Positions 1 through 64,000 of a stretch of 64,000 nt of DNA are shown piece after piece. The notes under the pieces were generated by a model. The model worked only from the letters and a program-made list of their open reading frames with translations. It was not told where the DNA came from and did not search any database. The stretch lies in the NCBI RefSeq assembly GCF_000426725.1, contig NZ_AUFX01000003.1, forward strand, positions 496,001 through 560,000, in the 5' to 3' direction. This DNA comes from Sporocytophaga myxococcoides DSM 11118 (GTDB taxonomy: Bacteria; Bacteroidota; Bacteroidia; Cytophagales; Cytophagaceae). The position numbers were made by a program, and so were the translations under genes. The first letter of the stretch is position 1, and each line of letters starts with the position of its first letter.

Positions 1-588
1 CCTGTGCTGGAGCATTTGAATATTCATAAAGCCAGAGTTGCAGTCATTGCAGTATCAGATCCTGTAGCTACAAAACAGATTGTAGTTAATATCAGAAACA
101 CAAGCAAAAATATTCACCTTATTGTTCGTACCAGATTTATTCAGGACACAGAGCTTCTATTCAGTCTTGGAGCCAATGAAGTGATCCCAGAGGAGTTTGA
201 GACCTCTATAGAAATATTTACTAGAGTATTAACATCTTACCTTGTGCCTAGGCAGGAGATCGAAGAGTTTATTCAGGAAATCAGAGAAGACAACTATGAA
301 ATGCTTAGACTATTACCAGGATCAACAGCAAGAAAAAATTTTTCACTAGCTATACCAGACATAGAAATAGCCGCTATTTCGGTTCAGAATGAAACATTCG
401 AAATCGTAAATAAAAAAATTGCAGATTCAGGAATAAGAAAAAAATTCGGAATAACGATTATCGCGATCAAAAGAAAAACTCAATTGATTACTTCAATAGG
501 TCCGGATGAGCAAATTTATGTATATGATACAATTTATATATTGGGAAAACCTGAGGACATATATAGATTCAGTAAAAAATTAAAATAA
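1..588 (+). CDS. C-terminal part of a KefB-type monovalent cation:proton antiporter (partial)
   Basis: The reading frame is open to the left edge, so the membrane-spanning antiporter domain lies outside the window. What remains is the end of an RCK N (TrkA-N, NAD-binding) domain, with the family pattern of an IVRTRF strand followed by LGANEVIPEEFE, and then a linker. From about residue 115 there is an RCK C (TrkA-C) domain that ends in YILGKPEDIYRF. In this family the cytosolic RCK domains gate potassium or sodium/proton exchange at the inner membrane in response to nucleotides. The next gene starts 60 bp downstream on the same strand and encodes a channel homologue, so both may act on ion homeostasis; that link is inference. 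The family is clear from the sequence; the transported ion is not. Confidence 0.82.
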   Translation, partial: PVLEHLNIHKARVAVIAVSDPVATKQIVVNIRNTSKNIHLIVRTRFIQDTELLFSLGANEVIPEEFETSIEIFTRVLTSYLVPRQEIEEFIQEIREDNYEMLRLLPGSTARKNFSLAIPDIEIAAISVQNETFEIVNKKIADSGIRKKFGITIIAIKRKTQLITSIGPDEQIYVYDTIYILGKPEDIYRFSKKLK

Positions 589-648
589 TAAGGTAACTCA
601 TTTTTTCATTCAGTAATTCTTACTAATTTTCTATGAGATAACAAGCTC

Positions 649-1620
649 ATGCAAAGACTTCTATTTGTTTTATTATTCCTTTTTACATTTTCATTTAAAT
701 CTGCTTATTCTATCTCACTGAAGAAGGAAGGAGCTGCGGATACCGTTCATATAGGTGCTTACGTGCTGAGTCTTCACGATATAAATTTTAAAGATAAAGA
801 ATATACTATGCGACTATGGCTCTGGATGCTGTATAATAATCCAGAGTTTGATTTCACTACTCAAGTGGAGGTACCTAATGCTAAAAATATTGAAAAACCG
901 GATGTAATGGTTGACACTATTGATGGGAAAATATGGGTACTAATGAAAATGAAATGTGTTATGAAACAAAACTGGAAAGTGCATGACTACCCATTTGACA
1001 GGCAACACATTAAAGTTCATATAGAAAACACCATGTTTGATGCCAGCAACCTTGTGTTTGTGCCGGATACACTCGGAAGTAAATTTGATAAGGACTTTGC
1101 TATAGATGGCTGGAACATATCCAATTTCAAAGTTAGCTCAGGTGTAAATGAATATTCTACGGCATTCGGTGATATAACCCTGGATAAACAGCACTCAGAA
1201 TATGGAGCATTCTTTATAACACTAGATTTGGAAAGAAATGCATGGGGCTTGTTTTTCAAGTTATTTCTAGGAATGTACATAGCATTTTTCATTGCATCAA
1301 TAAGTTTTGTAATAGATCCAGAAGATATAGATCCAAAGTTCGGACTTCCTGTGGGTGGACTATTTGCGTCAGTCGGCAATAAATATATTATAGATTCAAT
1401 ACTTCCCGAAACTACATCTTTCACTCTTGTAGATTCACTCCATTCACTAACATTCCTTTTTATACTTTTCATCATTGCTGCAAATGCCTATTCTTTAATT
1501 CTTGACAGAAGAGGAAGAAGAAATAATGCCCGCAGTTTTAATAAAACAGCTGGTAAGGTCATTTTAACTACTTATTTCTTTGTAAATATCTTCATGGTTA
1601 TTCTTGCCATTTATAAATAA
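649..1620 (+). CDS. Divergent prokaryotic pentameric ligand-gated ion channel (Cys-loop receptor family) homologue
   Basis: A 323-residue protein with an N-terminal signal peptide (about residues 1-21), an extracellular beta-rich domain (about 30-195) and four predicted membrane helices (about 199-223, 231-250, 260-285, 301-321). The extracellular part carries YPFD at 114-117, the signature of the Pro-loop of bacterial Cys-loop-type receptors, which lack the bridging cysteines. Residues 228-253 align without gaps to the M2 pore helix of GLIC and end in the same LP at 252-253 before M3. The pore-facing positions are unusual (Gly at 2', 6', 7' and 13', Phe at 9'). Known members are proton- or ligand-gated cation channels of the inner membrane. 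The ligand here is unknown. I am fairly confident of the fold; channel activity is inferred. Confidence 0.72.
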   Translation: MQRLLFVLLFLFTFSFKSAYSISLKKEGAADTVHIGAYVLSLHDINFKDKEYTMRLWLWMLYNNPEFDFTTQVEVPNAKNIEKPDVMVDTIDGKIWVLMKMKCVMKQNWKVHDYPFDRQHIKVHIENTMFDASNLVFVPDTLGSKFDKDFAIDGWNISNFKVSSGVNEYSTAFGDITLDKQHSEYGAFFITLDLERNAWGLFFKLFLGMYIAFFIASISFVIDPEDIDPKFGLPVGGLFASVGNKYIIDSILPETTSFTLVDSLHSLTFLFILFIIAANAYSLILDRRGRRNNARSFNKTAGKVILTTYFFVNIFMVILAIYK

Positions 1621-1688
1621 TCTGGAAAAGGTGGAATGATTTTCCTCCAGATTACGTTTGTAGAACTTCAACGTATAGTCTCAAACAT

Positions 1689-1826
1689 ATGAAATTACTG
1701 GATTTACTGGTATTAAGCTTTATCCTTGGAGTAACCTTTTCCATCGGATATGTTTTTACCACTGCTTCAATGATTCTTTTATACTCATTCATTTATGCTT
1801 CAATAGACAGTATCAATTTTGACTGA
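1689..1826 (+). CDS. Small hydrophobic membrane protein, 45 aa (possible)
   Basis: An ATG-to-TGA reading frame of 45 residues lies between the channel gene and efp, on the same strand. It starts MKLLDLLVLSFILG and contains one or two hydrophobic segments (about residues 4-24 and 25-38), ending in a polar DSINFD tail. I do not recognise a family. A single start with no obvious ribosome binding site is normal in this phylum, so the call rests on length, hydrophobicity and position only. Confidence 0.4.
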   Translation: MKLLDLLVLSFILGVTFSIGYVFTTASMILLYSFIYASIDSINFD

Positions 1827-1858
1827 CAATGATTAAAAAAGGATTCTTTAAAGTTTTA

Positions 1859-1891
1859 TTTGTTTTTTAAGTAATACTTCCGTTAAATTTG
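1859..1891 (+). promoter_or_regulatory. Predicted Bacteroidota-type promoter of efp
   Basis: A TTTG at 1859-1862 is followed after 21 bp by TAAATTTG at 1884-1891. This matches the Bacteroidota sigma-A consensus (TTTG, 17-23 bp, TAnnTTTG). Initiation about 7 bp downstream would leave an mRNA leader of roughly 10 nt before the efp ATG at 1908. Seen by motif match only. Confidence 0.55.
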
Positions 1892-1907
1892 AGCCAAATT
1901 TCTATTT

Positions 1908-2471
1908 ATGGCTAATACTTCCGACATTTCAAAAGGGTGTTTTTTAAGATTTAACAATGAATTAGTGCAGGTTTTGGAATACGAGCACCGTACTCCTGGA
2001 AACTTACGTGCATTTTATCAGGTAAAAATGAGAAACATTAAAACTGGTAAACTTGTAGAACACAGGTTTCGTGCCGGGGAAGATGTTGAACTTGTAAGAG
2101 TTGATGTAAATGATTATTCCTACCTGTATGATGAGGGCCCTAGCCTGGTTCTTATGGACAGTGTAACATATGAACAAATCTCTGTAGACAAACTACTTTT
2201 TGGAGACAGCCTTAAATTTCTTAAGGAAGGAATGGTAATTAAAGTTTCTTTTGATGGCGATACTCCTATTTATGCAGAGCCTCCTACTTCTGTGGAGCTT
2301 GAAGTTACCTATACCGAACCAGGTATAAGAGGCGATACTGCAACTAAAACATTAAAACCTGCGACTCTTGAGACTGGTGCTGAAATCAGAGTACCTTTAT
2401 TTATAGAGATAGGTGAAAAAATTAAAGTAGATACCCGTACAGGTGACTACATGGAACGAGTAAAAAGTTAA
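1908..2471 (+). CDS. efp: Translation elongation factor P with an Asn-tipped KOW-domain loop
   Basis: A 187-residue protein spanning the usual EF-P length, with an N-terminal KOW-like domain (1-65), OB domain II (about 66-128) and OB domain III (129-187) with the C-terminal signatures YTEPGIRGDTA and KPATLETGAEI. EF-P binds between the P and E sites and rescues ribosomes stalled at polyproline. The domain I loop reads PGNLRAF at 30-36. With the invariant PG...AF spacing, Asn32 occupies the place of the lysine or arginine that is post-translationally modified in most EF-Ps, and Leu33 replaces the glycine. An Arg is two residues on (Arg34). A terminator follows directly, so the gene appears monocistronic. 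Confidence 0.96.
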   Translation: MANTSDISKGCFLRFNNELVQVLEYEHRTPGNLRAFYQVKMRNIKTGKLVEHRFRAGEDVELVRVDVNDYSYLYDEGPSLVLMDSVTYEQISVDKLLFGDSLKFLKEGMVIKVSFDGDTPIYAEPPTSVELEVTYTEPGIRGDTATKTLKPATLETGAEIRVPLFIEIGEKIKVDTRTGDYMERVKS

Positions 2472-2489
2472 TATTCCGATTTAATAATG

Positions 2490-2522
2490 AAAAAGGGCCG
2501 TTGAAAACGTCCCTTTTTTTTT
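2490..2522 (+). terminator. Rho-independent terminator of efp
   Basis: An A5-GGG arm pairs with a CCC-T-run arm around a CGTT/AACG inner stem with one mismatch and a 3-nt loop. A run of nine T follows. It lies 18 bp after the efp stop codon. Confidence 0.8.
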
Positions 2523-2557
2523 GCCCTTTGGGACAATTACTTTCTAGTTAGCACTTA

Positions 2558-2671
2558 CTAACCAAAGATCAAAACCATAAGCAGAAAAGTGATAATGAAA
2601 GATAAATACATTATCGCATCTACCACATAGTATTTTTTATATTTTTTAATTAACTCAAGCAGGCTTTTCAT
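2558..2671 (-). CDS. Small single-span membrane protein, 37 aa (possible)
   Basis: An ATG-initiated frame of 37 residues on the minus strand. It has a basic, amphipathic N-terminus (MKSLLELIKKYKKYYVVD) followed by a hydrophobic segment of about 17 residues ending in VLIFG. It lies 41 bp downstream of the PH-domain gene on the same strand, so the two could be cotranscribed. The positive-inside layout is what a short membrane peptide would have. No family recognised. Confidence 0.4.
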   Translation of the reverse strand: MKSLLELIKKYKKYYVVDAIMYLSFIITFLLMVLIFG

Positions 2672-2712
2672 GCTTCAAATTATATACTTTTTTCTCAACA
2701 GGACAATTTTTT

Positions 2713-3108
2713 TCAGGAATTTTCACGAATAAGCAAATTTATAAGCTCCACCATTTCTGCTGCTCTTTCGGGGTCACAGCCTTTTAGCCTGATTTCTTTT
2801 TTACTTTTTGTATGAACAATTAATTCAACTGAAATAAACATGCTTTTCGTAACTTCAATCCCTATGATATCGTCATAAATAAGCTGCTCCAATACTGGCT
2901 GATGATGTTTATTTACCCCAACATAAAAAACTCTGGTATCTGTGGCAATTGCCACCCCAAGAGTGTTAGATATTGCACCTTCTACAACATTTAAAATGGT
3001 CTCATCAGGCCGGAGGCTTTTAGCCAGGTCATTAAATGCAATTTTTCCCAGATTGGGCTGATAGCCTATTTCTGAAAATCTGGTATTGATATTGACAATC
3101 GTCTGCAT
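2713..3108 (-). CDS. Bacterial PH-domain (YokE-like) protein
   Basis: I place the start at the ATG at 3108 (MQTIVNIN); a GTG 39 bp further upstream is also in frame but would add a hydrophobic stretch with no family support. The protein is then 131 residues. Residues about 30-125 alternate short beta strands (ILNVVEGAI, GVAIATDTRVFYVGV, LIYDDIIGIEV, VELIVHT, EIRLKGC) and end in an alpha helix (ERAAEMVELINLLI). This is the pattern of the YokE/bPH pleckstrin-like fold, usually of unknown function. It is cytosolic, as no signal peptide or membrane helix is seen. Confidence 0.6.
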   Translation of the reverse strand: MQTIVNINTRFSEIGYQPNLGKIAFNDLAKSLRPDETILNVVEGAISNTLGVAIATDTRVFYVGVNKHHQPVLEQLIYDDIIGIEVTKSMFISVELIVHTKSKKEIRLKGCDPERAAEMVELINLLIRENS

Positions 3109-3302
3109 AAAAAAGTTATGAGTTACACGTAAAAATACGATGACCACATTCCCTGAGTTTTGCCATTTCGGCCAATGTGGACAAATTTCTTCTAGCTATA
3201 AAAAGACTTTCTTTAAATATCAATAATTTAAGCTAATTCAATTCGTTTTAATTTGTCTGGTCCGAAACTTCTTTTTCGATTAATTTTACCAAAAGTACCG
3301 AT

Positions 3303-3581
3303 ATGAATGCTATTATAAATTTTGATCTTATAAAAAATGAGGCTCCAACTGCCTGGAAAGATTTTGAAGGGTTTTACTCCCAAAATTTCAATAAGTTGCA
3401 TTTTTTGAGCGGAATTTCCTTTGAAATACTTCCTTTCGAAATGCAATTGGGTATTATGTTAAAATACTTTACTGAAAACGCTGTGGAAGTAGATATTTGC
3501 AATAATGATTTTGATACTCTTCCTGAAACATTTTCTGATACATTCCGGACTTATGAAAAAGTAATTGCTCATTATTCTTAG
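3303..3581 (+). CDS. Conserved hypothetical protein, 92 aa
   Basis: A 92-residue ATG-initiated frame (MNAIINFDLIKNEAP) with balanced composition, rich in Phe and acidic residues, no signal peptide and no membrane segment. A strong hairpin terminator lies just beyond its stop, which supports a transcribed gene. I do not recognise a domain. The opposite-strand frame at 3228-3446 is less gene-like and is taken as its shadow. Confidence 0.55.
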   Translation: MNAIINFDLIKNEAPTAWKDFEGFYSQNFNKLHFLSGISFEILPFEMQLGIMLKYFTENAVEVDICNNDFDTLPETFSDTFRTYEKVIAHYS

Positions 3582-3597
3582 TTATGCATTAAATATA

Positions 3598-3636
3598 AAA
3601 AAAACGACTGTTCATTTTGAACAGCCGTTTTTTTTA
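3598..3636. terminator. Bidirectional terminator between a plus-strand gene and parC
   Basis: The inverted repeat CTGTTCA/TGAACAG with a TTT loop is extended by CG/CG and by an A-run on the left and a T-run on the right. It can therefore terminate both the 92-aa gene (+) and parC (-), whose stop is at 3639. Confidence 0.85.
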
Positions 3637-3638
3637 TA

Positions 3639-6221
3639 TTAGAATAAGCCTAACTGATCATCTTTAGGCTTTTTCTTTGAGGGAATATCACCTTCTTCCG
3701 AAGCTTCAAGTAATAATATTTTATTTATTTTATTAGTACTAATCTTATTCCCAACAGCTTTCCAGCCTTTCACTTCAACAAAATCATTAAGACTAATTTT
3801 TTCAGACGGAACAGAAACAAATTTACCTTTGGCATAATCCACCTGGATTATAGGATTCTTTTCTGTGCTTATAACTACTAGTTTTGAATCCGCATTTTCA
3901 GAGATAAATCCAAACTTCTTTGCAGCAGTATTTGTCTCCATCTTGAATCTTTTTGCAAAATAGTTCTTTGATGATCCGTCATAATAAACTGCAGAAATGA
4001 GTCTTTCAGGATCAAATTTCTCCATGTGCAATAATTCTTCTGTATTGTATCTATTGGTCAATTCATAGGTTGTCAGTTCATAAGTGCCTTCTTTATAGAA
4101 AACAAGGATCTTATCTTCTCCTTCAAAATTCCCAATGTATTTTCCTTTCTTATCGTTGTTCAGACGCCCTACAGTTTCATCAAAGTATACCTCTTTACCG
4201 CCAAGAGTTGATTTTCCTGCAGCTTTAAACTGAATTTTCTTAACAGGATATTTGGTCAAGATATTACCTAAGACATTTCTCGCTTTTATTTCAAGTTCAG
4301 AAAAATCAAACTCAAAGTCTTTGATTTTTGCTTTGGCAGTCGGAGCAAGAGTAATACTAACAGTCTCTGCTTCTCCATTCGGATTTGCGCTAAAATAAAG
4401 AATCTTAGATCCTTTACTTCCTTTAGTTAAATCATATTCTTTATCTCTGGTTACCCCTAACACCTGGAATCTTTTAACGAATACAGTTCCGGAAGCAGCA
4501 TCCAGATAGGCCATATTGTAAACCATGCGGTCGTCACCTTTTCTGAAAATACCTGCATAAAGAATATCTTTCCCAACAAAGACCTTCTCACCGATCTTTT
4601 TAATTACACAAACTCCGTCTTTCCTGAAAACTATGACATCATCTATATCAGAACAGTCACAGATATATTCGTCTTTCTTTAATCCATAACCGATAAAACC
4701 TTCGGCCTTATTGACATATAGCTTTGCGTTTATTGCGGCTACAACAGTTGCTGAAATAGTTTCAAAAGTTTTGATCTGAGTTTTACGCTCTCTTCCATGA
4801 CCATATTTTTTAAGAAGGTTTTGGAAATAAGCGATAGCATATTCTATCAGATGTGCCAGATTATGCTCAACCTCTTTCAGTTCTTCTCCAAGATTTCTCA
4901 TCAATTCATCCGCTTTAAATGCGTCAAATTTTGAGATTCTCTTGATCTTGATTTCTGTAAGCCTTACCAGATCATCTTGAGTAATTTCTCTGTAAAACTG
5001 CTTCTTATAAGGCTTCAAGCCTTTGTCTATTGTCTCCAATACAGCTTCCCAGGTTTCGCACTCTTCAATATTTCTATAGATCCTCTTTTCTATGAATATT
5101 TTCTCAAGAGAAGAAAACAATAGTTTTTCCTGAAGATGATTCTTTTTGATCTCCAGCTCCTGTCTAAGCAGCTCTACAGTTTTGTCTGTAGATATTCTCA
5201 GAATTTCATTTATACTTATGAAATGAGGCTTTTCATCTATAATTACACAAGCATTCGGAGAGATACTGATTTCGCACTCTGTGAAAGCATATAAAGCATC
5301 AATAGTGATATCCGAAGAAACTCCAGGAACTAGCTGGATTAGTATTTCAACATCCTTGGCAGTGTTATCAATTACCTTTTTGATCTTGATCTTTCCATTA
5401 TCATTGGCTTTGATAATGCTTTCTATTAAAGAAGTTGTTGTAGTACCAAATGGTATATCCCTGATTACTAATGTCTTCTTGTCAAGATCTTCAATTTTTG
5501 CTCTAACTCTTACTTTTCCGCCTCTTAGACCTTCATTGTAATTAGCTACATCAATTGAGCCTCCTGTAGCAAAATCAGGATAAAGAGTAAATTTCTTATT
5601 CTTCAAATGAAGAATTGAAGCTTCAATCAATTCACAAAAATTGTGAGGAAGGATTTTGGTAGAAAGTCCCACAGCAATACCTTCGACACCATGTGCTAAT
5701 AATAATGGGAACTTTACAGGAAGTGTTACAGGCTCATTTTTTCTTCCATCATATGAAATCTGCCACTCCGTAGTTTCAGGATTAAAAACAATTTCAAGGG
5801 CAAGTTTTGAAAGACGCGCTTCAATATATCTTGGAGCAGCGGCAGAATCACCTGTTCTGACATCTCCCCAGTTCCCCTGAGTTTCAAGTAGAAGATCTTT
5901 CTGACCTATATTAACTATGGCTTCACCAATGGATGCGTCCCCATGAGGGTGATACTGCATAGTTTGCCCAATGACATTTGCTACCTTATTAAATCGACCG
6001 TCGTCCATTTCCTTCATAGAGTGAAGGATTCTTCTCTGAACAGGCTTTAATCCATCTTCAATAGCAGGAACCGCACGTTCCAGAATTACATAAGAAGCAT
6101 ATTCCAGAAACCAGTTTTCATACATACCGGAAACAGGCAGTACATCATGAATGATATCACCCCCATTACCAGATCCCTGGTCCTGTATATTATTTGCATT
6201 ATTATCTCTATCGTCAGCCAT
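3639..6221 (-). CDS. parC: DNA topoisomerase IV subunit A (ParC-type)
   Basis: An 860-residue type IIA topoisomerase A subunit, which cuts and rejoins the DNA gate with ParE to decatenate chromosomes. After a polar N-terminal tail (1-27) comes the breakage-reunion domain, with QRR at 62-64, HPHGD at 91-95 and the catalytic tyrosine Tyr132 preceded by Arg131 (AAAPRY). A long coiled coil lies at about 385-480. The C-terminal third is beta-rich, as in ParC-type propeller domains, and ends in an acidic/lysine tail (PKDDQLGLF). It lacks an obvious GyrA box, which favours topoisomerase IV over gyrase. A TATATTTG element on the minus strand at 6288-6281 is a possible -7 box. parE lies 940 bp upstream on the same strand. 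Confidence 0.93.
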   Translation of the reverse strand: MADDRDNNANNIQDQGSGNGGDIIHDVLPVSGMYENWFLEYASYVILERAVPAIEDGLKPVQRRILHSMKEMDDGRFNKVANVIGQTMQYHPHGDASIGEAIVNIGQKDLLLETQGNWGDVRTGDSAAAPRYIEARLSKLALEIVFNPETTEWQISYDGRKNEPVTLPVKFPLLLAHGVEGIAVGLSTKILPHNFCELIEASILHLKNKKFTLYPDFATGGSIDVANYNEGLRGGKVRVRAKIEDLDKKTLVIRDIPFGTTTTSLIESIIKANDNGKIKIKKVIDNTAKDVEILIQLVPGVSSDITIDALYAFTECEISISPNACVIIDEKPHFISINEILRISTDKTVELLRQELEIKKNHLQEKLLFSSLEKIFIEKRIYRNIEECETWEAVLETIDKGLKPYKKQFYREITQDDLVRLTEIKIKRISKFDAFKADELMRNLGEELKEVEHNLAHLIEYAIAYFQNLLKKYGHGRERKTQIKTFETISATVVAAINAKLYVNKAEGFIGYGLKKDEYICDCSDIDDVIVFRKDGVCVIKKIGEKVFVGKDILYAGIFRKGDDRMVYNMAYLDAASGTVFVKRFQVLGVTRDKEYDLTKGSKGSKILYFSANPNGEAETVSITLAPTAKAKIKDFEFDFSELEIKARNVLGNILTKYPVKKIQFKAAGKSTLGGKEVYFDETVGRLNNDKKGKYIGNFEGEDKILVFYKEGTYELTTYELTNRYNTEELLHMEKFDPERLISAVYYDGSSKNYFAKRFKMETNTAAKKFGFISENADSKLVVISTEKNPIIQVDYAKGKFVSVPSEKISLNDFVEVKGWKAVGNKISTNKINKILLLEASEEGDIPSKKKPKDDQLGLF

Positions 6222-6357
6222 TCAATTTTTAAAGTTCCTGATTCAAACAAAAGGTTTAACCGGTAGAATTCCGGATCCTTCAAATATATTATAAAATTCT
6301 TTTTTCCCGAAAAGGAAAATTTACACATTCCTGCCTAATTATTAACTTTGCCTTATT

Positions 6358-6729
6358 ATGAACAAAATAAAATTATTTTTCCTGTGCCTTTGTGTTGGTT
6401 TTTACTCTTGTGGATCAAAAGATAAATTTCCGGAAATTGATAAAAATGTGTGGCTACAGGATAAAAAAGCTTGCCAAAACAAAAGAGAAGAAATGGCAAC
6501 AACACTGATAAACAACAAAGAACTAATCCTGGGGCTTAAGGAAGAGATACTCTTAGAAAAGCTAGGAAGACCAGATAAGCATGATTATCAGAAAAGAGGG
6601 AGAAAAATTTATTCTTACTATATAACTCCAGGCAAACAATGCTCCTTACAATATCCTGAAGAAGGTAAAAGAATTGTATTTGAAATGAATGCTCTTGGAC
6701 TTATAGCTTTGATTACAATTCAAAATTAA
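6358..6729 (+). CDS. Small outer-membrane lipoprotein, possibly SmpA/BamE-like fold
   Basis: A 123-residue protein with a lipoprotein signal (MNKIKLFFLCLCVGFYSC; acylated Cys18). The mature part has a helix (KKACQNKREEMATTLI), then ILLEKLGRPDKHDY and a short strand region (KIYSYYITPG, RIVFEMN, GLIALITI). The LGxPD turn followed by an aromatic strand is reminiscent of the SmpA/OmlA (BamE) family, which supports outer-membrane protein assembly, but the match is weak. It is divergent from parC (136 bp apart). The function is unknown; the lipoprotein assignment is the firm part. Confidence 0.7.
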   Translation: MNKIKLFFLCLCVGFYSCGSKDKFPEIDKNVWLQDKKACQNKREEMATTLINNKELILGLKEEILLEKLGRPDKHDYQKRGRKIYSYYITPGKQCSLQYPEEGKRIVFEMNALGLIALITIQN

Positions 6730-6758
6730 AAAACAAGCAACTAACTTCTAAACAAAGA

Positions 6759-6787
6759 AAGCCTGTTTTTATATTAAAAACAGGCTT
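6759..6787. terminator. Hairpin after the lipoprotein gene
   Basis: AAGCCTGTTTTT pairs perfectly with AAAAACAGGCTT across a 5-nt loop, 29 bp beyond the stop codon. The T-run sits inside the stem, so termination is plausible but less certain than for a classical hairpin plus U-tract. Confidence 0.6.
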
Positions 6788-6861
6788 CCAGGAAAATATT
6801 AAAACTTGGTACACCAAATCCCTCTTACCAATACCCAATTAACAAATCCAAATATACAATT

Positions 6862-7035
6862 TTATAGAAGTATTAATAATCTTCGTGCTATTTTAATAAA
6901 GCTTCTCCCCTTCTTCTTAAGCTTCTTTTTGTTGTTACCGGATTTTCCTTCTTTACCTGATTTCGAATCTTTTTTTGAATTCTTGGGTAATTCAGGTTGA
7001 AAGATTTCTCTCATCAAAACATAGTGGTCTAGCAT
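6862..7035 (-). CDS. Very basic microprotein, 57 aa (possible)
   Basis: The frame begins MLDHYVLMREIFQPELPKN, continues with a Lys/Ser/Gly-rich low-complexity middle (about residues 19-43, mostly Lys) and ends in an amphipathic helix (SFIKIARRLLILL). It lies 125 bp downstream of parE on the same strand. The composition would suit a nucleic-acid-binding tail or a membrane-active peptide; neither is shown. The plus-strand frame over the same bases (6806-7000) is mostly Phe/Leu/Pro and looks like its shadow. Confidence 0.35.
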   Translation of the reverse strand: MLDHYVLMREIFQPELPKNSKKDSKSGKEGKSGNNKKKLKKKGRSFIKIARRLLILL

Positions 7036-7160
7036 AGCGGCTAAAGTTTAATTGTATACGAATATACCCTACAATATGATAAAACTCAAGCTTTCTTAGT
7101 TAATCACCAAACTACGATAGACGAAATTAATGTAATAGAGTCCCTGATTTTAGTCAGATT

Positions 7161-9059
7161 TTAAATTTCCATAACATTTGCTTCTTTCCTTAATGCATCT
7201 TTTTCATCGCTTTCTACCAAATCCTTTTCAACTTTAAGGTTTTCAATTATAAACTGCTGTCTTTCAGGGGTATTTTTCCCCATGTAGTAATTAAGTAGTT
7301 TTTGTATGGAAGTTTCCTTTTGTAATAAGATTGGTTCAAGCCTGATATCCTCTCCAATAAATCCTCCAAACTCATCCGGAGAAATTTCACCCAATCCTTT
7401 AAATCGGGTTATCTCTGGTTTGCCGCCTAATTTCTTTATCGCAGCTCTTTTCTCTTCCTCACTGTAGCAATAAATTGTTTCTTTTTTGTTTCTTACTCGG
7501 AATAATGGTGTCTCCAAAATAAACAGGTGACCATTTCTCACCAAATCAGGAAAGAATTGTAAAAAGAATGTCAACATAAGCAAACGGATGTGCATACCGT
7601 CCACATCGGCATCTGTTGCAATAACTATTCTATTATATCTAAGATTTTCAAGTCCATCTTCAATATTCAGAGCATGTTGCAATAAATTGAACTCTTCATT
7701 TTCATAAACAATCTTCTTTGTAAGTCCAAAACAATTCAATGGTTTACCTCTAAGACTGAAGACAGCCTGCAACTCCACGCTTCTGGATTTAGTAATCGAG
7801 CCACTCGCAGAGTCCCCCTCAGTAATAAACAAGGTAGAATCATGTCTCTTTTCGTTGTTCAGGTCGTCAAAATGGAAGCGGCAGTCTCTTAGTTTTTTAT
7901 TGTGAAGATTTGCTTTTTTCGCACGCTCATTGGCTAGTTTTTTAATACCTGCAATGTCTTTTCTTTCTCTTTCCGACTGTAAGATTCTTTTTAATAAAGC
8001 GTCTGCAACTGCTGAATTTTTATGAAGGTAATTATCAAGCTCTTTTTTAACGAACTCATTCACCCAGGTTCTGATTGCCGGACCATCCGGACCTGCATTA
8101 ATAGATCCTAACTTAGTTTTGGTCTGAGATTCAAATACAGGCTCTTGAACTCTCACTGCAATTGCCCCTACAATAGAGGCACGGATATCAGAAGCATCAA
8201 AATCTTTTTTAAAAAATTCTCTGACTGTTTTTACAACTGCTTCTTTTAATGCAGCAAGGTGAGTTCCTCCCTGAGTTGTATACTGACCGTTTACAAATGA
8301 ATAATACTCTTCTCCATATTGATTAGCATGGGTGAGAGCAAGTTCGATATCGTGACCTTTAAGATGTATAATAGGATATCTTAAGCTTTCTTCATCTGTT
8401 TTTCTCTTCAAAAGGTCCAGTAAACCATTCTGAGAATAATATTTTTTCCCATTATAGTTAATAGACAGACCGGCATTAAGAAACGCATAGTTCCAAAGCT
8501 GATCTTCCAGATATTCAGGAATAAATCTGAAATGCTTGAAAATAGTATCATCTGGTATAAATGACATAAGTGTACCATTCTTCTGGTCACATTTTGTTTC
8601 TTTATGATCATTTACCAAAACTCCCTTTTCAAATTCAGCAACTTTTGTCCTTCCTTCACGAATAGATTGTACTCTAAAATAGCTGGAAAGTGCGTTAACC
8701 GCCTTTGTTCCGACCCCGTTCAATCCCACTGACTTTTGAAAAGCACCGGAATCGTATTTTCCTCCTGTATTGATTTTAGATACGCAATCAATTACTTTTC
8801 CAAGTGGAATTCCACGCCCATAATCTCTGACCTCCACCCTATTATCGGAAATAGTTATATCTATAACATTTCCATTTCCCATCATATGCTCATCAATGGA
8901 GTTATCTATAATCTCTTTGACCAAAACATAAATACCATCATCCTGCCCTGATCCGTCTCCAAGTTTTCCGATATACATACCGGGACGAAGTCTGATATGC
9001 TCTCTCCAGTCCAGCGATCTAATGCTATCTTCGGTATATTCAGTTTTGGTTTTTGCCAT
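7161..9059 (-). CDS. parE: DNA topoisomerase IV subunit B (ParE-type ATPase)
   Basis: A 632-residue type IIA topoisomerase B subunit. The GHKL ATPase motifs appear in order: DNSIDEH (about 51-57), YGRGIPLG and [14 protein letters not shown]. The transducer domain follows, then the TOPRIM domain with EGDSASGS and DADVDGMHI, which coordinate magnesium at the DNA gate. The C-terminus ends in an acidic tail. The length fits ParE (about 630 residues) rather than GyrB with its insert. It pairs with ParC, encoded about 1 kb downstream on the same strand but with intervening genes, so the two are probably not one transcript. The start [18 protein letters not shown] is the standard family N-terminus. 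Confidence 0.95.
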
Positions 9060-9388
9060 AATTTTGTTATTGACCTGATTTACAATTTTATAAGATATAA
9101 GATGTATTCATTTTTAGGAAATCAAATCCTAAATCCCGTCCATTCTTACTGCGAAATTACTTTAATAGTTCAAATTTTACTTATTTTTTGAATAAGGAAA
9201 TGATTGATAATCGTAATATGTGGAAAATTAAAACTTAAGTAAGTACTTTTGAGGGATTTTAAAATGGTACCTAATTTTTGAAATCAATTTGAATGCTAAA
9301 CCGCATTAGAAAAATTACAAAAAATAATTTAAACGTACTAAACGGAACTTTTTTTGGTTAAATTACCAGGCCAAACCTTGTGACAATT

Positions 9389-10954
9389 ATGAAAAAAATC
9401 CTTTTTGCCTTACTTCTGACAACTATCTCATTGAAAATGAATGCACAAACTGACATTCTGCTTCCAATGAATGATATTGAAAAGAAGGAGGTTATTCGAC
9501 TTCTCACCTCATATGACGGCTTTCTGAATTTTGTAGCTCAGAAACCTTCAGAAGCTGATCAAAAAAAGGAGTCTGTCACATTTTTAAAAACAACTGTCAG
9601 CAATGCAAATATTTCGGTTTATAATGACCTTGATTCTGCAGCTAAAAATGATGACTATGAAAATGTATTCAAATACTGTCAGCGGGTTCCAAAGACGTTT
9701 CCTGCAACAGTCAAAATAAAAACTACTCCTAAAAATCTAATAGTAGAAAAAGTGAAGTATGACAAAATCAGAAGATACTATTTTGTTGAGATAAAAGGAG
9801 ATAAAGATTTTACATGGAAAGAGGTTGTTCAAAAAGCAGCTTCAGATTCTGTCTCTACATCTGTTGATTCAATTGCAGTAAGCGACACCATCGTTCACTC
9901 AATAAAAAAAGGCATATCAGTTTTCATAAAATTTGACAGAGAAAATAATGTCTCTAAAAATTTTAAAATTTTTGCTATTAGTAAAACAGGGGTTGCACCA
10001 AAGCTGGAACCTCTTCCTCCACTTATTTCATGGTGGCTTACGCTTGAACCTGACTGGAAAGCAATGCTGAGAAAAAAGAGAAACCTGGAAGAGTACCCAC
10101 GAGAGTTTGATCTTGAAAAAGCGACAGGAATATTTGAATTTGACTGCTCAAATTCCAATCTTAAAAATCTTGAACCATTAAAGAAATTTACTTCCCTAGA
10201 AAAGTTAAATGTTTCAGGTAATCCGATTACTGATGCTTCTGCAATATTTGCTGTAAGTTCTCTTCTGGAGCTAGACTTGACAAGAACTCAAATCACCAGC
10301 TTAGACGGAATTGAAAATCTAAAGAATCTTCAAGTGTTAAAAGTTTCAAGTTTAAAGCTTAAAAGTATAGAACCATTGAAGAATTTGGTTCAGATGGTTG
10401 AGCTGGACTGTTCTAACAATGAAATTGAGGACCTAACTCCTCTTACTAATCTTGTAAACCTTAAAGAGTTGAATGTCGGCTTAAATATTAAAGTAAAAGA
10501 CATTTCAATGATGAAAAACTTAGTACTTCTGGAGAAACTAAGCATACAAAAAATTGACATTAAATCACTTGCTCCACTGAGTGGTCTTGTAAATCTTGTT
10601 TTATTGGATTGTTTTAATACTGATATCACAACATTGGAACCTATCCGAAATCTGGTAAAGTTGTTTCACCTAAACATAGACCACACAATGGTTTCCAGTC
10701 TGGATCCTATTAAACACTTTAAATTCATTGCGAATCTTTATTTAGCATCGAGCAGTGTTAAGGATCTATCTGCAATCAATAACTTTTATGCAATACGCGA
10801 GCTGGATATCTCCAATACTGAATTAACCGATCTTGGCCCCATTCATAAATTGGAGTATATAAGAGTATTGAAATGCTTTTATACCAAAATTGATAAAAAC
10901 GAAGTACAGCGTTTTAAGAAAAATCATCCGGGCTGTCAGATCACTTATTATTAA
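9389..10954 (+). CDS. Secreted leucine-rich repeat protein (internalin-like repeats)
   Basis: I use the ATG at 9389, which gives a clean signal peptide (MKKILFALLLTTISLKMNAQ), over a GTG 9 bp upstream. The mature protein of about 500 residues has a unique N-terminal half (about 20-230) with no family I know. From about 240 to the end there are ten or so 22-residue repeats of the SDS22/internalin type (for example LTSLDGIENLKNLQVLKVSS, with L..LdCsnNeIedLtPL). Such repeats normally form a protein-binding solenoid. There is no sorting domain at the C-terminus, so the protein may be periplasmic. It is preceded by a 320-bp gap and ends 7 bp before the convergent transpeptidase-like gene. Confidence 0.75.
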   Translation: MKKILFALLLTTISLKMNAQTDILLPMNDIEKKEVIRLLTSYDGFLNFVAQKPSEADQKKESVTFLKTTVSNANISVYNDLDSAAKNDDYENVFKYCQRVPKTFPATVKIKTTPKNLIVEKVKYDKIRRYYFVEIKGDKDFTWKEVVQKAASDSVSTSVDSIAVSDTIVHSIKKGISVFIKFDRENNVSKNFKIFAISKTGVAPKLEPLPPLISWWLTLEPDWKAMLRKKRNLEEYPREFDLEKATGIFEFDCSNSNLKNLEPLKKFTSLEKLNVSGNPITDASAIFAVSSLLELDLTRTQITSLDGIENLKNLQVLKVSSLKLKSIEPLKNLVQMVELDCSNNEIEDLTPLTNLVNLKELNVGLNIKVKDISMMKNLVLLEKLSIQKIDIKSLAPLSGLVNLVLLDCFNTDITTLEPIRNLVKLFHLNIDHTMVSSLDPIKHFKFIANLYLASSSVKDLSAINNFYAIRELDISNTELTDLGPIHKLEYIRVLKCFYTKIDKNEVQRFKKNHPGCQITYY

Positions 10955-10961
10955 TAATTAC

Positions 10962-11735
10962 CTAAAGCATATTGCCCTGCTTTGAATAATACTTGACAGC
11001 AGCAGCTTCATTTAAATATTCAGAGCGGGCAGTTTTTAAATCTGGGTGGTAAATAAACAAACATGAACCACCCTCCAGTAGCTGGATGATCTTCTCACTT
11101 TCTTCAGGAGATACAGCAGGACACCCATGGCTCCTTCCCAGACGACCATTGGTTTTAATAAAATCCTCACATACATAATCAGCCGCATGAATAACTACCG
11201 ATCTACCTTCTGCATTGGAATTATAGTTTTTATCCAGACCATGCAGCACAAGTGACTTCCCATGTTTACCAAAATAAATCTTACCAGTTTTATAAAAACC
11301 CAAAGAGCTCATATTTGAGTTGAGTTTATTTGAAAAATTGATAGCAAGATTATCTCCGCTTTTTCTTCCATGTGCTACAAGAGAATGAAACAATACCTTT
11401 TTTTCTTTCAAATCTAAAATCCAAAGTCTTTTCTCTGTTGAGGCTTTGGAATAGTCTATAACTGAAAGTATCGAATTGTCCTCAAGAAGTTGCTTGTTCT
11501 TAATATTAAGATACCCCACAAGAGCTTTTCTAAAAATGGATTTCTTCATACCTGAATGCTCCAGTTGGCTAGCCTTAAATAATTGGTCTACAAAATTATC
11601 AAATGAACCTAAGACATTAGATTTTATTGATTTTCTTATAGTAAAATCATTTCCAGTATTGGTGACCTTTCCTGAGCCGGCAGTACAAATCACAAAAAGA
11701 ATTGTAAAAATAGGAATGAATATTCTGTTCTTCAT
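10962..11735 (-). CDS. Murein L,D-transpeptidase catalytic-domain family protein (YkuD_2 type)
   Basis: The ATG at 11735 is preferred over a TTG three codons upstream. It gives a hydrophobic N-terminus, and a Cys at about residue 17 (FVICTAG) could make it a lipoprotein. The catalytic region shows the PF13645 pattern: HGLDKNYNSNAEGRSVVIH, then YV, then GRLGRSHGCPAV. The nucleophile is the Cys of SHGC (about residue 205), with His in HGL and VIH as partners. These enzymes are thought to make or edit 3-3 or lipoprotein-linked peptidoglycan crosslinks in the periplasm, but members of this subfamily are mostly uncharacterised. The gene stands alone and converges with the LRR gene. Confidence 0.82.
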   Translation of the reverse strand: MKNRIFIPIFTILFVICTAGSGKVTNTGNDFTIRKSIKSNVLGSFDNFVDQLFKASQLEHSGMKKSIFRKALVGYLNIKNKQLLEDNSILSVIDYSKASTEKRLWILDLKEKKVLFHSLVAHGRKSGDNLAINFSNKLNSNMSSLGFYKTGKIYFGKHGKSLVLHGLDKNYNSNAEGRSVVIHAADYVCEDFIKTNGRLGRSHGCPAVSPEESEKIIQLLEGGSCLFIYHPDLKTARSEYLNEAAAVKYYSKQGNML

Positions 11736-11836
11736 TTTTGACAAACTTGAATATCTGGCAATTCGTTCCTTTATTCAAGAAATTTTATTCCTCTATATAA
11801 TGTTTTATCTATAAACCAGTTCTTGGAGGAAATTTT

Positions 11837-12064
11837 ATGAAAACGTTGCTATACAATCCCAGCACACTGGAAGTGAAATTTGCGAAAGCTATTGAAAATT
11901 TGACCAAAAGTTTTGAAGAAAAAATAAAGCCCAATAAGATTGTAGCGGTAGATAAAAAATTAAAAGATGACAATCCTAAGGTCATTTTTAAAATTGAAGA
12001 TAAAGAAGGAGACAGTCACGAAATCGTCATCCAGATTATTCAAAGAATGGATGAGGATTACTAA
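11837..12064 (+). CDS. Conserved hypothetical protein, 75 aa, with a rare Shine-Dalgarno
   Basis: A 75-residue acidic/lysine-rich protein (MKTLLYNPSTLEVKFAKAIE) predicted to form a helix followed by beta strands (PKVIFKIEDKEGDSHEIVIQIIQ). There is no signal peptide. A GGAGGA at 11826-11831 sits 5-6 nt ahead of the ATG, a real Shine-Dalgarno-like sequence that is uncommon in this phylum and fixes the start. A hairpin terminator follows. No family recognised. Confidence 0.6.
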   Translation: MKTLLYNPSTLEVKFAKAIENLTKSFEEKIKPNKIVAVDKKLKDDNPKVIFKIEDKEGDSHEIVIQIIQRMDEDY

Positions 12065-12081
12065 AGTATGAGGTTAAAAAA

Positions 12082-12112
12082 GAAAGCTAAAAACTTTTAG
12101 TTCTTAGCTTTC
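12082..12112. terminator. Hairpin between convergent genes
   Basis: GAAAGCTAA pairs with TTAGCTTTC over a 13-nt loop. It lies between the 75-aa gene (+) and the cyclophilin gene (-), so it probably serves both. Confidence 0.6.
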
Positions 12113-12132
12113 AACATCTTTCCCAGAAGTAA

Positions 12133-12570
12133 TTAACCTTCAATAATTACCACCTTTACAATCTTATCACCTTGTTTGATCTGATCAACGATATCAACAC
12201 CTTCCGTCACTTTTCCGAAACAGGTATGGTTTCTGTCCAGGTGTTTGGTATTAGCTCTGCTGTGGCATATAAAGAACTGAGAACCTCCGGTGTTTCTTCC
12301 CGCATGTGCCATAGAAAGCACACCACGGTCGTGGAATTGATTCTCTCCGTCCAATTCACATTTGATATTATATCCCGGACCGCCTCCGCCATTTCCAACA
12401 GGGCAACCTCCCTGGATTACAAAGTTAGGAATGACTCTGTGAAAGGTTAGGCCGTCATAGAATCCCATTTGTGATAATTTCACAAAATTCTTTACAGTGT
12501 TCGGAGCATCTTTTTCGTAAAACTCAATTTTCATTACACCTTTGCTGGTGTGCATTTCTGCCTTTAACAT
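12133..12570 (-). CDS. Cyclophilin-type peptidyl-prolyl cis-trans isomerase
   Basis: A 145-residue single-domain cyclophilin without a signal peptide, so cytosolic. The core motifs are [13 protein letters not shown] (about 41-53, with catalytic Arg), GGSQFFI (about 95-101) and [12 protein letters not shown] (about 109-120). The Trp of the human cyclosporin site is replaced by His here, as in many bacterial PpiB proteins. It catalyses proline isomerisation during protein folding. The gene is monocistronic, flanked by convergent and divergent genes. Confidence 0.93.
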
Positions 12571-12714
12571 GCTTATATAGGATTTTTGATTTCAAACAAT
12601 GAAACAAATTAATCATTAAGTCAGTTTGATGCCAATAAAAAAAGAATATAAATTATCTGAATAGGAAAATATGGATATTTTTTTTTCTTTTTTCGATTTT
12701 TTCACCATTTTCAA

Positions 12715-13287
12715 ATGAAAATTCACGAAAAATTTATGTTAAGAAACAGTTTAAAAACGCTTGTTATTTTATTGTTTATTGCCTTTACTTCAAAGGGACA
12801 AACCTTGCCTGTTGATCAGAACACAGGTAAAATAACTTTTATCAATATTGTTGAATCAACACCTCTGACAGAGAAAGATGTATTCACTATAGCACAGGAC
12901 TTTGGAAAAGCTAAAAACTGGCCGGTTAAAAGTCAGGATGATGCAGCTTATACTATTGTATTTAATGCACAGATACCTGTGGAATATGAGGCAGTAAAAC
13001 CAGGAAAGAAAGATAAAGGAGTTGTAAAATTTACTTTTTCAGTTTTTTGTAAAGCTGGGAAATACAGATATATCTTAACTGACTTTGTGCATGAAGGGCA
13101 AAATGGAGCTGGCTCTGGTGGCAAACTTGAAAATACAATGGCAGATTGCGGAAAGGATGCAATGCTTGCTAAAAGCTGGGTATTTATCAAAAATTCTACA
13201 CAAGTTCAAATCAACGCTCTGGTAGAAGAATTCAAGAAAAAAGTAAAAGAAGCACAGAACGATCCAGCAAAGAAAAGTGATTGGTAA
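12715..13287 (+). CDS. Secreted DUF4468 (TBP-like fold) protein
   Basis: A 190-residue protein. A signal peptide is cleaved near residue 29 (TLVILLFIAFTSKGQ), although the N-terminus is long; an ATG at 12736 (MLRNSLKTL) gives a more typical signal. The mature protein starts LPVDQNTGKITF, the hallmark opening of DUF4468, and continues with alternating strands and helices (VFTIAQDFGKAKNW, YTIVFNAQIPVEYE, YILTDFVHEG). The family is common in Bacteroidota as periplasmic or outer-membrane-associated proteins of unknown function. A terminator follows at once. Confidence 0.72.
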   Translation: MKIHEKFMLRNSLKTLVILLFIAFTSKGQTLPVDQNTGKITFINIVESTPLTEKDVFTIAQDFGKAKNWPVKSQDDAAYTIVFNAQIPVEYEAVKPGKKDKGVVKFTFSVFCKAGKYRYILTDFVHEGQNGAGSGGKLENTMADCGKDAMLAKSWVFIKNSTQVQINALVEEFKKKVKEAQNDPAKKSDW

Positions 13288-13293
13288 AAAACA

Positions 13294-13326
13294 AAAAAGC
13301 CTCAGAAAAAATCTGGGGCTTTTTTT
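13294..13326 (+). terminator. Rho-independent terminator of the DUF4468 gene
   Basis: AGCCTCAGA pairs with TCTGGGGCT (one G-T pair) across a 5-nt loop and is followed by a T-run. On the other strand an A-rich flank gives a T-run too, so it may also serve the convergent gene that stops at 13332. Confidence 0.82.
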
Positions 13327-13331
13327 ATCTA

Positions 13332-13685
13332 TTAATTACTCTGTTCACTTAACTCCTCTTCCATCATTGCTTTGTAAGAATCTTTCAGCTTTTCATAAAA
13401 CATCGCTGCATCTTTGTTTCCTTTTTCAGCCTCAAGTTTTGCATTGATAAATATGTCTTTACTGGTTTGAAGTAAGCTTTGCTGTAAAACATAAGTATAG
13501 GAGTCAATAGTAGGTCGGATCAATTCCCACATTTTCTTTAGACCTTTTATTTCTTCCAACTCTTGTTCACTAGGGAAATCGATTTCTCGCAGGTAATTGT
13601 ATTTGGGAATTATTTCTTCCTGCAACATACGCACCAATTCTGAGATGCTTTCTTTACTTTGGGGTGATAATCTGAAATCTTTCAT
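13332..13685 (-). CDS. Conserved hypothetical helical protein, 117 aa
   Basis: A 117-residue, acidic, all-helical cytosolic protein (MKDFRLSPQSKESISELVRM) with helices at about 10-35, 45-60 and 65-110 and no membrane segment or signal. The last helix is a likely amphipathic or coiled-coil segment. No named domain is recognised. It may form a unit with the small membrane protein 68 bp upstream on the same strand. Confidence 0.6.
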   Translation of the reverse strand: MKDFRLSPQSKESISELVRMLQEEIIPKYNYLREIDFPSEQELEEIKGLKKMWELIRPTIDSYTYVLQQSLLQTSKDIFINAKLEAEKGNKDAAMFYEKLKDSYKAMMEEELSEQSN

Positions 13686-13752
13686 AGCTGATTAATTATT
13701 TAAATTTCAGGCAATTTAAGAGATAAATTTAAATAACAAAACTTCCCATTAT

Positions 13753-13959
13753 CTAAACCTTTCGGCTGATAAACTTTCTCAACAGATGACCTTTCCACAT
13801 GTAGACACCGGAAAGGATCACTATAGGCACAAAAACATAGCGTGTAATGAAAGCTGCTTCCGGAATTTCTGAAACTGGACCGTAGATAAAACCAATTATT
13901 GGAATGCTTAGAATGAGATGCAACCATCTCAAGATTTTTCTTTCTGTAGCGGCTTTCAT
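13753..13959 (-). CDS. Small two-span inner-membrane protein, 68 aa
   Basis: Starts with a basic segment (MKAATERKILRWLHL) and has two hydrophobic helices (about 14-31 and 37-55), ending in a basic tail (HLLRKFISRKV). The charge distribution predicts both ends in the cytoplasm. No function is known to me. A second minus-strand frame at 13700-13927 overlaps it out of phase and is rejected as a shadow. Confidence 0.6.
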   Translation of the reverse strand: MKAATERKILRWLHLILSIPIIGFIYGPVSEIPEAAFITRYVFVPIVILSGVYMWKGHLLRKFISRKV

Positions 13960-14039
13960 GGGTTTTCTTTTGAAAGACGTATTAGTCAGAATAATATTTT
14001 ATTAGTTTTTTAACCTTACCTATATTTATTAGCTTTGAG

Positions 14040-14735
14040 ATGCTGAATTATTTATTTACCTCCATGTCTATTAAAATCAATGTTCAAGATCATATTCTAT
14101 TTGAAGACTCCAGTATTCTTGTAATTAATAAGCCATGCAGTCTGATGGTTGAGCCAGACAGGAATGGTCATCCCAATTTACTCCAGCAAGTGCAGAAATA
14201 CGAGCGAAGCCTGCGCCCAAAATCTAAAGAAATATACATCCAACATGTACATCGTCTTGACAGGCCTGTGAGTGGTATTGTGTTATTTGCCAGAAAAAAA
14301 TCAGTTTTAAAAAACCTTAGTGAGCAATTTGCAACAAGGCAAGTGAAGAAATATTATCAGGCCATTACTGATACTGCGCCAACAATCAAAGAAGGAAAGC
14401 TTGAAAATTATTTGTGGAAAGATAAAAAAAACAAGCAGGCAGTAATTGTGGATTCTTTACATGCAGAGGCCGAAAAAGTTTTACTTGATTACAAAATAAC
14501 TCCCTATAAAAATAATTTTCATTTATGGGATATTCGTTTGCATACAGGTAAATATCACCAGATCAGAGCTCAATTGGCAGCTTCAGGTTGTCCTATTCTT
14601 GGAGATACCCTGTATGGATCTACATTTGTATATGCCCCCAATTCCATTGCCCTCCATGCATCTTCGTTGTACTTTAACCATCCTCAAACTGGTGATGCTA
14701 TTCAGATAAAGGCTGATCCTCTTTGGTTAATTTAG
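14040..14735 (+). CDS. RluA-family pseudouridine synthase
   Basis: A 231-residue protein with the RluA-type catalytic motif HRLDRPVSGIVLFA; Asp74 is the nucleophile. The later motif WDIRLHTGKYHQIRAQLA and ILGDTLYGS are also characteristic. These enzymes isomerise uridine in rRNA or tRNA; the target cannot be read from the sequence. There is no N-terminal S4 domain, so it resembles short RluA/TruC-like or YqcB-type enzymes. An internal ATG at 14064 (MSIKINVQDH) is an equally good start. It overlaps the 3' end of the convergent DUF3224 gene by 38 bp. Confidence 0.88.
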   Translation: MLNYLFTSMSIKINVQDHILFEDSSILVINKPCSLMVEPDRNGHPNLLQQVQKYERSLRPKSKEIYIQHVHRLDRPVSGIVLFARKKSVLKNLSEQFATRQVKKYYQAITDTAPTIKEGKLENYLWKDKKNKQAVIVDSLHAEAEKVLLDYKITPYKNNFHLWDIRLHTGKYHQIRAQLAASGCPILGDTLYGSTFVYAPNSIALHASSLYFNHPQTGDAIQIKADPLWLI

Positions 14736-15126
14736 ATTCAAACTCACAGTGAAAGGCTATTTCATTTTTTTTATCATTTACTGAAACTAAAGTCATCGCT
14801 CCTTTAATTCCCAAAAAGTCTTTAGTACCTGAGCCAGGAACTATTGTCTTTATCGTATTGCCCTCTCTACTCCTTTCAATTCCATAGCTTTCTAAAACAA
14901 AGGTCCCTGACATTTCTCCAATTGTTCCTGAAAATCTTTCAATCCCATAGATTTGATCATCATTTCCAAATGGCACTGTTGCAACTATACCTATTCCATA
15001 CATTTCTCCTTCATAAAGATATATATAACTGGCCTGTAAACATTCCTTTCCATCAATCATTAATGATTGCACTACTTCACTTTTAATAGTTAATGTAACA
15101 GATAAAGTAGTTTGCATATATTTCAT
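14698..15126 (-). CDS. DUF3224 family protein
   Basis: A 142-residue cytosolic protein made of strands, with FSGTIGEMSGTFVLES and VPGSGTKDFLGIKGAM. The GSGT...L.GI.G pattern near the C-terminus is the mark of DUF3224, predicted to form an allene-oxide-cyclase-like small barrel of unknown function. The family often occurs as a stand-alone gene. The start could also be the ATG at 15117 (MQTTLSV). Its 3' end overlaps the convergent pseudouridine synthase gene. Confidence 0.65.
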   Translation of the reverse strand: MKYMQTTLSVTLTIKSEVVQSLMIDGKECLQASYIYLYEGEMYGIGIVATVPFGNDDQIYGIERFSGTIGEMSGTFVLESYGIERSREGNTIKTIVPGSGTKDFLGIKGAMTLVSVNDKKNEIAFHCEFESKLTKEDQPLSE

Positions 15127-15344
15127 TTTAATGATAAGACGCCTAATAAATTAATTGTTACAACACTATTACCAAAGCTTCAAAAGAGGAATTAAATTTA
15201 CTAATATTCAAACACTTAACTACAAAATTCAAAGAAACCAGGATAAATCAATAGATTTAAATAAACAAAATGCCATTTTTTACCTTTTTATTGCTATTTT
15301 ATCAATTATTATTACCTTCAAAATTCAATAAATTCTATCAACTT

Positions 15345-15803
15345 ATGAGAAAATATTTGATTATACTCTTTATGGTGGTAATATTTATACCACTCGAAGC
15401 TAGCATTAGTCAAGTGACTAAAGCACAAACAAAACAATTTCTTACCAGGACTAACAAAGCTATTACTACTGCCCATTCGGCAATTAAAAGAGGTAAGGTT
15501 TACAATGGTGATTATGTAAATGCCCTAAGACACCAACAGTTCGCCAAGAAGATGTATATTAGAAACCAGTATCAAAAAGCAATTTATCATTCTAAAAAGG
15601 CACGCTCATTAGCTTTCAAAACTATCACAGATAATAGCGCTCACATTCCATCTGATTGTGGAATTACCAAGGAAGAAAAGGGCCTGATAGGTACTGCCAT
15701 CCCTTCAGACAGAGTTTTAGCAGAAGAAATAGCACTGGACGGACAACATAATCTGAAAGATGCGGATGTTATTGATAAAACTGTAGACCTGACACTACCT
15801 TAA
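15345..15803 (+). CDS. Secreted hypothetical protein, 152 aa
   Basis: The ATG at 15345 is chosen because it gives a normal signal peptide (MRKYLIILFMVVIFIPLEAS). An in-frame ATG at 15270 would place 25 additional hydrophobic residues ahead of it. The mature part is basic and helical (QVTKAQTKQFLTRTNKAI..., HSKKARSLAFKTI), with paired alanine/lysine helices that could be a helical hairpin, and a short polar C-terminus. No domain recognised. A hairpin follows within 10 bp. Confidence 0.5.
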   Translation: MRKYLIILFMVVIFIPLEASISQVTKAQTKQFLTRTNKAITTAHSAIKRGKVYNGDYVNALRHQQFAKKMYIRNQYQKAIYHSKKARSLAFKTITDNSAHIPSDCGITKEEKGLIGTAIPSDRVLAEEIALDGQHNLKDADVIDKTVDLTLP

Positions 15804-15809
15804 AATAAA

Positions 15810-15832
15810 AGGAGAGGAATCTTTCCTCTCCT
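15810..15832 (+). terminator. Hairpin after the 152-aa secreted protein gene
   Basis: AGGAGAGGAA pairs perfectly with TTCCTCTCCT over a 3-nt loop, 7 bp after the stop. No T-run follows; a second hairpin, GCCTGA/TCAGGC with a T7 loop, lies at 15844-15862. Confidence 0.5.
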
Positions 15833-16115
15833 AATTAGATTTAGCCTGAATTTTTTTCAGGCCAAACAGCTCTGCAATAAACTATCCAATTTCCTCCCCA
15901 GGTATAATGGCGCAGAGCAAAAAAATAAGCCTAATTACTTCCCTATTAATAATCAGACAATTAACCTTAACTAGCAAGACTCAGGTATGCTTTCTAAGCA
16001 TTAGATAAAAATTCAGGTAAAAGGTTACAGAACATTGTTCAATTTTTTTTGATAGAAAAAAAACTTATCCTTACATCACAATTCCAGACTTGTAAAATCT
16101 GCCGTAATAATAATT
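15833..16115. other. Intergenic segment upstream of the ECF sigma gene
   Basis: About 280 bp with a small hairpin at 15844-15862 and otherwise A/T-rich sequence. No reading frame looks like a gene. It should hold the promoter of the sigma factor, but I cannot point to a convincing consensus. Confidence 0.4.
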
Positions 16116-16733
16116 ATGGAGGAAGATGAAATTATAGATCAAATTAAAAATGGCAATAAAAGCCTTTATGGCGTGTTGATCCAGAAATACAACCAAAGAC
16201 TTTATAGAATTGCAAGATCAATCGTCGGAAAAGACGGTGATTTGGAAGACATAATGCAGGAAACCTATATAAAGGCTTATCAAAATCTTGCTCAATTCAG
16301 AAAAGAATCTCAGTTTTCTACCTGGCTTACCAGAATTCTGATAAACAATGCTAATGCTACACTTTTAAAAAAACGTAACCTATCTCCTCTTTCAACAGAT
16401 ACTGAAGATATTATAGATCATCAAAAAAGCCCGGATTCTGCATTAACTAATGAAGAGCTAAAATATATCCTTGAAAATGCAATTGACAATTTGCCTGACA
16501 ATCTTAGAAGTGTATATGTAATGAGAGAAATAGAACAGTTAAGTATTCATGAAACAGCATTAAATCTGGACATATCGGAAGAAAATGTAAAAACCAGATT
16601 ACACAGAGCTAAATCATTTTTAAGAGAAGAATTATATTCAAAATTTAAAGTAGATGTAGATCTCTTCAGATTCGCGGGCTCCAGATGTGAAGGTGTTTAT
16701 AAAGCTGTTATGTGTCAAATTGATCATATGTAA
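16116..16733 (+). CDS. ECF-type RNA polymerase sigma factor (RpoE-like)
   Basis: A 205-residue protein with sigma region 2 (about 20-85, including DLEDIMQETYIKAYQNL and FSTWLTRILINNA) and region 4 (about 115-172, LPDNLRSVYVMREIEQLSIHE then SEENVKTRLHRAK). Between them is a short polar linker, as in ECF factors. A C-terminal extension (about 175-205, FRFAGSRCEGVYKAVMC) with two cysteines (191, 200) follows; similar tails occur in several ECF groups. No anti-sigma gene is adjacent, so control is unknown. It ends exactly where the convergent frameshifted gene ends, with no gap. Confidence 0.9.
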   Translation: MEEDEIIDQIKNGNKSLYGVLIQKYNQRLYRIARSIVGKDGDLEDIMQETYIKAYQNLAQFRKESQFSTWLTRILINNANATLLKKRNLSPLSTDTEDIIDHQKSPDSALTNEELKYILENAIDNLPDNLRSVYVMREIEQLSIHETALNLDISEENVKTRLHRAKSFLREELYSKFKVDVDLFRFAGSRCEGVYKAVMCQIDHM

Positions 16734-17130
16734 TTACTTTTTGTTTTCATTTTCTAAAAATGAATCAATTTGTTTTACAATATACTTTCTGTTTTTATAA
16801 AATGATTTAGGGAAATCGATATCAATATCTGTGTGTGCGTTCTCTTTAAATCCAAAGTCAAAAAAATTTCTAAGGGCGATAAAATTATCTCTGGACCTGG
16901 CGACCAGCGAGTGTTTTTCTACTTTAACGTGATAAAAATACATCAAGTCTTTCAATAAAAATTCTTTATTCCGCAGACCTGACAGGTAAATATTCCACGA
17001 GGGCCTGGCTTAAAACGTATGTATCAACGAACTCAAAGGCTTTATATCTTGCCTTTGAACAACAGGAAGGACAAATTACATCAACTTCCTTTATAAGTGA
17101 TAGATCATGCTTTTCTTCCTCAAATTCCAT
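16734..17130 (-). pseudogene. Frameshifted small zinc-ribbon protein gene
   Basis: Two minus-strand frames together look like one gene of about 130 residues. The first starts at ATG 17130, carries CPSCC at about residues 20-24 and stops at 16966. The second, offset by +1, opens after a stop near 17009-17011 and runs to 16734 (ARPSWNIYLSGLRNKEF onward). Removing one A of the short run near 17011-17014 would fuse them as ...TYVLARPSWNIYLSG.... The C-terminal part (DFPKSFYKNRKYIVKQIDSF) looks like a conserved domain, but I cannot name it. A ribbon-like metal site is suggested by the cysteines only. It may be a true pseudogene or a sequencing indel. Confidence 0.5.
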
Positions 17131-17148
17131 CCCATTCAAATTAAATTT

Positions 17149-17544
17149 TCACAAAAGATAAGCCATTAAAAACACAACGGTAAAATAAGTCCAGATGACA
17201 GAGAATACTATATGAACAATAGTCTCTAACGCCTTTCCTTTCCAGAGCCTGGGTGAGTAAACAAAAAACTGAAATAACAGCCGAAGACCCCAGAAAACTG
17301 TCAATGCAAGTACCACTTGTTTCCCAAGTCTGGTATTCAATAATTCTTTTGCACTGAAAAAACAAAACATTCCAAACAGAAATACGACAAGGGCAATAAA
17401 GAATGTATGAACATACATAAGTTGTTTATTGATCAAGCTCACAGACTGTAATTCATTTTCCCAATCGAAATATTTAGGAAAGATAACATGAATGACAGCA
17501 AGTATCATGGAAATAATACCAATGATTTTAAGATGCAGTTCCAT
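17149..17544 (-). CDS. Four-helix membrane protein of unknown function, 131 aa
   Basis: The start is placed at ATG 17544 (MELHLKIIGIIS); a TTG 15 bp upstream is less likely. Four hydrophobic helices (about residues 5-23, 44-64, 76-96 and 108-130) and almost no soluble domain indicate an integral inner-membrane protein. The layout resembles small DoxX or DUF-type membrane proteins, but no signature is clear. Its start overlaps the end of the methyltransferase gene by 17 bp, which argues for translational coupling in the same operon. Confidence 0.65.
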   Translation of the reverse strand: MELHLKIIGIISMILAVIHVIFPKYFDWENELQSVSLINKQLMYVHTFFIALVVFLFGMFCFFSAKELLNTRLGKQVVLALTVFWGLRLLFQFFVYSPRLWKGKALETIVHIVFSVIWTYFTVVFLMAYLL

Positions 17545-18289
17545 ATTTTTTAAGTGCAAAGCCTGATATAAACGGTGTAATTTTTATTTCTTTCGAAACT
17601 TCCAAACCAGCTTCAGTAAAGACTTTAAGCCAATTATTCTTAGAATAAAAATGAAAGAACCCGATATTATAAGCAAAAAAATTTATAAGGTCTCTTTGAT
17701 GTTCAACCACTATGATCATTCCCTGGATTGTTATCGCTTTCCTCAACTGTTCAAAGAAAATTATCCTTTCTTCTTCATTTCTTATTTCATGGGCAGCAAA
17801 CATAAGTAGTATTACATCAACACTACCTTCTTCTAGTGGGACAGCCTTAGTATTTATAACCTGTGTTTCCGGATAAGGCTCATACAGCTTTCTTGCCCTT
17901 TCAATAGAGATTTCTGTATGCAGTAATGGATCATAAAAATCAAAAACAGAAAATCTTGAATCCGGATATCTACTTTTTACCACTTCACTTATTTCATCAA
18001 ATCCTGCATTGATATTAACGATTGATGCAGGCTTTAATGCAATAAGCTTATCAAGAAAACTGAGCTTGTACAAGTCTGTTAAATCATAAATATATAGCGA
18101 TGTAACAAGAGAAATCACAATGCTAAGCAATGTGGCAAGAATAGCTATATTGAAAAGAATATTATCCAGAAAATAATATTTTCCGATTATCAATAACAAG
18201 ATAAATATTAAAGCTATGACAAAGGTATGCCAGTTAAACAGAATGATATTGGTTACTCCTTGAAATGGTTTTCTTATTGTGCTTTCCAT
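17528..18289 (-). CDS. Membrane-anchored SAM-dependent methyltransferase-like protein
   Basis: A 253-residue protein with two N-terminal membrane helices (about 18-38 and 43-68) followed by a class I methyltransferase fold (about 85-250). Motif I is weak (ASIVNINAGFDE instead of GxGxG), whereas the later strand VDVILLMFAAHEIRNEEER and the helix/strand IQGMIIVVEHQRDL match motifs IV/V of the fold. The weak glycine loop leaves SAM binding to be shown. The substrate is unknown; a membrane-associated small molecule is a reasonable guess. It overlaps DUF2071 upstream by 16 bp and the next gene downstream by 17 bp. Confidence 0.68.
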   Translation of the reverse strand: MESTIRKPFQGVTNIILFNWHTFVIALIFILLLIIGKYYFLDNILFNIAILATLLSIVISLVTSLYIYDLTDLYKLSFLDKLIALKPASIVNINAGFDEISEVVKSRYPDSRFSVFDFYDPLLHTEISIERARKLYEPYPETQVINTKAVPLEEGSVDVILLMFAAHEIRNEEERIIFFEQLRKAITIQGMIIVVEHQRDLINFFAYNIGFFHFYSKNNWLKVFTEAGLEVSKEIKITPFISGFALKKYGTAS

Positions 18290-19011
18290 TTTTCAATCAC
18301 TCCTTTCTTCCAATAGTAAGGGATATTCTGTATTATAAAGGCATTGGCCAGTTGTATTCCTTGGAAATGCATTTGATTCAGAAAGCCTACATTTTCTTTA
18401 ATAACTTCTACAGGCTTTGGTATCCAGGATTCCCTTACGCCTTCTATGATCAAAACTTCTGAAGTGACCGCATTATAGGTAAAAGTAAAAGGCAATGGAC
18501 CAGCATATCTTCTTGCTTCTTTCCAATCATCAAAAGGTGAGCCGTGGGGTAAAGCAGCATTTTCACTCAAACTGACTTTCACATCTAATGCTGATTTAAC
18601 AGATGATATAGAGATAGATTCTTTATTGCTATTAAGTATTATGTCTGTTGTAGTATAATTATAATGAGTAAAAATATTTCCAAAGAAAGACATCTTTCTT
18701 TTATTAGTTTCTGACTTTAATATATATAGGCCTCTGAGCCTCTTTCCTCTATCATTATTAAATTTCACAAAGATCCGAAATCCGGCAAGAAAAAAATCAT
18801 TACCCATAAACTTAGGAACGCCTTTAGGTCTGAGGTCTTTAGTCTGCACGAGTGCAACCGCCACGAATCCCCATTTATCTTTAAAAGTATCTAATTCAAG
18901 ACATGGGGGAATAAGAGTCTGAAGTTGTTCCTTAGGGACAGCGTAAGTAAGGACGAGAGAGCTTTCAAAAAAAGTTTCTACAGCAAACGGATGATTTTTA
19001 AGAGACAGCAT
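18274..19011 (-). CDS. DUF2071 family protein
   Basis: A 245-residue soluble protein with the DUF2071 pattern: an N-terminal VPKEQLQTLIPPCLELDTF, then a GFVAVALV strand, FFLAGFRIFVKF and, near the C-terminus, a SWIPKPVEVIKENVGFLNQ segment. The family is structurally related to acetoacetate-decarboxylase-like folds, but its reaction is unknown. It overlaps the 5' end of the methyltransferase gene by 16 bp and the end of the DoxX-like gene by 14 bp, so it is clearly cotranscribed. Confidence 0.7.
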   Translation of the reverse strand: MLSLKNHPFAVETFFESSLVLTYAVPKEQLQTLIPPCLELDTFKDKWGFVAVALVQTKDLRPKGVPKFMGNDFFLAGFRIFVKFNNDRGKRLRGLYILKSETNKRKMSFFGNIFTHYNYTTTDIILNSNKESISISSVKSALDVKVSLSENAALPHGSPFDDWKEARRYAGPLPFTFTYNAVTSEVLIIEGVRESWIPKPVEVIKENVGFLNQMHFQGIQLANAFIIQNIPYYWKKGVIEKWKAQ

Positions 19012-19411
19012 TTTCTGAGGTTGTATTAATTCCTACTAGTAAAAATTCATTGATATAAACCGCAATAACAAATAGCAATGCAACAAATAAATTTCCCCGA
19101 CCAAACAGAAGCAGGTCAGGAGCCAGGATTGCTTCGATAATGTTCATTGTAACTACAAGTCCTATTTGAGCAATTGAACACCATTTGGATTTTATTCGGC
19201 TGAATATCCAGACTACCATAAACAACTCTCCCACCCCAATAGTCTTTGTAATCAGAAAAGCATGATTGTCTCCCAGAATTCGTCCGACAATTTCCTGATG
19301 ACGAGGGACCATATTTAAAAGCTTGCAGAACAACCCATTAATAAGCCAGACTAGCGCCATGCTTACGCGAAATATAATTTTAAGATAATCTTGATTTATT
19401 TTAAAGTTCAT
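18998..19411 (-). CDS. DoxX-like membrane protein
   Basis: The ATG at 19411 (MNFKINQDYLKIIFR) is preferred; ATG 19426 is also possible. The protein has about 137 residues and four membrane helices (about 10-30, 48-70, 76-95, 99-122), with the DoxX-like pattern RVSMALVWLINGLFCKLL in helix 1 and VGELFMVVWIF in helix 2. Proteins of this group are of unknown function and often sit beside DUF2071 or redox genes, as here. It is the first gene of the overlapping run toward 17149 and lies just downstream of the DUF2310 gene, which overlaps its alternative start. Confidence 0.65.
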   Translation of the reverse strand: MNFKINQDYLKIIFRVSMALVWLINGLFCKLLNMVPRHQEIVGRILGDNHAFLITKTIGVGELFMVVWIFSRIKSKWCSIAQIGLVVTMNIIEAILAPDLLLFGRGNLFVALLFVIAVYINEFLLVGINTTSENAVS

Positions 19412-19425
19412 ACTTATCCTTAACA

Positions 19426-20214
19426 TTAAAAACTCATAGTAGACACAAGTCTGCACTGATCACACTTACAGTTGTGAAGATTAAAATAAGATTGTTCTTC
19501 TAAAGTCCAGTCGCCTTTACAACTTGGACAAGTTCTCACGATAACATCTTCTGTACCTGAAATTTGTGCATTATAAAACAGGTAATAATATGTAGGTACT
19601 CCCGTAATTTTCTCAAGATTAACACAACAATCTCTACCTTTTCTATTCAATTCACTGTTTGGGTTGCTTAATTGATCAGAGGTCCATACCTCGCCTCCAT
19701 ATCCACTATACCAAAGTCCTTCAATATGGTCATAGTCTCTGTTCCAATCAATGATATCAATAAAAGACTCTCCTTTGTAGGTATACGGTAATTTGTATAA
19801 TGGGATCTGGTCCATTGAATCTCCGTCATAGATTGGAGAAATGCGGTTAGACTTTAAAATTAAAAATTTTGGTTTTTCTAAAATTATGGTTTCTTCAAAT
19901 TCAGGATCAAGACCTATATAAACAAAATCAAATGAGCATTGAAATTCTGTAATTATTTTGTATTTAGTATCCTTAGTTAACTTGGTAGAGTATTTGTCTT
20001 TATAAGAATCTTTTTCAGGACAGAACAAATTTAACTCAAGGCCATCATTTATCGATTCATACTGATACTCTAAATTAATAATTTGACTACTTTTAAATAA
20101 TCCATTCAAGTAATACCCCATTTGTTCGAAAAAATTATACCGATTGAAAAGATCATTAAAGAATTCCTTATCCGCAATTTTTCCGTCCCTGATTTTAAGT
20201 TTAATTATATGCAT
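19426..20214 (-). CDS. DUF2310 family zinc-ribbon protein
   Basis: A 262-residue cytosolic protein. The C-terminal 45 residues hold a four-cysteine zinc ribbon: CPSC then, after about 20 residues, CKCDQC, followed by RLVSTMSF, the typical end of DUF2310. An additional CC lies at about 196-197 (GRDCCVNLEKITGVPTYYYL), the segment before the ribbon that is also conserved. The family is annotated as possibly nucleic-acid-binding; no activity is established. It is 12 bp downstream of the membrane protein gene on the same strand. Confidence 0.65.
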   Translation of the reverse strand: MHIIKLKIRDGKIADKEFFNDLFNRYNFFEQMGYYLNGLFKSSQIINLEYQYESINDGLELNLFCPEKDSYKDKYSTKLTKDTKYKIITEFQCSFDFVYIGLDPEFEETIILEKPKFLILKSNRISPIYDGDSMDQIPLYKLPYTYKGESFIDIIDWNRDYDHIEGLWYSGYGGEVWTSDQLSNPNSELNRKGRDCCVNLEKITGVPTYYYLFYNAQISGTEDVIVRTCPSCKGDWTLEEQSYFNLHNCKCDQCRLVSTMSF

Positions 20215-20226
20215 TGCAAAAAAATG

Positions 20227-21321
20227 TCATGAACTTTGATTAATTGAAAATAACATTTTCTTCTTTATCCTCCTATCCAGCTGCCACATAATGATCCAAT
20301 AGACAGGCATTATCAAAGGATAAAAAATTATAACCAGAAATGTATAACCATGATATCGACTAGCCTCCGGACCGATAACTGAATCAATTATTTCAAAGGT
20401 ATACATATACCAAATGAGTGTGATTAATGGAATTAAAATACTTCCCATAATTACTATCCATGAATATTTCTTCTCCGGATTGCGAATGCGGTTTCTTTTG
20501 ATGCGACTGTAATGAACCAAAGTAACAATGATTGCGAATAATATCATCATTTTAAGAGGTTTCACTAAAAGAAGGATTCTTGCTAAGTAGCTGACTTGCG
20601 GATTATATGAAAATTCTATTTCATCATCCGGAAGTTTATCAAATTTCCAAATTGCTATAGAATCCAAATTTCCTTCAGTTGGCTTTCCGAGATTGGTCTT
20701 GATCTCAGAATTGTTATCCGAAGCTCTTAAAGTAATTTCAATGGATTTGAAAGACCTCCAGAATTTTGCCGGGAATAAGGAATATTTGAAAGAATATTTT
20801 TTTACCCAATCCCATAAGTCCACCCAAGCATTGGAAGTATATTCCACATGTATTTGATGTGCTCCTTGAGTTAAATCTGCTTCAAAGTACTTGAGATCAT
20901 TAAACTCCATCTCGCTTTTTAAATTCTGACTCCAATCCGGACTATATAGAGATTCATAGAATTTCTCCAATGGAGTGTGATCAATATCCCTAACACCTTC
21001 AGGAATTGCTTTTACCTTGACTTCTTTATTATCAATCCAGACCTTAAAATCATCTTTATAATCCACCGCATAAAAAAGCAATGGAATTTGCATACCAGAG
21101 GAGTCACACTGAATATAGTAATCAATTTTATATAAAGCTGTATGGTCCTCTTTATTGATCTGTATAAAGATTTTCTCTTTGAGTATGTCTATATCGCTGC
21201 TTGTCATGGCTGATCCCGATATTGTTCCCTCCCAATATGGTGAGGCCATATTGGCAAAGCAGGTATGGGCGAACATTAACCCTTGAATAAATACCGAGAA
21301 AATAACTTTTCTAATAATCAT
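20227..21321 (-). CDS. Exported protein with C-terminal membrane helices, 364 aa
   Basis: The N-terminus is a signal peptide (about 1-23, ending CFANMASPYW). It is followed by a beta-rich extracytoplasmic region (about 25-245) with immunoglobulin-like strands (VKAIPEG, HQIHVEYTSNAWVD, SIEITLRASD). Three membrane helices lie at about 256-273, 287-309 and 325-346. I do not recognise a family. The layout, an exported sandwich domain anchored by membrane helices at the C-terminus, suggests a surface or periplasmic sensor or scaffold. It is the 5'-most gene of a run toward 17149. Confidence 0.6.
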   Translation of the reverse strand: MIIRKVIFSVFIQGLMFAHTCFANMASPYWEGTISGSAMTSSDIDILKEKIFIQINKEDHTALYKIDYYIQCDSSGMQIPLLFYAVDYKDDFKVWIDNKEVKVKAIPEGVRDIDHTPLEKFYESLYSPDWSQNLKSEMEFNDLKYFEADLTQGAHQIHVEYTSNAWVDLWDWVKKYSFKYSLFPAKFWRSFKSIEITLRASDNNSEIKTNLGKPTEGNLDSIAIWKFDKLPDDEIEFSYNPQVSYLARILLLVKPLKMMILFAIIVTLVHYSRIKRNRIRNPEKKYSWIVIMGSILIPLITLIWYMYTFEIIDSVIGPEASRYHGYTFLVIIFYPLIMPVYWIIMWQLDRRIKKKMLFSINQSS

Positions 21322-21585
21322 ATTTCAGCAAAAAATCTCCCTTGGTATACGTGAATTTTATCAAAAGAAGTTGTATCCCTCATGCGCACTTTGTCTTCAA
21401 TATTTAGCTGCAAATCAAATATTTGCACTAAAAAACTCACTTTACTTAAAAATATCTTTTTATAAAAATGAATTTCAGACAACTATTTATTGTTTTATTT
21501 ACTTTGTAATAAAAAAAGAATATAGAATATTCAAATCCAAATTTATAAACAGGAGATTTTGCCTCCTTTAGAAATCAGAAGCATC

Positions 21586-23037
21586 ATGTCTACAATTATT
21601 ATAGAACAAGTAAAAGCATTTTTTGAAAGCTGGAAACCTGAAATACCCGTGGAGGAAGTCAGACAACTGGCTCAGGCAGGAAGTGACAGACAATATTTCA
21701 GGGTCAAAACGGCTCCTCGATCATATATCGTCACCTATAATAACAACACTCCGGAAAACTCAGCATTTCTGGAATTTTCAAGGCATTTTGCCAGCAAGCA
21801 ACTTGCTGTTCCGGAAGTTTTCCACTCCAGTACTGATAAGCAATTCTATATTCAGGCAGATCTCGGGGATACTTCTTTGTTTGATATAGTTCAGAATGAG
21901 GGTTATACAGACCGTACTTTTGAATTGTATCAGAAAACCTTTGCTCAGCTAGCTCAGCTTCAGATTCAGGGTGGAACAGGCTTGAACTACGACTACTGTA
22001 TTGCAACCCGCTCATTTGACAGACAGGCGATCTATTCCGATTTGCTCTATTTTAAATATTATTTCCTGAGAGCACTTAAACTTAATTACGACAAGAATCT
22101 TTTGTTGAATGACTTCGAAATGCTCAGCTACTACCTAATGCAAGAGCGCAACAAGTATTTCATGCATAGGGATTGTCAGAGCAGAAATGTAATGGTAAAA
22201 GATGATAAAGTCTACTTTATAGATTATCAGGGAGGCATGCAAGGCGCTCTTCAGTACGATGTAGCTTCAATGCTATGGCAGGCGAAAGCCGCTTTACCAT
22301 TCGAATGGAGAGATGAACTTGTTCTTTATTATTTTGACAGAGTAAATGATCTATTGGGAAATCAGCTCAACAAAAAAGATTTCTTAGATATATACCGTGG
22401 CTTTGTTCTTATTAGAATGCTTCAAACGCTTGGAGCATATGGTTTCCGTGGACTCTTTGAACGCAAGCCTCATTTTATAAGCAGTATTCCATTCGCATTA
22501 AGAAACTTAAGATGGTTCCTTGAAAACAAAGGAATTCCAATCCGTCTGCCGGAGCTGGAGAAGGTGCTAAATGCTATGGTGGAAGAAGACATTGTTAAAC
22601 GTTTTGAAAACATAAAGGCAGAAAAGGATAGTAAGTTAGTTGTTAAAATCTGCAGTTTCTCCTATAAAACCGGCCATCCTGAAGATCTATCAGGAAATGG
22701 CGGAGGCTTTATATTTGATTGCAGAGGCATTCTAAATCCCGGAAGATATGAGGCTTATAAAAAACTTACAGGAAGAGATAAACCTGTTCAGGATTTCCTG
22801 CTTTATCAAACAGAAATGCCAGTTTTCCTGCAACATGTATATAGTATTGTCGATATTAGTGTAACAGATTATCTGAAGCGAGACTTTGATAGTCTGATGG
22901 TAAGTTTTGGCTGTACTGGCGGACAACACAGAAGTGTGTTTGCGGCAGACAGTCTTGCTAAGCATCTTCAGCAAAAGTTTGGAGTTAAAGTTGAATTACA
23001 ACACTGCATTCAGGACGCAAAAAACTGGGTTAACTAA
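21586..23037 (+). CDS. Fusion of aminoglycoside-phosphotransferase-like sugar kinase and RapZ C-terminal domain
   Basis: The ATG at 21586 is used (a TTG 27 bp upstream is less likely). Residues 1-330 form an APH/ChoK-type kinase with the catalytic loop HRDCQSRN (194-201) and the metal-binding IDYQGG (212-217), similar to AmgK, the MurNAc/GlcNAc anomeric kinase. Residues about 350-483 are a RapZ C-terminal domain, with FSYKTGHP (358-365), GNGGGFIFDCRG (370-381) and FGCTGGQHRS (441-450). In RapZ this domain binds glucosamine-6-phosphate and the RNA GlmZ. Here the RapZ ATPase half is replaced by the kinase. The MurU-like gene starts 20 bp downstream, which supports a cell-wall sugar kinase role. 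The assignment to MurNAc is inferred. Confidence 0.85.
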   Translation: MSTIIIEQVKAFFESWKPEIPVEEVRQLAQAGSDRQYFRVKTAPRSYIVTYNNNTPENSAFLEFSRHFASKQLAVPEVFHSSTDKQFYIQADLGDTSLFDIVQNEGYTDRTFELYQKTFAQLAQLQIQGGTGLNYDYCIATRSFDRQAIYSDLLYFKYYFLRALKLNYDKNLLLNDFEMLSYYLMQERNKYFMHRDCQSRNVMVKDDKVYFIDYQGGMQGALQYDVASMLWQAKAALPFEWRDELVLYYFDRVNDLLGNQLNKKDFLDIYRGFVLIRMLQTLGAYGFRGLFERKPHFISSIPFALRNLRWFLENKGIPIRLPELEKVLNAMVEEDIVKRFENIKAEKDSKLVVKICSFSYKTGHPEDLSGNGGGFIFDCRGILNPGRYEAYKKLTGRDKPVQDFLLYQTEMPVFLQHVYSIVDISVTDYLKRDFDSLMVSFGCTGGQHRSVFAADSLAKHLQQKFGVKVELQHCIQDAKNWVN

Positions 23038-23057
23038 ATAAATCAGATTCTATTTTT

Positions 23058-23774
23058 ATGAAGGCAATGATTTTTGCTGCAGGTTTAGGAACTCGCTTAA
23101 AACCCTTTACAGAAAACCATCCTAAAGCGCTGGCTGTTGTGAATAACAAGCCTTTGTTACAAAGGAATATCGAATATCTTAAAGGATATGGAATTAAGGA
23201 ATTTGTCATAAATGTTCACCATTTTCCGGATCAAATCATCTCTTTCTTAAAAGAGCATAACAACTTCGACTGTAAAATCAGTATTTCCGATGAAACAGAT
23301 GCTTTGCTTGAAACAGGAGGCGGTCTTAAAAAAGCATCTTCTTTTTTAAAAGGAGATACTCCCTTTCTGGTGATGAATGTGGATATGCTCACCAATCTTG
23401 CAGTAGACAAAATGATAGCATTTCACAATGCCGGAAAGGCTCTTGCAACACTTGCTGTGACAAGACGTGAAACTTCCAGATATTTTTTATTCAACGGCAG
23501 GAATGAATTATGCGGATGGCAAAATACAAAAACAGGTGAAGAAAAAATAAAAAGAACGGAAGCTGATTTAACTCCAAAAGCTTTTAGTGGAATCCATATT
23601 ATTGAGCCGGAAATATTTAATCTGATAAAACAGGAAGGTAAATTTTCAATGGTCGATGTCTACCTTGACTTATGCAGTAAAAATACCATCATGGGATTTG
23701 ACCACACTTCAGACATCTTATTGGATGTGGGAAAGCCTGAATCGATACAACAAGCTGAAGCCTTGTTTTCATAA
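23058..23774 (+). CDS. MurU-like nucleotidyltransferase (sugar-1-phosphate uridylyltransferase)
   Basis: A 238-residue GT-A fold nucleotidyltransferase with GLGTRLKP (9-16), the PKAL lysine (22-25), the metal-binding region NVDM (about 112-115) and a GxH..(S)GIHIIEPE segment. In the AmgK-MurU pathway MurU makes UDP-MurNAc from MurNAc-1-phosphate. The length (about 225-240) fits MurU rather than full-length GlmU or RmlA. It follows the kinase gene by 20 bp on the same strand. The substrate sugar is inferred from context, so a ManC- or glucose-type specificity is not excluded. Confidence 0.8.
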   Translation: MKAMIFAAGLGTRLKPFTENHPKALAVVNNKPLLQRNIEYLKGYGIKEFVINVHHFPDQIISFLKEHNNFDCKISISDETDALLETGGGLKKASSFLKGDTPFLVMNVDMLTNLAVDKMIAFHNAGKALATLAVTRRETSRYFLFNGRNELCGWQNTKTGEEKIKRTEADLTPKAFSGIHIIEPEIFNLIKQEGKFSMVDVYLDLCSKNTIMGFDHTSDILLDVGKPESIQQAEALFS

Positions 23775-23776
23775 AT

Positions 23777-23806
23777 AAAAAATCCCTGTTCTGCAGGGAT
23801 TTTTTA
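23777..23806 (+). terminator. Terminator of the kinase-murU unit
   Basis: A6-ATCCCTG pairs with CAGGGAT-T6 across a 5-nt loop, starting 3 bp after the stop. It is symmetrical enough to act also on the convergent SDR gene. Confidence 0.85.
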
Positions 23807-23823
23807 TTTAAATTTTATCTGTA

Positions 23824-24624
23824 TCAAATCTTGTAAAATCCAGCAATGATCCTTTCAAACATATAATCAGGGACGATCTTTTTAATAAGCACAGAGAGCT
23901 TTTCTGTTACCTTACCAACTCTGTAAATTCTCTTAACTTTATCAGCTTTCATGATTGATTCAATAAGCGGGCCAAATATCTCCGGCTCCAGACCTTTGCT
24001 TACGCTTTTATTGATAGCATCATAAGCCCTATTAAAACTATCTTTATAAGGACTACCTTCCGGAACTTGAGTAAATAGCCTATTGGCGCTGATATCCGTT
24101 TTAATGCCCCCCGGCTGAATACAACATGCCTTAATTCCAAATTTTTTTGTTTCTATTCTCAAAGCTTCGGTATAGCGATCTACTGCGGCTTTACTGGAAC
24201 TATAGACACTTCTATATGGCAACCCCATTTCTGATGCAATAGAACTTATATTAATGATCAAACCGGATTTATTATTTCTCATAGAAGGTAAAACAGCCTG
24301 ACAAACTCTGACAACTCCGATAAAATTTGTACTCATTACCTTTTCTGCATCAGATAAGGACAGGTACTCACATCCACCAGCTATTCCAATACCTGCATTG
24401 TTTATTACAACATCTATCTTGCCATTCTTTTTAATAATATGGTCTGTCGCAGCTTTTACACTCTCATTGTCGCATACATCCATTGGAAGAGCTTTAAACT
24501 TTAACCCTTCTTGTTTTATAGACCTGGAAGTACCATATACAATGTGCCCTTGAGAAGTCAGATAGTCCGCGATCACTTTTCCTATACCGGAAGAGGCGCC
24601 GGTTACAAGTACAATTTTTGACAT
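23824..24624 (-). CDS. Short-chain dehydrogenase/reductase
   Basis: A 266-residue classical SDR with the Rossmann motif TGASSGIG (8-15), NNAG (75-78) and the catalytic Ser-Tyr-Lys set (SS at 127-128, Tyr141, Lys145). The C-terminal IIAGFYKI segment is typical of enzymes of this size. It oxidises or reduces a hydroxyl/carbonyl group with NAD(P); the substrate cannot be inferred. The gene is divergent from the tautomerase-like gene and stands alone. Confidence 0.88.
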   Translation of the reverse strand: MSKIVLVTGASSGIGKVIADYLTSQGHIVYGTSRSIKQEGLKFKALPMDVCDNESVKAATDHIIKKNGKIDVVINNAGIGIAGGCEYLSLSDAEKVMSTNFIGVVRVCQAVLPSMRNNKSGLIINISSIASEMGLPYRSVYSSSKAAVDRYTEALRIETKKFGIKACCIQPGGIKTDISANRLFTQVPEGSPYKDSFNRAYDAINKSVSKGLEPEIFGPLIESIMKADKVKRIYRVGKVTEKLSVLIKKIVPDYMFERIIAGFYKI

Positions 24625-24766
24625 TACTGATAAGAAATAATTTTCACGAATATATATATAGTTCTATGCAGGAGCAATATTGGAGGTCTGTTTGCCTTTA
24701 ATTTTCATGAAACTGAGTTTGGTATTGTTTTTTTATTTTATTTTTAATAGAAAAAAAACTAAAGCA

Positions 24767-25156
24767 ATGTCACAAGTAAAAATATATGGATTAAAAGAAA
24801 AACTGGATCTTGTGAAAAAGGATCTGTCTGATGTAATTCATGAATGTGTTGTAGCAGCATTGGAATTCCCTAAAGACAAGCGCGCTCACAGATTCATAGG
24901 TTTAGCGAAAGATGATTTTTATTATCCGGATGGACGTACAGAAGCCTATACCATTATTGAATTTATAATGATCGAAGGAAGAACAGTTGAAACTAAAAAG
25001 AAACTAGTCAGATTGTTATTTGAAAGGATAAAAGAAAAAATTGGTATATCGGAAATCGATATTGAGATCTGCATTATGGAAGCTCCTGCTCACAATTGGG
25101 GCTTCAGAGGTTTTCACGGTGACGAAGTAAAGCTTAACTATAAAGTGTCTATATAA
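24767..25156 (+). CDS. Tautomerase-superfamily protein lacking the N-terminal proline
   Basis: The ATG at 24767 (MSQVKIYGLKEKL) is the family-like start; upstream codons in frame (from a TTG at 24680) look spurious. The protein has 129 residues with a tautomerase-type beta-alpha-beta pattern, including ETKKKLVRLLFERIKEKIGI and DIEICIMEAPAHNWGFRG. Tautomerases use Pro1 as general base after Met removal. Here residue 2 is Ser, so classical tautomerase chemistry is doubtful. Function unknown. Good hairpin terminator after the stop. Confidence 0.62.
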   Translation: MSQVKIYGLKEKLDLVKKDLSDVIHECVVAALEFPKDKRAHRFIGLAKDDFYYPDGRTEAYTIIEFIMIEGRTVETKKKLVRLLFERIKEKIGISEIDIEICIMEAPAHNWGFRGFHGDEVKLNYKVSI

Positions 25157-25160
25157 AATA

Positions 25161-25195
25161 AAAAGCCCTTCAGAATATTAATCTGAAGGGCTTTT
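25161..25195. terminator. Terminator between convergent tautomerase-like and helicase genes
   Basis: AAAAGCCCTTCAGA pairs perfectly with TCTGAAGGGCTTTT over a 7-nt loop. It is symmetric with T-runs on both strands, so it serves both genes. Confidence 0.9.
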
Positions 25196-25223
25196 AAAAT
25201 TCTATATTCTATTGCTCCAATGT

Positions 25224-26546
25224 TTATCGGGCACCTTTAGAAGTGTTGTTATTGTTACTCTGTTTATTATTGCCATTGGACTTTTTTCTACCGAACCATT
25301 TAGGCTTGCCCGAACCTGAAGGTTTACTATTCTGCTTTGCACCACCTGACGGGTTTTGCCTTGCACCAGTTGACTGACGAGAGTTGTTAGACTGGGGAAC
25401 TTCAATACCAGGCCCATCAAAAGGATGCTCTTTAATTACAGGTATTTCCTTTGCTATCAATTTATTGATAGCTCTGAGATAAGCACGTTCTTCCGTATCA
25501 CAGAAAGCAATCGCAATACCATTAGCTCCTGCCCTTCCTGTTCTGCCTATTCTGTGCACATAGGTTTCAGGCTCGTTTGGCAGCTCATAGTTAATTACAT
25601 GAGAAAGCTTTTCAATATCTATACCTCTGGCAGCAATGTCTGTGGCAACGAGTACCCTTATTTTCTTAAGCTTAAAGTTCTCTAATGCTCTTTGTCTAGC
25701 ATTCTGAGACTTATTACCATGGATGGCTTCTGCCGAAATACCAGCTTTGGTAAGATCCTTGCTGATTCTGTCTGCGCCATGTTTGGTTCTCGTAAATATC
25801 AAAGCCTCGGGAATAGCAGGATCTTTCAGCAAATGAATCAACAACCCTTTTTTGTTAGATTTCTCAACATAGTATACCAATTGATTCACTGTTTCGGCTG
25901 CAGATGAAACAGGAGCTACTTCTACTTTTTTGGGATTTACAAGAATTGATTCTGCCAGATTTTTTATTTCCGGAGCCATCGTAGCTGAAAAGAACAATGA
26001 TTGTTTCTTAGCCGGAAGCTTGGTCAAAATCTTTTTGATATCGTGAATAAAGCCCATATCCAGCATTCTGTCAGCTTCATCCAGAACAAATATCTCAATA
26101 TGATCCAATCTGATAATTCCCTGGTTCATAAGATCCAAAAGCCTTCCAGGAGTCGCTATTAGTATATCTACTCCTCTTTTTATAGCTTCAACCTGAGGAT
26201 TCTGAGATACTCCTCCAAAAATAACAGCATGATTTACTCTTGTATTTCTTCCATAGGCTGAGAAACTATCTCCTATCTGAATCGCTAGTTCTCTCGTTGG
26301 AGTAAGTATTAAAGACTTTACAGTTCTTTTCCCCCTGTTATCTGTAATTTTATTTTCAAGCAATTGCAATATCGGTAAAGCGAAAGCCGCAGTTTTTCCT
26401 GTTCCCGTCTGAGCACAACCAAGCAAATCTTTCTTTTCAAGGATAAAAGGAATAGCCTGAGATTGAATAGACGTAGGCTGAGTATATCCCTCTTGTTCCA
26501 GAGCCTCAAGGATTGGGGATATAAGATTTAATTTTTTAAAAGACAT
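25224..26546 (-). CDS. DEAD-box ATP-dependent RNA helicase
   Basis: A 440-residue DEAD-box protein with the Q motif (GYTQPTSIQ, 20-28), Walker A AQTGTGKT (45-52), PTRELA, DEAD, SAT and [10 protein letters not shown], so both RecA-like domains are complete (about 1-370). The last 60 residues are a Lys/Gly/Asn/Ser-rich basic tail, common in RhlE-like helicases and likely to bind RNA. It unwinds RNA duplexes, for example in ribosome assembly or mRNA decay. The gene is monocistronic, followed by a hairpin terminator shared with the convergent gene. Confidence 0.93.
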
Positions 26547-27207
26547 GTATTAAATTGTTTTACGAGGGGCTCCACCTGAATCCTTCAATATGAGAAGAAT
26601 TTACATCTACCTGTATTTGACATTACCAGGGAAGTATATGTCTTATTGTGAATTCCCTTTCTGTGAATATTTTTTTTGGGAAAATTTCTCTCTGAGTCCC
26701 TGGAAATTTTATTATTTTAAACCTGAATGTGTAACTTAAAAGAAACTAAATGAGGTAGTTATTAGTTCAATTTGCCTCATAATGAAGGGCCGAAGGAAAA
26801 ACTCTGCAATCAATCCGCAAGTGCTACAACAGATCAAAGCTAGGCAAATAAATTTGTAAAACCTAAAGATGCTAAGGATCTCATCCTAATAACCTGACTT
26901 TAAAGTGTTTATTTTCTTTAATAAAACTTTTTTCTTTAAATTCAGTAAACAGCCAAATCAATTGTTTTAAGGGATATACATCAATTTTGAAGGAAACAAG
27001 CTGGATCTTGATGCGACAAATGACTTTATTCGCATAATTTTTCGTTTTTTTTCCCGTTTTTCCACCAATGAAAGACAATGGATGATTAATTCTCTAATTT
27101 TCAAATTAAAAGAAGACTAAAAAATACCCATTGAGCTGCATATAAATTTGCTAAACCATATAAAATCCTTTTAATTTACAACCTCGAAAAATTGAACAAA
27201 ACAACTT
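26547..27207. other. 660-bp intergenic segment between the helicase gene and the coiled-coil gene
   Basis: No convincing gene. Short frames exist: a 25-codon ATG frame at 26782-26859 (+) and a 65-codon frame at 26881-27078 (-). Neither has supporting features. A TAAATTTG at 27143-27150 resembles a -7 box and could be the promoter of the coiled-coil protein, although no clear -33 element precedes it at the right distance. Confidence 0.4.
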
Positions 27208-28119
27208 ATGGAACAAAAAAGCAACAAGACTGTAAAAATTCTCCTTGCTCTTTCACTGGTAGTGAATATTGCCTTAATCATTTTTGTGATTACACTGAAT
27301 AGTCAAAATGATGAAAAAGCTCAAAAAATTGATGAGTTGACAGGTGTAGTAAGCACTAAAGACAGTGAAATCGTAGCTAAAACACAGGAACTGGAAACAA
27401 TGAGCCAGGATCTTGAAAGAATCAGACAAGAAAGAGAAAACCTTGGTTTACAAAATGACTCTCTTGATAAGCAAATCGCTGATCTGAACACATTTATCAC
27501 TCAGTTGAAAAAATCAAGCAAACTTGATTCTAAAAAACGTAAAGAACTTGAAGAGTTAGTTGCTAAACTTAGAGAAGAGATCACTGCTAAAGATTACGAA
27601 ATCGCTCAGTTAAAAACTGCTAACGATTCTTTGAATACAAGTGTAAGTAACCTTACATCTGAGAAGAGAAAACTTGGTGATTCTCTTGATCTTACTTCTA
27701 AAGAACTTGCTTATGCATCTATCCTGAAAGCTGAAGGCGTTAAAGTAACTGCGTTGAAAGAAAACGGAAAAGAAATGGATCAGGAAGAATACAAACACAG
27801 CAAAATCGACAGAATAAAAATCACTTTTGTTCTAGCTGATAACAAAGCTGCTAAGAAAAACCTGAAAAAATTCTATGTAACACTTGTTCCTCCATCTGGA
27901 ACTCCGTTCTCTGACCCAATCAATGGTGGAGGTGTTGTTAACCTTGCTGACGGAACTGAAGCTCAGTATACACTTAGCCAAGACCTAAGCTTTGACAACT
28001 CTAATCAAAAAGTTTCTTTCCTTCTTTCTAAAGGATTCAACTATATTCCAGGACAATATAAAATTCATGTATACTCTGAAGGACATAAAATCGGAGAAGG
28101 TGGATTCAATGTAAAATAA
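27208..28119 (+). CDS. Membrane-anchored coiled-coil protein, 303 aa
   Basis: An N-terminal anchor (about 9-29, VKILLALSLVVNIALIIFVIT) is followed by a long acidic coiled coil (about 37-170, rich in Glu, Lys, Leu heptads) and a C-terminal beta domain (about 200-303, with KIDRIKITFVLADNK, KKFYVTLVPPSG, GQYKIHVYSEG). It is probably inserted in the inner membrane with the coil outside the cytoplasm or, if the anchor is reversed, inside; the sequence does not decide. Function unknown. It is followed by a strong terminator. Confidence 0.75.
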   Translation: MEQKSNKTVKILLALSLVVNIALIIFVITLNSQNDEKAQKIDELTGVVSTKDSEIVAKTQELETMSQDLERIRQERENLGLQNDSLDKQIADLNTFITQLKKSSKLDSKKRKELEELVAKLREEITAKDYEIAQLKTANDSLNTSVSNLTSEKRKLGDSLDLTSKELAYASILKAEGVKVTALKENGKEMDQEEYKHSKIDRIKITFVLADNKAAKKNLKKFYVTLVPPSGTPFSDPINGGGVVNLADGTEAQYTLSQDLSFDNSNQKVSFLLSKGFNYIPGQYKIHVYSEGHKIGEGGFNVK

Positions 28120-28140
28120 GCTTTTATCAAGCTGTAAATA

Positions 28141-28172
28141 AAAACCTCAGATTTACCATCTGAGGTTTTTTT
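28141..28172 (+). terminator. Terminator of the coiled-coil protein gene
   Basis: AAAACCTCAGAT pairs with ATCTGAGGTTTT around a 5-nt loop and continues into a T-run; it lies between convergent genes and may also act on kptA. Confidence 0.88.
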
Positions 28173-28182
28173 ATAATACTGC

Positions 28183-28749
28183 CTATCCTTTAATCTCCGT
28201 AAATCCCAGTTTCAAGTATTTAACTGGAACATGATCAGTAAGCCAAACTTTATTCTCTGATAGATAAAAGACAAAACCATCAGCAAACATCGCTTCTGAT
28301 GCTACCTCAAAAATTACAGGTTTTCCATGCCTCTTACCAACAGATATAGCTATCTCCACATCAATACTTAAGTGAACATGTTGGCGACTTTGCTTATCAA
28401 GACCTGTCTTTAATATTGACTCCGAAAAACGTTCTGCTGTGCCATGATACAGTATTGCAGGAGGCTTTTTAGACTCATAACCTAACTCAATATTAACAGA
28501 ATGTCCCTGACTCGCTCTTATGAGCGTTCTACTTTCATTATATGCAAATCTCTTTTTGTTATTAGTAGCTACAACATAATCAAGTATTTCAAATGACATA
28601 TTAAATCCATGCTGATTCATCTTGAAAATTAACAGCTCAGGGTCAACCCAACCGTTCTCATCAAGCCTGATACCAATTGATTCGGGTTGATGCCTTAACA
28701 CAAGACTTAAAAATTTGCTTATTCTTTGATTTTCTTTTTCACTTATCAA
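28183..28749 (-). CDS. kptA: RNA 2'-phosphotransferase (Tpt1/KptA family)
   Basis: A 188-residue protein matching Tpt1/KptA along its length: ISKFLSLVLRHQPE (Arg19-His20), IRASQGHS with Arg78, ILYHGT (about 99-104), RQHVHLS (122-128) and GKRHGKPV with Arg140. The enzyme moves an internal 2'-phosphate of RNA onto NAD, giving ADP-ribose 1''-2'' cyclic phosphate; in fungi this finishes tRNA splicing, and the bacterial substrate is unknown. No ATG precedes the first conserved residues, so a TTG at 28749 is the likely start. It follows the endonuclease V gene by 15 bp, so the two are cotranscribed. Confidence 0.88.
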   Translation of the reverse strand: MISEKENQRISKFLSLVLRHQPESIGIRLDENGWVDPELLIFKMNQHGFNMSFEILDYVVATNNKKRFAYNESRTLIRASQGHSVNIELGYESKKPPAILYHGTAERFSESILKTGLDKQSRQHVHLSIDVEIAISVGKRHGKPVIFEVASEAMFADGFVFYLSENKVWLTDHVPVKYLKLGFTEIKG

Positions 28750-28764
28750 ACTGATAAAAACTAA

Positions 28765-29271
28765 TTAATCATTTTCTTTAGTCATGTTGTCCAATTGTTT
28801 AAGAAGATCCGGAATTCTGTATGGGCCATACATGGCTTTAACATTTGCAGAAGCCTCATCTATATTTATCCCCACAGCAGTAATGTACAGGGGCTTTTTA
28901 CTTACGCCTCTGTATACTTCTCTCTTTAAATTATTTATTTGAGCGAAATTGGTTTTAGCAACACCAATAACAGGAATACGATTTTCCAATACATTGAAAA
29001 GATGAGCTCCCAATCCTGGCTTGTATTCATCATCAAGAAAGACAAAGCCATCCACTACAATCATAGTAACTTCATCAAGTTTTATTTTATTTAATAAACT
29101 TAAAATACAAGGTAGTTCGCGTTTATAAAAAGCCCCTGATTCATATTCACTCACTTCTTCTTTTATTTCAGAAAATATTTGAGCTGGAATTTTATCATTC
29201 CAGTCAGCAAACAGAAGGCAAACAGTCTTTGCCTTGTTTTCAAAATAATAAGTGTCAAAAGCTAAAATCAT
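28765..29271 (-). CDS. nfi: Endonuclease V family protein (Nfi-like)
   Basis: A 168-residue member of the endonuclease V family. The metal-binding acidic residues Asp6, Glu52 (FYKRELP) and Asp74 (VDGF) have spacing close to Thermotoga EndoV (Asp43/Glu89/Asp110). PGLGAHLF, PVIGVAK (Lys106) and a C-terminal PYRIP are also present. The protein is shorter than E. coli Nfi (223) but looks complete. EndoV cuts next to inosine, in DNA and in RNA. The tight coupling with kptA favours an RNA role. It starts 9 bp after the upstream lipoprotein gene. Confidence 0.82.
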   Translation of the reverse strand: MILAFDTYYFENKAKTVCLLFADWNDKIPAQIFSEIKEEVSEYESGAFYKRELPCILSLLNKIKLDEVTMIVVDGFVFLDDEYKPGLGAHLFNVLENRIPVIGVAKTNFAQINNLKREVYRGVSKKPLYITAVGINIDEASANVKAMYGPYRIPDLLKQLDNMTKEND

Positions 29272-29280
29272 AAAGTGGCT

Positions 29281-30204
29281 TCACAAGGCTCCTGACCTCC
29301 AATTAGTCCAATGGTTATTAGGAGTAAGCTTTGGTTTCCAAAAAGTCGTGTCTCCCGTAACCAATATTTTTGCAATCATACGATAGGTTTCATAGCTATC
29401 AGGAGTCATGTTATTTTTATGGTGAAATGAGTCAATTGTTATTAATTTAGGAAGAGTGTCTGGTAGATTTTTTCTAAGATCCTCTTCATTTGCAGACATT
29501 ACTTCTTTTTGGGTTTCACTTAAAAATCTGACAAGGTCTTTAAAACCCACCAATCTTTTCGGATTATCATACTCTCGGAATTTTATATCAAAAGCTTCAT
29601 ACTCTAATCCGTTATGATTAACAGGCAACAAGACATCTCTCACTTTTATTTCATTTATATCAGAATCGACTAGTTCAAATTGTTCCATTTCAAGACCTTT
29701 GAAGTTTTGAATCCTTTTAAATTCCTCCTGTGAAATCAATTCTACTGAAGAAAAATTGCTAACATAGGACCTTTCGGGGGAAATTTCTTTTGAATATGAA
29801 ATACAATTACCAATATAGACCAAATTTATTTGGGCATTAAATTGCCTGTTATGGTAGCCATTGGTTTCAAAAACTATGGCCCATCTATTCTTATCTGCAT
29901 ACAAGTGAATCTTGCTGCTGGCAATAAACATATAGCCATTTTCCAGATCAGGAAAAAAATTATATACTATTTGATTTTCATTTGATTTCGGAAATCTATC
30001 TCCAGGAATTCCCTTAAAAGCCAAATTTAGTTCATTTAAAACAGATTGTTCGTCAAAGTTTAAATTCACAGGAGATATAAAATCAATTTTACTCATCATT
30101 ACTTTTCCTGAATCGACAAATTTCATTTGATTATCAGTTTCTTTAATTTTTCCGAAACATCCTGATAATAAAACAATCATTAAAGTATAGCCAAAAGCTT
30201 TCAT
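29281..30204 (-). CDS. Hypothetical lipoprotein, 307 aa
   Basis: The lipobox is clear (MKAFGYTLMIVLLSGC; Cys16). The mature part of about 290 residues is mostly polar with mixed strands and helices. It includes several paired strands (FMKSKIDFISPVNLN-like, GYMFIASSKIHLYADKN, RWAIVFETNGYHN) and no known domain. Location is probably the outer membrane. It is the first gene of the three-gene unit with nfi and kptA, 9 bp apart. Whether it functions with them is unknown. Confidence 0.6.
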   Translation of the reverse strand: MKAFGYTLMIVLLSGCFGKIKETDNQMKFVDSGKVMMSKIDFISPVNLNFDEQSVLNELNLAFKGIPGDRFPKSNENQIVYNFFPDLENGYMFIASSKIHLYADKNRWAIVFETNGYHNRQFNAQINLVYIGNCISYSKEISPERSYVSNFSSVELISQEEFKRIQNFKGLEMEQFELVDSDINEIKVRDVLLPVNHNGLEYEAFDIKFREYDNPKRLVGFKDLVRFLSETQKEVMSANEEDLRKNLPDTLPKLITIDSFHHKNNMTPDSYETYRMIAKILVTGDTTFWKPKLTPNNHWTNWRSGAL

Positions 30205-30374
30205 CTACTAATACTAAAAAATAAGACATAAAAACTAATTTTAAAATTAACCCAAATGGATAGTTTTTTAAATAATCTCACCAATGCTTTGCTTCTTATT
30301 TAAGTGAAACCCATCAGGAAAAGAAATCATCAAAATTCTTTTAAAAAAAATAATTGGACAAATTAAAGATTTTA

Positions 30375-30470
30375 ATCCGGCATTTTTGTGCCTCAATCCT
30401 TTATACTTTCTGTTAATTATTGCTTAAAATATCAAAAAGTTAAAGAAAAAGTATCCGGCACTAAAGTGCC
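30375..30470 (+). repeat. Two copies of ATCCGGCA with GTGCC hairpins
   Basis: ATCCGGCA at 30375-30382 is followed by TTTTTG-TGCC (weak hairpin). The same octamer recurs at 30453-30460 and forms GGCAC-TAAA-GTGCC (30457-30470). The two elements are about 78 bp apart and lie upstream of the 26-codon frame. Confidence 0.45.
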
Positions 30471-30520
30471 TTAAACAATATAAATATATCCTGATTTACA
30501 ATAATTTACAGTTTGAAAAG

Positions 30521-30601
30521 ATGAAACAATCTGCAATATTTACGTATAATCGATTGAACAAGAGTAAAAAGGCAGCTAAACACGCTACTATTTACGTTTA
30601 A
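30521..30601 (+). CDS. Micro-ORF, 26 codons, basic peptide (possible)
   Basis: An ATG-initiated frame (MKQSAIFTYNRLNKSKKAAK...HATIYV) of 26 codons, followed 48 bp later by a strong terminator. It is very basic and has no membrane segment. It lies in a 490-bp gap, so either a small peptide or a non-coding RNA transcript that ends at the terminator is plausible. Evidence is positional only. Confidence 0.3.
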   Translation: MKQSAIFTYNRLNKSKKAAKHATIYV

Positions 30602-30648
30602 ACTATTTTTTGATATTTTTTTAATTATCTTTTTGATCTAAAAAAATT

Positions 30649-30681
30649 AGCCTCCGAAAGTTTTTTCGGGGGCTTTTTTTT
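30649..30681. terminator. Strong bidirectional terminator before the GmhB-like gene
   Basis: AGCCTCCGAAA pairs perfectly with TTTCGGGGGCT (one G-T) over a 4-nt loop, then T8; on the minus strand a T-run also follows. It lies 17 bp beyond the GmhB-like stop (minus) and ends whatever is transcribed from the left on the plus strand. Confidence 0.88.
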
Positions 30682-30697
30682 AAATGCTTGTTAAATC

Positions 30698-31213
30698 TTA
30701 TGCCTGTAAAATTAATTCTGAAGCTTTTTTAAGGTCATCTGCTTTAATATCAACTTCTACCGGATAAGGTTCTTCATGTCCAACCAGAACAGTTTTAATT
30801 CCAAGTTTTTTTGCAGGTACTAAATCTCTGTTTTTATCACCAATCATCCATGAAGATTCTATATCTATATCGAATTTAGCAATTGCCTTTTCAAACATAA
30901 GCGAATCTGGCTTTCTTGATATGGATTCAGAAATAGTCTGGTGATATGGGCTATAATAATATCTGTCTATAAGACAACCACACTTTTCCTGAAAAAAATC
31001 ATGACAGATTTTAACGTCTTCGTGGCCGTAAATACCTTTTGCAATTCCTGACTGGTTTGTAATTACCACCAACAGATAACCTGCCTTTTTAAATGCTTCC
31101 AAAGCTTCTATTACTCCAGGTATAATTTTAAAATCTTCCAAAGTATATGTATAATCAACTTTGTCAACATTAATCACACCATCGCGATCAAGAAAGATAC
31201 ATTTAGCGCCCAT
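30698..31213 (-). CDS. HAD-IIIA phosphatase related to heptose bisphosphatase GmhB
   Basis: A 171-residue HAD hydrolase with DRDGVINVD (Asp9 nucleophile, Asp11 acid/base), ITNQSG (51-56), SRKP (about 99-102) and IGDKNRD (124-130). This order matches GmhB/HisB-N phosphatases. In GmhB a zinc loop CxHxnCxC lies between the NQSG and KP segments; here the corresponding region (YYSPYHQTISESISRKP) has His but none of the cysteines, so no zinc ribbon is expected. A heptose-type or other sugar bisphosphate substrate is possible. No LPS-core genes are beside it. Confidence 0.72.
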   Translation of the reverse strand: MGAKCIFLDRDGVINVDKVDYTYTLEDFKIIPGVIEALEAFKKAGYLLVVITNQSGIAKGIYGHEDVKICHDFFQEKCGCLIDRYYYSPYHQTISESISRKPDSLMFEKAIAKFDIDIESSWMIGDKNRDLVPAKKLGIKTVLVGHEEPYPVEVDIKADDLKKASELILQA

Positions 31214-31299
31214 TAAATTTCCTTAATTTTTTTTCCAAAAATAATCCTTTTATGTGCATTGGAATGTATTTTCGCAGGCAGGAACTTACACCAGATATT

Positions 31300-32631
31300 A
31301 TGGTTGGAATAATCGGAGCAGGAATTTCAGGATTAACATTAGCTTATCAACTTCAGGAAAGAAACATACCTTACCTTTTATTGGAAGAAAAAGACATAAC
31401 AGGAGGATATATAAAAACTGAAATTACTGATAATTATACGCTGGACATAGGTCCAAACAGTATTTTGGCTGATGAAGAAATCACAAAATTCTTTAATTCA
31501 ATAGGCATTGAAAATGAACTTATTGAAGCAAATCCGAACAGTAAGGATCGCTACATTTTTAAAGCTGGCAAATATCAGGTGTTACCCGATTCCCCGCCCA
31601 AATTACTCAAAAGCAACTTCTTTTCTTTCAAAACCAAAATTTCAATATTACGCGAATTTTTCAGAAAAACAGAGAAGATTGAAGACGAAACTTTAGCCCA
31701 TTTCATAACCAGAAGATTCAATAAAGAAGTTACAGATTACGTACTAAATCCATTTGTAACAGGTATTTACGCTGGAAATCCTGAAAAACTGCTAGTAAAA
31801 CTTACTTTTCCTATTTTAAATGACCTGGAAAATAAATATGGTTCGGTATTAAAAGGAATGCTAAAATCCGGCGGAAGTGGTAGAAGGAAATCTTTTAACT
31901 TTAGGAATGGCATGGCTACTTTGCCAAAAGCTATTGCTAAAAAACTGAAAAATCTTCAGTTAAATACACAAGTAGAAAAAGTGGAATATCAAGATGGTCA
32001 ATACAAGGTATCTGCTCTTTCAAACGGTCAAATACTTTCGTACAACTTCAGTCAATTGGTAATAGCAACACCGGCTTTTGCAGCATCTTCGATTATGGAA
32101 AATATATCAATCGAAGTTGCCAAAGCTTTAAGTCAGATTGAGTATCCTTCAATGGCATTGGTTCATACAGTTTATTCAAAGGATAATGTCAATGTTCAAT
32201 TAAATGGTTTTGGCGGGTTGAATCCTAAGATTGAAAATAAATTTGCTGCAGGCTCCATATGGACTTCCTCAGTATTTTCAGGCAGAGTTCCCGATAATCA
32301 AATCCTTTTAACGTCATTTGTCGGTGGCAGTCAATATTCTGAACAATATAAAAACGCGGATCAACAGATCAAGGAAAACATCATCCAGGATTTTCAAAGG
32401 GATTTGAAAATTGAAGGAAGACCGTTAATGCAGAAGATTCACAGATGGGAAAAAGCAATACCTCAATATGATAAGAACCTTCAAGCAGCTTATTCGGAAA
32501 TAGAAAAGCTTCAGGTAAAAGGCATATATTTTTGTGCGGGCTGGTATAAAGGAGTATCTCTTTCTGATTGCATTAAGAATGCAAGTCAATTGGCAAAAAA
32601 TATTTCCACCTTAAAGGATACTCATTCTTAA
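31300..32631 (+). CDS. hemY: Protoporphyrinogen oxidase (HemY type)
   Basis: I use the ATG at 31300 (MVGIIGAGISGLTL). The frame opens to an ATG at 31252, but the FAD dinucleotide motif GAGISGL should be near the N-terminus. The protein then has 443 residues, typical of HemY. After the FAD domain, the NPFVTGIYAGNPEKL segment and the C-terminal FCAGWYKGVSLSDCIKNA flavin-contact motif are characteristic. HemY oxidises protoporphyrinogen IX (or coproporphyrinogen III in the Gram-positive-type route) during heme synthesis. No other heme genes are adjacent; the next gene starts 22 bp downstream. Confidence 0.85.
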   Translation: MVGIIGAGISGLTLAYQLQERNIPYLLLEEKDITGGYIKTEITDNYTLDIGPNSILADEEITKFFNSIGIENELIEANPNSKDRYIFKAGKYQVLPDSPPKLLKSNFFSFKTKISILREFFRKTEKIEDETLAHFITRRFNKEVTDYVLNPFVTGIYAGNPEKLLVKLTFPILNDLENKYGSVLKGMLKSGGSGRRKSFNFRNGMATLPKAIAKKLKNLQLNTQVEKVEYQDGQYKVSALSNGQILSYNFSQLVIATPAFAASSIMENISIEVAKALSQIEYPSMALVHTVYSKDNVNVQLNGFGGLNPKIENKFAAGSIWTSSVFSGRVPDNQILLTSFVGGSQYSEQYKNADQQIKENIIQDFQRDLKIEGRPLMQKIHRWEKAIPQYDKNLQAAYSEIEKLQVKGIYFCAGWYKGVSLSDCIKNASQLAKNISTLKDTHS

Positions 32632-32653
32632 ATTTGTTTTTTATTTTTAACAC

Positions 32654-33391
32654 GTGGAAAAGGCGATTGTCATTATACCTACTTATAACGAGAAGGAAAA
32701 CATTGAAACTGTAATCAGGAAGGTATTTACATTAAGTATTCCCTTTGATGTTCTTATTATAGATGATGGCTCGCCTGACGGAACTGCGGATATTGTTAAA
32801 GAACTTCAACTAGAATATCCCGGCAGACTTTTTCTGGAGCAAAGAAAGGGCAAACTTGGACTTGGTACCGCTTATATACATGGCTTCAAATATGCTATTG
32901 CGAGAAACTATGAGTATATATGCGAAATGGATGCAGACATGTCTCACAATCCGGAAGATCTTGTTAAACTCTATAATTCTTGCGCGGAACAAGGTTATGA
33001 TCTGGCTATAGGTTCTCGCTATGTAAATGGTATCACTGTGATCAACTGGCCCATGAGCAGGGTTTTAATGTCCTATTATGCCAGTACCTATGTTCGTTTT
33101 ATTACAGGTATGCAAATACAGGATACCACAGCTGGTTTCAAGTGCTACAGAAAAAAAGTGCTAGAAACAATTAATCTGGATGACATAAAATTTACAGGAT
33201 ATGCATTTCAGATTAAGATGAAATTTTTAACCTGGAAATTTGGATTCAAGATAATAGAAGTGCCTATCATTTTCACAGATCGTACACTTGGACAATCAAA
33301 AATGTCTTCAGGAATTTTTAAAGAAGCCGTATTTGGTGTGCTTCAGATGAAAATCGAAAGTATGTTCAAACATTATATACCGGAACAATAA
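32654..33391 (+). CDS. Polyprenol-phosphate mannose synthase-like glycosyltransferase (GT2)
   Basis: A 245-residue GT2 enzyme without C-terminal membrane helices, as in the soluble DPM1-like type. Motifs are VIIPTYNEKEN (6-16), IDDGSPDGT (36-44), the DXD-type MDADMSHNPEDL (93-104), GSRYVNG and a late FTDRTLGQSKMSSGI motif typical of DPM1/Ppm1. It should transfer mannose or a similar sugar to polyprenol phosphate. The start codon is GTG at 32654; no nearby ATG would retain the first strand. It follows the hemY gene by 22 bp. Confidence 0.85.
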   Translation: MEKAIVIIPTYNEKENIETVIRKVFTLSIPFDVLIIDDGSPDGTADIVKELQLEYPGRLFLEQRKGKLGLGTAYIHGFKYAIARNYEYICEMDADMSHNPEDLVKLYNSCAEQGYDLAIGSRYVNGITVINWPMSRVLMSYYASTYVRFITGMQIQDTTAGFKCYRKKVLETINLDDIKFTGYAFQIKMKFLTWKFGFKIIEVPIIFTDRTLGQSKMSSGIFKEAVFGVLQMKIESMFKHYIPEQ

Positions 33392-33420
33392 TCAACAAAT
33401 TCATTATTGTAATTTTTTCT

Positions 33421-34638
33421 CTAGCTAAACTTAATTGATTTAACCGGTTTAATTTTTGAAATCACAAACACCGGAATAAACATAACCAGAGCTATCAGTG
33501 TAAATGTCATCAAATTAATCAATCCCAATACTTCAAAATTCCATTCGATAGGAACTGAACTCATGTAATAGTTTTCAGGATCAAGAGGTATAATCTTAAA
33601 ATAATACTGAACAAGACAAAAACCAATACCTGCAATATTTCCCCAAAGCATACCTTTCAGAATAATAAAAATACCGTTGTACCAGAAAACACCTCGAATT
33701 TGTCCATCAGTAGCTCCGAAAGCTTTTAATATCCCAATCATCCGAGTTCTTTCCATGATCATGATAAAAAGTGTTGAAACCATATTGAAGCTGGCTACAA
33801 AAAGAATCAGGACCAGAAATATGGCAACGTTTCGGTTTAACAAAGCTAACCAGTCAAAAATCTGAATATACCTATCGGTTATCTTTTCCAGTTGCATGTC
33901 ATAATCCATTGCTTCAAATACCTTTTCTGAAGCGGTCGTCAGTGTTGAAAAATCTTTAAGAAAGATTTCATAACCACCGATCAGTTCCTCATTCCAATTG
34001 TTAATTTTCTGTAGAAGCCTGATATCTCCAAGTATGATGAGATCATCAAACTCTTCAAGACCAGTTTCATAAATTCCTTTAATCAGAAGCTTCCTATATC
34101 GTGGGGGATTTTGAACAAAAAAGATCATAACACTGTCGCCAATGCTTAGTCTCATTTTATTGGCAATTCTTTTACTGATCATTATTTCTCTGGAATATCC
34201 ACTATCCGGCAATGTCAGAAATCTTCCTTCTACGATATTATTTTTAAACCTGGAAAAGCTGAAGTCCTTTCCTATTCCTTTAACGATTACTCCATTTACT
34301 TCCTCGTCTGTTTTAAGCAAACCTGCCTTTTTGCTATAAACCTGAATATGAGCTATCTCACCAATCTTTGAAGGATGATCGTATAAATCTGTGTGTTTGG
34401 GAAAAGGAGATTCTTCATAAGAACGACTGATATCATGCCTGCTGACTTGGATATGAGCTCCAAAACTAAAAATCTTTTCTTTGATTCTCTTTTTAAAGCC
34501 TTCCAGTATTCCAAAAGACACGATAATGAAAGCAAGCCCAATGGCAATACTTGCTATCGCTATATTCCTCACCAGATATGTAAAAGAATCTTTCCTGACG
34601 TGACGAATTCTGCTGGAAATAAATTGGTATATATTCAT
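33421..34638 (-). CDS. LolC/E-like ABC transporter permease (FtsX domain)
   Basis: A 405-residue inner-membrane protein with one N-terminal membrane helix (about 23-46), a periplasmic MacB-PCD-like domain (about 50-265, with ...VNGVIVKGIGKDF) and three C-terminal helices (about 270-295, 320-345, 370-395). This is the LolC/LolE topology, which hands lipoproteins from the inner membrane to LolA. The C-terminal FtsX-type pattern RTRMIGILKAFGATDGQIRG is seen. The ATPase partner LolD is not in the window. It is also consistent with a generic FtsX-type permease. Confidence 0.85.
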   Translation of the reverse strand: MNIYQFISSRIRHVRKDSFTYLVRNIAIASIAIGLAFIIVSFGILEGFKKRIKEKIFSFGAHIQVSRHDISRSYEESPFPKHTDLYDHPSKIGEIAHIQVYSKKAGLLKTDEEVNGVIVKGIGKDFSFSRFKNNIVEGRFLTLPDSGYSREIMISKRIANKMRLSIGDSVMIFFVQNPPRYRKLLIKGIYETGLEEFDDLIILGDIRLLQKINNWNEELIGGYEIFLKDFSTLTTASEKVFEAMDYDMQLEKITDRYIQIFDWLALLNRNVAIFLVLILFVASFNMVSTLFIMIMERTRMIGILKAFGATDGQIRGVFWYNGIFIILKGMLWGNIAGIGFCLVQYYFKIIPLDPENYYMSSVPIEWNFEVLGLINLMTFTLIALVMFIPVFVISKIKPVKSIKFS

Positions 34639-34796
34639 GAACCGATCGAGCGGAAAATAACTTTCAATTTATGGAACTGATTATTATAAAAACGATCTTA
34701 ATAAAAGAAGGAAAATTATAAACCATCTAAAAAATCGTTTTAATTTTAACCCTTAAATATACTTACATATTTGTTTATCATTCAAAAAATTTAAAA

Positions 34797-36008
34797 ATGA
34801 ACAAAATGTTTTTGGCTTTTTTCCTGTCGTTCAGCCTGCTGGTTAATGTTTCGTCCTGCCATTCAACAGATAAGCAAACCGATTCAGCAAAAGATAATCC
34901 TTCTCAGATGACAGCTTCACCAATACTCCCAGGGGCTTATCAGACTGAAGAATATTTACCTTTTTTAAAAGGTAAAAATGTAGCCCTGGTAGTAAACCAA
35001 ACCAGTCTGATTAATAATACCCACCTGGCTGACACTTTACTAAGCCGTGGTGTGAAAATCAAAAAAATATTTGCACCGGAGCATGGTTTTCGTGGAGAAG
35101 CAGATGCAGGTGAAACAGTGAAAAATGATGTTGATAAAAAAACAGGATTGCCGCTGATTTCGCTCTATGGGGCCAACAAAAAGCCTTCTGCTGACCAGCT
35201 TAAAGACTTGGATATTATAATCTTTGACATTCAGGATGTCGGTGCAAGATTTTATACTTACATAAGTACAATGCATTATTTAATGCAAGCCTGTTCAGAG
35301 AATGGCAAAACATTATTAATCCTAGACAGGCCTAATCCCAATGGATTTTATATTGATGGACCAGTCCTTGAACCTAAGTATAAATCTTTTGTAGGTATGC
35401 ACCCTATTCCAATTGTTCATGGTTTGACAGTTGCCGAACTTGCTCAAATGATCAATGGTGAACATTGGCTGGACAGCAACAAAACATGTAATCTTAAGAT
35501 TATAAAGGTAAAGAACTACGAACATAAAGACCATTATGCTCTGCCTGTAAAACCTTCACCTAACTTACCCAATGACTTGTCAATCATGCTTTATCCATCA
35601 CTAGGGCTGTTTGAAGGTACTGTAATGTCCGTTGGAAGAGGAACAGATAAAGCATTTCAGGTTATTGGTGCACCTGATACCGCATATGGAAAAGACACAT
35701 TTAAACCTGTTTCAACGCCGGGAGCCAAAAATCCCCCTTATGAAAATAAAGTATGTTATGGAGTTGATCTTACTAAGCTATATCCTGAGCCAGGCTTGAA
35801 GTTGAGATATGTAATTGACATGTATAAAAAAGCACCAGACAAAGAAAAATACTTTAATAACTTTTTCAATAAACTTGCAGGAAACAGTAGCTTGCAGGAT
35901 CAAATAAAAAAAGGGATGAGCGAAACTGCTATCAGAGAAAGCTGGCAGGCTAACCTTGACAAATACAAGCTCATGAGAAAAAAATATCTTTTATACAAAG
36001 ATTTTTAA
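34797..36008 (+). CDS. namZ: DUF1343 exo-beta-N-acetylmuramidase (NamZ-like) lipoprotein
   Basis: A 403-residue protein with a lipoprotein signal (MNKMFLAFFLSFSLLVNVSSC; Cys21). The mature part follows the DUF1343/NamZ pattern, with VALVVNQTS, FAPEHGFRGEADAGE (about 96-110), DIQDVGARFYTYI and LILDRPNPNG. NamZ releases single MurNAc residues from non-reducing ends of cell-wall glycan in the periplasm. This would feed MurNAc to the kinase and MurU-like enzyme encoded 11-13 kb away. The gene is followed within 32 bp by fmt and folA on the same strand, so it may be the first gene of that run. Confidence 0.88.
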   Translation: MNKMFLAFFLSFSLLVNVSSCHSTDKQTDSAKDNPSQMTASPILPGAYQTEEYLPFLKGKNVALVVNQTSLINNTHLADTLLSRGVKIKKIFAPEHGFRGEADAGETVKNDVDKKTGLPLISLYGANKKPSADQLKDLDIIIFDIQDVGARFYTYISTMHYLMQACSENGKTLLILDRPNPNGFYIDGPVLEPKYKSFVGMHPIPIVHGLTVAELAQMINGEHWLDSNKTCNLKIIKVKNYEHKDHYALPVKPSPNLPNDLSIMLYPSLGLFEGTVMSVGRGTDKAFQVIGAPDTAYGKDTFKPVSTPGAKNPPYENKVCYGVDLTKLYPEPGLKLRYVIDMYKKAPDKEKYFNNFFNKLAGNSSLQDQIKKGMSETAIRESWQANLDKYKLMRKKYLLYKDF

Positions 36009-36040
36009 ACTCATTATTAGTCTCTTGATAACATAACTTT

Positions 36041-36970
36041 ATGCCCAAAGACCTAAGAATCATTTATATGGGAACACCCGATTTCGCAGTTCCCAGTCTT
36101 AAAATATTAGTAAAGAACTCATATAATGTAGTAGCTGTAGTGACTGCTCCTGATAAGCCTGCAGGTCGTGGTTTAAAACTTAAAGCTTCACCAGTAAAGG
36201 AATATGCAGAATCTGTAAACATTCCTGTTTTGCAGCCTGTAAGTCTAAAAGATCCTGCATTTCTGGAAGAACTGAAGAGTTATAATGCCAACCTTCAGAT
36301 AGTTGTAGCATTCCGTATGCTTCCCGAATCAGTCTGGAATATGCCAGAAATAGGTACATTCAATCTACATGCTTCTCTCCTGCCCCAATACCGCGGCGCA
36401 GCACCAATCAATTGGGCTATTATAAATGGGGAAAAAGAAACAGGTATTACAACATTTTTCCTTAAGCATGAAATAGACACTGGAGATATAATATTTCAGG
36501 AGAAAGAACCTATTTATTTAGAAGATAATTTTGAAATGCTATACGGAAGGCTGATGAACCTTGGAGCAGAGCTTGTGCTTAATACTGTTCATGCAATTAA
36601 AAATGATACAATCGTTCCAAAGCCTCAGGTTATGTCTAAAGAGCTGAAGCCTGCCCCTAAAATTTCAAAGGAAACCGGAAAGATCGATTGGTCAAAATCA
36701 TCAGCAGACATAGAGAACCTGATAAGAGGCCTCTCTCCGGTCCCTTCAGCATGGACAATATTAAATGATAAGGTTCTGAAAATTTACAAGGCTTCAATTG
36801 TGAATGCCATCAATGTAGAAAACCCAGAACAGAAATCATTTTTATGTGATAATAAAACCTATCTGTATTTCAAAACCGGCAATGGATATCTCAGCCTTGA
36901 AGAAATTCAGCTTGAAGGAAAGAAAAGAATGATGATCGACGAATTTCTAAGAGGATATAAACCATGCTAA
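36041..36970 (+). CDS. fmt: Methionyl-tRNA formyltransferase
   Basis: A 309-residue protein with the formyltransferase core: MGTPDFAVPSL (10-20), TAPDKPAGRG (36-45), the catalytic Asn108 and His110 in NLHASLLPQYRGAAP, and Asp146 (LKHEIDTGD). The C-terminal OB-like domain (about 205-309) with GLSPVPSAWT is present. It formylates initiator Met-tRNA. It overlaps the dihydrofolate reductase start by 7 bp, giving a fmt-folA unit, which suits folate-dependent formyl supply. Confidence 0.95.
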   Translation: MPKDLRIIYMGTPDFAVPSLKILVKNSYNVVAVVTAPDKPAGRGLKLKASPVKEYAESVNIPVLQPVSLKDPAFLEELKSYNANLQIVVAFRMLPESVWNMPEIGTFNLHASLLPQYRGAAPINWAIINGEKETGITTFFLKHEIDTGDIIFQEKEPIYLEDNFEMLYGRLMNLGAELVLNTVHAIKNDTIVPKPQVMSKELKPAPKISKETGKIDWSKSSADIENLIRGLSPVPSAWTILNDKVLKIYKASIVNAINVENPEQKSFLCDNKTYLYFKTGNGYLSLEEIQLEGKKRMMIDEFLRGYKPC

Positions 36971-37452
36971 AATCAATAATAGTAGCTGTATCGGTCAATG
37001 ATGTTATCGGATATGAAAATAAGCTTCCCTGGCATCTTCCTGCCGACTTAAAATATTTTAAGAACCTTACAATGGGCCATCATGTAATCATGGGGAGAAA
37101 AACCTATGAGTCGATAGGTAAGATATTACCAGGAAGGGTATTTGTAATAGTGACAAGAGATAAAACCTATTCAGTCCCCGGAGCTACTGTAGTTCATTCA
37201 ATAGAAGATGCCTTTAAATATTGTAGCGATAATAACGAGTCAGAGGCCTTTATAATTGGAGGTGCAGACATCATTAATCAATCTGAAAGATTTGCTGATA
37301 AGCTTTATCTTACAAGAATTCATGAGAATTTTGTAGGTGATGTATATCTTCAGTTTGATATGGCTCTATGGAAAGAAGAATCAAAACAGGATTTTACTTC
37401 TGATGAAAAGAATAAATATCCCTATTCATTCCTGGTATACCATAAAAAATGA
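36964..37452 (+). CDS. folA: Dihydrofolate reductase
   Basis: A 162-residue bacterial DHFR with AVSVNDVIGYENKLPWHLPADLKYF (active-site Asp28), MGRKTYESIG and the GGADIINQ (family GG) segment. The PW pair is followed by DLK as in bacterial enzymes; nothing suggests a trimethoprim-resistant class. It reduces dihydrofolate with NADPH. The 7-bp overlap with fmt indicates cotranscription. The 3' end is 18 bp from the convergent porU stop. Confidence 0.95.
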   Translation: MLKSIIVAVSVNDVIGYENKLPWHLPADLKYFKNLTMGHHVIMGRKTYESIGKILPGRVFVIVTRDKTYSVPGATVVHSIEDAFKYCSDNNESEAFIIGGADIINQSERFADKLYLTRIHENFVGDVYLQFDMALWKEESKQDFTSDEKNKYPYSFLVYHKK

Positions 37453-37470
37453 ACCACTACAATTACTTAT

Positions 37471-40400
37471 CTATCTTAAAATATAGAGTTTTCCATAATC
37501 CTTTTTAAACGCTTTATCACCAGCAGTAGACCTTCTTTTAAAATTGTCTCCTGCATTCTTTATAATGACACGATATAAATAAACACCATTCGCAAGCTTA
37601 TCACCGAATTCATCAGCTCCATCCCAGGCATATTCTGATTTATTGTGTCCAATTCTAATACTACCAAGCTCTGCTTTGGTAATTTCCCTTACTACTTTTC
37701 CTGTCACAGTCATGATTTGAATCTTAAGATCCTCTGGTATTTCAGAACCGGTAAGAGTAAAAACAAATCTGGTACTGGTAGAGAATGGATTTGGATATGG
37801 ATAAAAGTGACTAATAGTTGATTCATTAATCACTTCAAATGATATTTCATAAAAATTGCTACCAGCCCTATTATTAGAAGCATCTGTTCCTTGGACTATT
37901 AATTTGTACATTCCATCAGGAAGATTTTTCGGATTATAGTCAACACTGAATCTGTTTGTTCCTTTTTCACCATTTTGCCCCCATCTTAAAATATTCGGAT
38001 TGTTGAAATAAATAGGCTCCGGTTGTCCATTGCCCCGCTGAAGAAAGATCAAAACACCGGTAGTATCTTTTTTCAAAAGGTATTTATTTTCATCATTAAT
38101 AATTACATTAATAACTGGACTTGGTGAAACAATATCCCCATCCATAATATGGGCTCCGTCAAATAGGACATCTAACAAAGGATTTGTATTGTCTTTATCA
38201 ACTGAATAGTTTAATTCAAGGATATTATTGGTGTAATATTGTTCCTTTTGAAGTTTAGGGTTTACATAAATCTGAAATTGATTTCTTCCTGAAAACCCGG
38301 CAGTATTTAAGTTTTGATTAAAAGAGATCGTTCCAAAAGGAGCAAGTTTTCCAATATTCACAAGAGTGGTATCTGCTTTCCCAGTCACTAAACTTTTTTG
38401 GATATATCTAACTTTTAGGGAATCCTTAAAGGGTAGATTTGTTATATTATCAAAGACAAACTTAAGATTTACATTTTCACCTTCATACTTATTCTTTATA
38501 GAATATTGATCAGCACCTGCTGCTTGTATATTCAAGGTTCCTTCTGGAATTGGGCTATAAATAACTTGCCATTTGCCAAAATCAGGAGGGACAAGGTTTA
38601 CTGAATCTTCCAGATATACACTTAACTTGATGTATGGATAAATATCCGAATCAATTATTTTACTTAGGTCAAGACTATCTTTATCTTCAATAGAAATAGT
38701 GTCACTAAGACCATCAAATTTATATGCTATAATTTTTAAGTTATATTTTTTATCACCGTCTTTTGAAATATTCCTGAACAAAGTTCCCCATTGATCTGCA
38801 GGCCCGATAAGCGGTGAGGTCATAACTCCTTGATAAAAACTCCCCAGGATATTTGTAGTAAGCTCTACTTTCTTAGTTGAATATTCTTCAAATATAGGAG
38901 TAGATTCTCCTTTTTTTGCAAGCAATATATATCCGTATTTATTCTTTAAACTATCTAAATATTTTGCTCCGGTATATTGTTTTATCAAGGTCTTGAGTGA
39001 CGGAGACCATTCTTCAAACTTAACAATACCAAAGTTAAATAGTAAAATATAATCGTCCTTCTTTATAGCATTGATATATTTTCTTATTGACACAGTATCA
39101 GGTAGTCTGGCAAACAGCCTGTTATTCCTGCCACAGTAAGTGATTTCCTGATTACTCATTGCATAATAAGGAAGACCTGTTATTTTATCAACCGAAAGGC
39201 AATACAACACATCCTGATAGCAATAAGCACCTGACCTTCCATTAAAAACCTGAGCTACACCATTTACATTGGCCCAAGCCTGACGAAACTGCTCTGGTGT
39301 AAATTCTGTATTAATGGTATCATAATCTGGCCCATCTGTTTTTATATTCAATGAAGTTGATACATTTTCAAACTTCAATTTACCTTTCATATCATCAATC
39401 AAGAGATGATCCAGGTCATTTTTGTTCAACTGACCTGTTTGTGATTGAGACCAGCCTTCAGGGCTTTCTTTTATATAGATAAATGAACTGTTGGCCCAAA
39501 TTTCTGTTTCACCCGGATGAAGAACAGACTTCCTTACACGCCAATAATAGACTAGGCTATCATACTGAGGTAAATTATCCATCAGCTTTACATTCTCCCA
39601 CTTAATGAGTGAGCCAGAATTTACAGTTATGGATTTTTTAAAAGGACTATTAAAGACCTTTGACGTATCAAGTTCTATTATGTAATTCTCTGATTCTTGC
39701 AGTAAATCTGTTGTCTGAGCTATGAATGTAACAGGTTGCTGATTGACGATACTGAACTCTCTAGGAAATAAACACTGAACCCCGCTCAATGGCATAAAAT
39801 AGTCCAAAGACAATTTATTATTCACTACATCATCAACTTCTGGAATTTTATTTTCGCAATCAATCGTCACTTCAAAAGTATTAGGCCCGTAGGTTGAAAC
39901 ATCTTTAGAGCTTATAACATAGTATAGTGTGTCTTCATAATAAATCGGAGGATAGAAAACCGGAGGATAATTAATTACTTTTGTCCCAACTTCTCTTTTA
40001 ATACAAATGCTAAAAGAATCCGAATTTGTTATGCCAAAATTACTGATAGGAATCCCAATTGAAAATGAGTCTGATAAAGCATTCACATTATTCCCATCAA
40101 AAGATTTTATAAATATCCCGGTACTATTTATAGAATAATCGGTCCTGTCCTTTCCATACTGAGAATACCCTGGAGCATAAACCCGCAAAGCAGGATCACC
40201 TACAAGAATCATTTGTTCCGAATTGGCAATAGCAACCTCATTATTTGATCCTTTAAGATATGCTTCAATTACATCACGTTGAATTTGTCCTATAGGCCTT
40301 TGCATTCCTGTAGTATCCTTGAACATCTTCTCGTAGAAAATTGAAGAGTAACGTCTCATCTCATGCGGATATCCAGCATCTGTATGCCCAACAAATATTA

Positions 40401-42489
40401 CAGCTCCTTTATTGGGAGTTAAAAGCCAATCTTCAGCAAATGAATAACCAAAATAAATATTGGAAGAAGCACATCCATTCATCAATATCATGGGATATCT
40501 ACCTTTATTGTTATACCCGTAAACATTAAGTGAAGCAAAACCAATATCAATTTCAGAATAAGTTGAGGATGAATGTCCCAAAAAAGTAATTAAACCTACC
40601 CCGCTGTTCACCTCTGCTGATACATTCATAAATTCAGTAGGGTTTGTAGAACTCTTTGCAAAACTCTTAACCCTTCCTCCCCAAAAAGGACCTTCAGCTA
40701 TTGTTTTAAATCCTTTTAGATAGTCTCTGAATGTTATGATCTGAGATTCATTTGCACCTCCGCTCAGATGCAACAAATTCTTCCGCCATAGTGCATTGGG
40801 ATTGAGAACAGCATTTTCATGCTCTTTAATTTTATTTAAATAATTATTCAGCCTGTCAGAATTTGTAGCAGGTATCCTCCCTATTGGAATAGCAGGTACA
40901 TACTTATCTTTCCCTCCTAGCCCTATAACATAAGTCCAATCACTTCCAGGACTTCCACCTGCAGGAATCAAATCTTGTACTCTGTCCTGAGCAATGGGTG
41001 AATTAATAAATGATTGAGGATTATTTCTATAATAGTTTCCTGGAGAACCATGTGCAGGATCCAATCCTTTACCAAGAATTAGGGCATATTCTGGCTTACC
41101 TTTATCAACATAATAACTTAGAAACTTCCTGACAGCTGCAGGGGTCTTCTCCCCATATGTAAATAAATCATAGAGCTTCAATACATCAACAACAAGAGGT
41201 TTATGACCTCCTCCCTCAATAGATTGTCTATAAGCTGCGTATTCACTAGCTTTTGTTAATAACAGGCGATGCGTAATGATCAGATAGTCCAGATTTAATG
41301 GATACGGAGTAAGATCTGTTTCATTAATCTTTATAACCCTGTTATAGCTAGAGATTCCGGTTATCAGATATTTTGATCCTGACAGATTATTGACAGGTAA
41401 TTGAAGTTTGCCTCCTGTTAATTGTCCTTTAATTAACTTCAGATTATTTCTGTCATATATATCATATACAACAGGTATTGACGGAATAGAAAATATACCG
41501 GACAAGGAAACTAACTTTGCTGAAGGTAAAAGATTTAACACCGCCTCTGTCCGTCCAGACATATCTGTTACCTGAGGATATGTAAGCTTAATATATGCCA
41601 CTGACACTGCATCTGCGTTAGGGGCAACTCCCAATATTTTTATGGTAACTTTAAGCTGTCCGCCCGAGAAAGCCAATGGATTTACATCAACCTGAAACTT
41701 CTTATTGGTATGATTTGAAAAACCATTTACAATGTAAGAATAAGGACTGGAGGATGCATCATTTCCCAGGATAATCTGAATATTATGATTGAGATCATTT
41801 CTTCCAGAAAAAAGAATTTCAAGCTTAGGTAATTGTCCGGCACTATAGTAATTATTTATACTTAATGAATATTCACTACTTTCTCCATTATATTTTAATG
41901 GGCCAGTCCAGCCTTCTCCATAGTCCCAAGAAGACTTTGCTGTTTCAATAGAATAGTTTACACCCCTGTCATATTCATCAGTAAAGACATTTAAAATTTC
42001 TTCGAGATGATATTGCTCAGGTGATTCTGAAAAATCTCCAGTAAATTCCTGCATTCTCTTTCCATTAAAAGAACCAGATATTGTAAGAAAATATGCAGTC
42101 GTATCGGAATATAAATTATAATATTTATGAGGCTGGCTATAATAAGGATCGTAAAGAAGGCTGTCTAATTCACCATTGTTTCTTATTCCATAAAAAATCA
42201 AAGAATCAGTCTGATCAAAATGTGTATCATCCTCTCCTTTTAAGCGAATTGCCTGCTCTTTTCCACGATGAAAGAGTTGTATCTTCCTCGCATCAGAACT
42301 ACTTAATGGGACGCCTGCACTTACAAGATCGTTGTAGGTTAACACATACATTCCACTCTTTGATACCGGGATTCTAAAATATCGTTGTCCTGAAACTATC
42401 CATTCATTTCCATATATCTGGGCAAAGGAACAATGAAAGAATAAAATGAAAGAAAAAAGGAAACCATATTTTAGAAAATGCTTCACCAT
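37471..42489 (-). CDS. porU: Type IX secretion sortase PorU
   Basis: A 1672-residue outer-membrane protein with a signal peptide (about 1-23) and a gingipain-like (C25) cysteine peptidase domain in the first half. The catalytic pair is His639 (ITFLGHSS) and Cys673 (ILMNGCASSN), the latter in the usual MNGC context. PorU removes C-terminal sorting signals and attaches substrates to LPS. Many beta-sandwich segments follow, and the C-terminus (about 1590-1672) is a FlgD-like Ig domain (NGVYLYRVI) as in PorU. porV lies 6 bp upstream, so the two are cotranscribed. The length is somewhat larger than Porphyromonas PorU (about 1158), mostly from extra central domains. Confidence 0.9.
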   Translation of the reverse strand: MVKHFLKYGFLFSFILFFHCSFAQIYGNEWIVSGQRYFRIPVSKSGMYVLTYNDLVSAGVPLSSSDARKIQLFHRGKEQAIRLKGEDDTHFDQTDSLIFYGIRNNGELDSLLYDPYYSQPHKYYNLYSDTTAYFLTISGSFNGKRMQEFTGDFSESPEQYHLEEILNVFTDEYDRGVNYSIETAKSSWDYGEGWTGPLKYNGESSEYSLSINNYYSAGQLPKLEILFSGRNDLNHNIQIILGNDASSSPYSYIVNGFSNHTNKKFQVDVNPLAFSGGQLKVTIKILGVAPNADAVSVAYIKLTYPQVTDMSGRTEAVLNLLPSAKLVSLSGIFSIPSIPVVYDIYDRNNLKLIKGQLTGGKLQLPVNNLSGSKYLITGISSYNRVIKINETDLTPYPLNLDYLIITHRLLLTKASEYAAYRQSIEGGGHKPLVVDVLKLYDLFTYGEKTPAAVRKFLSYYVDKGKPEYALILGKGLDPAHGSPGNYYRNNPQSFINSPIAQDRVQDLIPAGGSPGSDWTYVIGLGGKDKYVPAIPIGRIPATNSDRLNNYLNKIKEHENAVLNPNALWRKNLLHLSGGANESQIITFRDYLKGFKTIAEGPFWGGRVKSFAKSSTNPTEFMNVSAEVNSGVGLITFLGHSSSTYSEIDIGFASLNVYGYNNKGRYPMILMNGCASSNIYFGYSFAEDWLLTPNKGAVIFVGHTDAGYPHEMRRYSSIFYEKMFKDTTGMQRPIGQIQRDVIEAYLKGSNNEVAIANSEQMILVGDPALRVYAPGYSQYGKDRTDYSINSTGIFIKSFDGNNVNALSDSFSIGIPISNFGITNSDSFSICIKREVGTKVINYPPVFYPPIYYEDTLYYVISSKDVSTYGPNTFEVTIDCENKIPEVDDVVNNKLSLDYFMPLSGVQCLFPREFSIVNQQPVTFIAQTTDLLQESENYIIELDTSKVFNSPFKKSITVNSGSLIKWENVKLMDNLPQYDSLVYYWRVRKSVLHPGETEIWANSSFIYIKESPEGWSQSQTGQLNKNDLDHLLIDDMKGKLKFENVSTSLNIKTDGPDYDTINTEFTPEQFRQAWANVNGVAQVFNGRSGAYCYQDVLYCLSVDKITGLPYYAMSNQEITYCGRNNRLFARLPDTVSIRKYINAIKKDDYILLFNFGIVKFEEWSPSLKTLIKQYTGAKYLDSLKNKYGYILLAKKGESTPIFEEYSTKKVELTTNILGSFYQGVMTSPLIGPADQWGTLFRNISKDGDKKYNLKIIAYKFDGLSDTISIEDKDSLDLSKIIDSDIYPYIKLSVYLEDSVNLVPPDFGKWQVIYSPIPEGTLNIQAAGADQYSIKNKYEGENVNLKFVFDNITNLPFKDSLKVRYIQKSLVTGKADTTLVNIGKLAPFGTISFNQNLNTAGFSGRNQFQIYVNPKLQKEQYYTNNILELNYSVDKDNTNPLLDVLFDGAHIMDGDIVSPSPVINVIINDENKYLLKKDTTGVLIFLQRGNGQPEPIYFNNPNILRWGQNGEKGTNRFSVDYNPKNLPDGMYKLIVQGTDASNNRAGSNFYEISFEVINESTISHFYPYPNPFSTSTRFVFTLTGSEIPEDLKIQIMTVTGKVVREITKAELGSIRIGHNKSEYAWDGADEFGDKLANGVYLYRVIIKNAGDNFKRRSTAGDKAFKKDYGKLYILR

Positions 42490-42495
42490 AAACTA

Positions 42496-43572
42496 CTACT
42501 TAAGAGCAAGCTTTAAAGAAAAAATATTGGAATATAGATTAGCATTGGCTCCAACACCTGTGAGTGCATAATCTATAGATACCCTGTTTATTTTTATTCC
42601 GACTCCGAAATTAGCCTGAACATCCGTTTTGGATTTACCATCAAAATCTTTTATCTGCTGAGTGTTTCCGGCACCGGCACGAAGAAAGACTATTTTTTTA
42701 TAATCCAACTCCAGACCTACGTGAGGATCAATTGATGCAAAATTGGATTTCACTAATACGTTTCTTTTTCTATCAAAAGTAAAATCAAAATCCACACCTG
42801 CCAATAGGCCAAACTTATCCTGCTTAAATCTTTTAGACCTTCCCACACCAAATATCAATCTTGGCAATGTTACTTCTATTGAATTCTGAGGGATCTCATT
42901 GCCTGTTTGAGCAAAAGTTTTCTCAAATAATGCTGTGTTAAAAGACCAGGCATTGTAAGTACCGGTTACATCTCTAGCCATAAGCCCAAACTGCCAGTTT
43001 TTTCTTACATACTGAGCACCTGCGTCCAGACCAAATCCCCATGCATTACCAAATGGACCTACTGTTCTGTGAATCACTTTCAATGTTGCACCCAGATTTA
43101 ATCCTGGTAATAGATTATTAGTACGGGCAAACGAAACAAGAAAAGCATAATCTGCAGAAGAAAAATAACTTATATTATTATAATTTGGCGTATTGTTTCC
43201 TTGATTGTCATATAAATTTAATGTATTAGGGATTTCATCCGTCCCAAATCGGATGGCGTTGATTGCCAAGACAGAGTTACTGTCAAGTCTCACTGCTGCT
43301 CCCAGATAGTCATACTTAGCCATACCAGCAAAATATTCTGCGTGCATACCGGCAAGCTCATATTTAGACTGAATCTTTAATAAACCTGCAGGATTCCAGT
43401 AACCCGCAGTTACATCCCCAACTGTGGCAGCCTGAACATTGAACATGCCTAAAGCCCGAGAGCCTACACCAATATTCAAAAATTCGTTACTGTATTTGGG
43501 AGCTGTTAATTGTCCGAAAGCAAAATGAACAGAGCAAAAAATAATAATAAAAAGAACAGTACCTTTTTTCAT
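42496..43572 (-). CDS. porV: Type IX secretion outer-membrane protein PorV
   Basis: A 358-residue outer-membrane barrel with a signal peptide (about 1-20, AFGQLTAPKYS). The PorV/PorQ pattern starts with FLNIGVGSRALGMFNVQAA and GDVTAGYWNPAGL (about 33-65). Alternating strands end in Phe or Leu-rich beta ends (VSIDYALTG, NIFSLKLALK). PorV shuttles type IX substrates from the translocon to PorU at the outer membrane. It lies upstream of porU in the same unit. A 305-bp gap separates it from the divergent lipoprotein gene. Confidence 0.9.
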   Translation of the reverse strand: MKKGTVLFIIIFCSVHFAFGQLTAPKYSNEFLNIGVGSRALGMFNVQAATVGDVTAGYWNPAGLLKIQSKYELAGMHAEYFAGMAKYDYLGAAVRLDSNSVLAINAIRFGTDEIPNTLNLYDNQGNNTPNYNNISYFSSADYAFLVSFARTNNLLPGLNLGATLKVIHRTVGPFGNAWGFGLDAGAQYVRKNWQFGLMARDVTGTYNAWSFNTALFEKTFAQTGNEIPQNSIEVTLPRLIFGVGRSKRFKQDKFGLLAGVDFDFTFDRKRNVLVKSNFASIDPHVGLELDYKKIVFLRAGAGNTQQIKDFDGKSKTDVQANFGVGIKINRVSIDYALTGVGANANLYSNIFSLKLALK

Positions 43573-43877
43573 GCCAAATTTTTATTCCTTACAACGTTTA
43601 TTATCTTAATTTTAATGTATCAAGGATGTGAAATTACATCTGTTTTAATGCTTTTCATAACTTAATCCATATTAAAATGAAAAGGTAAGCACTAAATTTT
43701 ACATTTCTCATATTTGAAAAATCCTAAAATAAATGTCAAAGGAATTCGTTTTAAGGCTTTTTTATAAAAAACTTAAAAAAAGAAAGTACGTCAACAGATC
43801 ATAAATTTCATTCATTCGTTTCTGAATTTATAAGAAAAATATAATTTTGACTTTATTGATATTTCTTAACTTAATTT
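43573..43877. other. Divergent promoter region of porV and a lipoprotein gene
   Basis: About 305 bp of A/T-rich sequence with no gene. On the plus strand TAATTTTG at 43842-43849 fits the -7 consensus for the 43878 gene, but a -33 TTTG at the right distance is not clear. On the minus strand I see no good element for porV. Confidence 0.35.
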
Positions 43878-44492
43878 ATGAGAATCGCTTCTATTTTATT
43901 TTCAGTTGTTTTTGCTTTTTACCTGATTGGTTGTAAAAATGAAAAACCGGAGACTGCACAGAAAGGCCAGGGCCAGGTTGAAAAGGACAGTATACTAATC
44001 AGTGCTGATGTTATTTCAGATAGCCTTAAGGCAAATTGGAATAAAATGATTATTTCCGATGACCAGAAATTTGAAAATATAAAACGCCTGCTTCAGGAAA
44101 TATCATATACTTCCGGATATAATCACCTTCTTCATGATTCTCTTGTTAAAGCCTGTGATCAGGTTAAAAATACCCGTTACACTCAGGAAACGATGGATGC
44201 TCAAGCTATCGATAAATATGACGCACTGACAGATAAATATATAGCCCGCGTAATGGCGCTTGCAGGCAGCACTCCGGAATTACCTCAGCATCCACTTGCG
44301 GAAGAGTTGATAAGTGAAATAAATGAAGCAAACACAAACACTCTGATCAAATTAAGGGTTAACTACGGAAGATGGGTCATGATAAACAACAGTTTTGTCA
44401 AAGCTTATCAGAAAGAACTGACAGCAGCTGGCCCTCCATATAGCGAAATGAAAGAGAAAAATGAATTCATGGGATCTTCCAATGTTCAATAA
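43878..44492 (+). CDS. Helical lipoprotein, first of a tandem pair
   Basis: A 204-residue protein with a lipobox (VFAFYLIGC; Cys19). The mature protein is helical, with LKANWNKMIISDDQKFENIKR and a C-terminal helix pair (LRVNYGRWVMINNSFVKAYQKEL). The NYGRW...N.S...Y helix recalls helical envelope proteins such as LemA, but the similarity is not strong. Its central region (YDALTDKYIARVMALAGSTPELPQHPL) is matched by the next gene, so they are paralogues. Function unknown. Confidence 0.62.
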   Translation: MRIASILFSVVFAFYLIGCKNEKPETAQKGQGQVEKDSILISADVISDSLKANWNKMIISDDQKFENIKRLLQEISYTSGYNHLLHDSLVKACDQVKNTRYTQETMDAQAIDKYDALTDKYIARVMALAGSTPELPQHPLAEELISEINEANTNTLIKLRVNYGRWVMINNSFVKAYQKELTAAGPPYSEMKEKNEFMGSSNVQ

Positions 44493-45075
44493 TCTACACA
44501 CAAAATTAATTATGGCTATTATTGGGATAGCCATCTTTTATTCATGTTCTAAGAAAACAGCATCTACTACTTCTACTCAGCCAGATTTCAAGTCTAATCT
44601 TAGGTTGGTTGTAGATAGTATGAGTACATACTGGTCATCCATGGATGCATCTGAAAAGGACAAACTACAATCCATCGACAGATTGCTGGATGAACTTTCT
44701 TATATCAATGGCTCAAACCCTGTTAAAATAGATAGTCTGAAATCATCTGTTAAAATTGTAAAAGCAGCGATGCTTCGCCCGGAGAGCATGACAAGCCAGG
44801 CTATTGATGATTATGATATCATGACAGACAATTTGATCCGACGTACCTTAGCATTGATTGCTTCCACACCATCCACAGAAGAACATCCATTGATTGCCAA
44901 ACTTGAAAACTCCATTGCCTCCGCTGACGGTAATCTGATAGTTTTCAGATACAAGTATGATAGATGGGCAATTCAATTCAATGAAATTGTCACAAATAAT
45001 AAAGGACGCCTCACTAAAATGGGCGCCCCTTATTCGGAATATAAAATCCGTCCGTTATTTCAAATTCAGCCCTGA
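44482..45075 (+). CDS. Helical lipoprotein, second of a tandem pair
   Basis: The start MFNNLHTKLIMAIIGIAIFYSC (ATG 44482) gives a 22-residue lipoprotein signal with Cys22; an ATG at 44512 is also possible. The mature part (about 175 residues) repeats the architecture of the upstream gene: SMSTYWSSMDASEKDKLQSI, MLRPESMTSQAIDDYDIMTD, ALIASTPSTEEHPL and a C-terminal YDRWAIQFNEIV helix. The 11-bp overlap with its neighbour shows the pair is one transcription unit. Function unknown. Confidence 0.6.
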   Translation: MFNNLHTKLIMAIIGIAIFYSCSKKTASTTSTQPDFKSNLRLVVDSMSTYWSSMDASEKDKLQSIDRLLDELSYINGSNPVKIDSLKSSVKIVKAAMLRPESMTSQAIDDYDIMTDNLIRRTLALIASTPSTEEHPLIAKLENSIASADGNLIVFRYKYDRWAIQFNEIVTNNKGRLTKMGAPYSEYKIRPLFQIQP

Positions 45076-45076
45076 T

Positions 45077-46780
45077 TCAAATCTTTAGTTTTGACAATTC
45101 AGACTGAACAAATCCTATTAGGTTCTTTATATTTTCTTTAGAAAAATCAAACTTTATTCCTGCTGCCTCATAAATGGCACCAATTGGTTTGGTATATCCA
45201 AGCTTTAAAGCTGCTTTATAAGCATTATAACCCTTTTCAGGATTCTCTTTATAATTCTTCCATACAGCAATGGCGCCAAGTTGCGCCATTCCATATTCAA
45301 TATAATAAAATGGCACTTCAAAAATATGTAATTGCTTCTGCCACAAATACTCTAGACTTTCTTCAAGACCTGTCCAATCAGTGATGCTATTACTAAATTC
45401 AGTAACGATATTTTTCCAGATGCTTTTTCTTTGTTCTGCAGTATGTTGAGGATGCAGGTACATCCAATGTTGAAACTTATCAATTGTAGCTACCCAAGGT
45501 AACGTAGATATAATACTTTCCAAATGCTCTCTTTTGGCTCTGATAAGATCTTCCGGATTCGGGAAAAAAATATTCCAATACTCCATACTAATTAGTTCCA
45601 TTGACATTGAAGCTAGCTCCGCTACTTCAGACGGGACTTGCTTAAACGCATTCAATTGTAGATCTTTTGTAAGAAATGAATGTAATGCATGTCCGCCTTC
45701 ATGAACCATTGTAACAAGATCTCTTAATGAGGAAGTTGCATTCATAAATATAAATGGAACTCCAGTTTCATCAAGGGGATAGTTATATCCACCTGGAGCT
45801 TTACCTTTTCTTGAAACCAAGTCCAGATGTCCCATCTGCTTCATTACTGAAATGCATTCGCCCAAATACGGATCTATTTGGGTGAAGCACTTAATAGTCT
45901 TTTCTTCAAGCTCCTCCCCTGTTTCAAAAGGCTTTAAAGGCACAGTACCAAGATAATTTATATTGCTATCCCACGGCTTTAACTGATCGACGCCCAATGC
46001 ATTTTTTCTTTCTGTTGCAAGCTTATTCAAAAGAGGAACGACTTCTGACTTTATGGCTTCATGAAATGCATAGCAATCTTCCACTGTATAATCAAAGCGC
46101 CCCATAGAGCGAAACATATAATCTCTGAAGTTGGGAAAATCAGCATTTAGTGCAACATCATTCCTAAGCTTAACTAACTTATCTAACAGAGCATCCAGCT
46201 TATCTTTATCCTTTAGTCTCCTTGCAGCTATCCCCCTAAATGCATTTTCTCTTACTTTCCTGTCTGATGATTGCAAATAATCTGAAGCTTGCTGAAGAGT
46301 TTGTTCTTTACCTTCTATCATAACAGTCATAGCACCGGAAATGGAGCCAAACTGTTGAGCCTCCTGATCTAGCTCTGTAAAAAGTGGAATGTTCTTCTCT
46401 CTGAAAATTTCAAAGTCCTTTTTAAGAGTTCTTCTTAGAATATCAAACCCTTGCTCCTGAAGCCCTTCAATGAAAGGACTTTCAATAGCCTTCTTGTTTA
46501 AAGAATTTGTATAAGGCGCTACATGTGGTTGTATTTCTGAAATAAAGAAGTTGAAACTATCAACAAACTCTTTATTTGCAGTGTCTCCAGTCATCCTGAT
46601 ATATCGCCATGCAAGGTCTTCTGAAAGTACGGATTCTAATTCGCTTCTGTCCAAAAACCATTGCTTCAACTCTTGTGCATTTTTAATTTCCCTCGATTCT
46701 AATTTTTCGAAAAATGGTTTTACAGAATCCCAGTTTTCTATTTTAAAATCCTCTTTTAAAAATCTTCTTTTGCTTTCCAC
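45077..46780 (-). CDS. M3 family oligoendopeptidase
   Basis: A 567-residue M3 metallopeptidase with the HEGGH zinc site at 360-364 (VHEGGHALHSF), followed by E at about 389 in the SMELISMEYW region, the third ligand. The N-terminal helical domain (1-250) is of the PepF/oligoendopeptidase F type. It degrades short peptides in the cytoplasm, since no signal peptide is seen. The start codon is GTG at 46780, only a few bases after the stop of the upstream reductase gene, so it belongs to an operon with it. Confidence 0.9.
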   Translation of the reverse strand: MESKRRFLKEDFKIENWDSVKPFFEKLESREIKNAQELKQWFLDRSELESVLSEDLAWRYIRMTGDTANKEFVDSFNFFISEIQPHVAPYTNSLNKKAIESPFIEGLQEQGFDILRRTLKKDFEIFREKNIPLFTELDQEAQQFGSISGAMTVMIEGKEQTLQQASDYLQSSDRKVRENAFRGIAARRLKDKDKLDALLDKLVKLRNDVALNADFPNFRDYMFRSMGRFDYTVEDCYAFHEAIKSEVVPLLNKLATERKNALGVDQLKPWDSNINYLGTVPLKPFETGEELEEKTIKCFTQIDPYLGECISVMKQMGHLDLVSRKGKAPGGYNYPLDETGVPFIFMNATSSLRDLVTMVHEGGHALHSFLTKDLQLNAFKQVPSEVAELASMSMELISMEYWNIFFPNPEDLIRAKREHLESIISTLPWVATIDKFQHWMYLHPQHTAEQRKSIWKNIVTEFSNSITDWTGLEESLEYLWQKQLHIFEVPFYYIEYGMAQLGAIAVWKNYKENPEKGYNAYKAALKLGYTKPIGAIYEAAGIKFDFSKENIKNLIGFVQSELSKLKI

Positions 46781-46784
46781 GACG

Positions 46785-47843
46785 TTAATCTATTTCAATT
46801 ACTACATTAGCAGTTACAGGGTGTCCAACACAAGTCAGCACATATCCCTTCTCTAGCTCTTTATCAGAAAGCGCATCGCTATCATCTAGATGTACTTTTC
46901 CACTAATACATTTACCCATACAAGCAGTGCACATACCACTCTGACAAGAATATGGCAAATCGATGTTCTGCTTTAATGCAACCTCAAGTATTGATTTATT
47001 AGGAGGAACTGTAATTTTATATTCGCTTCCCTGATAGATAATAGTAACGTCCTGAGGCGAATCAGGGCTGTCTGCTACAACCTTGCCACTACTTAATGCA
47101 CTGGCATCAGCAGGAAGAAAACTCTCTTTTTTAATCTGGCTCTTTGAAACTTTTAAAAGTTCAAGGGCACTTATAGCTTCCTGCATCATTCCGTCAGGAC
47201 CACAAACATAATAGTCCGCTTGTTCAATCTGAAGTTTATTAAAAGTTTCCAAAAGCTTGATCACTTCTGATCGGTTTAACCGACCGGCTGGCAATGATTT
47301 ATCTTGAGGTTGACTAAGTCTATGTACTACTGTAAAACGTTCTTTAAATGCTGATTGTAATGCTTCAAGTTTCTGTTTAAAGATAATGGAGGCTTCATTC
47401 CTGTTGCCATAAATCAGATATACATTACTTTTAGGCTCTTTCTCAAGAGCAGACTTTGCAATGGAAATCAATGGGGTTATGCCACTTCCTGCTCCAATCA
47501 GAACGATATCAGTAGCTCTCGAAGGATCCGGAATAAAATTAAATGTTCCTGCAGGCTCCATCACTTCTAATGAATCGCCTTTTTTTAAATTATCAGGAAG
47601 GTAATTGGACACTAAACCATTTGCTATCCTTTTAATGGTAACAGCTAATTCTTCATCAGTATAAGGAGAAGAGCAGAGCGAATATGATCTTCGCAATTTG
47701 TCACCTTTTACAGGAACTATCAATGTTAGAAACTGACCTGACTTATATGATATTTGTTTTGATCCGTTTTCAAAGACAACTGTGATGGTGTCTGAAGTTT
47801 CTTTTATTATTTCCTTAACTTTTAGTTGATGATACTGGCTCAT
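46785..47843 (-). CDS. Flavodoxin-reductase-type oxidoreductase with C-terminal 2Fe-2S domain (PaaE-like)
   Basis: A 352-residue enzyme with an FAD-binding barrel (1-100, RRSYSLCSSP near 55), an NAD(P)-binding domain (about 105-250, GAGSGITPLISI and YVCGPDGMMQEA) and a C-terminal plant-type ferredoxin domain with CQSGMCTAC and a later Cys in LTCVGHP. This is the architecture of PaaE and related Hcp reductases. It feeds electrons from NAD(P)H to an oxygenase or other acceptor. No partner gene is in the window. Next to it is the M3 peptidase gene, 4 bp downstream. Confidence 0.85.
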   Translation of the reverse strand: MSQYHQLKVKEIIKETSDTITVVFENGSKQISYKSGQFLTLIVPVKGDKLRRSYSLCSSPYTDEELAVTIKRIANGLVSNYLPDNLKKGDSLEVMEPAGTFNFIPDPSRATDIVLIGAGSGITPLISIAKSALEKEPKSNVYLIYGNRNEASIIFKQKLEALQSAFKERFTVVHRLSQPQDKSLPAGRLNRSEVIKLLETFNKLQIEQADYYVCGPDGMMQEAISALELLKVSKSQIKKESFLPADASALSSGKVVADSPDSPQDVTIIYQGSEYKITVPPNKSILEVALKQNIDLPYSCQSGMCTACMGKCISGKVHLDDSDALSDKELEKGYVLTCVGHPVTANVVIEID

Positions 47844-47933
47844 AAGTTCTTTAAGTCGAAAAGATTTCTACAAAGAAAACAAATTCATGGAATAAATTCA
47901 TAATAAGAGAAAGTAGATTACTTGAGAAATTAA

Positions 47934-47948
47934 GTGAAACTGTTTCAC
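47934..47948. promoter_or_regulatory. Perfect 7-bp inverted repeat (possible operator)
   Basis: GTGAAAC and GTTTCAC flank a single central T, 91 bp upstream of the divergent reductase gene. Exact dyads with a one-base centre are typical of dimeric regulator sites, for example of the TetR or LacI types. No regulator in the window is an obvious match, so this is structural evidence only. Confidence 0.4.
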
Positions 47949-48081
47949 AAGAATTTACTTTAACTTTTTCGAAAAACTATATTGTGTAAACTTGACTAAA
48001 TTTAAATGCAAAGAAGTATGTTCCCGCCAGTCAGAATAGGAAAACTCTGTTGCTTTACAAAAAGTTAATTCTTTTCAAAGG

Positions 48082-48093
48082 CTTGTATACAAG
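48082..48093. promoter_or_regulatory. 12-bp perfect palindrome (possible operator)
   Basis: CTTGTATACAAG is self-complementary and lies about 225 bp upstream of the HAD phosphatase gene. It could be a dimer-binding site. Twelve base pairs in an A/T-rich region can occur by chance. Confidence 0.3.
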
Positions 48094-48318
48094 GCTTGAG
48101 CATTTTCCTAAAGGCATAAAAATTTATTAATAAAAAGCTTCAAAATCATTATTATACCAATTTCCACATCCATAAAAATTATATTATCAAAAGTTTGAGT
48201 CATTTTATTCAACACAGGAGCTTCCAGAAAGACTATTGAAAAATATCATTAAGCTTTTATAATTACAGCTGTTTCCATAGAATTTTCTCATACTTACCTT
48301 ATGTTTGCTTTATAAATA

Positions 48319-48927
48319 ATGATCATGATTGAAATTCCTATTTCTCCTAATACTAAAGGCTTGATATTTGACATAGATGGGACTCTTGTTGATACTATGT
48401 CACTTCATTATAAAGCTAGTCAGATTGCTTGTAATGAATATGGTTTTGACTTTCCCTTGGATTTCTTTAAAGCTTATGCAGGGGTTCCTACACTTACAGT
48501 TTTTGAGCTTTTAATTAAACATCTGGGCCTTAATTTTAATGGTCGTGAAATAGGGCTAAAAAAAGAAAATCTTTATCTCGAACTTGTTCATGAAGTCAAA
48601 CCACTTCAGCCTGTTTATGATATTGTTCTTAAATATGAAGGAAAACTTCCTATTGCATTGGGAACGGGAGCTACACGCGAAATTGCTGAGATGACTTTGA
48701 AAGCAGCAGGAATACTTGACAAATTTGAACATATCGTAACATGCGATGACGTTACGAACCCGAAGCCCGCACCTGATACTTTTTTACAATGTGCATCGCT
48801 TATTGGTATTCAGCCGAAATACTGTCAGGTATTTGAAGACGGGGATGCAGGTATCAAGGCTGCTATTGACGGCGGTATGATGGCCACAGACATTCGTCAA
48901 TATGTGGATGTAAATATTCAGCTATAG
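48319..48927 (+). CDS. HAD hydrolase, beta-phosphoglucomutase-like
   Basis: A 202-residue HAD protein with the DxD motif FDIDGTLVDTM (about 18-27) and a helical cap domain inserted after it, then GTGATRE (motif II, about 115-121), KPAP (about 150-153) and FEDGDAGIKAA (motif IV). The cap and the FEDGDAG pattern fit beta-phosphoglucomutase-like phosphatases of sugar phosphates. An alternative start, ATG 48325 (MIEIP), is two codons downstream. A stem that covers the stop codon may end transcription. Confidence 0.82.
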   Translation: MIMIEIPISPNTKGLIFDIDGTLVDTMSLHYKASQIACNEYGFDFPLDFFKAYAGVPTLTVFELLIKHLGLNFNGREIGLKKENLYLELVHEVKPLQPVYDIVLKYEGKLPIALGTGATREIAEMTLKAAGILDKFEHIVTCDDVTNPKPAPDTFLQCASLIGIQPKYCQVFEDGDAGIKAAIDGGMMATDIRQYVDVNIQL

Positions 48928-48939
48928 TTGCTGAATATT
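48913..48939. terminator. Inverted repeat spanning the HAD stop codon
   Basis: AATATTCAGC pairs perfectly with GCTGAATATT over a 7-nt loop that contains the TAG stop. It lies between convergent genes, so both could use it, although a clear T-run is missing. Confidence 0.5.
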
Positions 48940-48942
48940 TAC

Positions 48943-49881
48943 TTATAACTCAATATTAATGATATGTGGATTGTCTTTTTTCATTTTCTGAGGGACTTTG
49001 GAAATAATCTCTTCAGATAACACTTCATTCAGTCTTTCTTTCACTATATTTCTATGGGTCACAAGTACGACTTCTCTTACAGGCTCTGGCTCATAAAAAT
49101 ACCGTACCATTCCTCTTTGTCCTGCATTTAAATCAGCTAATGCCAACTCCGGCAAAAGTGTTACCCCCTGATTCAATTCCACAAGTTTTTTCAATGTCTC
49201 AATACTACCGGCCTCATATATTACCTGATTATCTCCGTTACCCCTTCCTGTAGCTTTGCACATTTTCAATACCTGACTACGCATACAATGACCTTCCTGC
49301 AAAAGCCATAAGTCATTTACCTCCAAGTCCTCTTCCTTTAAAATCTTTTTTTTATATAAAGAATGTTTTTTTGAAACATAGGCAACAAAAGGTTCATAGA
49401 ATAATTTCTTCTCATTTATCTGAGGATCACCCAATGGCCCTACTAAAATACCAGTATCAAGCAAATCATTTTTTAATCGGTATAAGATATCTTCTGTTTT
49501 CAACTCTTCCAGAATAACTCTGACAGAAGGATATTTTTTTATAAATGAAGGTAGAAACAAAGGGATGAGATAAGGAGCAAGTGTCGGGATTATTCCAATT
49601 TTTATTTCTCCTTCTAAAAGACCTTTTTTAGAATTGATGATCTCTTTTATTTTAGCCGATTCTTTAAGCACTCTTCGGGCCTGCTCAATTACATCCTTAC
49701 CTGCATCTGTTGGAATTACAGGCTGCTTTCCCCTGTCAAACAGCAAAATTCCAAGCTCTTCTTCCAACTTTTGAATCTGCATGCTCAGAGTAGGTTGCGT
49801 TACAAAACACTTTTCAGCAGCAATACCAAAATGCCTAAAAGTATCCAGGGCAACTATATATTCCAATTGAACCAAAGTCAT
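48943..49881 (-). CDS. oxyR: OxyR-type LysR transcription regulator
   Basis: A 312-residue LysR regulator. The helix-turn-helix (about 15-50, FGIAAEKCFVTQPTLSMQIQ) is followed by a substrate-type domain. Cys199 and Cys208, separated by eight residues in GHCMRSQVLKMC, match the two redox cysteines of E. coli OxyR in number and position. It should form a disulfide on peroxide exposure and activate antioxidant genes. It is divergent from ahpC (102 bp), the usual target arrangement. Confidence 0.92.
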   Translation of the reverse strand: MTLVQLEYIVALDTFRHFGIAAEKCFVTQPTLSMQIQKLEEELGILLFDRGKQPVIPTDAGKDVIEQARRVLKESAKIKEIINSKKGLLEGEIKIGIIPTLAPYLIPLFLPSFIKKYPSVRVILEELKTEDILYRLKNDLLDTGILVGPLGDPQINEKKLFYEPFVAYVSKKHSLYKKKILKEEDLEVNDLWLLQEGHCMRSQVLKMCKATGRGNGDNQVIYEAGSIETLKKLVELNQGVTLLPELALADLNAGQRGMVRYFYEPEPVREVVLVTHRNIVKERLNEVLSEEIISKVPQKMKKDNPHIINIEL

Positions 49882-49914
49882 AGTTTTTATCTATTTATAT
49901 ATAAATATAATCAA

Positions 49915-49946
49915 TTTGTTCTATCAAAGCAAGTAGTCCATATTTG
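49915..49946 (+). promoter_or_regulatory. Predicted ahpC promoter
   Basis: TTTG at 49915-49918 is followed after 20 bp by CATATTTG at 49939-49946, one mismatch from TAnnTTTG. The spacing fits the phylum's sigma-A pattern, with a leader of roughly 30 nt before the ahpC ATG at 49984. The region between the divergent genes would also hold the OxyR site, but no exact consensus dyad is visible. Confidence 0.5.
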
Positions 49947-49983
49947 CATCAGTTCAAATTCAAACAACAAAAACTTTAAACTT

Positions 49984-50538
49984 ATGAAAAACTATATTTT
50001 GTCAGTAGGATCGGTATTTCCTGAATTCAGAAAAAAAACTGTGGTATCACTAGAAAAAGGTAAAGAATTTTCTGAAATCAGTTCTGAAGATTATAAAGCG
50101 AATAATCAATGGTTGGTTATGTTCTGGTGGCCAAAAGATTTCACCTTTGTTTGTCCTACAGAAATAGCTGAATTTAATAAAAGGGCCCAGGATTTTGCTG
50201 ATCGTGATGCTATATTAATAGGAGCCTCAACAGATTCAGAATTTGTTCACCATGCCTGGAGAAACAATCATAACGATTTAAGAGATCTAAAATTCCCTAT
50301 GCTTGCGGATACTAATAGATCGCTTGCGGAAGAACTGGGAATATTGGAAGCTGAAGAAAAAGTGGCATACAGAGCAACATATATAGTAGATCCGACCGGG
50401 ATTGTAAGATGGGTAAGCCTTAATGACCTTAGTGTAGGAAGAAATGTAAATGAAGTATTAAGAGTGCTTGATGCATTGCAGACAGATGAACTTTGTCCTT
50501 GCAACTGGACTAAAGGAGAAGCTACTCTTGCGGTATAA
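49984..50538 (+). CDS. ahpC: Alkyl hydroperoxide reductase/peroxiredoxin AhpC
   Basis: A 184-residue typical 2-Cys-like peroxiredoxin. The peroxidatic Cys57 is in the FTFVCPTE motif, and the C-terminal Cys171/Cys173 pair (DELCPCNW) carries the resolving cysteine. The ATG at 49984 (MKNYILSVGSVFPEFRKK) is the correct N-terminus; in-frame codons upstream run back into the divergent oxyR gene. It reduces peroxides in the cytoplasm. AhpD is encoded 16 bp downstream, which can reduce AhpC, and OxyR lies next to it on the opposite strand. Confidence 0.95.
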   Translation: MKNYILSVGSVFPEFRKKTVVSLEKGKEFSEISSEDYKANNQWLVMFWWPKDFTFVCPTEIAEFNKRAQDFADRDAILIGASTDSEFVHHAWRNNHNDLRDLKFPMLADTNRSLAEELGILEAEEKVAYRATYIVDPTGIVRWVSLNDLSVGRNVNEVLRVLDALQTDELCPCNWTKGEATLAV

Positions 50539-50554
50539 CTAAAACAATTTCAAA

Positions 50555-51136
50555 ATGACAACTATAACTTCAGATACATTGACAACACTTCTAAGAGAAG
50601 TTGGCGTTGAATCCCTCAATAGTGGGATATTAACAAACATTGGAGAAAAATATCCGAAATATCTTAAAGATTTAAGGATAAATGTCAGTAATGGATTTAA
50701 CTCACCAAACCTATCAAAAAAAGAGTCTTACCTGATCGCATATGGTGTAGCTATCAACGAAAAAAACCAGGCCCTTATCAAAGGTCTTGAATCAAGGAGT
50801 AAAGAAGAAGGTGCTTCTGAAGAAGAAATTGCAGAGATTGCATCATGCGTATCATTACTGAATGCCAACAATGTTTACTACCGTTTCAGACATTTTACTC
50901 AGAAAGATTTCTATACTCAGACCCCTGCAGGAATAAAAATGAGTATTATGACTTCTCCTGTTACAGGTAAAGAATTTTTCGAACTTGTCAGCCTCGTGAT
51001 TAGTGCCCTGAATGGCTGTGAGATGTGTGTCAATGCTCACGAAGAATCATTATTAAAACTCAACTCCTCCCAATCCAGAATCCTCGATTCTATCAGGTTA
51101 GGAGCTGTATTAAAAAGTCTTGCGTCTGTTCTTTAA
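50555..51136 (+). CDS. ahpD: AhpD-like alkyl hydroperoxidase (carboxymuconolactone decarboxylase family)
   Basis: A 193-residue all-helical protein with the AhpD redox motif CEMC (Cys155, Cys158) and His162 four residues on, in GCEMCVNAHE. In AhpD the CxxC pair reduces AhpC, using lipoamide as the electron source. The family also includes carboxymuconolactone decarboxylases, but the CxxC-x3-H pattern and the position after ahpC favour AhpD. A good terminator follows. Confidence 0.92.
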   Translation: MTTITSDTLTTLLREVGVESLNSGILTNIGEKYPKYLKDLRINVSNGFNSPNLSKKESYLIAYGVAINEKNQALIKGLESRSKEEGASEEEIAEIASCVSLLNANNVYYRFRHFTQKDFYTQTPAGIKMSIMTSPVTGKEFFELVSLVISALNGCEMCVNAHEESLLKLNSSQSRILDSIRLGAVLKSLASVL

Positions 51137-51147
51137 TGTGTTTTGTG

Positions 51148-51182
51148 GAGACAGGTTCTGCATAGTACCTGTCTCTTTTTTC
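51148..51182 (+). terminator. Terminator of the ahpC-ahpD unit
   Basis: GAGACAGGT pairs perfectly with ACCTGTCTC over a 10-nt loop and is followed by a T-run; 11 bp beyond the ahpD stop. Confidence 0.9.
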
Positions 51183-51265
51183 TATTGATTCATTTTTTTC
51201 AACCTAATATAAAATCCACAACAAAAAAGGTTAGGTCGAGTTGGGACTTTTGAACTCTATCCAAT

Positions 51266-52567
51266 ATGAAACCAACCACATCTTCAGAAAAAATTAAAAC
51301 CAATTCCCCTATTACTATTCATAGTCCTCTGTCTTCACCGGCAGATCTGGACCCTCTGATAAATTTAATTGGAGACTCAAAATATGTTTTGCTTGGTGAG
51401 GCTTCACATGGAACACATGAGTATTATATCTGGAGGACTGTAATAAGCAAAAGACTTATTGAGGAAAAAGGCTTTTCTTTTATTGCTGTCGAAGGAGATT
51501 GGCCTGATTGTTACCAAGTGAACAGATTTGTTAAAAACTATCCGGATACTCCCACTAAGGTTACAGATTTATTAAAGAAATTTAACCGCTGGCCAACCTG
51601 GATGTGGTCTAATTGGGAAATTGCCGCCCTCGCAGAATGGTTAAAAAATCATAATCTACACTTAGAAGACCAACATAAAGCAGGATTCTATGGACTCGAT
51701 GTATACAGCCTTTATGAATCTCTTGACAATATGCTCAAATACCTTTCAACAGAAGATCCTGAAGCAGCAGAATATGTAAAATCAGCCATTCATTGCTTTG
51801 AACCTTTTCATGGTGATGATCATAAACATCCTGGAAACATTTCAAAAATATGCAAAGAAAAAGTAAAGGCATTATTACTTCAAATAAAAAACAAATTACC
51901 CGGTTACGACAAAGATAGAGAGGCTCCCTTGAATACAGAGCAGAATGCCTATGTAGCCCTTAATGCTGAAAGATATTATAGTGAAATGCTTTCATTTGGA
52001 TCCAGCTCCTGGAACATTCGAGATATACATATGGCCGATACCCTGGAACGTTTAATGAAATTTCATGGTGAAAATGCAAAGGCTATCATTTGGGAACACA
52101 ATACTCATATAGGAGATGCCCGCGCAACTGATATGAAGGATGATGGATTATTAAACATTGGACAAATTTTGCGAGAAAAACACCAATCTGATGGGGTTGT
52201 GTTGGTGGGTTTGGGTTCATATAAAGGAACAGTTATTGCAGGATCTAAATGGGGAGCTCCGATGAAGGTTATGGAGGTGCCAGAAGCCAAAGCAGATAGT
52301 ATTGAAGCAATCCTCCATAATGAATCTGCCAGTAACCGATTAATTATTTCGAAAAAACAAAAAGGTGTTTATAGAAAATCGATTCCACATAGAGCTATTG
52401 GGGTTGTATACAATCCTGAAAGAGAATTTTGGGGAAATTATGTTCCTTCAATAATGGCGGAACGATATGATGCTTTTTTGTTTTTTGATGAGACGAAAGC
52501 CCTGCACCCATTATACATAACACCCAACAAATCTGAGATGCCAGAGACCTACCCCTTCGGATTATAG
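51266..52567 (+). CDS. Erythromycin-esterase-like hydrolase
   Basis: A 433-residue cytosolic protein of the EreA/B-like superfamily. It has the GEASHGTHEYY motif (about 44-54), VEGDWPDCY (about 73-81) and the His of IIWEHNTHIGDARA (about 275-288), which form the active centre in this family. True macrolide esterases are a minority; most relatives are of unknown hydrolase function. It stands alone between ahpCD and the 126-aa hypothetical gene. I see no evidence for resistance function. Confidence 0.78.
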   Translation: MKPTTSSEKIKTNSPITIHSPLSSPADLDPLINLIGDSKYVLLGEASHGTHEYYIWRTVISKRLIEEKGFSFIAVEGDWPDCYQVNRFVKNYPDTPTKVTDLLKKFNRWPTWMWSNWEIAALAEWLKNHNLHLEDQHKAGFYGLDVYSLYESLDNMLKYLSTEDPEAAEYVKSAIHCFEPFHGDDHKHPGNISKICKEKVKALLLQIKNKLPGYDKDREAPLNTEQNAYVALNAERYYSEMLSFGSSSWNIRDIHMADTLERLMKFHGENAKAIIWEHNTHIGDARATDMKDDGLLNIGQILREKHQSDGVVLVGLGSYKGTVIAGSKWGAPMKVMEVPEAKADSIEAILHNESASNRLIISKKQKGVYRKSIPHRAIGVVYNPEREFWGNYVPSIMAERYDAFLFFDETKALHPLYITPNKSEMPETYPFGL

Positions 52568-52686
52568 AAACTTTAAAAAAATTGTAAGGGTTAAAAATAT
52601 AGAAACTGTAAAGAATTAAGGTTTCTATGTACAATTAGATCTTCCGATAGTACTCTTCGTTGGATCATAAATTTAAACCAATACAT

Positions 52687-53064
52687 ATGAATAATTTTGT
52701 GATATTATGTAGATTTCGAAGCCCTGAGTCGGGAAATTTGTTTTTAGATTCTCTAAAAAAAATATTTCCCAAGCATCTGATCTACAACTTTGGAGGAATC
52801 GAATATTTTCTACTTGCTTCAAAAATGATTGCGGAAGTTCAGGATAAAGTCAATGACATATTTGATATTCTTGACATTCGTGATGATGATTATGTAGCAA
52901 TATATTATAGCCGGGAAGAAGAACCTGATGACATCAAAAGACTTATGATGCTAGGGCATGCAGAATTAATTGATGAAGATTTGAAAAATGGAGGAACAGT
53001 TCTTGCCAGAACCTTAACTGAACTACTGGATTACGATTTTAGTAAAGAAAAAGCAGAACTTTGA
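52687..53064 (+). CDS. Hypothetical protein, 125 aa
   Basis: The ATG at 52687 (MNNFVILCRFRSPESGN) is preferred to a TTG 27 bp upstream. The protein has a repeating alpha/beta pattern (FVILCRF, IYNFGGIEYFLLA, VAIYYSREE) and a C-terminal helix, and is acidic. No family is recognised. A hairpin at 53092-53120 follows. It is the last plus-strand gene before a run of minus-strand genes. Confidence 0.5.
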   Translation: MNNFVILCRFRSPESGNLFLDSLKKIFPKHLIYNFGGIEYFLLASKMIAEVQDKVNDIFDILDIRDDDYVAIYYSREEEPDDIKRLMMLGHAELIDEDLKNGGTVLARTLTELLDYDFSKEKAEL

Positions 53065-53091
53065 TTAAGAACAGACAGATAGAAAATTGAT

Positions 53092-53120
53092 AGGGAGGTA
53101 ATATTACAGATAACCTCCCT
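53092..53120. terminator. Bidirectional hairpin between convergent genes
   Basis: AGGGAGGT pairs with ACCTCCCT over a 13-nt loop. It lies between the 125-aa gene (+) and the HMA lipoprotein gene (-). Confidence 0.6.
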
Positions 53121-53126
53121 GTTAAT

Positions 53127-53468
53127 TTATTCAATCTCTTTGCAACAACCGGGAAGTTTTTCATGAGCAGCTGCACTCATGGGAACAAGCTTGGTACCAT
53201 GGCCAACATTTGCTATAGCTTTGTGTATTTCCAATTCGGAAATCATAGTTGAATCATAAGTAACAGATAATTGATGGCTTTCAAGATTAAAATCTGCACT
53301 TTCTACACCTGTGAGATGAGTTGTTGCGGCTTCAATCCTCTCCTCACACATTTCGCAATTTGCCCTTACATAAAATTCAGCAGTTTTTTGCTGATTTTCA
53401 GATTGACATCCCCAAACTAAAACTATTATAATAGCGGTTAAAAAATGCTTTTCAAAACCAGAATACAT
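53127..53468 (-). CDS. Secreted heavy-metal-associated (HMA) lipoprotein
   Basis: A 113-residue protein with a lipobox (VLVWGC; Cys21). The HMA domain (about 29-95) carries the metal-binding CEMC (38-41) in ANCEMCEERIE, followed by the ferredoxin-like beta-alpha-beta pattern. A C-terminal CC (108-109) and two histidines could add ligands. Cytosolic HMA proteins usually pass copper to ATPases; this one is tethered outside, so it might scavenge or buffer metal ions. It could act with a copper or mercury exporter encoded elsewhere. Confidence 0.8.
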   Translation of the reverse strand: MYSGFEKHFLTAIIIVLVWGCQSENQQKTAEFYVRANCEMCEERIEAATTHLTGVESADFNLESHQLSVTYDSTMISELEIHKAIANVGHGTKLVPMSAAAHEKLPGCCKEIE

Positions 53469-53513
53469 AAATATCTATTTATTGACTAACTATTAGAAAA
53501 CGTTTTCACAAAG

Positions 53514-53915
53514 TTAATCAATATTTTTTGAAAGTAGATTCTTGAGTTTCGCTTCCGTAAGGGGTTTATTTATGTATTCAAAATCACCGAGATTTTTTAC
53601 TTTATCAACGTCTTTCTGATTGGAGGAAGTGGTTAATATCGCAACTTTGACATTATCCTTATTATTGAAATCCATTTTATTGAAAATGGAAAGGAACTCT
53701 ATGCCATCCATAACGGGCATATTGATGTCTAAAAGGATAAGTTCAGGGCAAGTCCTATCTGCAGAATTACAGTTATCCTTGATATAATCAATACCTTCTT
53801 CACCATTAAGAGCTACTTCTATCTTTGGGTTTTCCAAATGTTTTGAAATAAGCCTTTTGTTAATGAAATTCGTGATATTGTCATCATCTACTAAAAGAAT
53901 TGAATTTAATCCCAT
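53514..53915 (-). CDS. Single-domain response regulator (REC only)
   Basis: A 133-residue receiver domain with the acidic pair Asp11/Asp12, phospho-acceptor Asp63 (LLDINMPVMDG), Thr95/96 and Lys117 (INKPLT). There is no output domain, so it acts as a stand-alone CheY-like switch or phosphorelay carrier, perhaps with a hybrid kinase elsewhere. No kinase gene is adjacent. The gene is monocistronic. Confidence 0.9.
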   Translation of the reverse strand: MGLNSILLVDDDNITNFINKRLISKHLENPKIEVALNGEEGIDYIKDNCNSADRTCPELILLDINMPVMDGIEFLSIFNKMDFNNKDNVKVAILTTSSNQKDVDKVKNLGDFEYINKPLTEAKLKNLLSKNID

Positions 53916-54041
53916 TCATTAAAGCTTTTATTGACTTCTAAATTTTAACAAAGAAAAAGTCATGAATGTTTGCTCCTGCATCAAATGATCTATAAATCAA
54001 GCAAAAACAAAAAAACTGAGGATTAAAATTGAATAAAGAAC

Positions 54042-54074
54042 AAAAAAAAAGTCCCTCATATTTGAAGGACTTTT
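54042..54074 (-). terminator. Terminator of the thrS-infC-rpmI-rplT operon
   Basis: Seen on the minus strand, AAAAGTCCTTCA pairs with TGAGGGACTTTT (one mismatch) and is followed by a long T-run. It lies 20 bp after the rplT stop. Confidence 0.85.
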
Positions 54075-54094
54075 ATATTCATATTGAAGAATTC

Positions 54095-54439
54095 TTACTT
54101 AACTTTTTGAAGAATTGCTTTAAAAGCAGCAGGATCGTTCAATGCTAAATCTGCAAGAACTTTTCTATTGATTTTAGATCCTGAAGCATTCAGTTTACCC
54201 ATGAATTTTGAGTAAGAAAGGCCCTGCTCTCTTGCAGCTGCATTTATTCTCATAATCCAAAGACTTCTGAAATGTCTCTTCTTCTGTTTTCTGCCGATAT
54301 AAGCATAAACAAGACCTTTTTCAACTGCGTTTTTTGCTACAGTGTGAACATTTTTTCTTCTGCCGAAATAACCTTTCGCAGCTTTTAATACTTTTTTTCT
54401 TCTTTCGCGGGAAGCAACCGATGGTACCGACCTTGGCAT
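54095..54439 (-). CDS. rplT: Ribosomal protein L20
   Basis: A 114-residue basic protein with the family N-terminus [19 protein letters not shown] and the [11 protein letters not shown] segment, the C-terminal globular domain (about 60-114) with [13 protein letters not shown]20 binds 23S rRNA and is needed early in assembly; in other bacteria it also represses its own operon by binding an mRNA pseudoknot. It lies 103 bp after rpmI, a gap that could contain a leader structure, but none is obvious. Confidence 0.98.
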
Positions 54440-54542
54440 AATTAATTTGTTTTTTGGATTTTGGTGACCCTTCCGGGTACTTTATACCGTATCCTGGTTT
54501 AACATTGATTTAACCTAATCACAAATCAGAACTGATTTGTAA

Positions 54543-54737
54543 TTATAGCTGAAGCATTGCTTTTACGTTGTTCATATCAGCGTTGCTTACAAGAGTAGCA
54601 TGAGTAAGCCCTCTTTTTCTCTTAGTAGATTTTTTGGTTAGGATATGGCTTTTAAAAGCGTGTTTTCTTTTAATTTTACCAGTTCCAGTAACCTTAAATC
54701 TCTTTTTTGCACCAGATTTAACTTTTACTTTCGGCAT
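54543..54737 (-). CDS. rpmI: Ribosomal protein L35
   Basis: A 64-residue very basic protein, with [20 protein letters not shown], the [11 protein letters not shown] segment and an HATLVS near the C-terminus. The length and the order infC-rpmI-rplT are standard. It follows infC by 26 bp. Confidence 0.97.
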
Positions 54738-54763
54738 TTTTATGTTTACTTTTAAATTAAAGC

Positions 54764-55318
54764 TTATTTTTTCAACTTCGGTGTAAGCATGATAATCATC
54801 CTTTTCCCTTCGAGTTTTGGCATATCTTCAACTTTTCCAACTTCCTCAAGCGCATTGGCAAACTTCAAAAGCAAATGTTCTCCTCTTTCTTTGTAGACAA
54901 TTGTTCTACCCACAAAATGTACATACGCCTTCACCTTTGAACCTTCTTTCAAAAAGTTTAGAGCATGTTTTAACTTAAATTCAAAATCATGATCATCCGT
55001 ATTAGGACCAAATCTGATCTCTTTAACTACAACTTTATGAGTTTTAGCTTTAAGTTCTTTTTGCTTTTTCTTTTGCTCGTACTTAAACTTGGAGTAATCT
55101 GTGACTTTACAAACCGGAGGATCTGCATTCGGAGATATTTCTACCAGGTCTAACCCAACACCCTTAGCTATTTGAATCGCTTCCTGAATGGGATAAATCC
55201 CTTGTTCTATATTCTCACCAACAACACGAACCTTAACAGCACGAATTTTCTCATTTATGTTATAGGGCTCTTCTTTTTGTCTTGGACCCCTATCTCTCGG
55301 ACCTCTTTGTAATGCCAT
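54764..55318 (-). CDS. infC: Translation initiation factor IF-3
   Basis: A 184-residue protein with an N-terminal domain (about 20-90, [39 protein letters not shown]) and C-terminal domain (about 95-180, [20 protein letters not shown]). It binds 30S and secures correct start-codon choice. In many bacteria infC starts with a rare codon such as ATT; here an ordinary ATG (55318) gives a start with an N-terminal [14 protein letters not shown] basic tail. It follows thrS by 81 bp. Confidence 0.97.
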
Positions 55319-55399
55319 TTATTTAATAAAACCTCCTTGTTATTCTTTTATACTAAAGTGCGAATTTCGTAAACTTTTGAATTATAATGAAATATTTCT

Positions 55400-57340
55400 T
55401 TAATTTTTATTAAGCTCCAAAGCCACCTCTTTCTTAAAAATATCAATAAACTCTGACAATGAGAAACTTCCAATATCTCCCTGGCCATGTTTTCTTACTG
55501 CTATTTTTCCTTCTTCCTGCTCTTTTTCACCCATAATCAGCATAAACGGAATCTTTTTAACTTCTGCATCTCTGATTTTCCTTCCTATTTTTTCATCTCT
55601 ATGATCAATGAAACCTCTGATATCATTTTCTTCCAACTCGGAAAAAATCTGTGCGGCATAGTCTGCATATTTTTCTGAAATTGGTAATACTGCAATTTGA
55701 TCAGGAGACAACCATAAAGGAAAATTTCCTGCACAATGTTCAATCAATACGGCTACAAATCTTTCCATAGAACCAAATGGAGCTCTATGGATCATCACTG
55801 GCCTGTGTTTCTGGTTATCAGAACCGATATACTCCAGCTTAAACCGTTCCGGTAACTGATAATCCACCTGAATTGTTCCAAGTTGCCACTGTCTTCCCAG
55901 TGCATCTTTTACCATAAAATCTAACTTCGGACCATAAAAGGCCGCTTCGCCTAATTCAGTTACAGTATTTAGTCCCTTTTCAGCTGCTGCCTCTTTTATA
56001 GCTGCTTCAGCCAAATCCCACTGAGCATCTTCTCCAATGTATTTAGATTTATTTTCAGGATCGCGAAGTGAAATCTGTGCGGTGTAATTTTTAAATCCTA
56101 GGGCATTAAATACATAGAGCACAAGGTCAATTACCTTTTTGAATTCATCTTTTACCTGATCTGGTCGGCAGAATATATGTGCATCGTCCTGAGTAAATCC
56201 CCTTACTCTTGTCAGACCGTGAAGTTCCCCACTTTGCTCATACCTGTATACAGTCCCAAATTCAGCAAGTCGAATTGGTAGCTCTTTATATGATCTAGGT
56301 TTAGTCCTGTATATTTCTATATGGTGAGGACAATTCATAGGCTTCAGTAAAAACTCCTCTCCTTCATGAGGCGTTTTTATTGGCTGAAATGAATCGGCCC
56401 CATATTTTTCATAATGACCAGAAGTCAGATATAATTCTTTACTTCCGATATGAGGAGTCACAACAGGAAGGTATCCTGAACGAATTTGAGCTTTTTTAAG
56501 AAAGTTCTCTAATCTATCTCTTAAAGTGGCACCTTTAGGTAACCAAAGTGGCAGCCCTTGTCCAACCTTTTCACTAAATGCAAAAAGCTCTAGTTCTTTT
56601 CCTAATTTTCTATGATCTCTTCTTTTAGCTTCTTCAAGGAATTCGAGATATTCAGTAAGTTCTTTCTGTTTAGGGAAAGTAATTGCGTATATTCTGGTTA
56701 GTTGCTTATTCTTTTCATCTCCTCTCCAGTATGCACCTGCAACATTTAATAACTTCACTGCTTTAATAAAACCAGTATTGGGAATGTGTGGTCCTCTGCA
56801 AAGGTCAACGAAATTACCCTGAGAATAGAAGGTAATAGATCCGTCAGAAAGACCTTCCAATAAGTCTAACTTATATTCATCTCCTTTTTTAGTGAAATAC
56901 TCTATTGCATCTTTCTTGGAAATATCTTTACGAACATATTCGCTTTTGCTTTTTGAAAGCTCGAGCATTTTGTCTTCAATCTTTTTGAAATCTTCCTGAG
57001 AAAATTCTTTTCCTCCAAAATCCACATCATAATAAAATCCATTTTCAATAGATGGACCTATTCCGAATTTTGTTCCAGGATATAAAGCTTCCAGAGCTTC
57101 AGCCATTAAGTGAGCTGAAGAATGCCAGAATGTTGATTTCCCTTCCGTATCATTCCAGGTTAGCAATTGTAATGTCGCATCGTTCTTAATAGGACGACTG
57201 GCATCCCATACTTCACCATTTACTTTGGCAGCAAGAACATTTCTTGCAAGGCCTTCGCTAATGCTAAGGGCCACATCCATTGAAGTTGCCCCTTCCGGAA
57301 ATTCTTTAACCGATCCGTCGGGTAATGTAATTTTGATCAT
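55400..57340 (-). CDS. thrS: Threonyl-tRNA synthetase
   Basis: A 646-residue class II synthetase: N-terminal TGS domain (1-60), editing domain with [11 protein letters not shown] (about 73-83) and HIPNTG, catalytic core (about 240-535) with [37 protein letters not shown] and [13 protein letters not shown], and an anticodon-binding domain (about 540-640). All three class II motifs are complete. It overlaps the TPR lipoprotein gene start by 4 bp, so all four ribosome/translation genes lie downstream of that gene in one unit. Confidence 0.97.
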
Positions 57341-58602
57341 TTTATACTATCTTTTCGCTCTGGAGCGATATTATTAATTGAATCAGTTTTTTTAATTGTC
57401 TGTGTAGTCTTCTTTACACGGGTTGTATCTTTGGGAACAACTGGTTTCGGTTTCTTAACCTTAGCCGTATCTTTTTTGGTTTCGACTTTTGGTATTTTAA
57501 CTCCTGGCTTGAGAGTATCAGTCAATGGGCCTTTCGCACTAGGTTTAAGAGCAGAAGAATCCACTTTCGGCACAAAAACAACAGGTGGATACAACTTATA
57601 CAATCTATTTAATGCTTCTTTGGCTTTAACATTTGTTGTATCTTCAGATTTTACATTTTCATAATAAGAAACTGCTTTTGCAGCTTGACCAGTTTTCTCC
57701 AAGATTTCCGCAATGTACAAATTTGAATTTAAGCTAAACTCTGGTTTATCCGATAGTGGTTCAAAATAAGTTTGTGCCTCAGTATAACTGCCTGAATTAA
57801 ATGCATCAACACCCAAACGATAATATGCTGGGAAAAATGTCGAATCCATTTGTATAGCTTTTCTGAATGCTCTGAGTGAGCTCGTTTTTAACCCTTTTGA
57901 ATCCAGAATTACCCCTTCAAAATAGGTAAAAAAAGGATTATTAGGATTGATGGATCTGCCCTCTAAGACATAGTACATAGCAGAATCTTCCTTATTTCTC
58001 GCAAAATATATTTTAGCCAGTTCCTGATAAGGTTTAGCATTTTCCGGTTCCTGAGTCAGGGCCATTCTATATGCTTTTACAGCAGCAGTTGTATCTCCTT
58101 TAGCTGAATCAAAAATCCCCTGAAGCAAAAATACCTCTGAGTGCATCGGAGCTAATTGTTTAGCTTTAGCAAGATATTGCTGAGCCTTTCCAAGGTCCTT
58201 TATTTCCCAATAAAGTCTGGATAATAATAAAAACAATTCGGGATCATCGTTTTTATAGCTTTCTGCACGATGGGCTGTATTCAAAGCCAGACTTGTCTTT
58301 CCCATCTTCTGATATATTCGAGCCAGTAATTCATAGTAAAGCTCTTCATTACTTTCTAAGTAAATAGCCTGATTTATATCTTTCAAGGCATCATTGTATT
58401 TATGAACATCAAAAAAAACCTTAGCTCTCTGAAAATAATATTCAGGATTCTCAGGATCATCTTCAATTAAGCCATTAAGATAGGTAAGTTGAGGTTCAAA
58501 TGAACTGTTATATACAACAGGAGGAATTATATCCTGCTTTACATTCATTGAACAACCGGTAAATATTAAACCCGAAAGTATTAAAAATATAAAATTCCTC
58601 AT
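57337..58602 (-). CDS. TPR-repeat lipoprotein
   Basis: A 421-residue protein with a lipobox (LSGLIFTGC; Cys17) and about seven or eight tetratricopeptide repeats (about 40-320; helices such as [21 protein letters not shown]-like pairs). The last 90 residues are a low-complexity Lys/Thr/Pro/Val-rich tail. The repeats should bind another protein in the periplasm or at the outer membrane. The stop codon overlaps the thrS start by 4 bp, an unusual coupling of an envelope gene with a synthetase gene. Confidence 0.82.
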
Positions 58603-58639
58603 ATCTGTTTCCGCTCAAAATTAAAAAGGGATTTGGTAT

Positions 58640-61171
58640 TTACAATACAAATTGAACAGATACTTTGACTCCGAATTTCCGCACATCAGGTTGGTTCAGG
58701 TAAGTGAGTCTGTGGACAAAGTCAACTCGGAATATCTTGAAAATGTTTTCTATTCCGTATCCAACTTCAACATAAGGAGTTGAAGTCATAAAGTTGAATT
58801 GCGGAGGAGTCTCTCCCTGAGGAGTTTCTTTTGCAATAATTTGCTTGTTTGTCTGACTTATTCCTCCGAAAAGGACATTAGCAGTGCCAACAAATCTCCA
58901 TTTCAGCTTTTTCAACAAAGGCACTCTGTTGAAAAGCAGCCCTTCAAAGTATTGACGATATTTAATCCCTGCATAGGTATCGTTTATGAACTCAAAATAG
59001 TTCATTTGATTGTAGGCAAAATTGGTAAAAAATATTGTCTGGTTACCTAAAGGGATATTTAATAACGGGTAAGGTACTTTGGAAAATATTCTTCCCGCAA
59101 ATATATCATAGTACCCTCTACCCAATATACCAAGTTGAATCATATCATCTACATGCAAGTTCACTCTGGTATAGTTGAACTCTCCGCCCAAAAAACCCTT
59201 TATTCCCTGAGTAACTCCAAGGGTTAATACAGGCCATTTCTTTGTACCAAGACTTATCCGCTCATTATCATTCTGAACAAACACTTCATCTTTTGTAATT
59301 CTTGTTTCCAGTGTCAATTCCGTAGTCTGAATGGTAGTCCTAAGTGTAGAATCACCATTTTTCAAATTACTGAAGTACGCAAATGGAAAGATAGGATTGA
59401 GATATCTGGTCCTCAATTGAATTTTAGGAGTAAAATCTTTTTTAATCTCACTTTGGAATGAAAAGGTATTTTGCTCACTCCAGTAAGGTCCCCTGAGAGT
59501 TCCCCACCTTGTAAAAGCAAGGAATAAAGCATTTGAAGTAACGTTTTCAGTCGCAACCCCAAGTTGTTCAATATCAGCCTTACGTTCTATAGTAGCAACT
59601 GTCCAGGGTTTTCGAGAGAATATATAACTGGCACCAGCAGAATATTTGAAGCCATTTAATCCATAACTATCTTTTGTACCATAAGCCAGGTATCCTTTAA
59701 AAACCCATTTTTTGCTAAAATCAATATTAGTTCTGAAGCCAAGTCTAAAACGGTTTCCTTCGATATTATTATTGGCATAGGCCATTAGGTACGGGCCAAC
59801 ATCTATTTTACCAATCTTTTTATATCCATTTATAAAAATATTTACAACTTCAACATATGTTTTCACCACTGGCACATTATTAACCGAATCAATCATGTTA
59901 TAAACATTTTGCTCAGTAGCAGTTAGAGAATCATGTCTGTTTTGCTGCCAATATTCCTGGCCTTTTTGTTGGGCATCCTCCTCCACTTCGACTAAAGACT
60001 CATAAAATTTCAATGGCTTTGGCTTATTGACTTCCATTTTTTTATTGGAAGTATAAAACTTTGCGAGCATTCCCGGTGAAGTTTCGCCTACTTCATCGAT
60101 ATCTATTACAATACGGGACTTTATAGGCAACCATGGTCCGGCTTCTGTTGGAGCCAATTCCTGCTGAATCTTAATTTTATCAATATAATTAAGGTTTGCA
60201 TCCCGATTCACCGTTACATCTATTTGTTTTAATGCAAAGGAAGTATCAGCAATCCACATAAAACCATTGAATGCCAGATCCTGAGCCCTTTTGGGTTTGA
60301 ATTCAAGCTTGTAGCACCACTTTCCGTCCATGAAGGCGCTATCTACCAACCAGTAGTTATATGAACTGTTCCATCCATCGCTAATCGGTGAAATGAAATC
60401 TTTATTAAGAATGCTAAGGCGGTTTTTATAAAAGTTGTATTGTTGAAATGTAGATCCTATTAGTTGAGAGACTAGAGTTCCATCATCAACTCCTACCCCC
60501 TTTACATTAGTAGCAACAATATGCTCTGTGGTTTTATCAGGGTTTGTCCGATGATAAAAATTAGAAACCGATTCAGACATGAATACTGGCAATATCGGCT
60601 TACCTTCATCTCCTGCTATTATTTTCAAACTATCAAAAACCTGTACTAGCTTGGACATAATTTTACGCTTTCTGAATTTCTCAGTGATATTATCAATACT
60701 AAGTTCTATTTTAGAATAACTTTCATATTCATAAGCATCAAGCCTTCTATAATCGTTTTTATCTTTATTCTCAATAACTTTTCTAAGGATTCTAAATGCA
60801 GGATTTTCTCCGGCAACGACTGTTACCTCTTCCAGATTTTTCACTTCAGGTGTGATCTGAAAATCTATGACCTGATTTGACAAACTCTTATTTATAGATT
60901 TAGATTTCGGAAGGTACCCAATAAATAAAACAGTAATAGAATCTGCTGCCTGATTGACTTTCAATGAGTAGAAGCCTTCAAAATCAGTAAGCGTTGCCTG
61001 ATTGGATTTACGTTCCACCACATTTGCAAATGGAATTCCTTCTCCAGTTTCAGAGTCAGTCACTTTACCCTTTATGGTGATTTCCTGTGCATTTGTATGC
61101 AGCACAAAGAAGATCTGCATTAAAAGAGAAAAAATAATGCTATTAAATAAAAACTTTCTTTTACTATTCAC
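58640..61171 (-). CDS. DUF5686 outer-membrane protein with carboxypeptidase-regulatory-like domain
   Basis: An 843-residue secreted protein. A signal peptide (about 1-28) is followed by a CarboxypepD_reg-like beta domain (about 30-115, ITIKGKVTDSETGEGIPFANV) and a DUF5686 region (about 120-600) ending in a C-terminal barrel-like region with terminal FGVKVSVQFVL, typical of outer-membrane barrels. The family is common in Bacteroidota and is presumed to act in the outer membrane; function is not known. The start codon is GTG at 61171. It lies 37 bp upstream of the TPR lipoprotein gene. Confidence 0.82.
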   Translation of the reverse strand: MNSKRKFLFNSIIFSLLMQIFFVLHTNAQEITIKGKVTDSETGEGIPFANVVERKSNQATLTDFEGFYSLKVNQAADSITVLFIGYLPKSKSINKSLSNQVIDFQITPEVKNLEEVTVVAGENPAFRILRKVIENKDKNDYRRLDAYEYESYSKIELSIDNITEKFRKRKIMSKLVQVFDSLKIIAGDEGKPILPVFMSESVSNFYHRTNPDKTTEHIVATNVKGVGVDDGTLVSQLIGSTFQQYNFYKNRLSILNKDFISPISDGWNSSYNYWLVDSAFMDGKWCYKLEFKPKRAQDLAFNGFMWIADTSFALKQIDVTVNRDANLNYIDKIKIQQELAPTEAGPWLPIKSRIVIDIDEVGETSPGMLAKFYTSNKKMEVNKPKPLKFYESLVEVEEDAQQKGQEYWQQNRHDSLTATEQNVYNMIDSVNNVPVVKTYVEVVNIFINGYKKIGKIDVGPYLMAYANNNIEGNRFRLGFRTNIDFSKKWVFKGYLAYGTKDSYGLNGFKYSAGASYIFSRKPWTVATIERKADIEQLGVATENVTSNALFLAFTRWGTLRGPYWSEQNTFSFQSEIKKDFTPKIQLRTRYLNPIFPFAYFSNLKNGDSTLRTTIQTTELTLETRITKDEVFVQNDNERISLGTKKWPVLTLGVTQGIKGFLGGEFNYTRVNLHVDDMIQLGILGRGYYDIFAGRIFSKVPYPLLNIPLGNQTIFFTNFAYNQMNYFEFINDTYAGIKYRQYFEGLLFNRVPLLKKLKWRFVGTANVLFGGISQTNKQIIAKETPQGETPPQFNFMTSTPYVEVGYGIENIFKIFRVDFVHRLTYLNQPDVRKFGVKVSVQFVL

Positions 61172-61200
61172 CCTCTAAATATATAAAATATGTTTTTTAA

Positions 61201-61842
61201 TTAAATTTTAATCTGAATTTTTTGTCCCAGATACTTCGGTTCTTTTTTAAGAATATAAAGATCTATAACAGCTTTACATCTTGCAAGATACTCTCTCGTT
61301 TTTGTATAAAAAGAGTGCTTCATTTCAACTTTTTCAGCTACGAAACCTACTGAGTTCATCCCATAATAATTGCTTATAAATAAAGCTCTAAAAATATGAA
61401 ATTCCTGAGTGATGATGATCACTGAAGTTTGGTCAAAAACTTTTTTGGACCTTACAACGGAATCAAAAGTTCTGAACCCTGCATAATCAAGTTGAATAAC
61501 TGAATCAGGTATACCAGCTTTAACCAGTGCCTTTTTCATATCCTGGGGTTCATTATAATATGCCAGAGAATTATCTCCGCTTAGAATAAAAAACTTTACC
61601 TTACCCTCTTGATACAACTTCCTGGCTGCTTCTATACGATTATGAAAAAAAAGGTTGGGCTTTCCAGTTCTGAAATATTTGCTGGTACCCAAGACTAATG
61701 CGATATTTTTAGCAGGAACCTGGTTTACTTCATAATAAACCTGATGTTCTGTGGAATTTACAACCCAAAGATTACATAAAAAAATAATCAGGACTGACAC
61801 TAAAAATGATATTGCCCCTATTTTAAAAATCTTTTTTGCCAC
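61201..61842 (-). CDS. SanA/YdcF-like DUF218 membrane protein
   Basis: A 213-residue protein with an N-terminal membrane helix (about 8-28) and a DUF218 domain with ALVLGTSKY (about 49-57), FFHNRIEAARKLY, FFILSGDN, and VIIITQEFHIFRALF. The order matches SanA and ElyC, which influence envelope permeability and peptidoglycan precursors in E. coli, although the biochemistry is not settled. The start codon is GTG. It is followed 29 bp later by the DUF5686 gene. Confidence 0.78.
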   Translation of the reverse strand: MAKKIFKIGAISFLVSVLIIFLCNLWVVNSTEHQVYYEVNQVPAKNIALVLGTSKYFRTGKPNLFFHNRIEAARKLYQEGKVKFFILSGDNSLAYYNEPQDMKKALVKAGIPDSVIQLDYAGFRTFDSVVRSKKVFDQTSVIIITQEFHIFRALFISNYYGMNSVGFVAEKVEMKHSFYTKTREYLARCKAVIDLYILKKEPKYLGQKIQIKI

Positions 61843-61868
61843 CTTTCAACCTCTAATTTGACTGATAT

Positions 61869-62543
61869 TTATTTGCATCTTTTATAAAACTCTTTTTCCA
61901 ACAAATCAGGCTTCCTGACAACTCCTTTAATCCATTTTAAGTAAATTGTCTCCTTTTCTTCCTGAGAAAGCTGCCAAACTTCCGGTGACAATTCCCGCAT
62001 CCTTAATGTCAACTGATGTATACAAATTGCGGCACAAACAGAAATGTTCAGACTTTCAGTAAATCCAACCATAGGTATTTTAACAAAGCCGTCTGCATGT
62101 TCTTTAGCAATTTCGCTAATACCATTTTGTTCACTCCCAAAAACCAAAGCAGTTTTGGTATCCATTTGGAAGTCTTCCAAAGCAATATCATTGGTATGCG
62201 GTGTAGTTGCAATTATTTTATAGCCTTTTTCTTTAAGCTTCCTATAGCATCCTAATGTATTATCAACACCCTTAGTATTATGTTTAATGATATCAACCCA
62301 CTGAGCAGAACCTAATGTTACGTCTTCACTGACTTTATATTTATTTTTGTTTTCAATTACATGAATATCCTGAATGCCAAAACAGTCACATGTCCGCACA
62401 ACAGCACTTGCATTATGTGGTTGAAAAATATCTTCGACAACAACTGTTAAAAACCTTGTCCTTGTTTCTAATACTTCCTCCATTTTTTCCCTTTTATTAT
62501 CGGTAACAAACTGAAGGAGATAATTTATTAAATCCTGTTTCAA
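61869..62543 (-). CDS. trmH: TrmH-family RNA 2'-O-methyltransferase
   Basis: A 224-residue SPOUT methyltransferase with the motifs NASAVVRTCDCFGI (about 44-57), FGSEQNGIS (about 135-143) and the knot segment MVGFTESLNISVCAAICIHQL. The N-terminal about 40 residues form a short helix/strand extension, as in TrmH. It methylates the 2'-O of a guanosine in tRNA (Gm18), as in E. coli TrmH, although a rRNA target is possible. The start is TTG at 62543, as no ATG keeps the N-terminal region. It precedes the SanA-like gene by 26 bp. Confidence 0.88.
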   Translation of the reverse strand: MKQDLINYLLQFVTDNKREKMEEVLETRTRFLTVVVEDIFQPHNASAVVRTCDCFGIQDIHVIENKNKYKVSEDVTLGSAQWVDIIKHNTKGVDNTLGCYRKLKEKGYKIIATTPHTNDIALEDFQMDTKTALVFGSEQNGISEIAKEHADGFVKIPMVGFTESLNISVCAAICIHQLTLRMRELSPEVWQLSQEEKETIYLKWIKGVVRKPDLLEKEFYKRCK

Positions 62544-62675
62544 AAATCTTGTTTTATTATAATCTCAGATGCTTATCTAACTAATTAACACTGGTTTAAT
62601 CCTAAAAACTAACCTTTATTCACATGGAAGTGTTCTAATACAAAGGTATCTATTTAATTTTAAATAAATAGGGAT
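62544..62675. other. Divergent promoter region of trmH and dps
   Basis: About 130 bp of A/T-rich DNA. No exact TAnnTTTG is evident on either strand, and no OxyR or PerR type dyad was seen. The dps gene starts at 62676. Confidence 0.3.
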
Positions 62676-63152
62676 ATGATGGAATTGAATAAAATTGGAA
62701 TTGAGGTAGATGTTGCGACAGAAATCGCTGATAAATTAAATGACCTTTCTGCAAACTACCATATATTTTATCAGAATGTAAGAGGGTTCCATTGGAATAT
62801 AAAGGGTAAAAATTTCTTTGCTCTACATCCAAAATTTGAAGAACTATATACTCAATCTTTCGAGGATATTGATAAAATAGCAGAAAGAATCCGAGCTTTA
62901 GGATTTATTCCAAAGCACACCTATTCTGATTTTATCAGAACTAGTGATATTAAGGAAATGAAAGACGTTACTGATGAAATTACTTGCGTAAAAGACACTC
63001 TTCAGAATCTAAGCATACTGATATTCAAGGAAAAAGAAATCATGAAACTCACTTCTGAAGGTCATGATGATGGCACAAACAATATGGTTAACGACTTTAT
63101 TGAAGACCACGAAAAGCAAGTATGGATGCTATCTGCATTCCTTAATCAGTAA
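62676..63152 (+). CDS. dps: Dps-family DNA-binding ferritin
   Basis: A 158-residue four-helix protein. The inter-subunit ferroxidase ligands line up with Dps: His39 (GFHWNI), His51, Asp66 and Glu70 in FEDIDKIAERI, at the spacing seen in E. coli Dps (His51/His63/Asp78/Glu82). It stores iron and protects DNA from peroxide in a dodecamer. Long basic N-terminal tail is absent, so DNA binding may be weak. Likely a stress gene with OxyR, AhpC and AhpD, but they are 12 kb apart. The convergent AAA ATPase gene ends 7 bp downstream. Confidence 0.9.
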   Translation: MMELNKIGIEVDVATEIADKLNDLSANYHIFYQNVRGFHWNIKGKNFFALHPKFEELYTQSFEDIDKIAERIRALGFIPKHTYSDFIRTSDIKEMKDVTDEITCVKDTLQNLSILIFKEKEIMKLTSEGHDDGTNNMVNDFIEDHEKQVWMLSAFLNQ

Positions 63153-63159
63153 AACTTGC

Positions 63160-64000
63160 TTAGCTTCCTAACCGGAAACCTATTCGTCCTGCTGACTGAT
63201 AGGTTTCCGGAATAAAACATTTCACGTCATCCATTGTCAGAATTTGGAGAACTTCGGCAGTTCTTTGGTTACCAGAAAGAGATGCCATCCTGAGATGCTG
63301 ATTTCTGATAGCTTCTTTGATTATTTTTCTTACCGATCTTGCATTTCCAAAAAACTTGTCTCGCTTTAAAAAGATTGAATTCAAATATTCCTTAAGCCTT
63401 GCAGAAGCATCTTCATCCGGAGTCAGATTTTCTTCTGCCAGCATATTTAATGCTATTGAGAATAGTTCTGAAGGCTCATAGTCATTAAACTCTAATACTT
63501 TATCAAACCTTGATTTTAAGCCCGGGTTAGCTTCCATAAATATTCTCATATTATCTACATAGCCGGCAACAACTACAATAAACTGTCCCCTTTTATCCTC
63601 CATCTGTTTAAGTAGAGTTTCAATAGCTTCTTTTCCAAAGTCACTGTTTCCGCCTTCAGAGAGAGCATAAGCCTCATCAATAAATAAAACTCCTCCATGT
63701 GCTTTTTCAATCTGCTCCATGGTTTTGATTGCAGTCTGTCCGATATAACCCGCTACAAGTCCCTGCCTGTCCGTTTCAACCAAGTGCCCTCGTTCAAGTA
63801 TTCCAAGAGCTTTATATATTTTTGCAATGATCCTTGCTACCGATGTTTTCCCTGTTCCAGGATTTCCTGTAAATACTGTATGAAGAGAAAATTTATTTAA
63901 TACATCCCTGCCTGTTTCTATGTAGAACCTTACCAGCTTTACCATTTCCAGAAGGTCATTTTTTACTTCTTCAAGGCCAGTCAGCTTATTCAATTCACTC
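63160..64000 (-). CDS. CbbX/SpoVK-like AAA ATPase (partial at the right edge)
   Basis: Only the C-terminal 280 residues are in the window; the frame continues past the edge. It carries Walker A GNPGTGKT (about residue 50 of this part), VAGYIGQTA (pore-loop region), Walker B VLFIDEAYAL, a sensor-1/arginine-finger area (ANPGLKSRFDKV) and a C-terminal lid (FFGNARSVRKIIKEAI). This pattern (NARxVR) fits CbbX and SpoVK AAA ATPases, which remodel proteins such as Rubisco; here the partner is unknown. A 12-bp inverted repeat overlaps its last codons (63172-63210). Confidence 0.85.
   Translation of the reverse strand, partial: SELNKLTGLEEVKNDLLEMVKLVRFYIETGRDVLNKFSLHTVFTGNPGTGKTSVARIIAKIYKALGILERGHLVETDRQGLVAGYIGQTAIKTMEQIEKAHGGVLFIDEAYALSEGGNSDFGKEAIETLLKQMEDKRGQFIVVVAGYVDNMRIFMEANPGLKSRFDKVLEFNDYEPSELFSIALNMLAEENLTPDEDASARLKEYLNSIFLKRDKFFGNARSVRKIIKEAIRNQHLRMASLSGNQRTAEVLQILTMDDVKCFIPETYQSAGRIGFRLGS
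63172..63210. repeat. 12-bp inverted repeat inside the end of the AAA ATPase gene
   Basis: CCGGAAACCTAT at 63172-63183 and ATAGGTTTCCGG at 63199-63210 are perfect complements over a 15-nt loop. It lies in the last codons of the ATPase gene and 20 bp after the dps stop codon. No T-run follows, so it may be a weak terminator for dps or an RNA structure. Confidence 0.6.

Follow-up and report, generated by a model that had tools for sequence, protein, structure and literature searches.

Channel gene and family membership

The window (the whole 64,000-nucleotide stretch of DNA that was analyzed, from the soil bacterium Sporocytophaga myxococcoides DSM 11118) opens with the end of an antiporter gene, followed on the same strand by an open reading frame (ORF) with the hallmarks of a pentameric ligand-gated channel (pLGIC) subunit. 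The features are listed below, with row counts from the alignments described in later sections.

1..588, plus strand: C-terminal part of an upstream CPA2-type (Kef-like) antiporter (Pfam), ending 60 bp before the channel gene
649..1620, plus strand: pLGIC subunit gene, 323 aa (ORF, Pfam, phmmer and predicted fold)
649..714, plus strand: probable signal peptide, aa 1-22 (by inspection; hydrophobic N-terminal helix at aa 2-22 in the model)
727..1239, plus strand: periplasmic ligand-binding domain, a beta sandwich, aa 27-197 (PF02931 and model)
988..999, plus strand: Pro-loop YPFD, aa 114-117 (Pro115 and Asp117 in 107 of 107 rows)
1243..1308, plus strand: M1 helix, aa 199-220, with Gly208 at the M1 14' kink position (model)
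1330..1407, plus strand: M2 pore helix with flanks, aa 228-253, -2' to 23' (gap-free against GLIC; conservation)
1408..1434, plus strand: M2-M3 loop, aa 254-262, with conserved FTLVD (18-row alignment)
1435..1614, plus strand: remainder of M3 and M4, aa 263-322, with a short cytoplasmic link (model)

By sequence and predicted fold, the ORF at 649-1620 encodes a genuine pLGIC subunit, as the original prediction held. Residues 85-196 matched the Pfam model Neur_chan_LBD (PF02931) with 29.9 bits against a cut-off of 26, and the same model was matched by 16 of the 18 rows of an alignment of relatives (E up to 0.01). When solved structures were searched by phmmer, the best 60 of 73 matches were all to GLIC, the Gloeobacter violaceus proton-gated channel (best E 4e-6), with the top row covering residues 73-317. 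A profile of 31 relatives likewise reached a GLIC chimera and a GLIC mutant at E 8e-15 and GLIC itself at about 1e-13. Scores against two NCBIfam models were far under their cut-offs (33.7 bits against 500 for LGIC_1, NF033918; 43.3 bits against 280.2 for LIC, TIGR00860).

Single-chain structure prediction returned the pLGIC fold of an extracellular (periplasmic) beta sandwich (ECD) followed by four transmembrane (TM) helices, with eight strands and one short helix at aa 31-197 and C-terminal helices at 199-220 (M1), 232-251 (M2), 260-287 (M3) and 291-322 (M4). M2 was modelled with low confidence, the ten-residue blocks of 221-260 having pLDDT values of 58, 63, 69 and 62. Of the features that had been read from the letters alone, the YPFD loop and the four helices were confirmed, and a hydrophobic N-terminal helix in the model coincides with the probable signal peptide. 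An [F/Y]PxD loop with an invariant proline defines the pLGIC superfamily (Jaiteh et al. 2016). Pre-M1 Arg196 and loop Asp117, a pair in contact in known pLGIC structures, were each present in 107 of 107 rows, and the M2-M3 proline at 23' (Pro253) is kept in 93 of the 95 rows with Phe at 9'. Two common but not defining pLGIC features, a proline at M1 14' and Leu9', are absent, their positions being occupied by Gly208 and Phe239. The gene is single-copy in its own 6.34 Mb genome, where queries with two other pLGIC types detected no pLGIC gene besides the 649-1620 ORF.

Genomic context of the channel gene

The complete antiporter (661 aa, in locus L087) carries Na_H_Exchanger, TrkA_N and TrkA_C domains, in agreement with the RCK-type domains originally assigned to it, and adjoins the channel in Sporocytophaga loci L002, L018 and L132-L134, some of which may be from the same assemblies. 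Adjacency had led to the proposal of an ion-homeostasis role. Several observations would fit one operon that serves ion homeostasis jointly with this Kef-type antiporter: the genes lie 60 bp apart on the same strand, a simple scan found no terminator-like site between them, gene order is retained across the Sporocytophaga loci, and an operon with a Na+/H+ symporter was predicted in Microbulbifer (Tasneem et al. 2004, PMC549065). Among 56 loci found in GTDB species genomes, however, the antiporter was present in 2, both of Sporocytophaga (flanks being truncated in part of the remainder), and it was seen in none of 6 loci from other genera of the family, for which about 1.5 kb of flank was covered. 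We thus regard joint function as improbable; the adjacency holds, but the link is weak and at best genus-specific.

When neighbours were clustered (clusters of at least 5 loci), no family was found in more than 8 of the 56 GTDB-genome loci. The most frequent was a PD40-OmpA gene on the opposite strand, present in Sporocytophaga (L002 and L018) and six Cyclobacteriaceae-type loci and in three further loci besides these 8; remaining families occurred in 5 to 7 loci each, mostly of Mucilaginibacter. PD40-OmpA was rejected as a linked partner because the host genome contains many copies (58 matching stretches), among which the one next to the channel ranked only 13th as a match. The family is greatly expanded in this genome, with several members in tandem on contig C19 (C19:1199891-1205754 and elsewhere). 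No Rfam match to an RNA element was detected within window positions 1-10000. Downstream, an elongation factor P-like gene and a DNA gyrase/topoisomerase IV-like pair were recognized by inspection (1908-2471, 3639-6221 and 7161-9059).

Conservation of a glycine-rich M2

The phmmer alignment pairs D228 (-2') to L252-P253 (22'-23') gap-free with GLIC, as had been stated, and assigns to M2 the residues D-2', K0', G2', P4', G6', G7', F9', G13', N14', K15', Y16', D19', L22' and P23'. Those at 2', 4', 6', 7', 9' and 13' are as first reported, while Tyr16', Lys15', Asp19' and the glycine that replaces the M1 14' proline had been missed.

To survey these positions, 122 proteins were collected, of which 108 were unique and 107 were retained after a spurious second ORF of locus L116 was dropped. 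The set has 95 Phe9' and 12 Leu9' rows; its counts are biased and are not population frequencies, as Phe9' is over-represented because the window protein, or alignments of its relatives, served as the queries. Among the Phe9' rows, Gly6' was kept in 90, Gly2' in 82 (replaced in 13) and Gly13' in 86 (replaced in 9), so the glycine pattern extends to relatives. Position 7' was always small (Ala 44, Gly 30, Ser 21). Equally well kept were Tyr16' (89 of 95), Lys15' (86), Asp or Glu at 19' (87) and at -2' (86), and Arg or Lys at 0' (92). Pro4' was present in 22 of the 95 and also in 7 of the 12 Leu9' rows, which corrects the first reading. M1 14' was Gly in 79 Phe9' rows, Cys in 8, Pro in 4 and another residue in 4, whereas all 12 Leu9' rows had Pro at this position together with Thr6'. 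The four Phe9' rows that retain the proline are two Streptomyces and two long proteins; thus, Phe9' and proline loss are not strictly tied. The two long proteins (L085 and L081, about 720 aa) do not align correctly over 2'-6'; they were included in the counts and entropy but excluded from the helical wheel below. Wherever Lys15' occurred, it was accompanied by Asp or Glu at 19' (86 of 86 rows, i to i+4); this co-occurrence, behind which lie few independent changes, suggests that the two residues pair.

Mean entropy was computed over 40 rows, each less than 70% identical to the others. By this measure M2 was the least variable of eight regions, at 1.14 bits, compared to 1.55 for the M2-M3 loop, 1.63 for the Pro-loop, 1.65 for M1, 2.10 for the ECD, 2.19 for M3 and 2.61 for M4. 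Columns invariant in the 18-row alignment, in which identities fall to 24%, were G36, Y38, W59, P115, D117, Q119, D140, G174, R196, G232 (2'), F239 (9'), T259 and Y309, with D262 kept at 90% or more. Nine further loci of the host's family (L132-L140, three of the same genus) all had Gly6', Phe9', Lys15' and Tyr16', and two of them had Ala2'. The gene as a whole is under strong purifying selection, with dN 0.009 and dS 0.50 against an orthologue of 98% identity and dN 0.042 and dS 1.02 against one of 92%. Because dN is low relative to dS and M2 is the least variable region, the M2 pattern is more than chance. Taken together, these results confirm the glycine-rich M2 as a genuine feature and as the mark of a conserved bacterial pLGIC subfamily, to which the window protein belongs by its Gly6' and Phe9' and by its side of the tree branch described below.

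Distribution and phylogeny

The closest named relatives are the Sporocytophaga assemblies (98% and 92% identity). Matches were detected in 26 of 395 genomes of the phylum and 34 of 395 of the class (26 of the 34 at E < 1e-80), and in the host's family 17 of 19 genomes had a match, 12 at E < 1e-120. A search of the phylum with the Pfam model found 1 of 198 genomes and missed the window gene itself; it was therefore too insensitive for frequencies, and protein and alignment queries were used instead. By tblastn, 10 plasmid records matched, 8 of Azospirillum and 2 of Streptomyces. All four plasmid copies examined from these genera kept Gly2' and Phe9', while Gly6' was found in one (A. brasilense, L089) and replaced by Ala, Thr or Ala/Ser in the other three. 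Thus, Gly2' and Phe9' span Bacteroidota, Pseudomonadota and Actinomycetota, the latter two reached via plasmid records only, and Gly6' is firm in Bacteroidota. Phage records gave no match to the channel, and of 155 stretches of viral contigs that matched a pattern none was confirmed.

A tree was built from 48 of the 107 rows, including 7 of the 12 with Leu9'. Forty-one Phe9' rows fell on one side of a single branch (93/82; 92% of bootstrap trees); within the same tree, which has several long branches, a 39-row Phe9' fork was weakly supported (80/84). The long-protein rows L085 and L081 stood apart on a very long separate branch. These proteins (L085:1267-3423, minus strand, and L081) match the ECD part of the profile, and a Pfam search of L085 gave nothing. 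In 10 of the 19 genomes of the family there are open frames of about 700-730 aa; the genome of the window itself yielded no long ECD-matching protein. The long proteins are possibly of the fused-sensor type reported in Cytophaga hutchinsonii.

Tandem channel paralogues with identical M2 were observed at L004:4064-5948, L006:788-2964 and L009:3045-5016, the contigs being titled Cyclobacteriaceae in two cases and Bacteroidetes in one; the second L009 copy runs off its contig. One genome of the class (G663) had four matches. Heteromeric channels are conceivable in genomes with tandem paralogues.

Comparison with known channels and M2 helix geometry

The window channel resembles GLIC in its ECD and four TM helices, YPxD loop, acidic -2' and gap-free M2. 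It differs in overall sequence (16-18% identity in the structural-match rows) and in the pore, where GLIC has T2', S6', I9', A13' and I16'. Further comparisons within M2 are with DeCLIC (6v4a/9ftg) and 6fl9, which we take to be sTeLIC. In the printed alignments, with the register counted by hand from the LP at 22'-23', both have G6', A13' and F16' and thereby share Gly6', a small 13' and an aromatic 16' with the window protein, but DeCLIC has E2' and 6fl9 D2', and both have L9'. The original contrast with known bacterial channels, said to carry Thr/Ser and large aliphatic residues, is therefore wrong at 6'. ELIC is a further pLGIC with an aromatic 16', yet its Q2', T6' and L9' are unlike the window channel. 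Animal Cys-loop receptors (GABA-A, GlyR, GluCl) have the Cys-loop cysteines, Leu9' and polar 6'/13', and differ from the window channel in each of these respects. DeCLIC is reported to be constricted at L554 (9') and F561 (16') (PMC9897478), and it carries an extra N-terminal domain. Prokaryotic pLGICs, including those of C. hutchinsonii, were described by Tasneem et al. 2004 (PMC549065); the C. hutchinsonii ART-LGICs (Chut0841 and others) are reported to come in three versions, one a simple ECD plus four TM helices, and can be likened, by published description only, to the window channel as members of the same superfamily in a related bacterium.

Such likenesses raise the possibility of an ordinary pLGIC that behaves like DeCLIC, ELIC or GLIC, its M2 glycines and Phe9' making no special gate. 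Gly6', Ala13' and Phe16' are indeed found in DeCLIC and sTeLIC, and across the 561 sequences aligned by Jaiteh et al. 2016 Phe9' accounts for 13% and Gly at M1 14' for 5%, beside 75% for Leu9' and 77% for Pro at M1 14'. The pattern is nevertheless more than tolerated: no region measured in the group is better conserved than M2, and neither Gly2' nor Phe9' varies in the 18-row alignment, which extends down to 24% identity. We consider the ordinary pLGIC possible, if somewhat doubtful.

The disposition of the small residues was examined on a helical wheel with a uniform 100 degrees per residue, without a structure, in which the center of the small-residue face was compared to the canonical pore axis. 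For 38 Phe9' rows this face lay 72 degrees off the axis (moment 12.9), compared to 40 degrees for GLIC (6.4), 48 degrees for seven Leu9' rows (4.5), 8 degrees for DeCLIC (9.0) and -9 degrees for sTeLIC (9.6). With a 72-degree offset, part of the small-residue stripe may pack against a neighbouring helix. Of the glycine-lined pore first envisaged, conservation of the glycines is upheld and a purely glycine lining is not. As a rule, gating in the pLGIC superfamily is ascribed to an aliphatic ring at 9'. Tyr16' shares a face with 9', so that two aromatic positions are expected where a single ring at 9' had been proposed.

In a second alternative, the glycines would serve chiefly for helix packing: a small-xxx-small stripe (2'-6'-10', together with 7' and 13') would allow tight M2-M2 or M2-M1/M3 contacts, giving a narrow resting pore and an unusual opening movement rather than a wide glycine-lined pore. 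The 72-degree offset points in this direction, as does the substitution of Gly for the M1 14' proline in 79 of 95 Phe9' rows, which suggests altered helix packing. The uniform wheel, however, gives an angle that differs just moderately from those of GLIC and the Leu9' rows, and 2', 6' and 13' all belong to the canonical pore positions. We judge packing as the main role unlikely, although it is compatible with part of the explanation that follows.

Proposed mode of action

We favour, as reasonably probable on sequence and model, a homopentameric, ligand-gated and probably cation-selective channel with an aromatic gate at 9'. The homology, predicted single-chain fold, conserved M2 pattern and Lys15'/acid19' co-occurrence are consistent with this reading. 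A small ligand would be bound by the periplasmic beta-sandwich domain, and the signal would reach the pore helix by way of the YPFD loop, Arg196 and the conserved M2-M3 loop. In that helix, positions 2', 6', 7', 10' and 13' hold Gly or another small residue throughout most of the subfamily, while Phe9' and Tyr16' would occupy the side that faces the pore in related channels, Phe9' in place of the usual Leu/Ile gate and Tyr16' as a second ring. The glycines may give space for the bulky rings and enable M2 helices to pack closely and flex, with Lys15' held by Asp19' one turn further on. An acidic ring at -2' would favour conduction of cations; Jaiteh et al. warn that residues before M2 are in general no guide to the selectivity of prokaryotic channels. 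Further points that weigh against this reading are the low confidence of the M2 model, the rows in which Gly2' or Gly13' is replaced, the 72-degree offset, by which some glycines may serve packing instead of lining the pore, the low NCBIfam scores and the Phe9' rows that retain the M1 proline.

Two bulky, conserved aromatic pore positions, and a predominance of Gly at 2', 6' and 13', which commonly carry polar rings, could also be read as a pore plugged by aromatic rings in a non-conducting, receptor-like protein that signals or scaffolds. Such a role appears highly unlikely, since the acidic -2', the base at 0' and the coupling residues are retained and Pfam detects no extra signalling domain in the window protein.

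Under the preferred reading of a conducting channel, a more specific proposal can be made, and only tentatively: a subfamily present in at least three phyla might gate through two aromatic positions, Phe9' and Tyr16', carried on an M2 that is scaffolded by glycines and pinned by Lys15'-Asp19' pairs, with the M1 proline kink absent from most members. Its gate chemistry and helix motion would then differ from the Leu/Ile gate of characterized members. Bacterial pLGICs have been known since 2004; the glycine-rich Phe9'/Tyr16' M2 is a conserved variant within this established kind of channel. The M2 segment (aa 225-264) had no match in the PDB at E up to 10, a 40-residue query being weak, and a glycine-rich or Phe9' bacterial subfamily was named in no title among the literature matches listed. 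The passages of the pLGIC literature that were covered yielded no functional data on the Phe9' subfamily, which may be visible in the supplementary alignment of Jaiteh et al. According to the same 2016 survey, a biological role is known for no pLGIC of any unicellular organism. As a natural and conserved group with Phe9', Tyr16' and the glycines, the subfamily offers a test of how far gating depends on an aliphatic 9' ring and the M1 proline, and since many genomes of the host's family carry it (12 of 19 at the E < 1e-120 level), gene deletion in a laboratory member of the family could give a first role.

A loop-C-like motif, Y-x-T-x-F-G-D, was observed at aa 169-175 of the window protein (YSTAFGD) and is strongly kept across the group: in the 18-row alignment G174 is invariant and Y169 and T171 are each present at 90% or more. 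Its retention suggests a ligand site common to the group.
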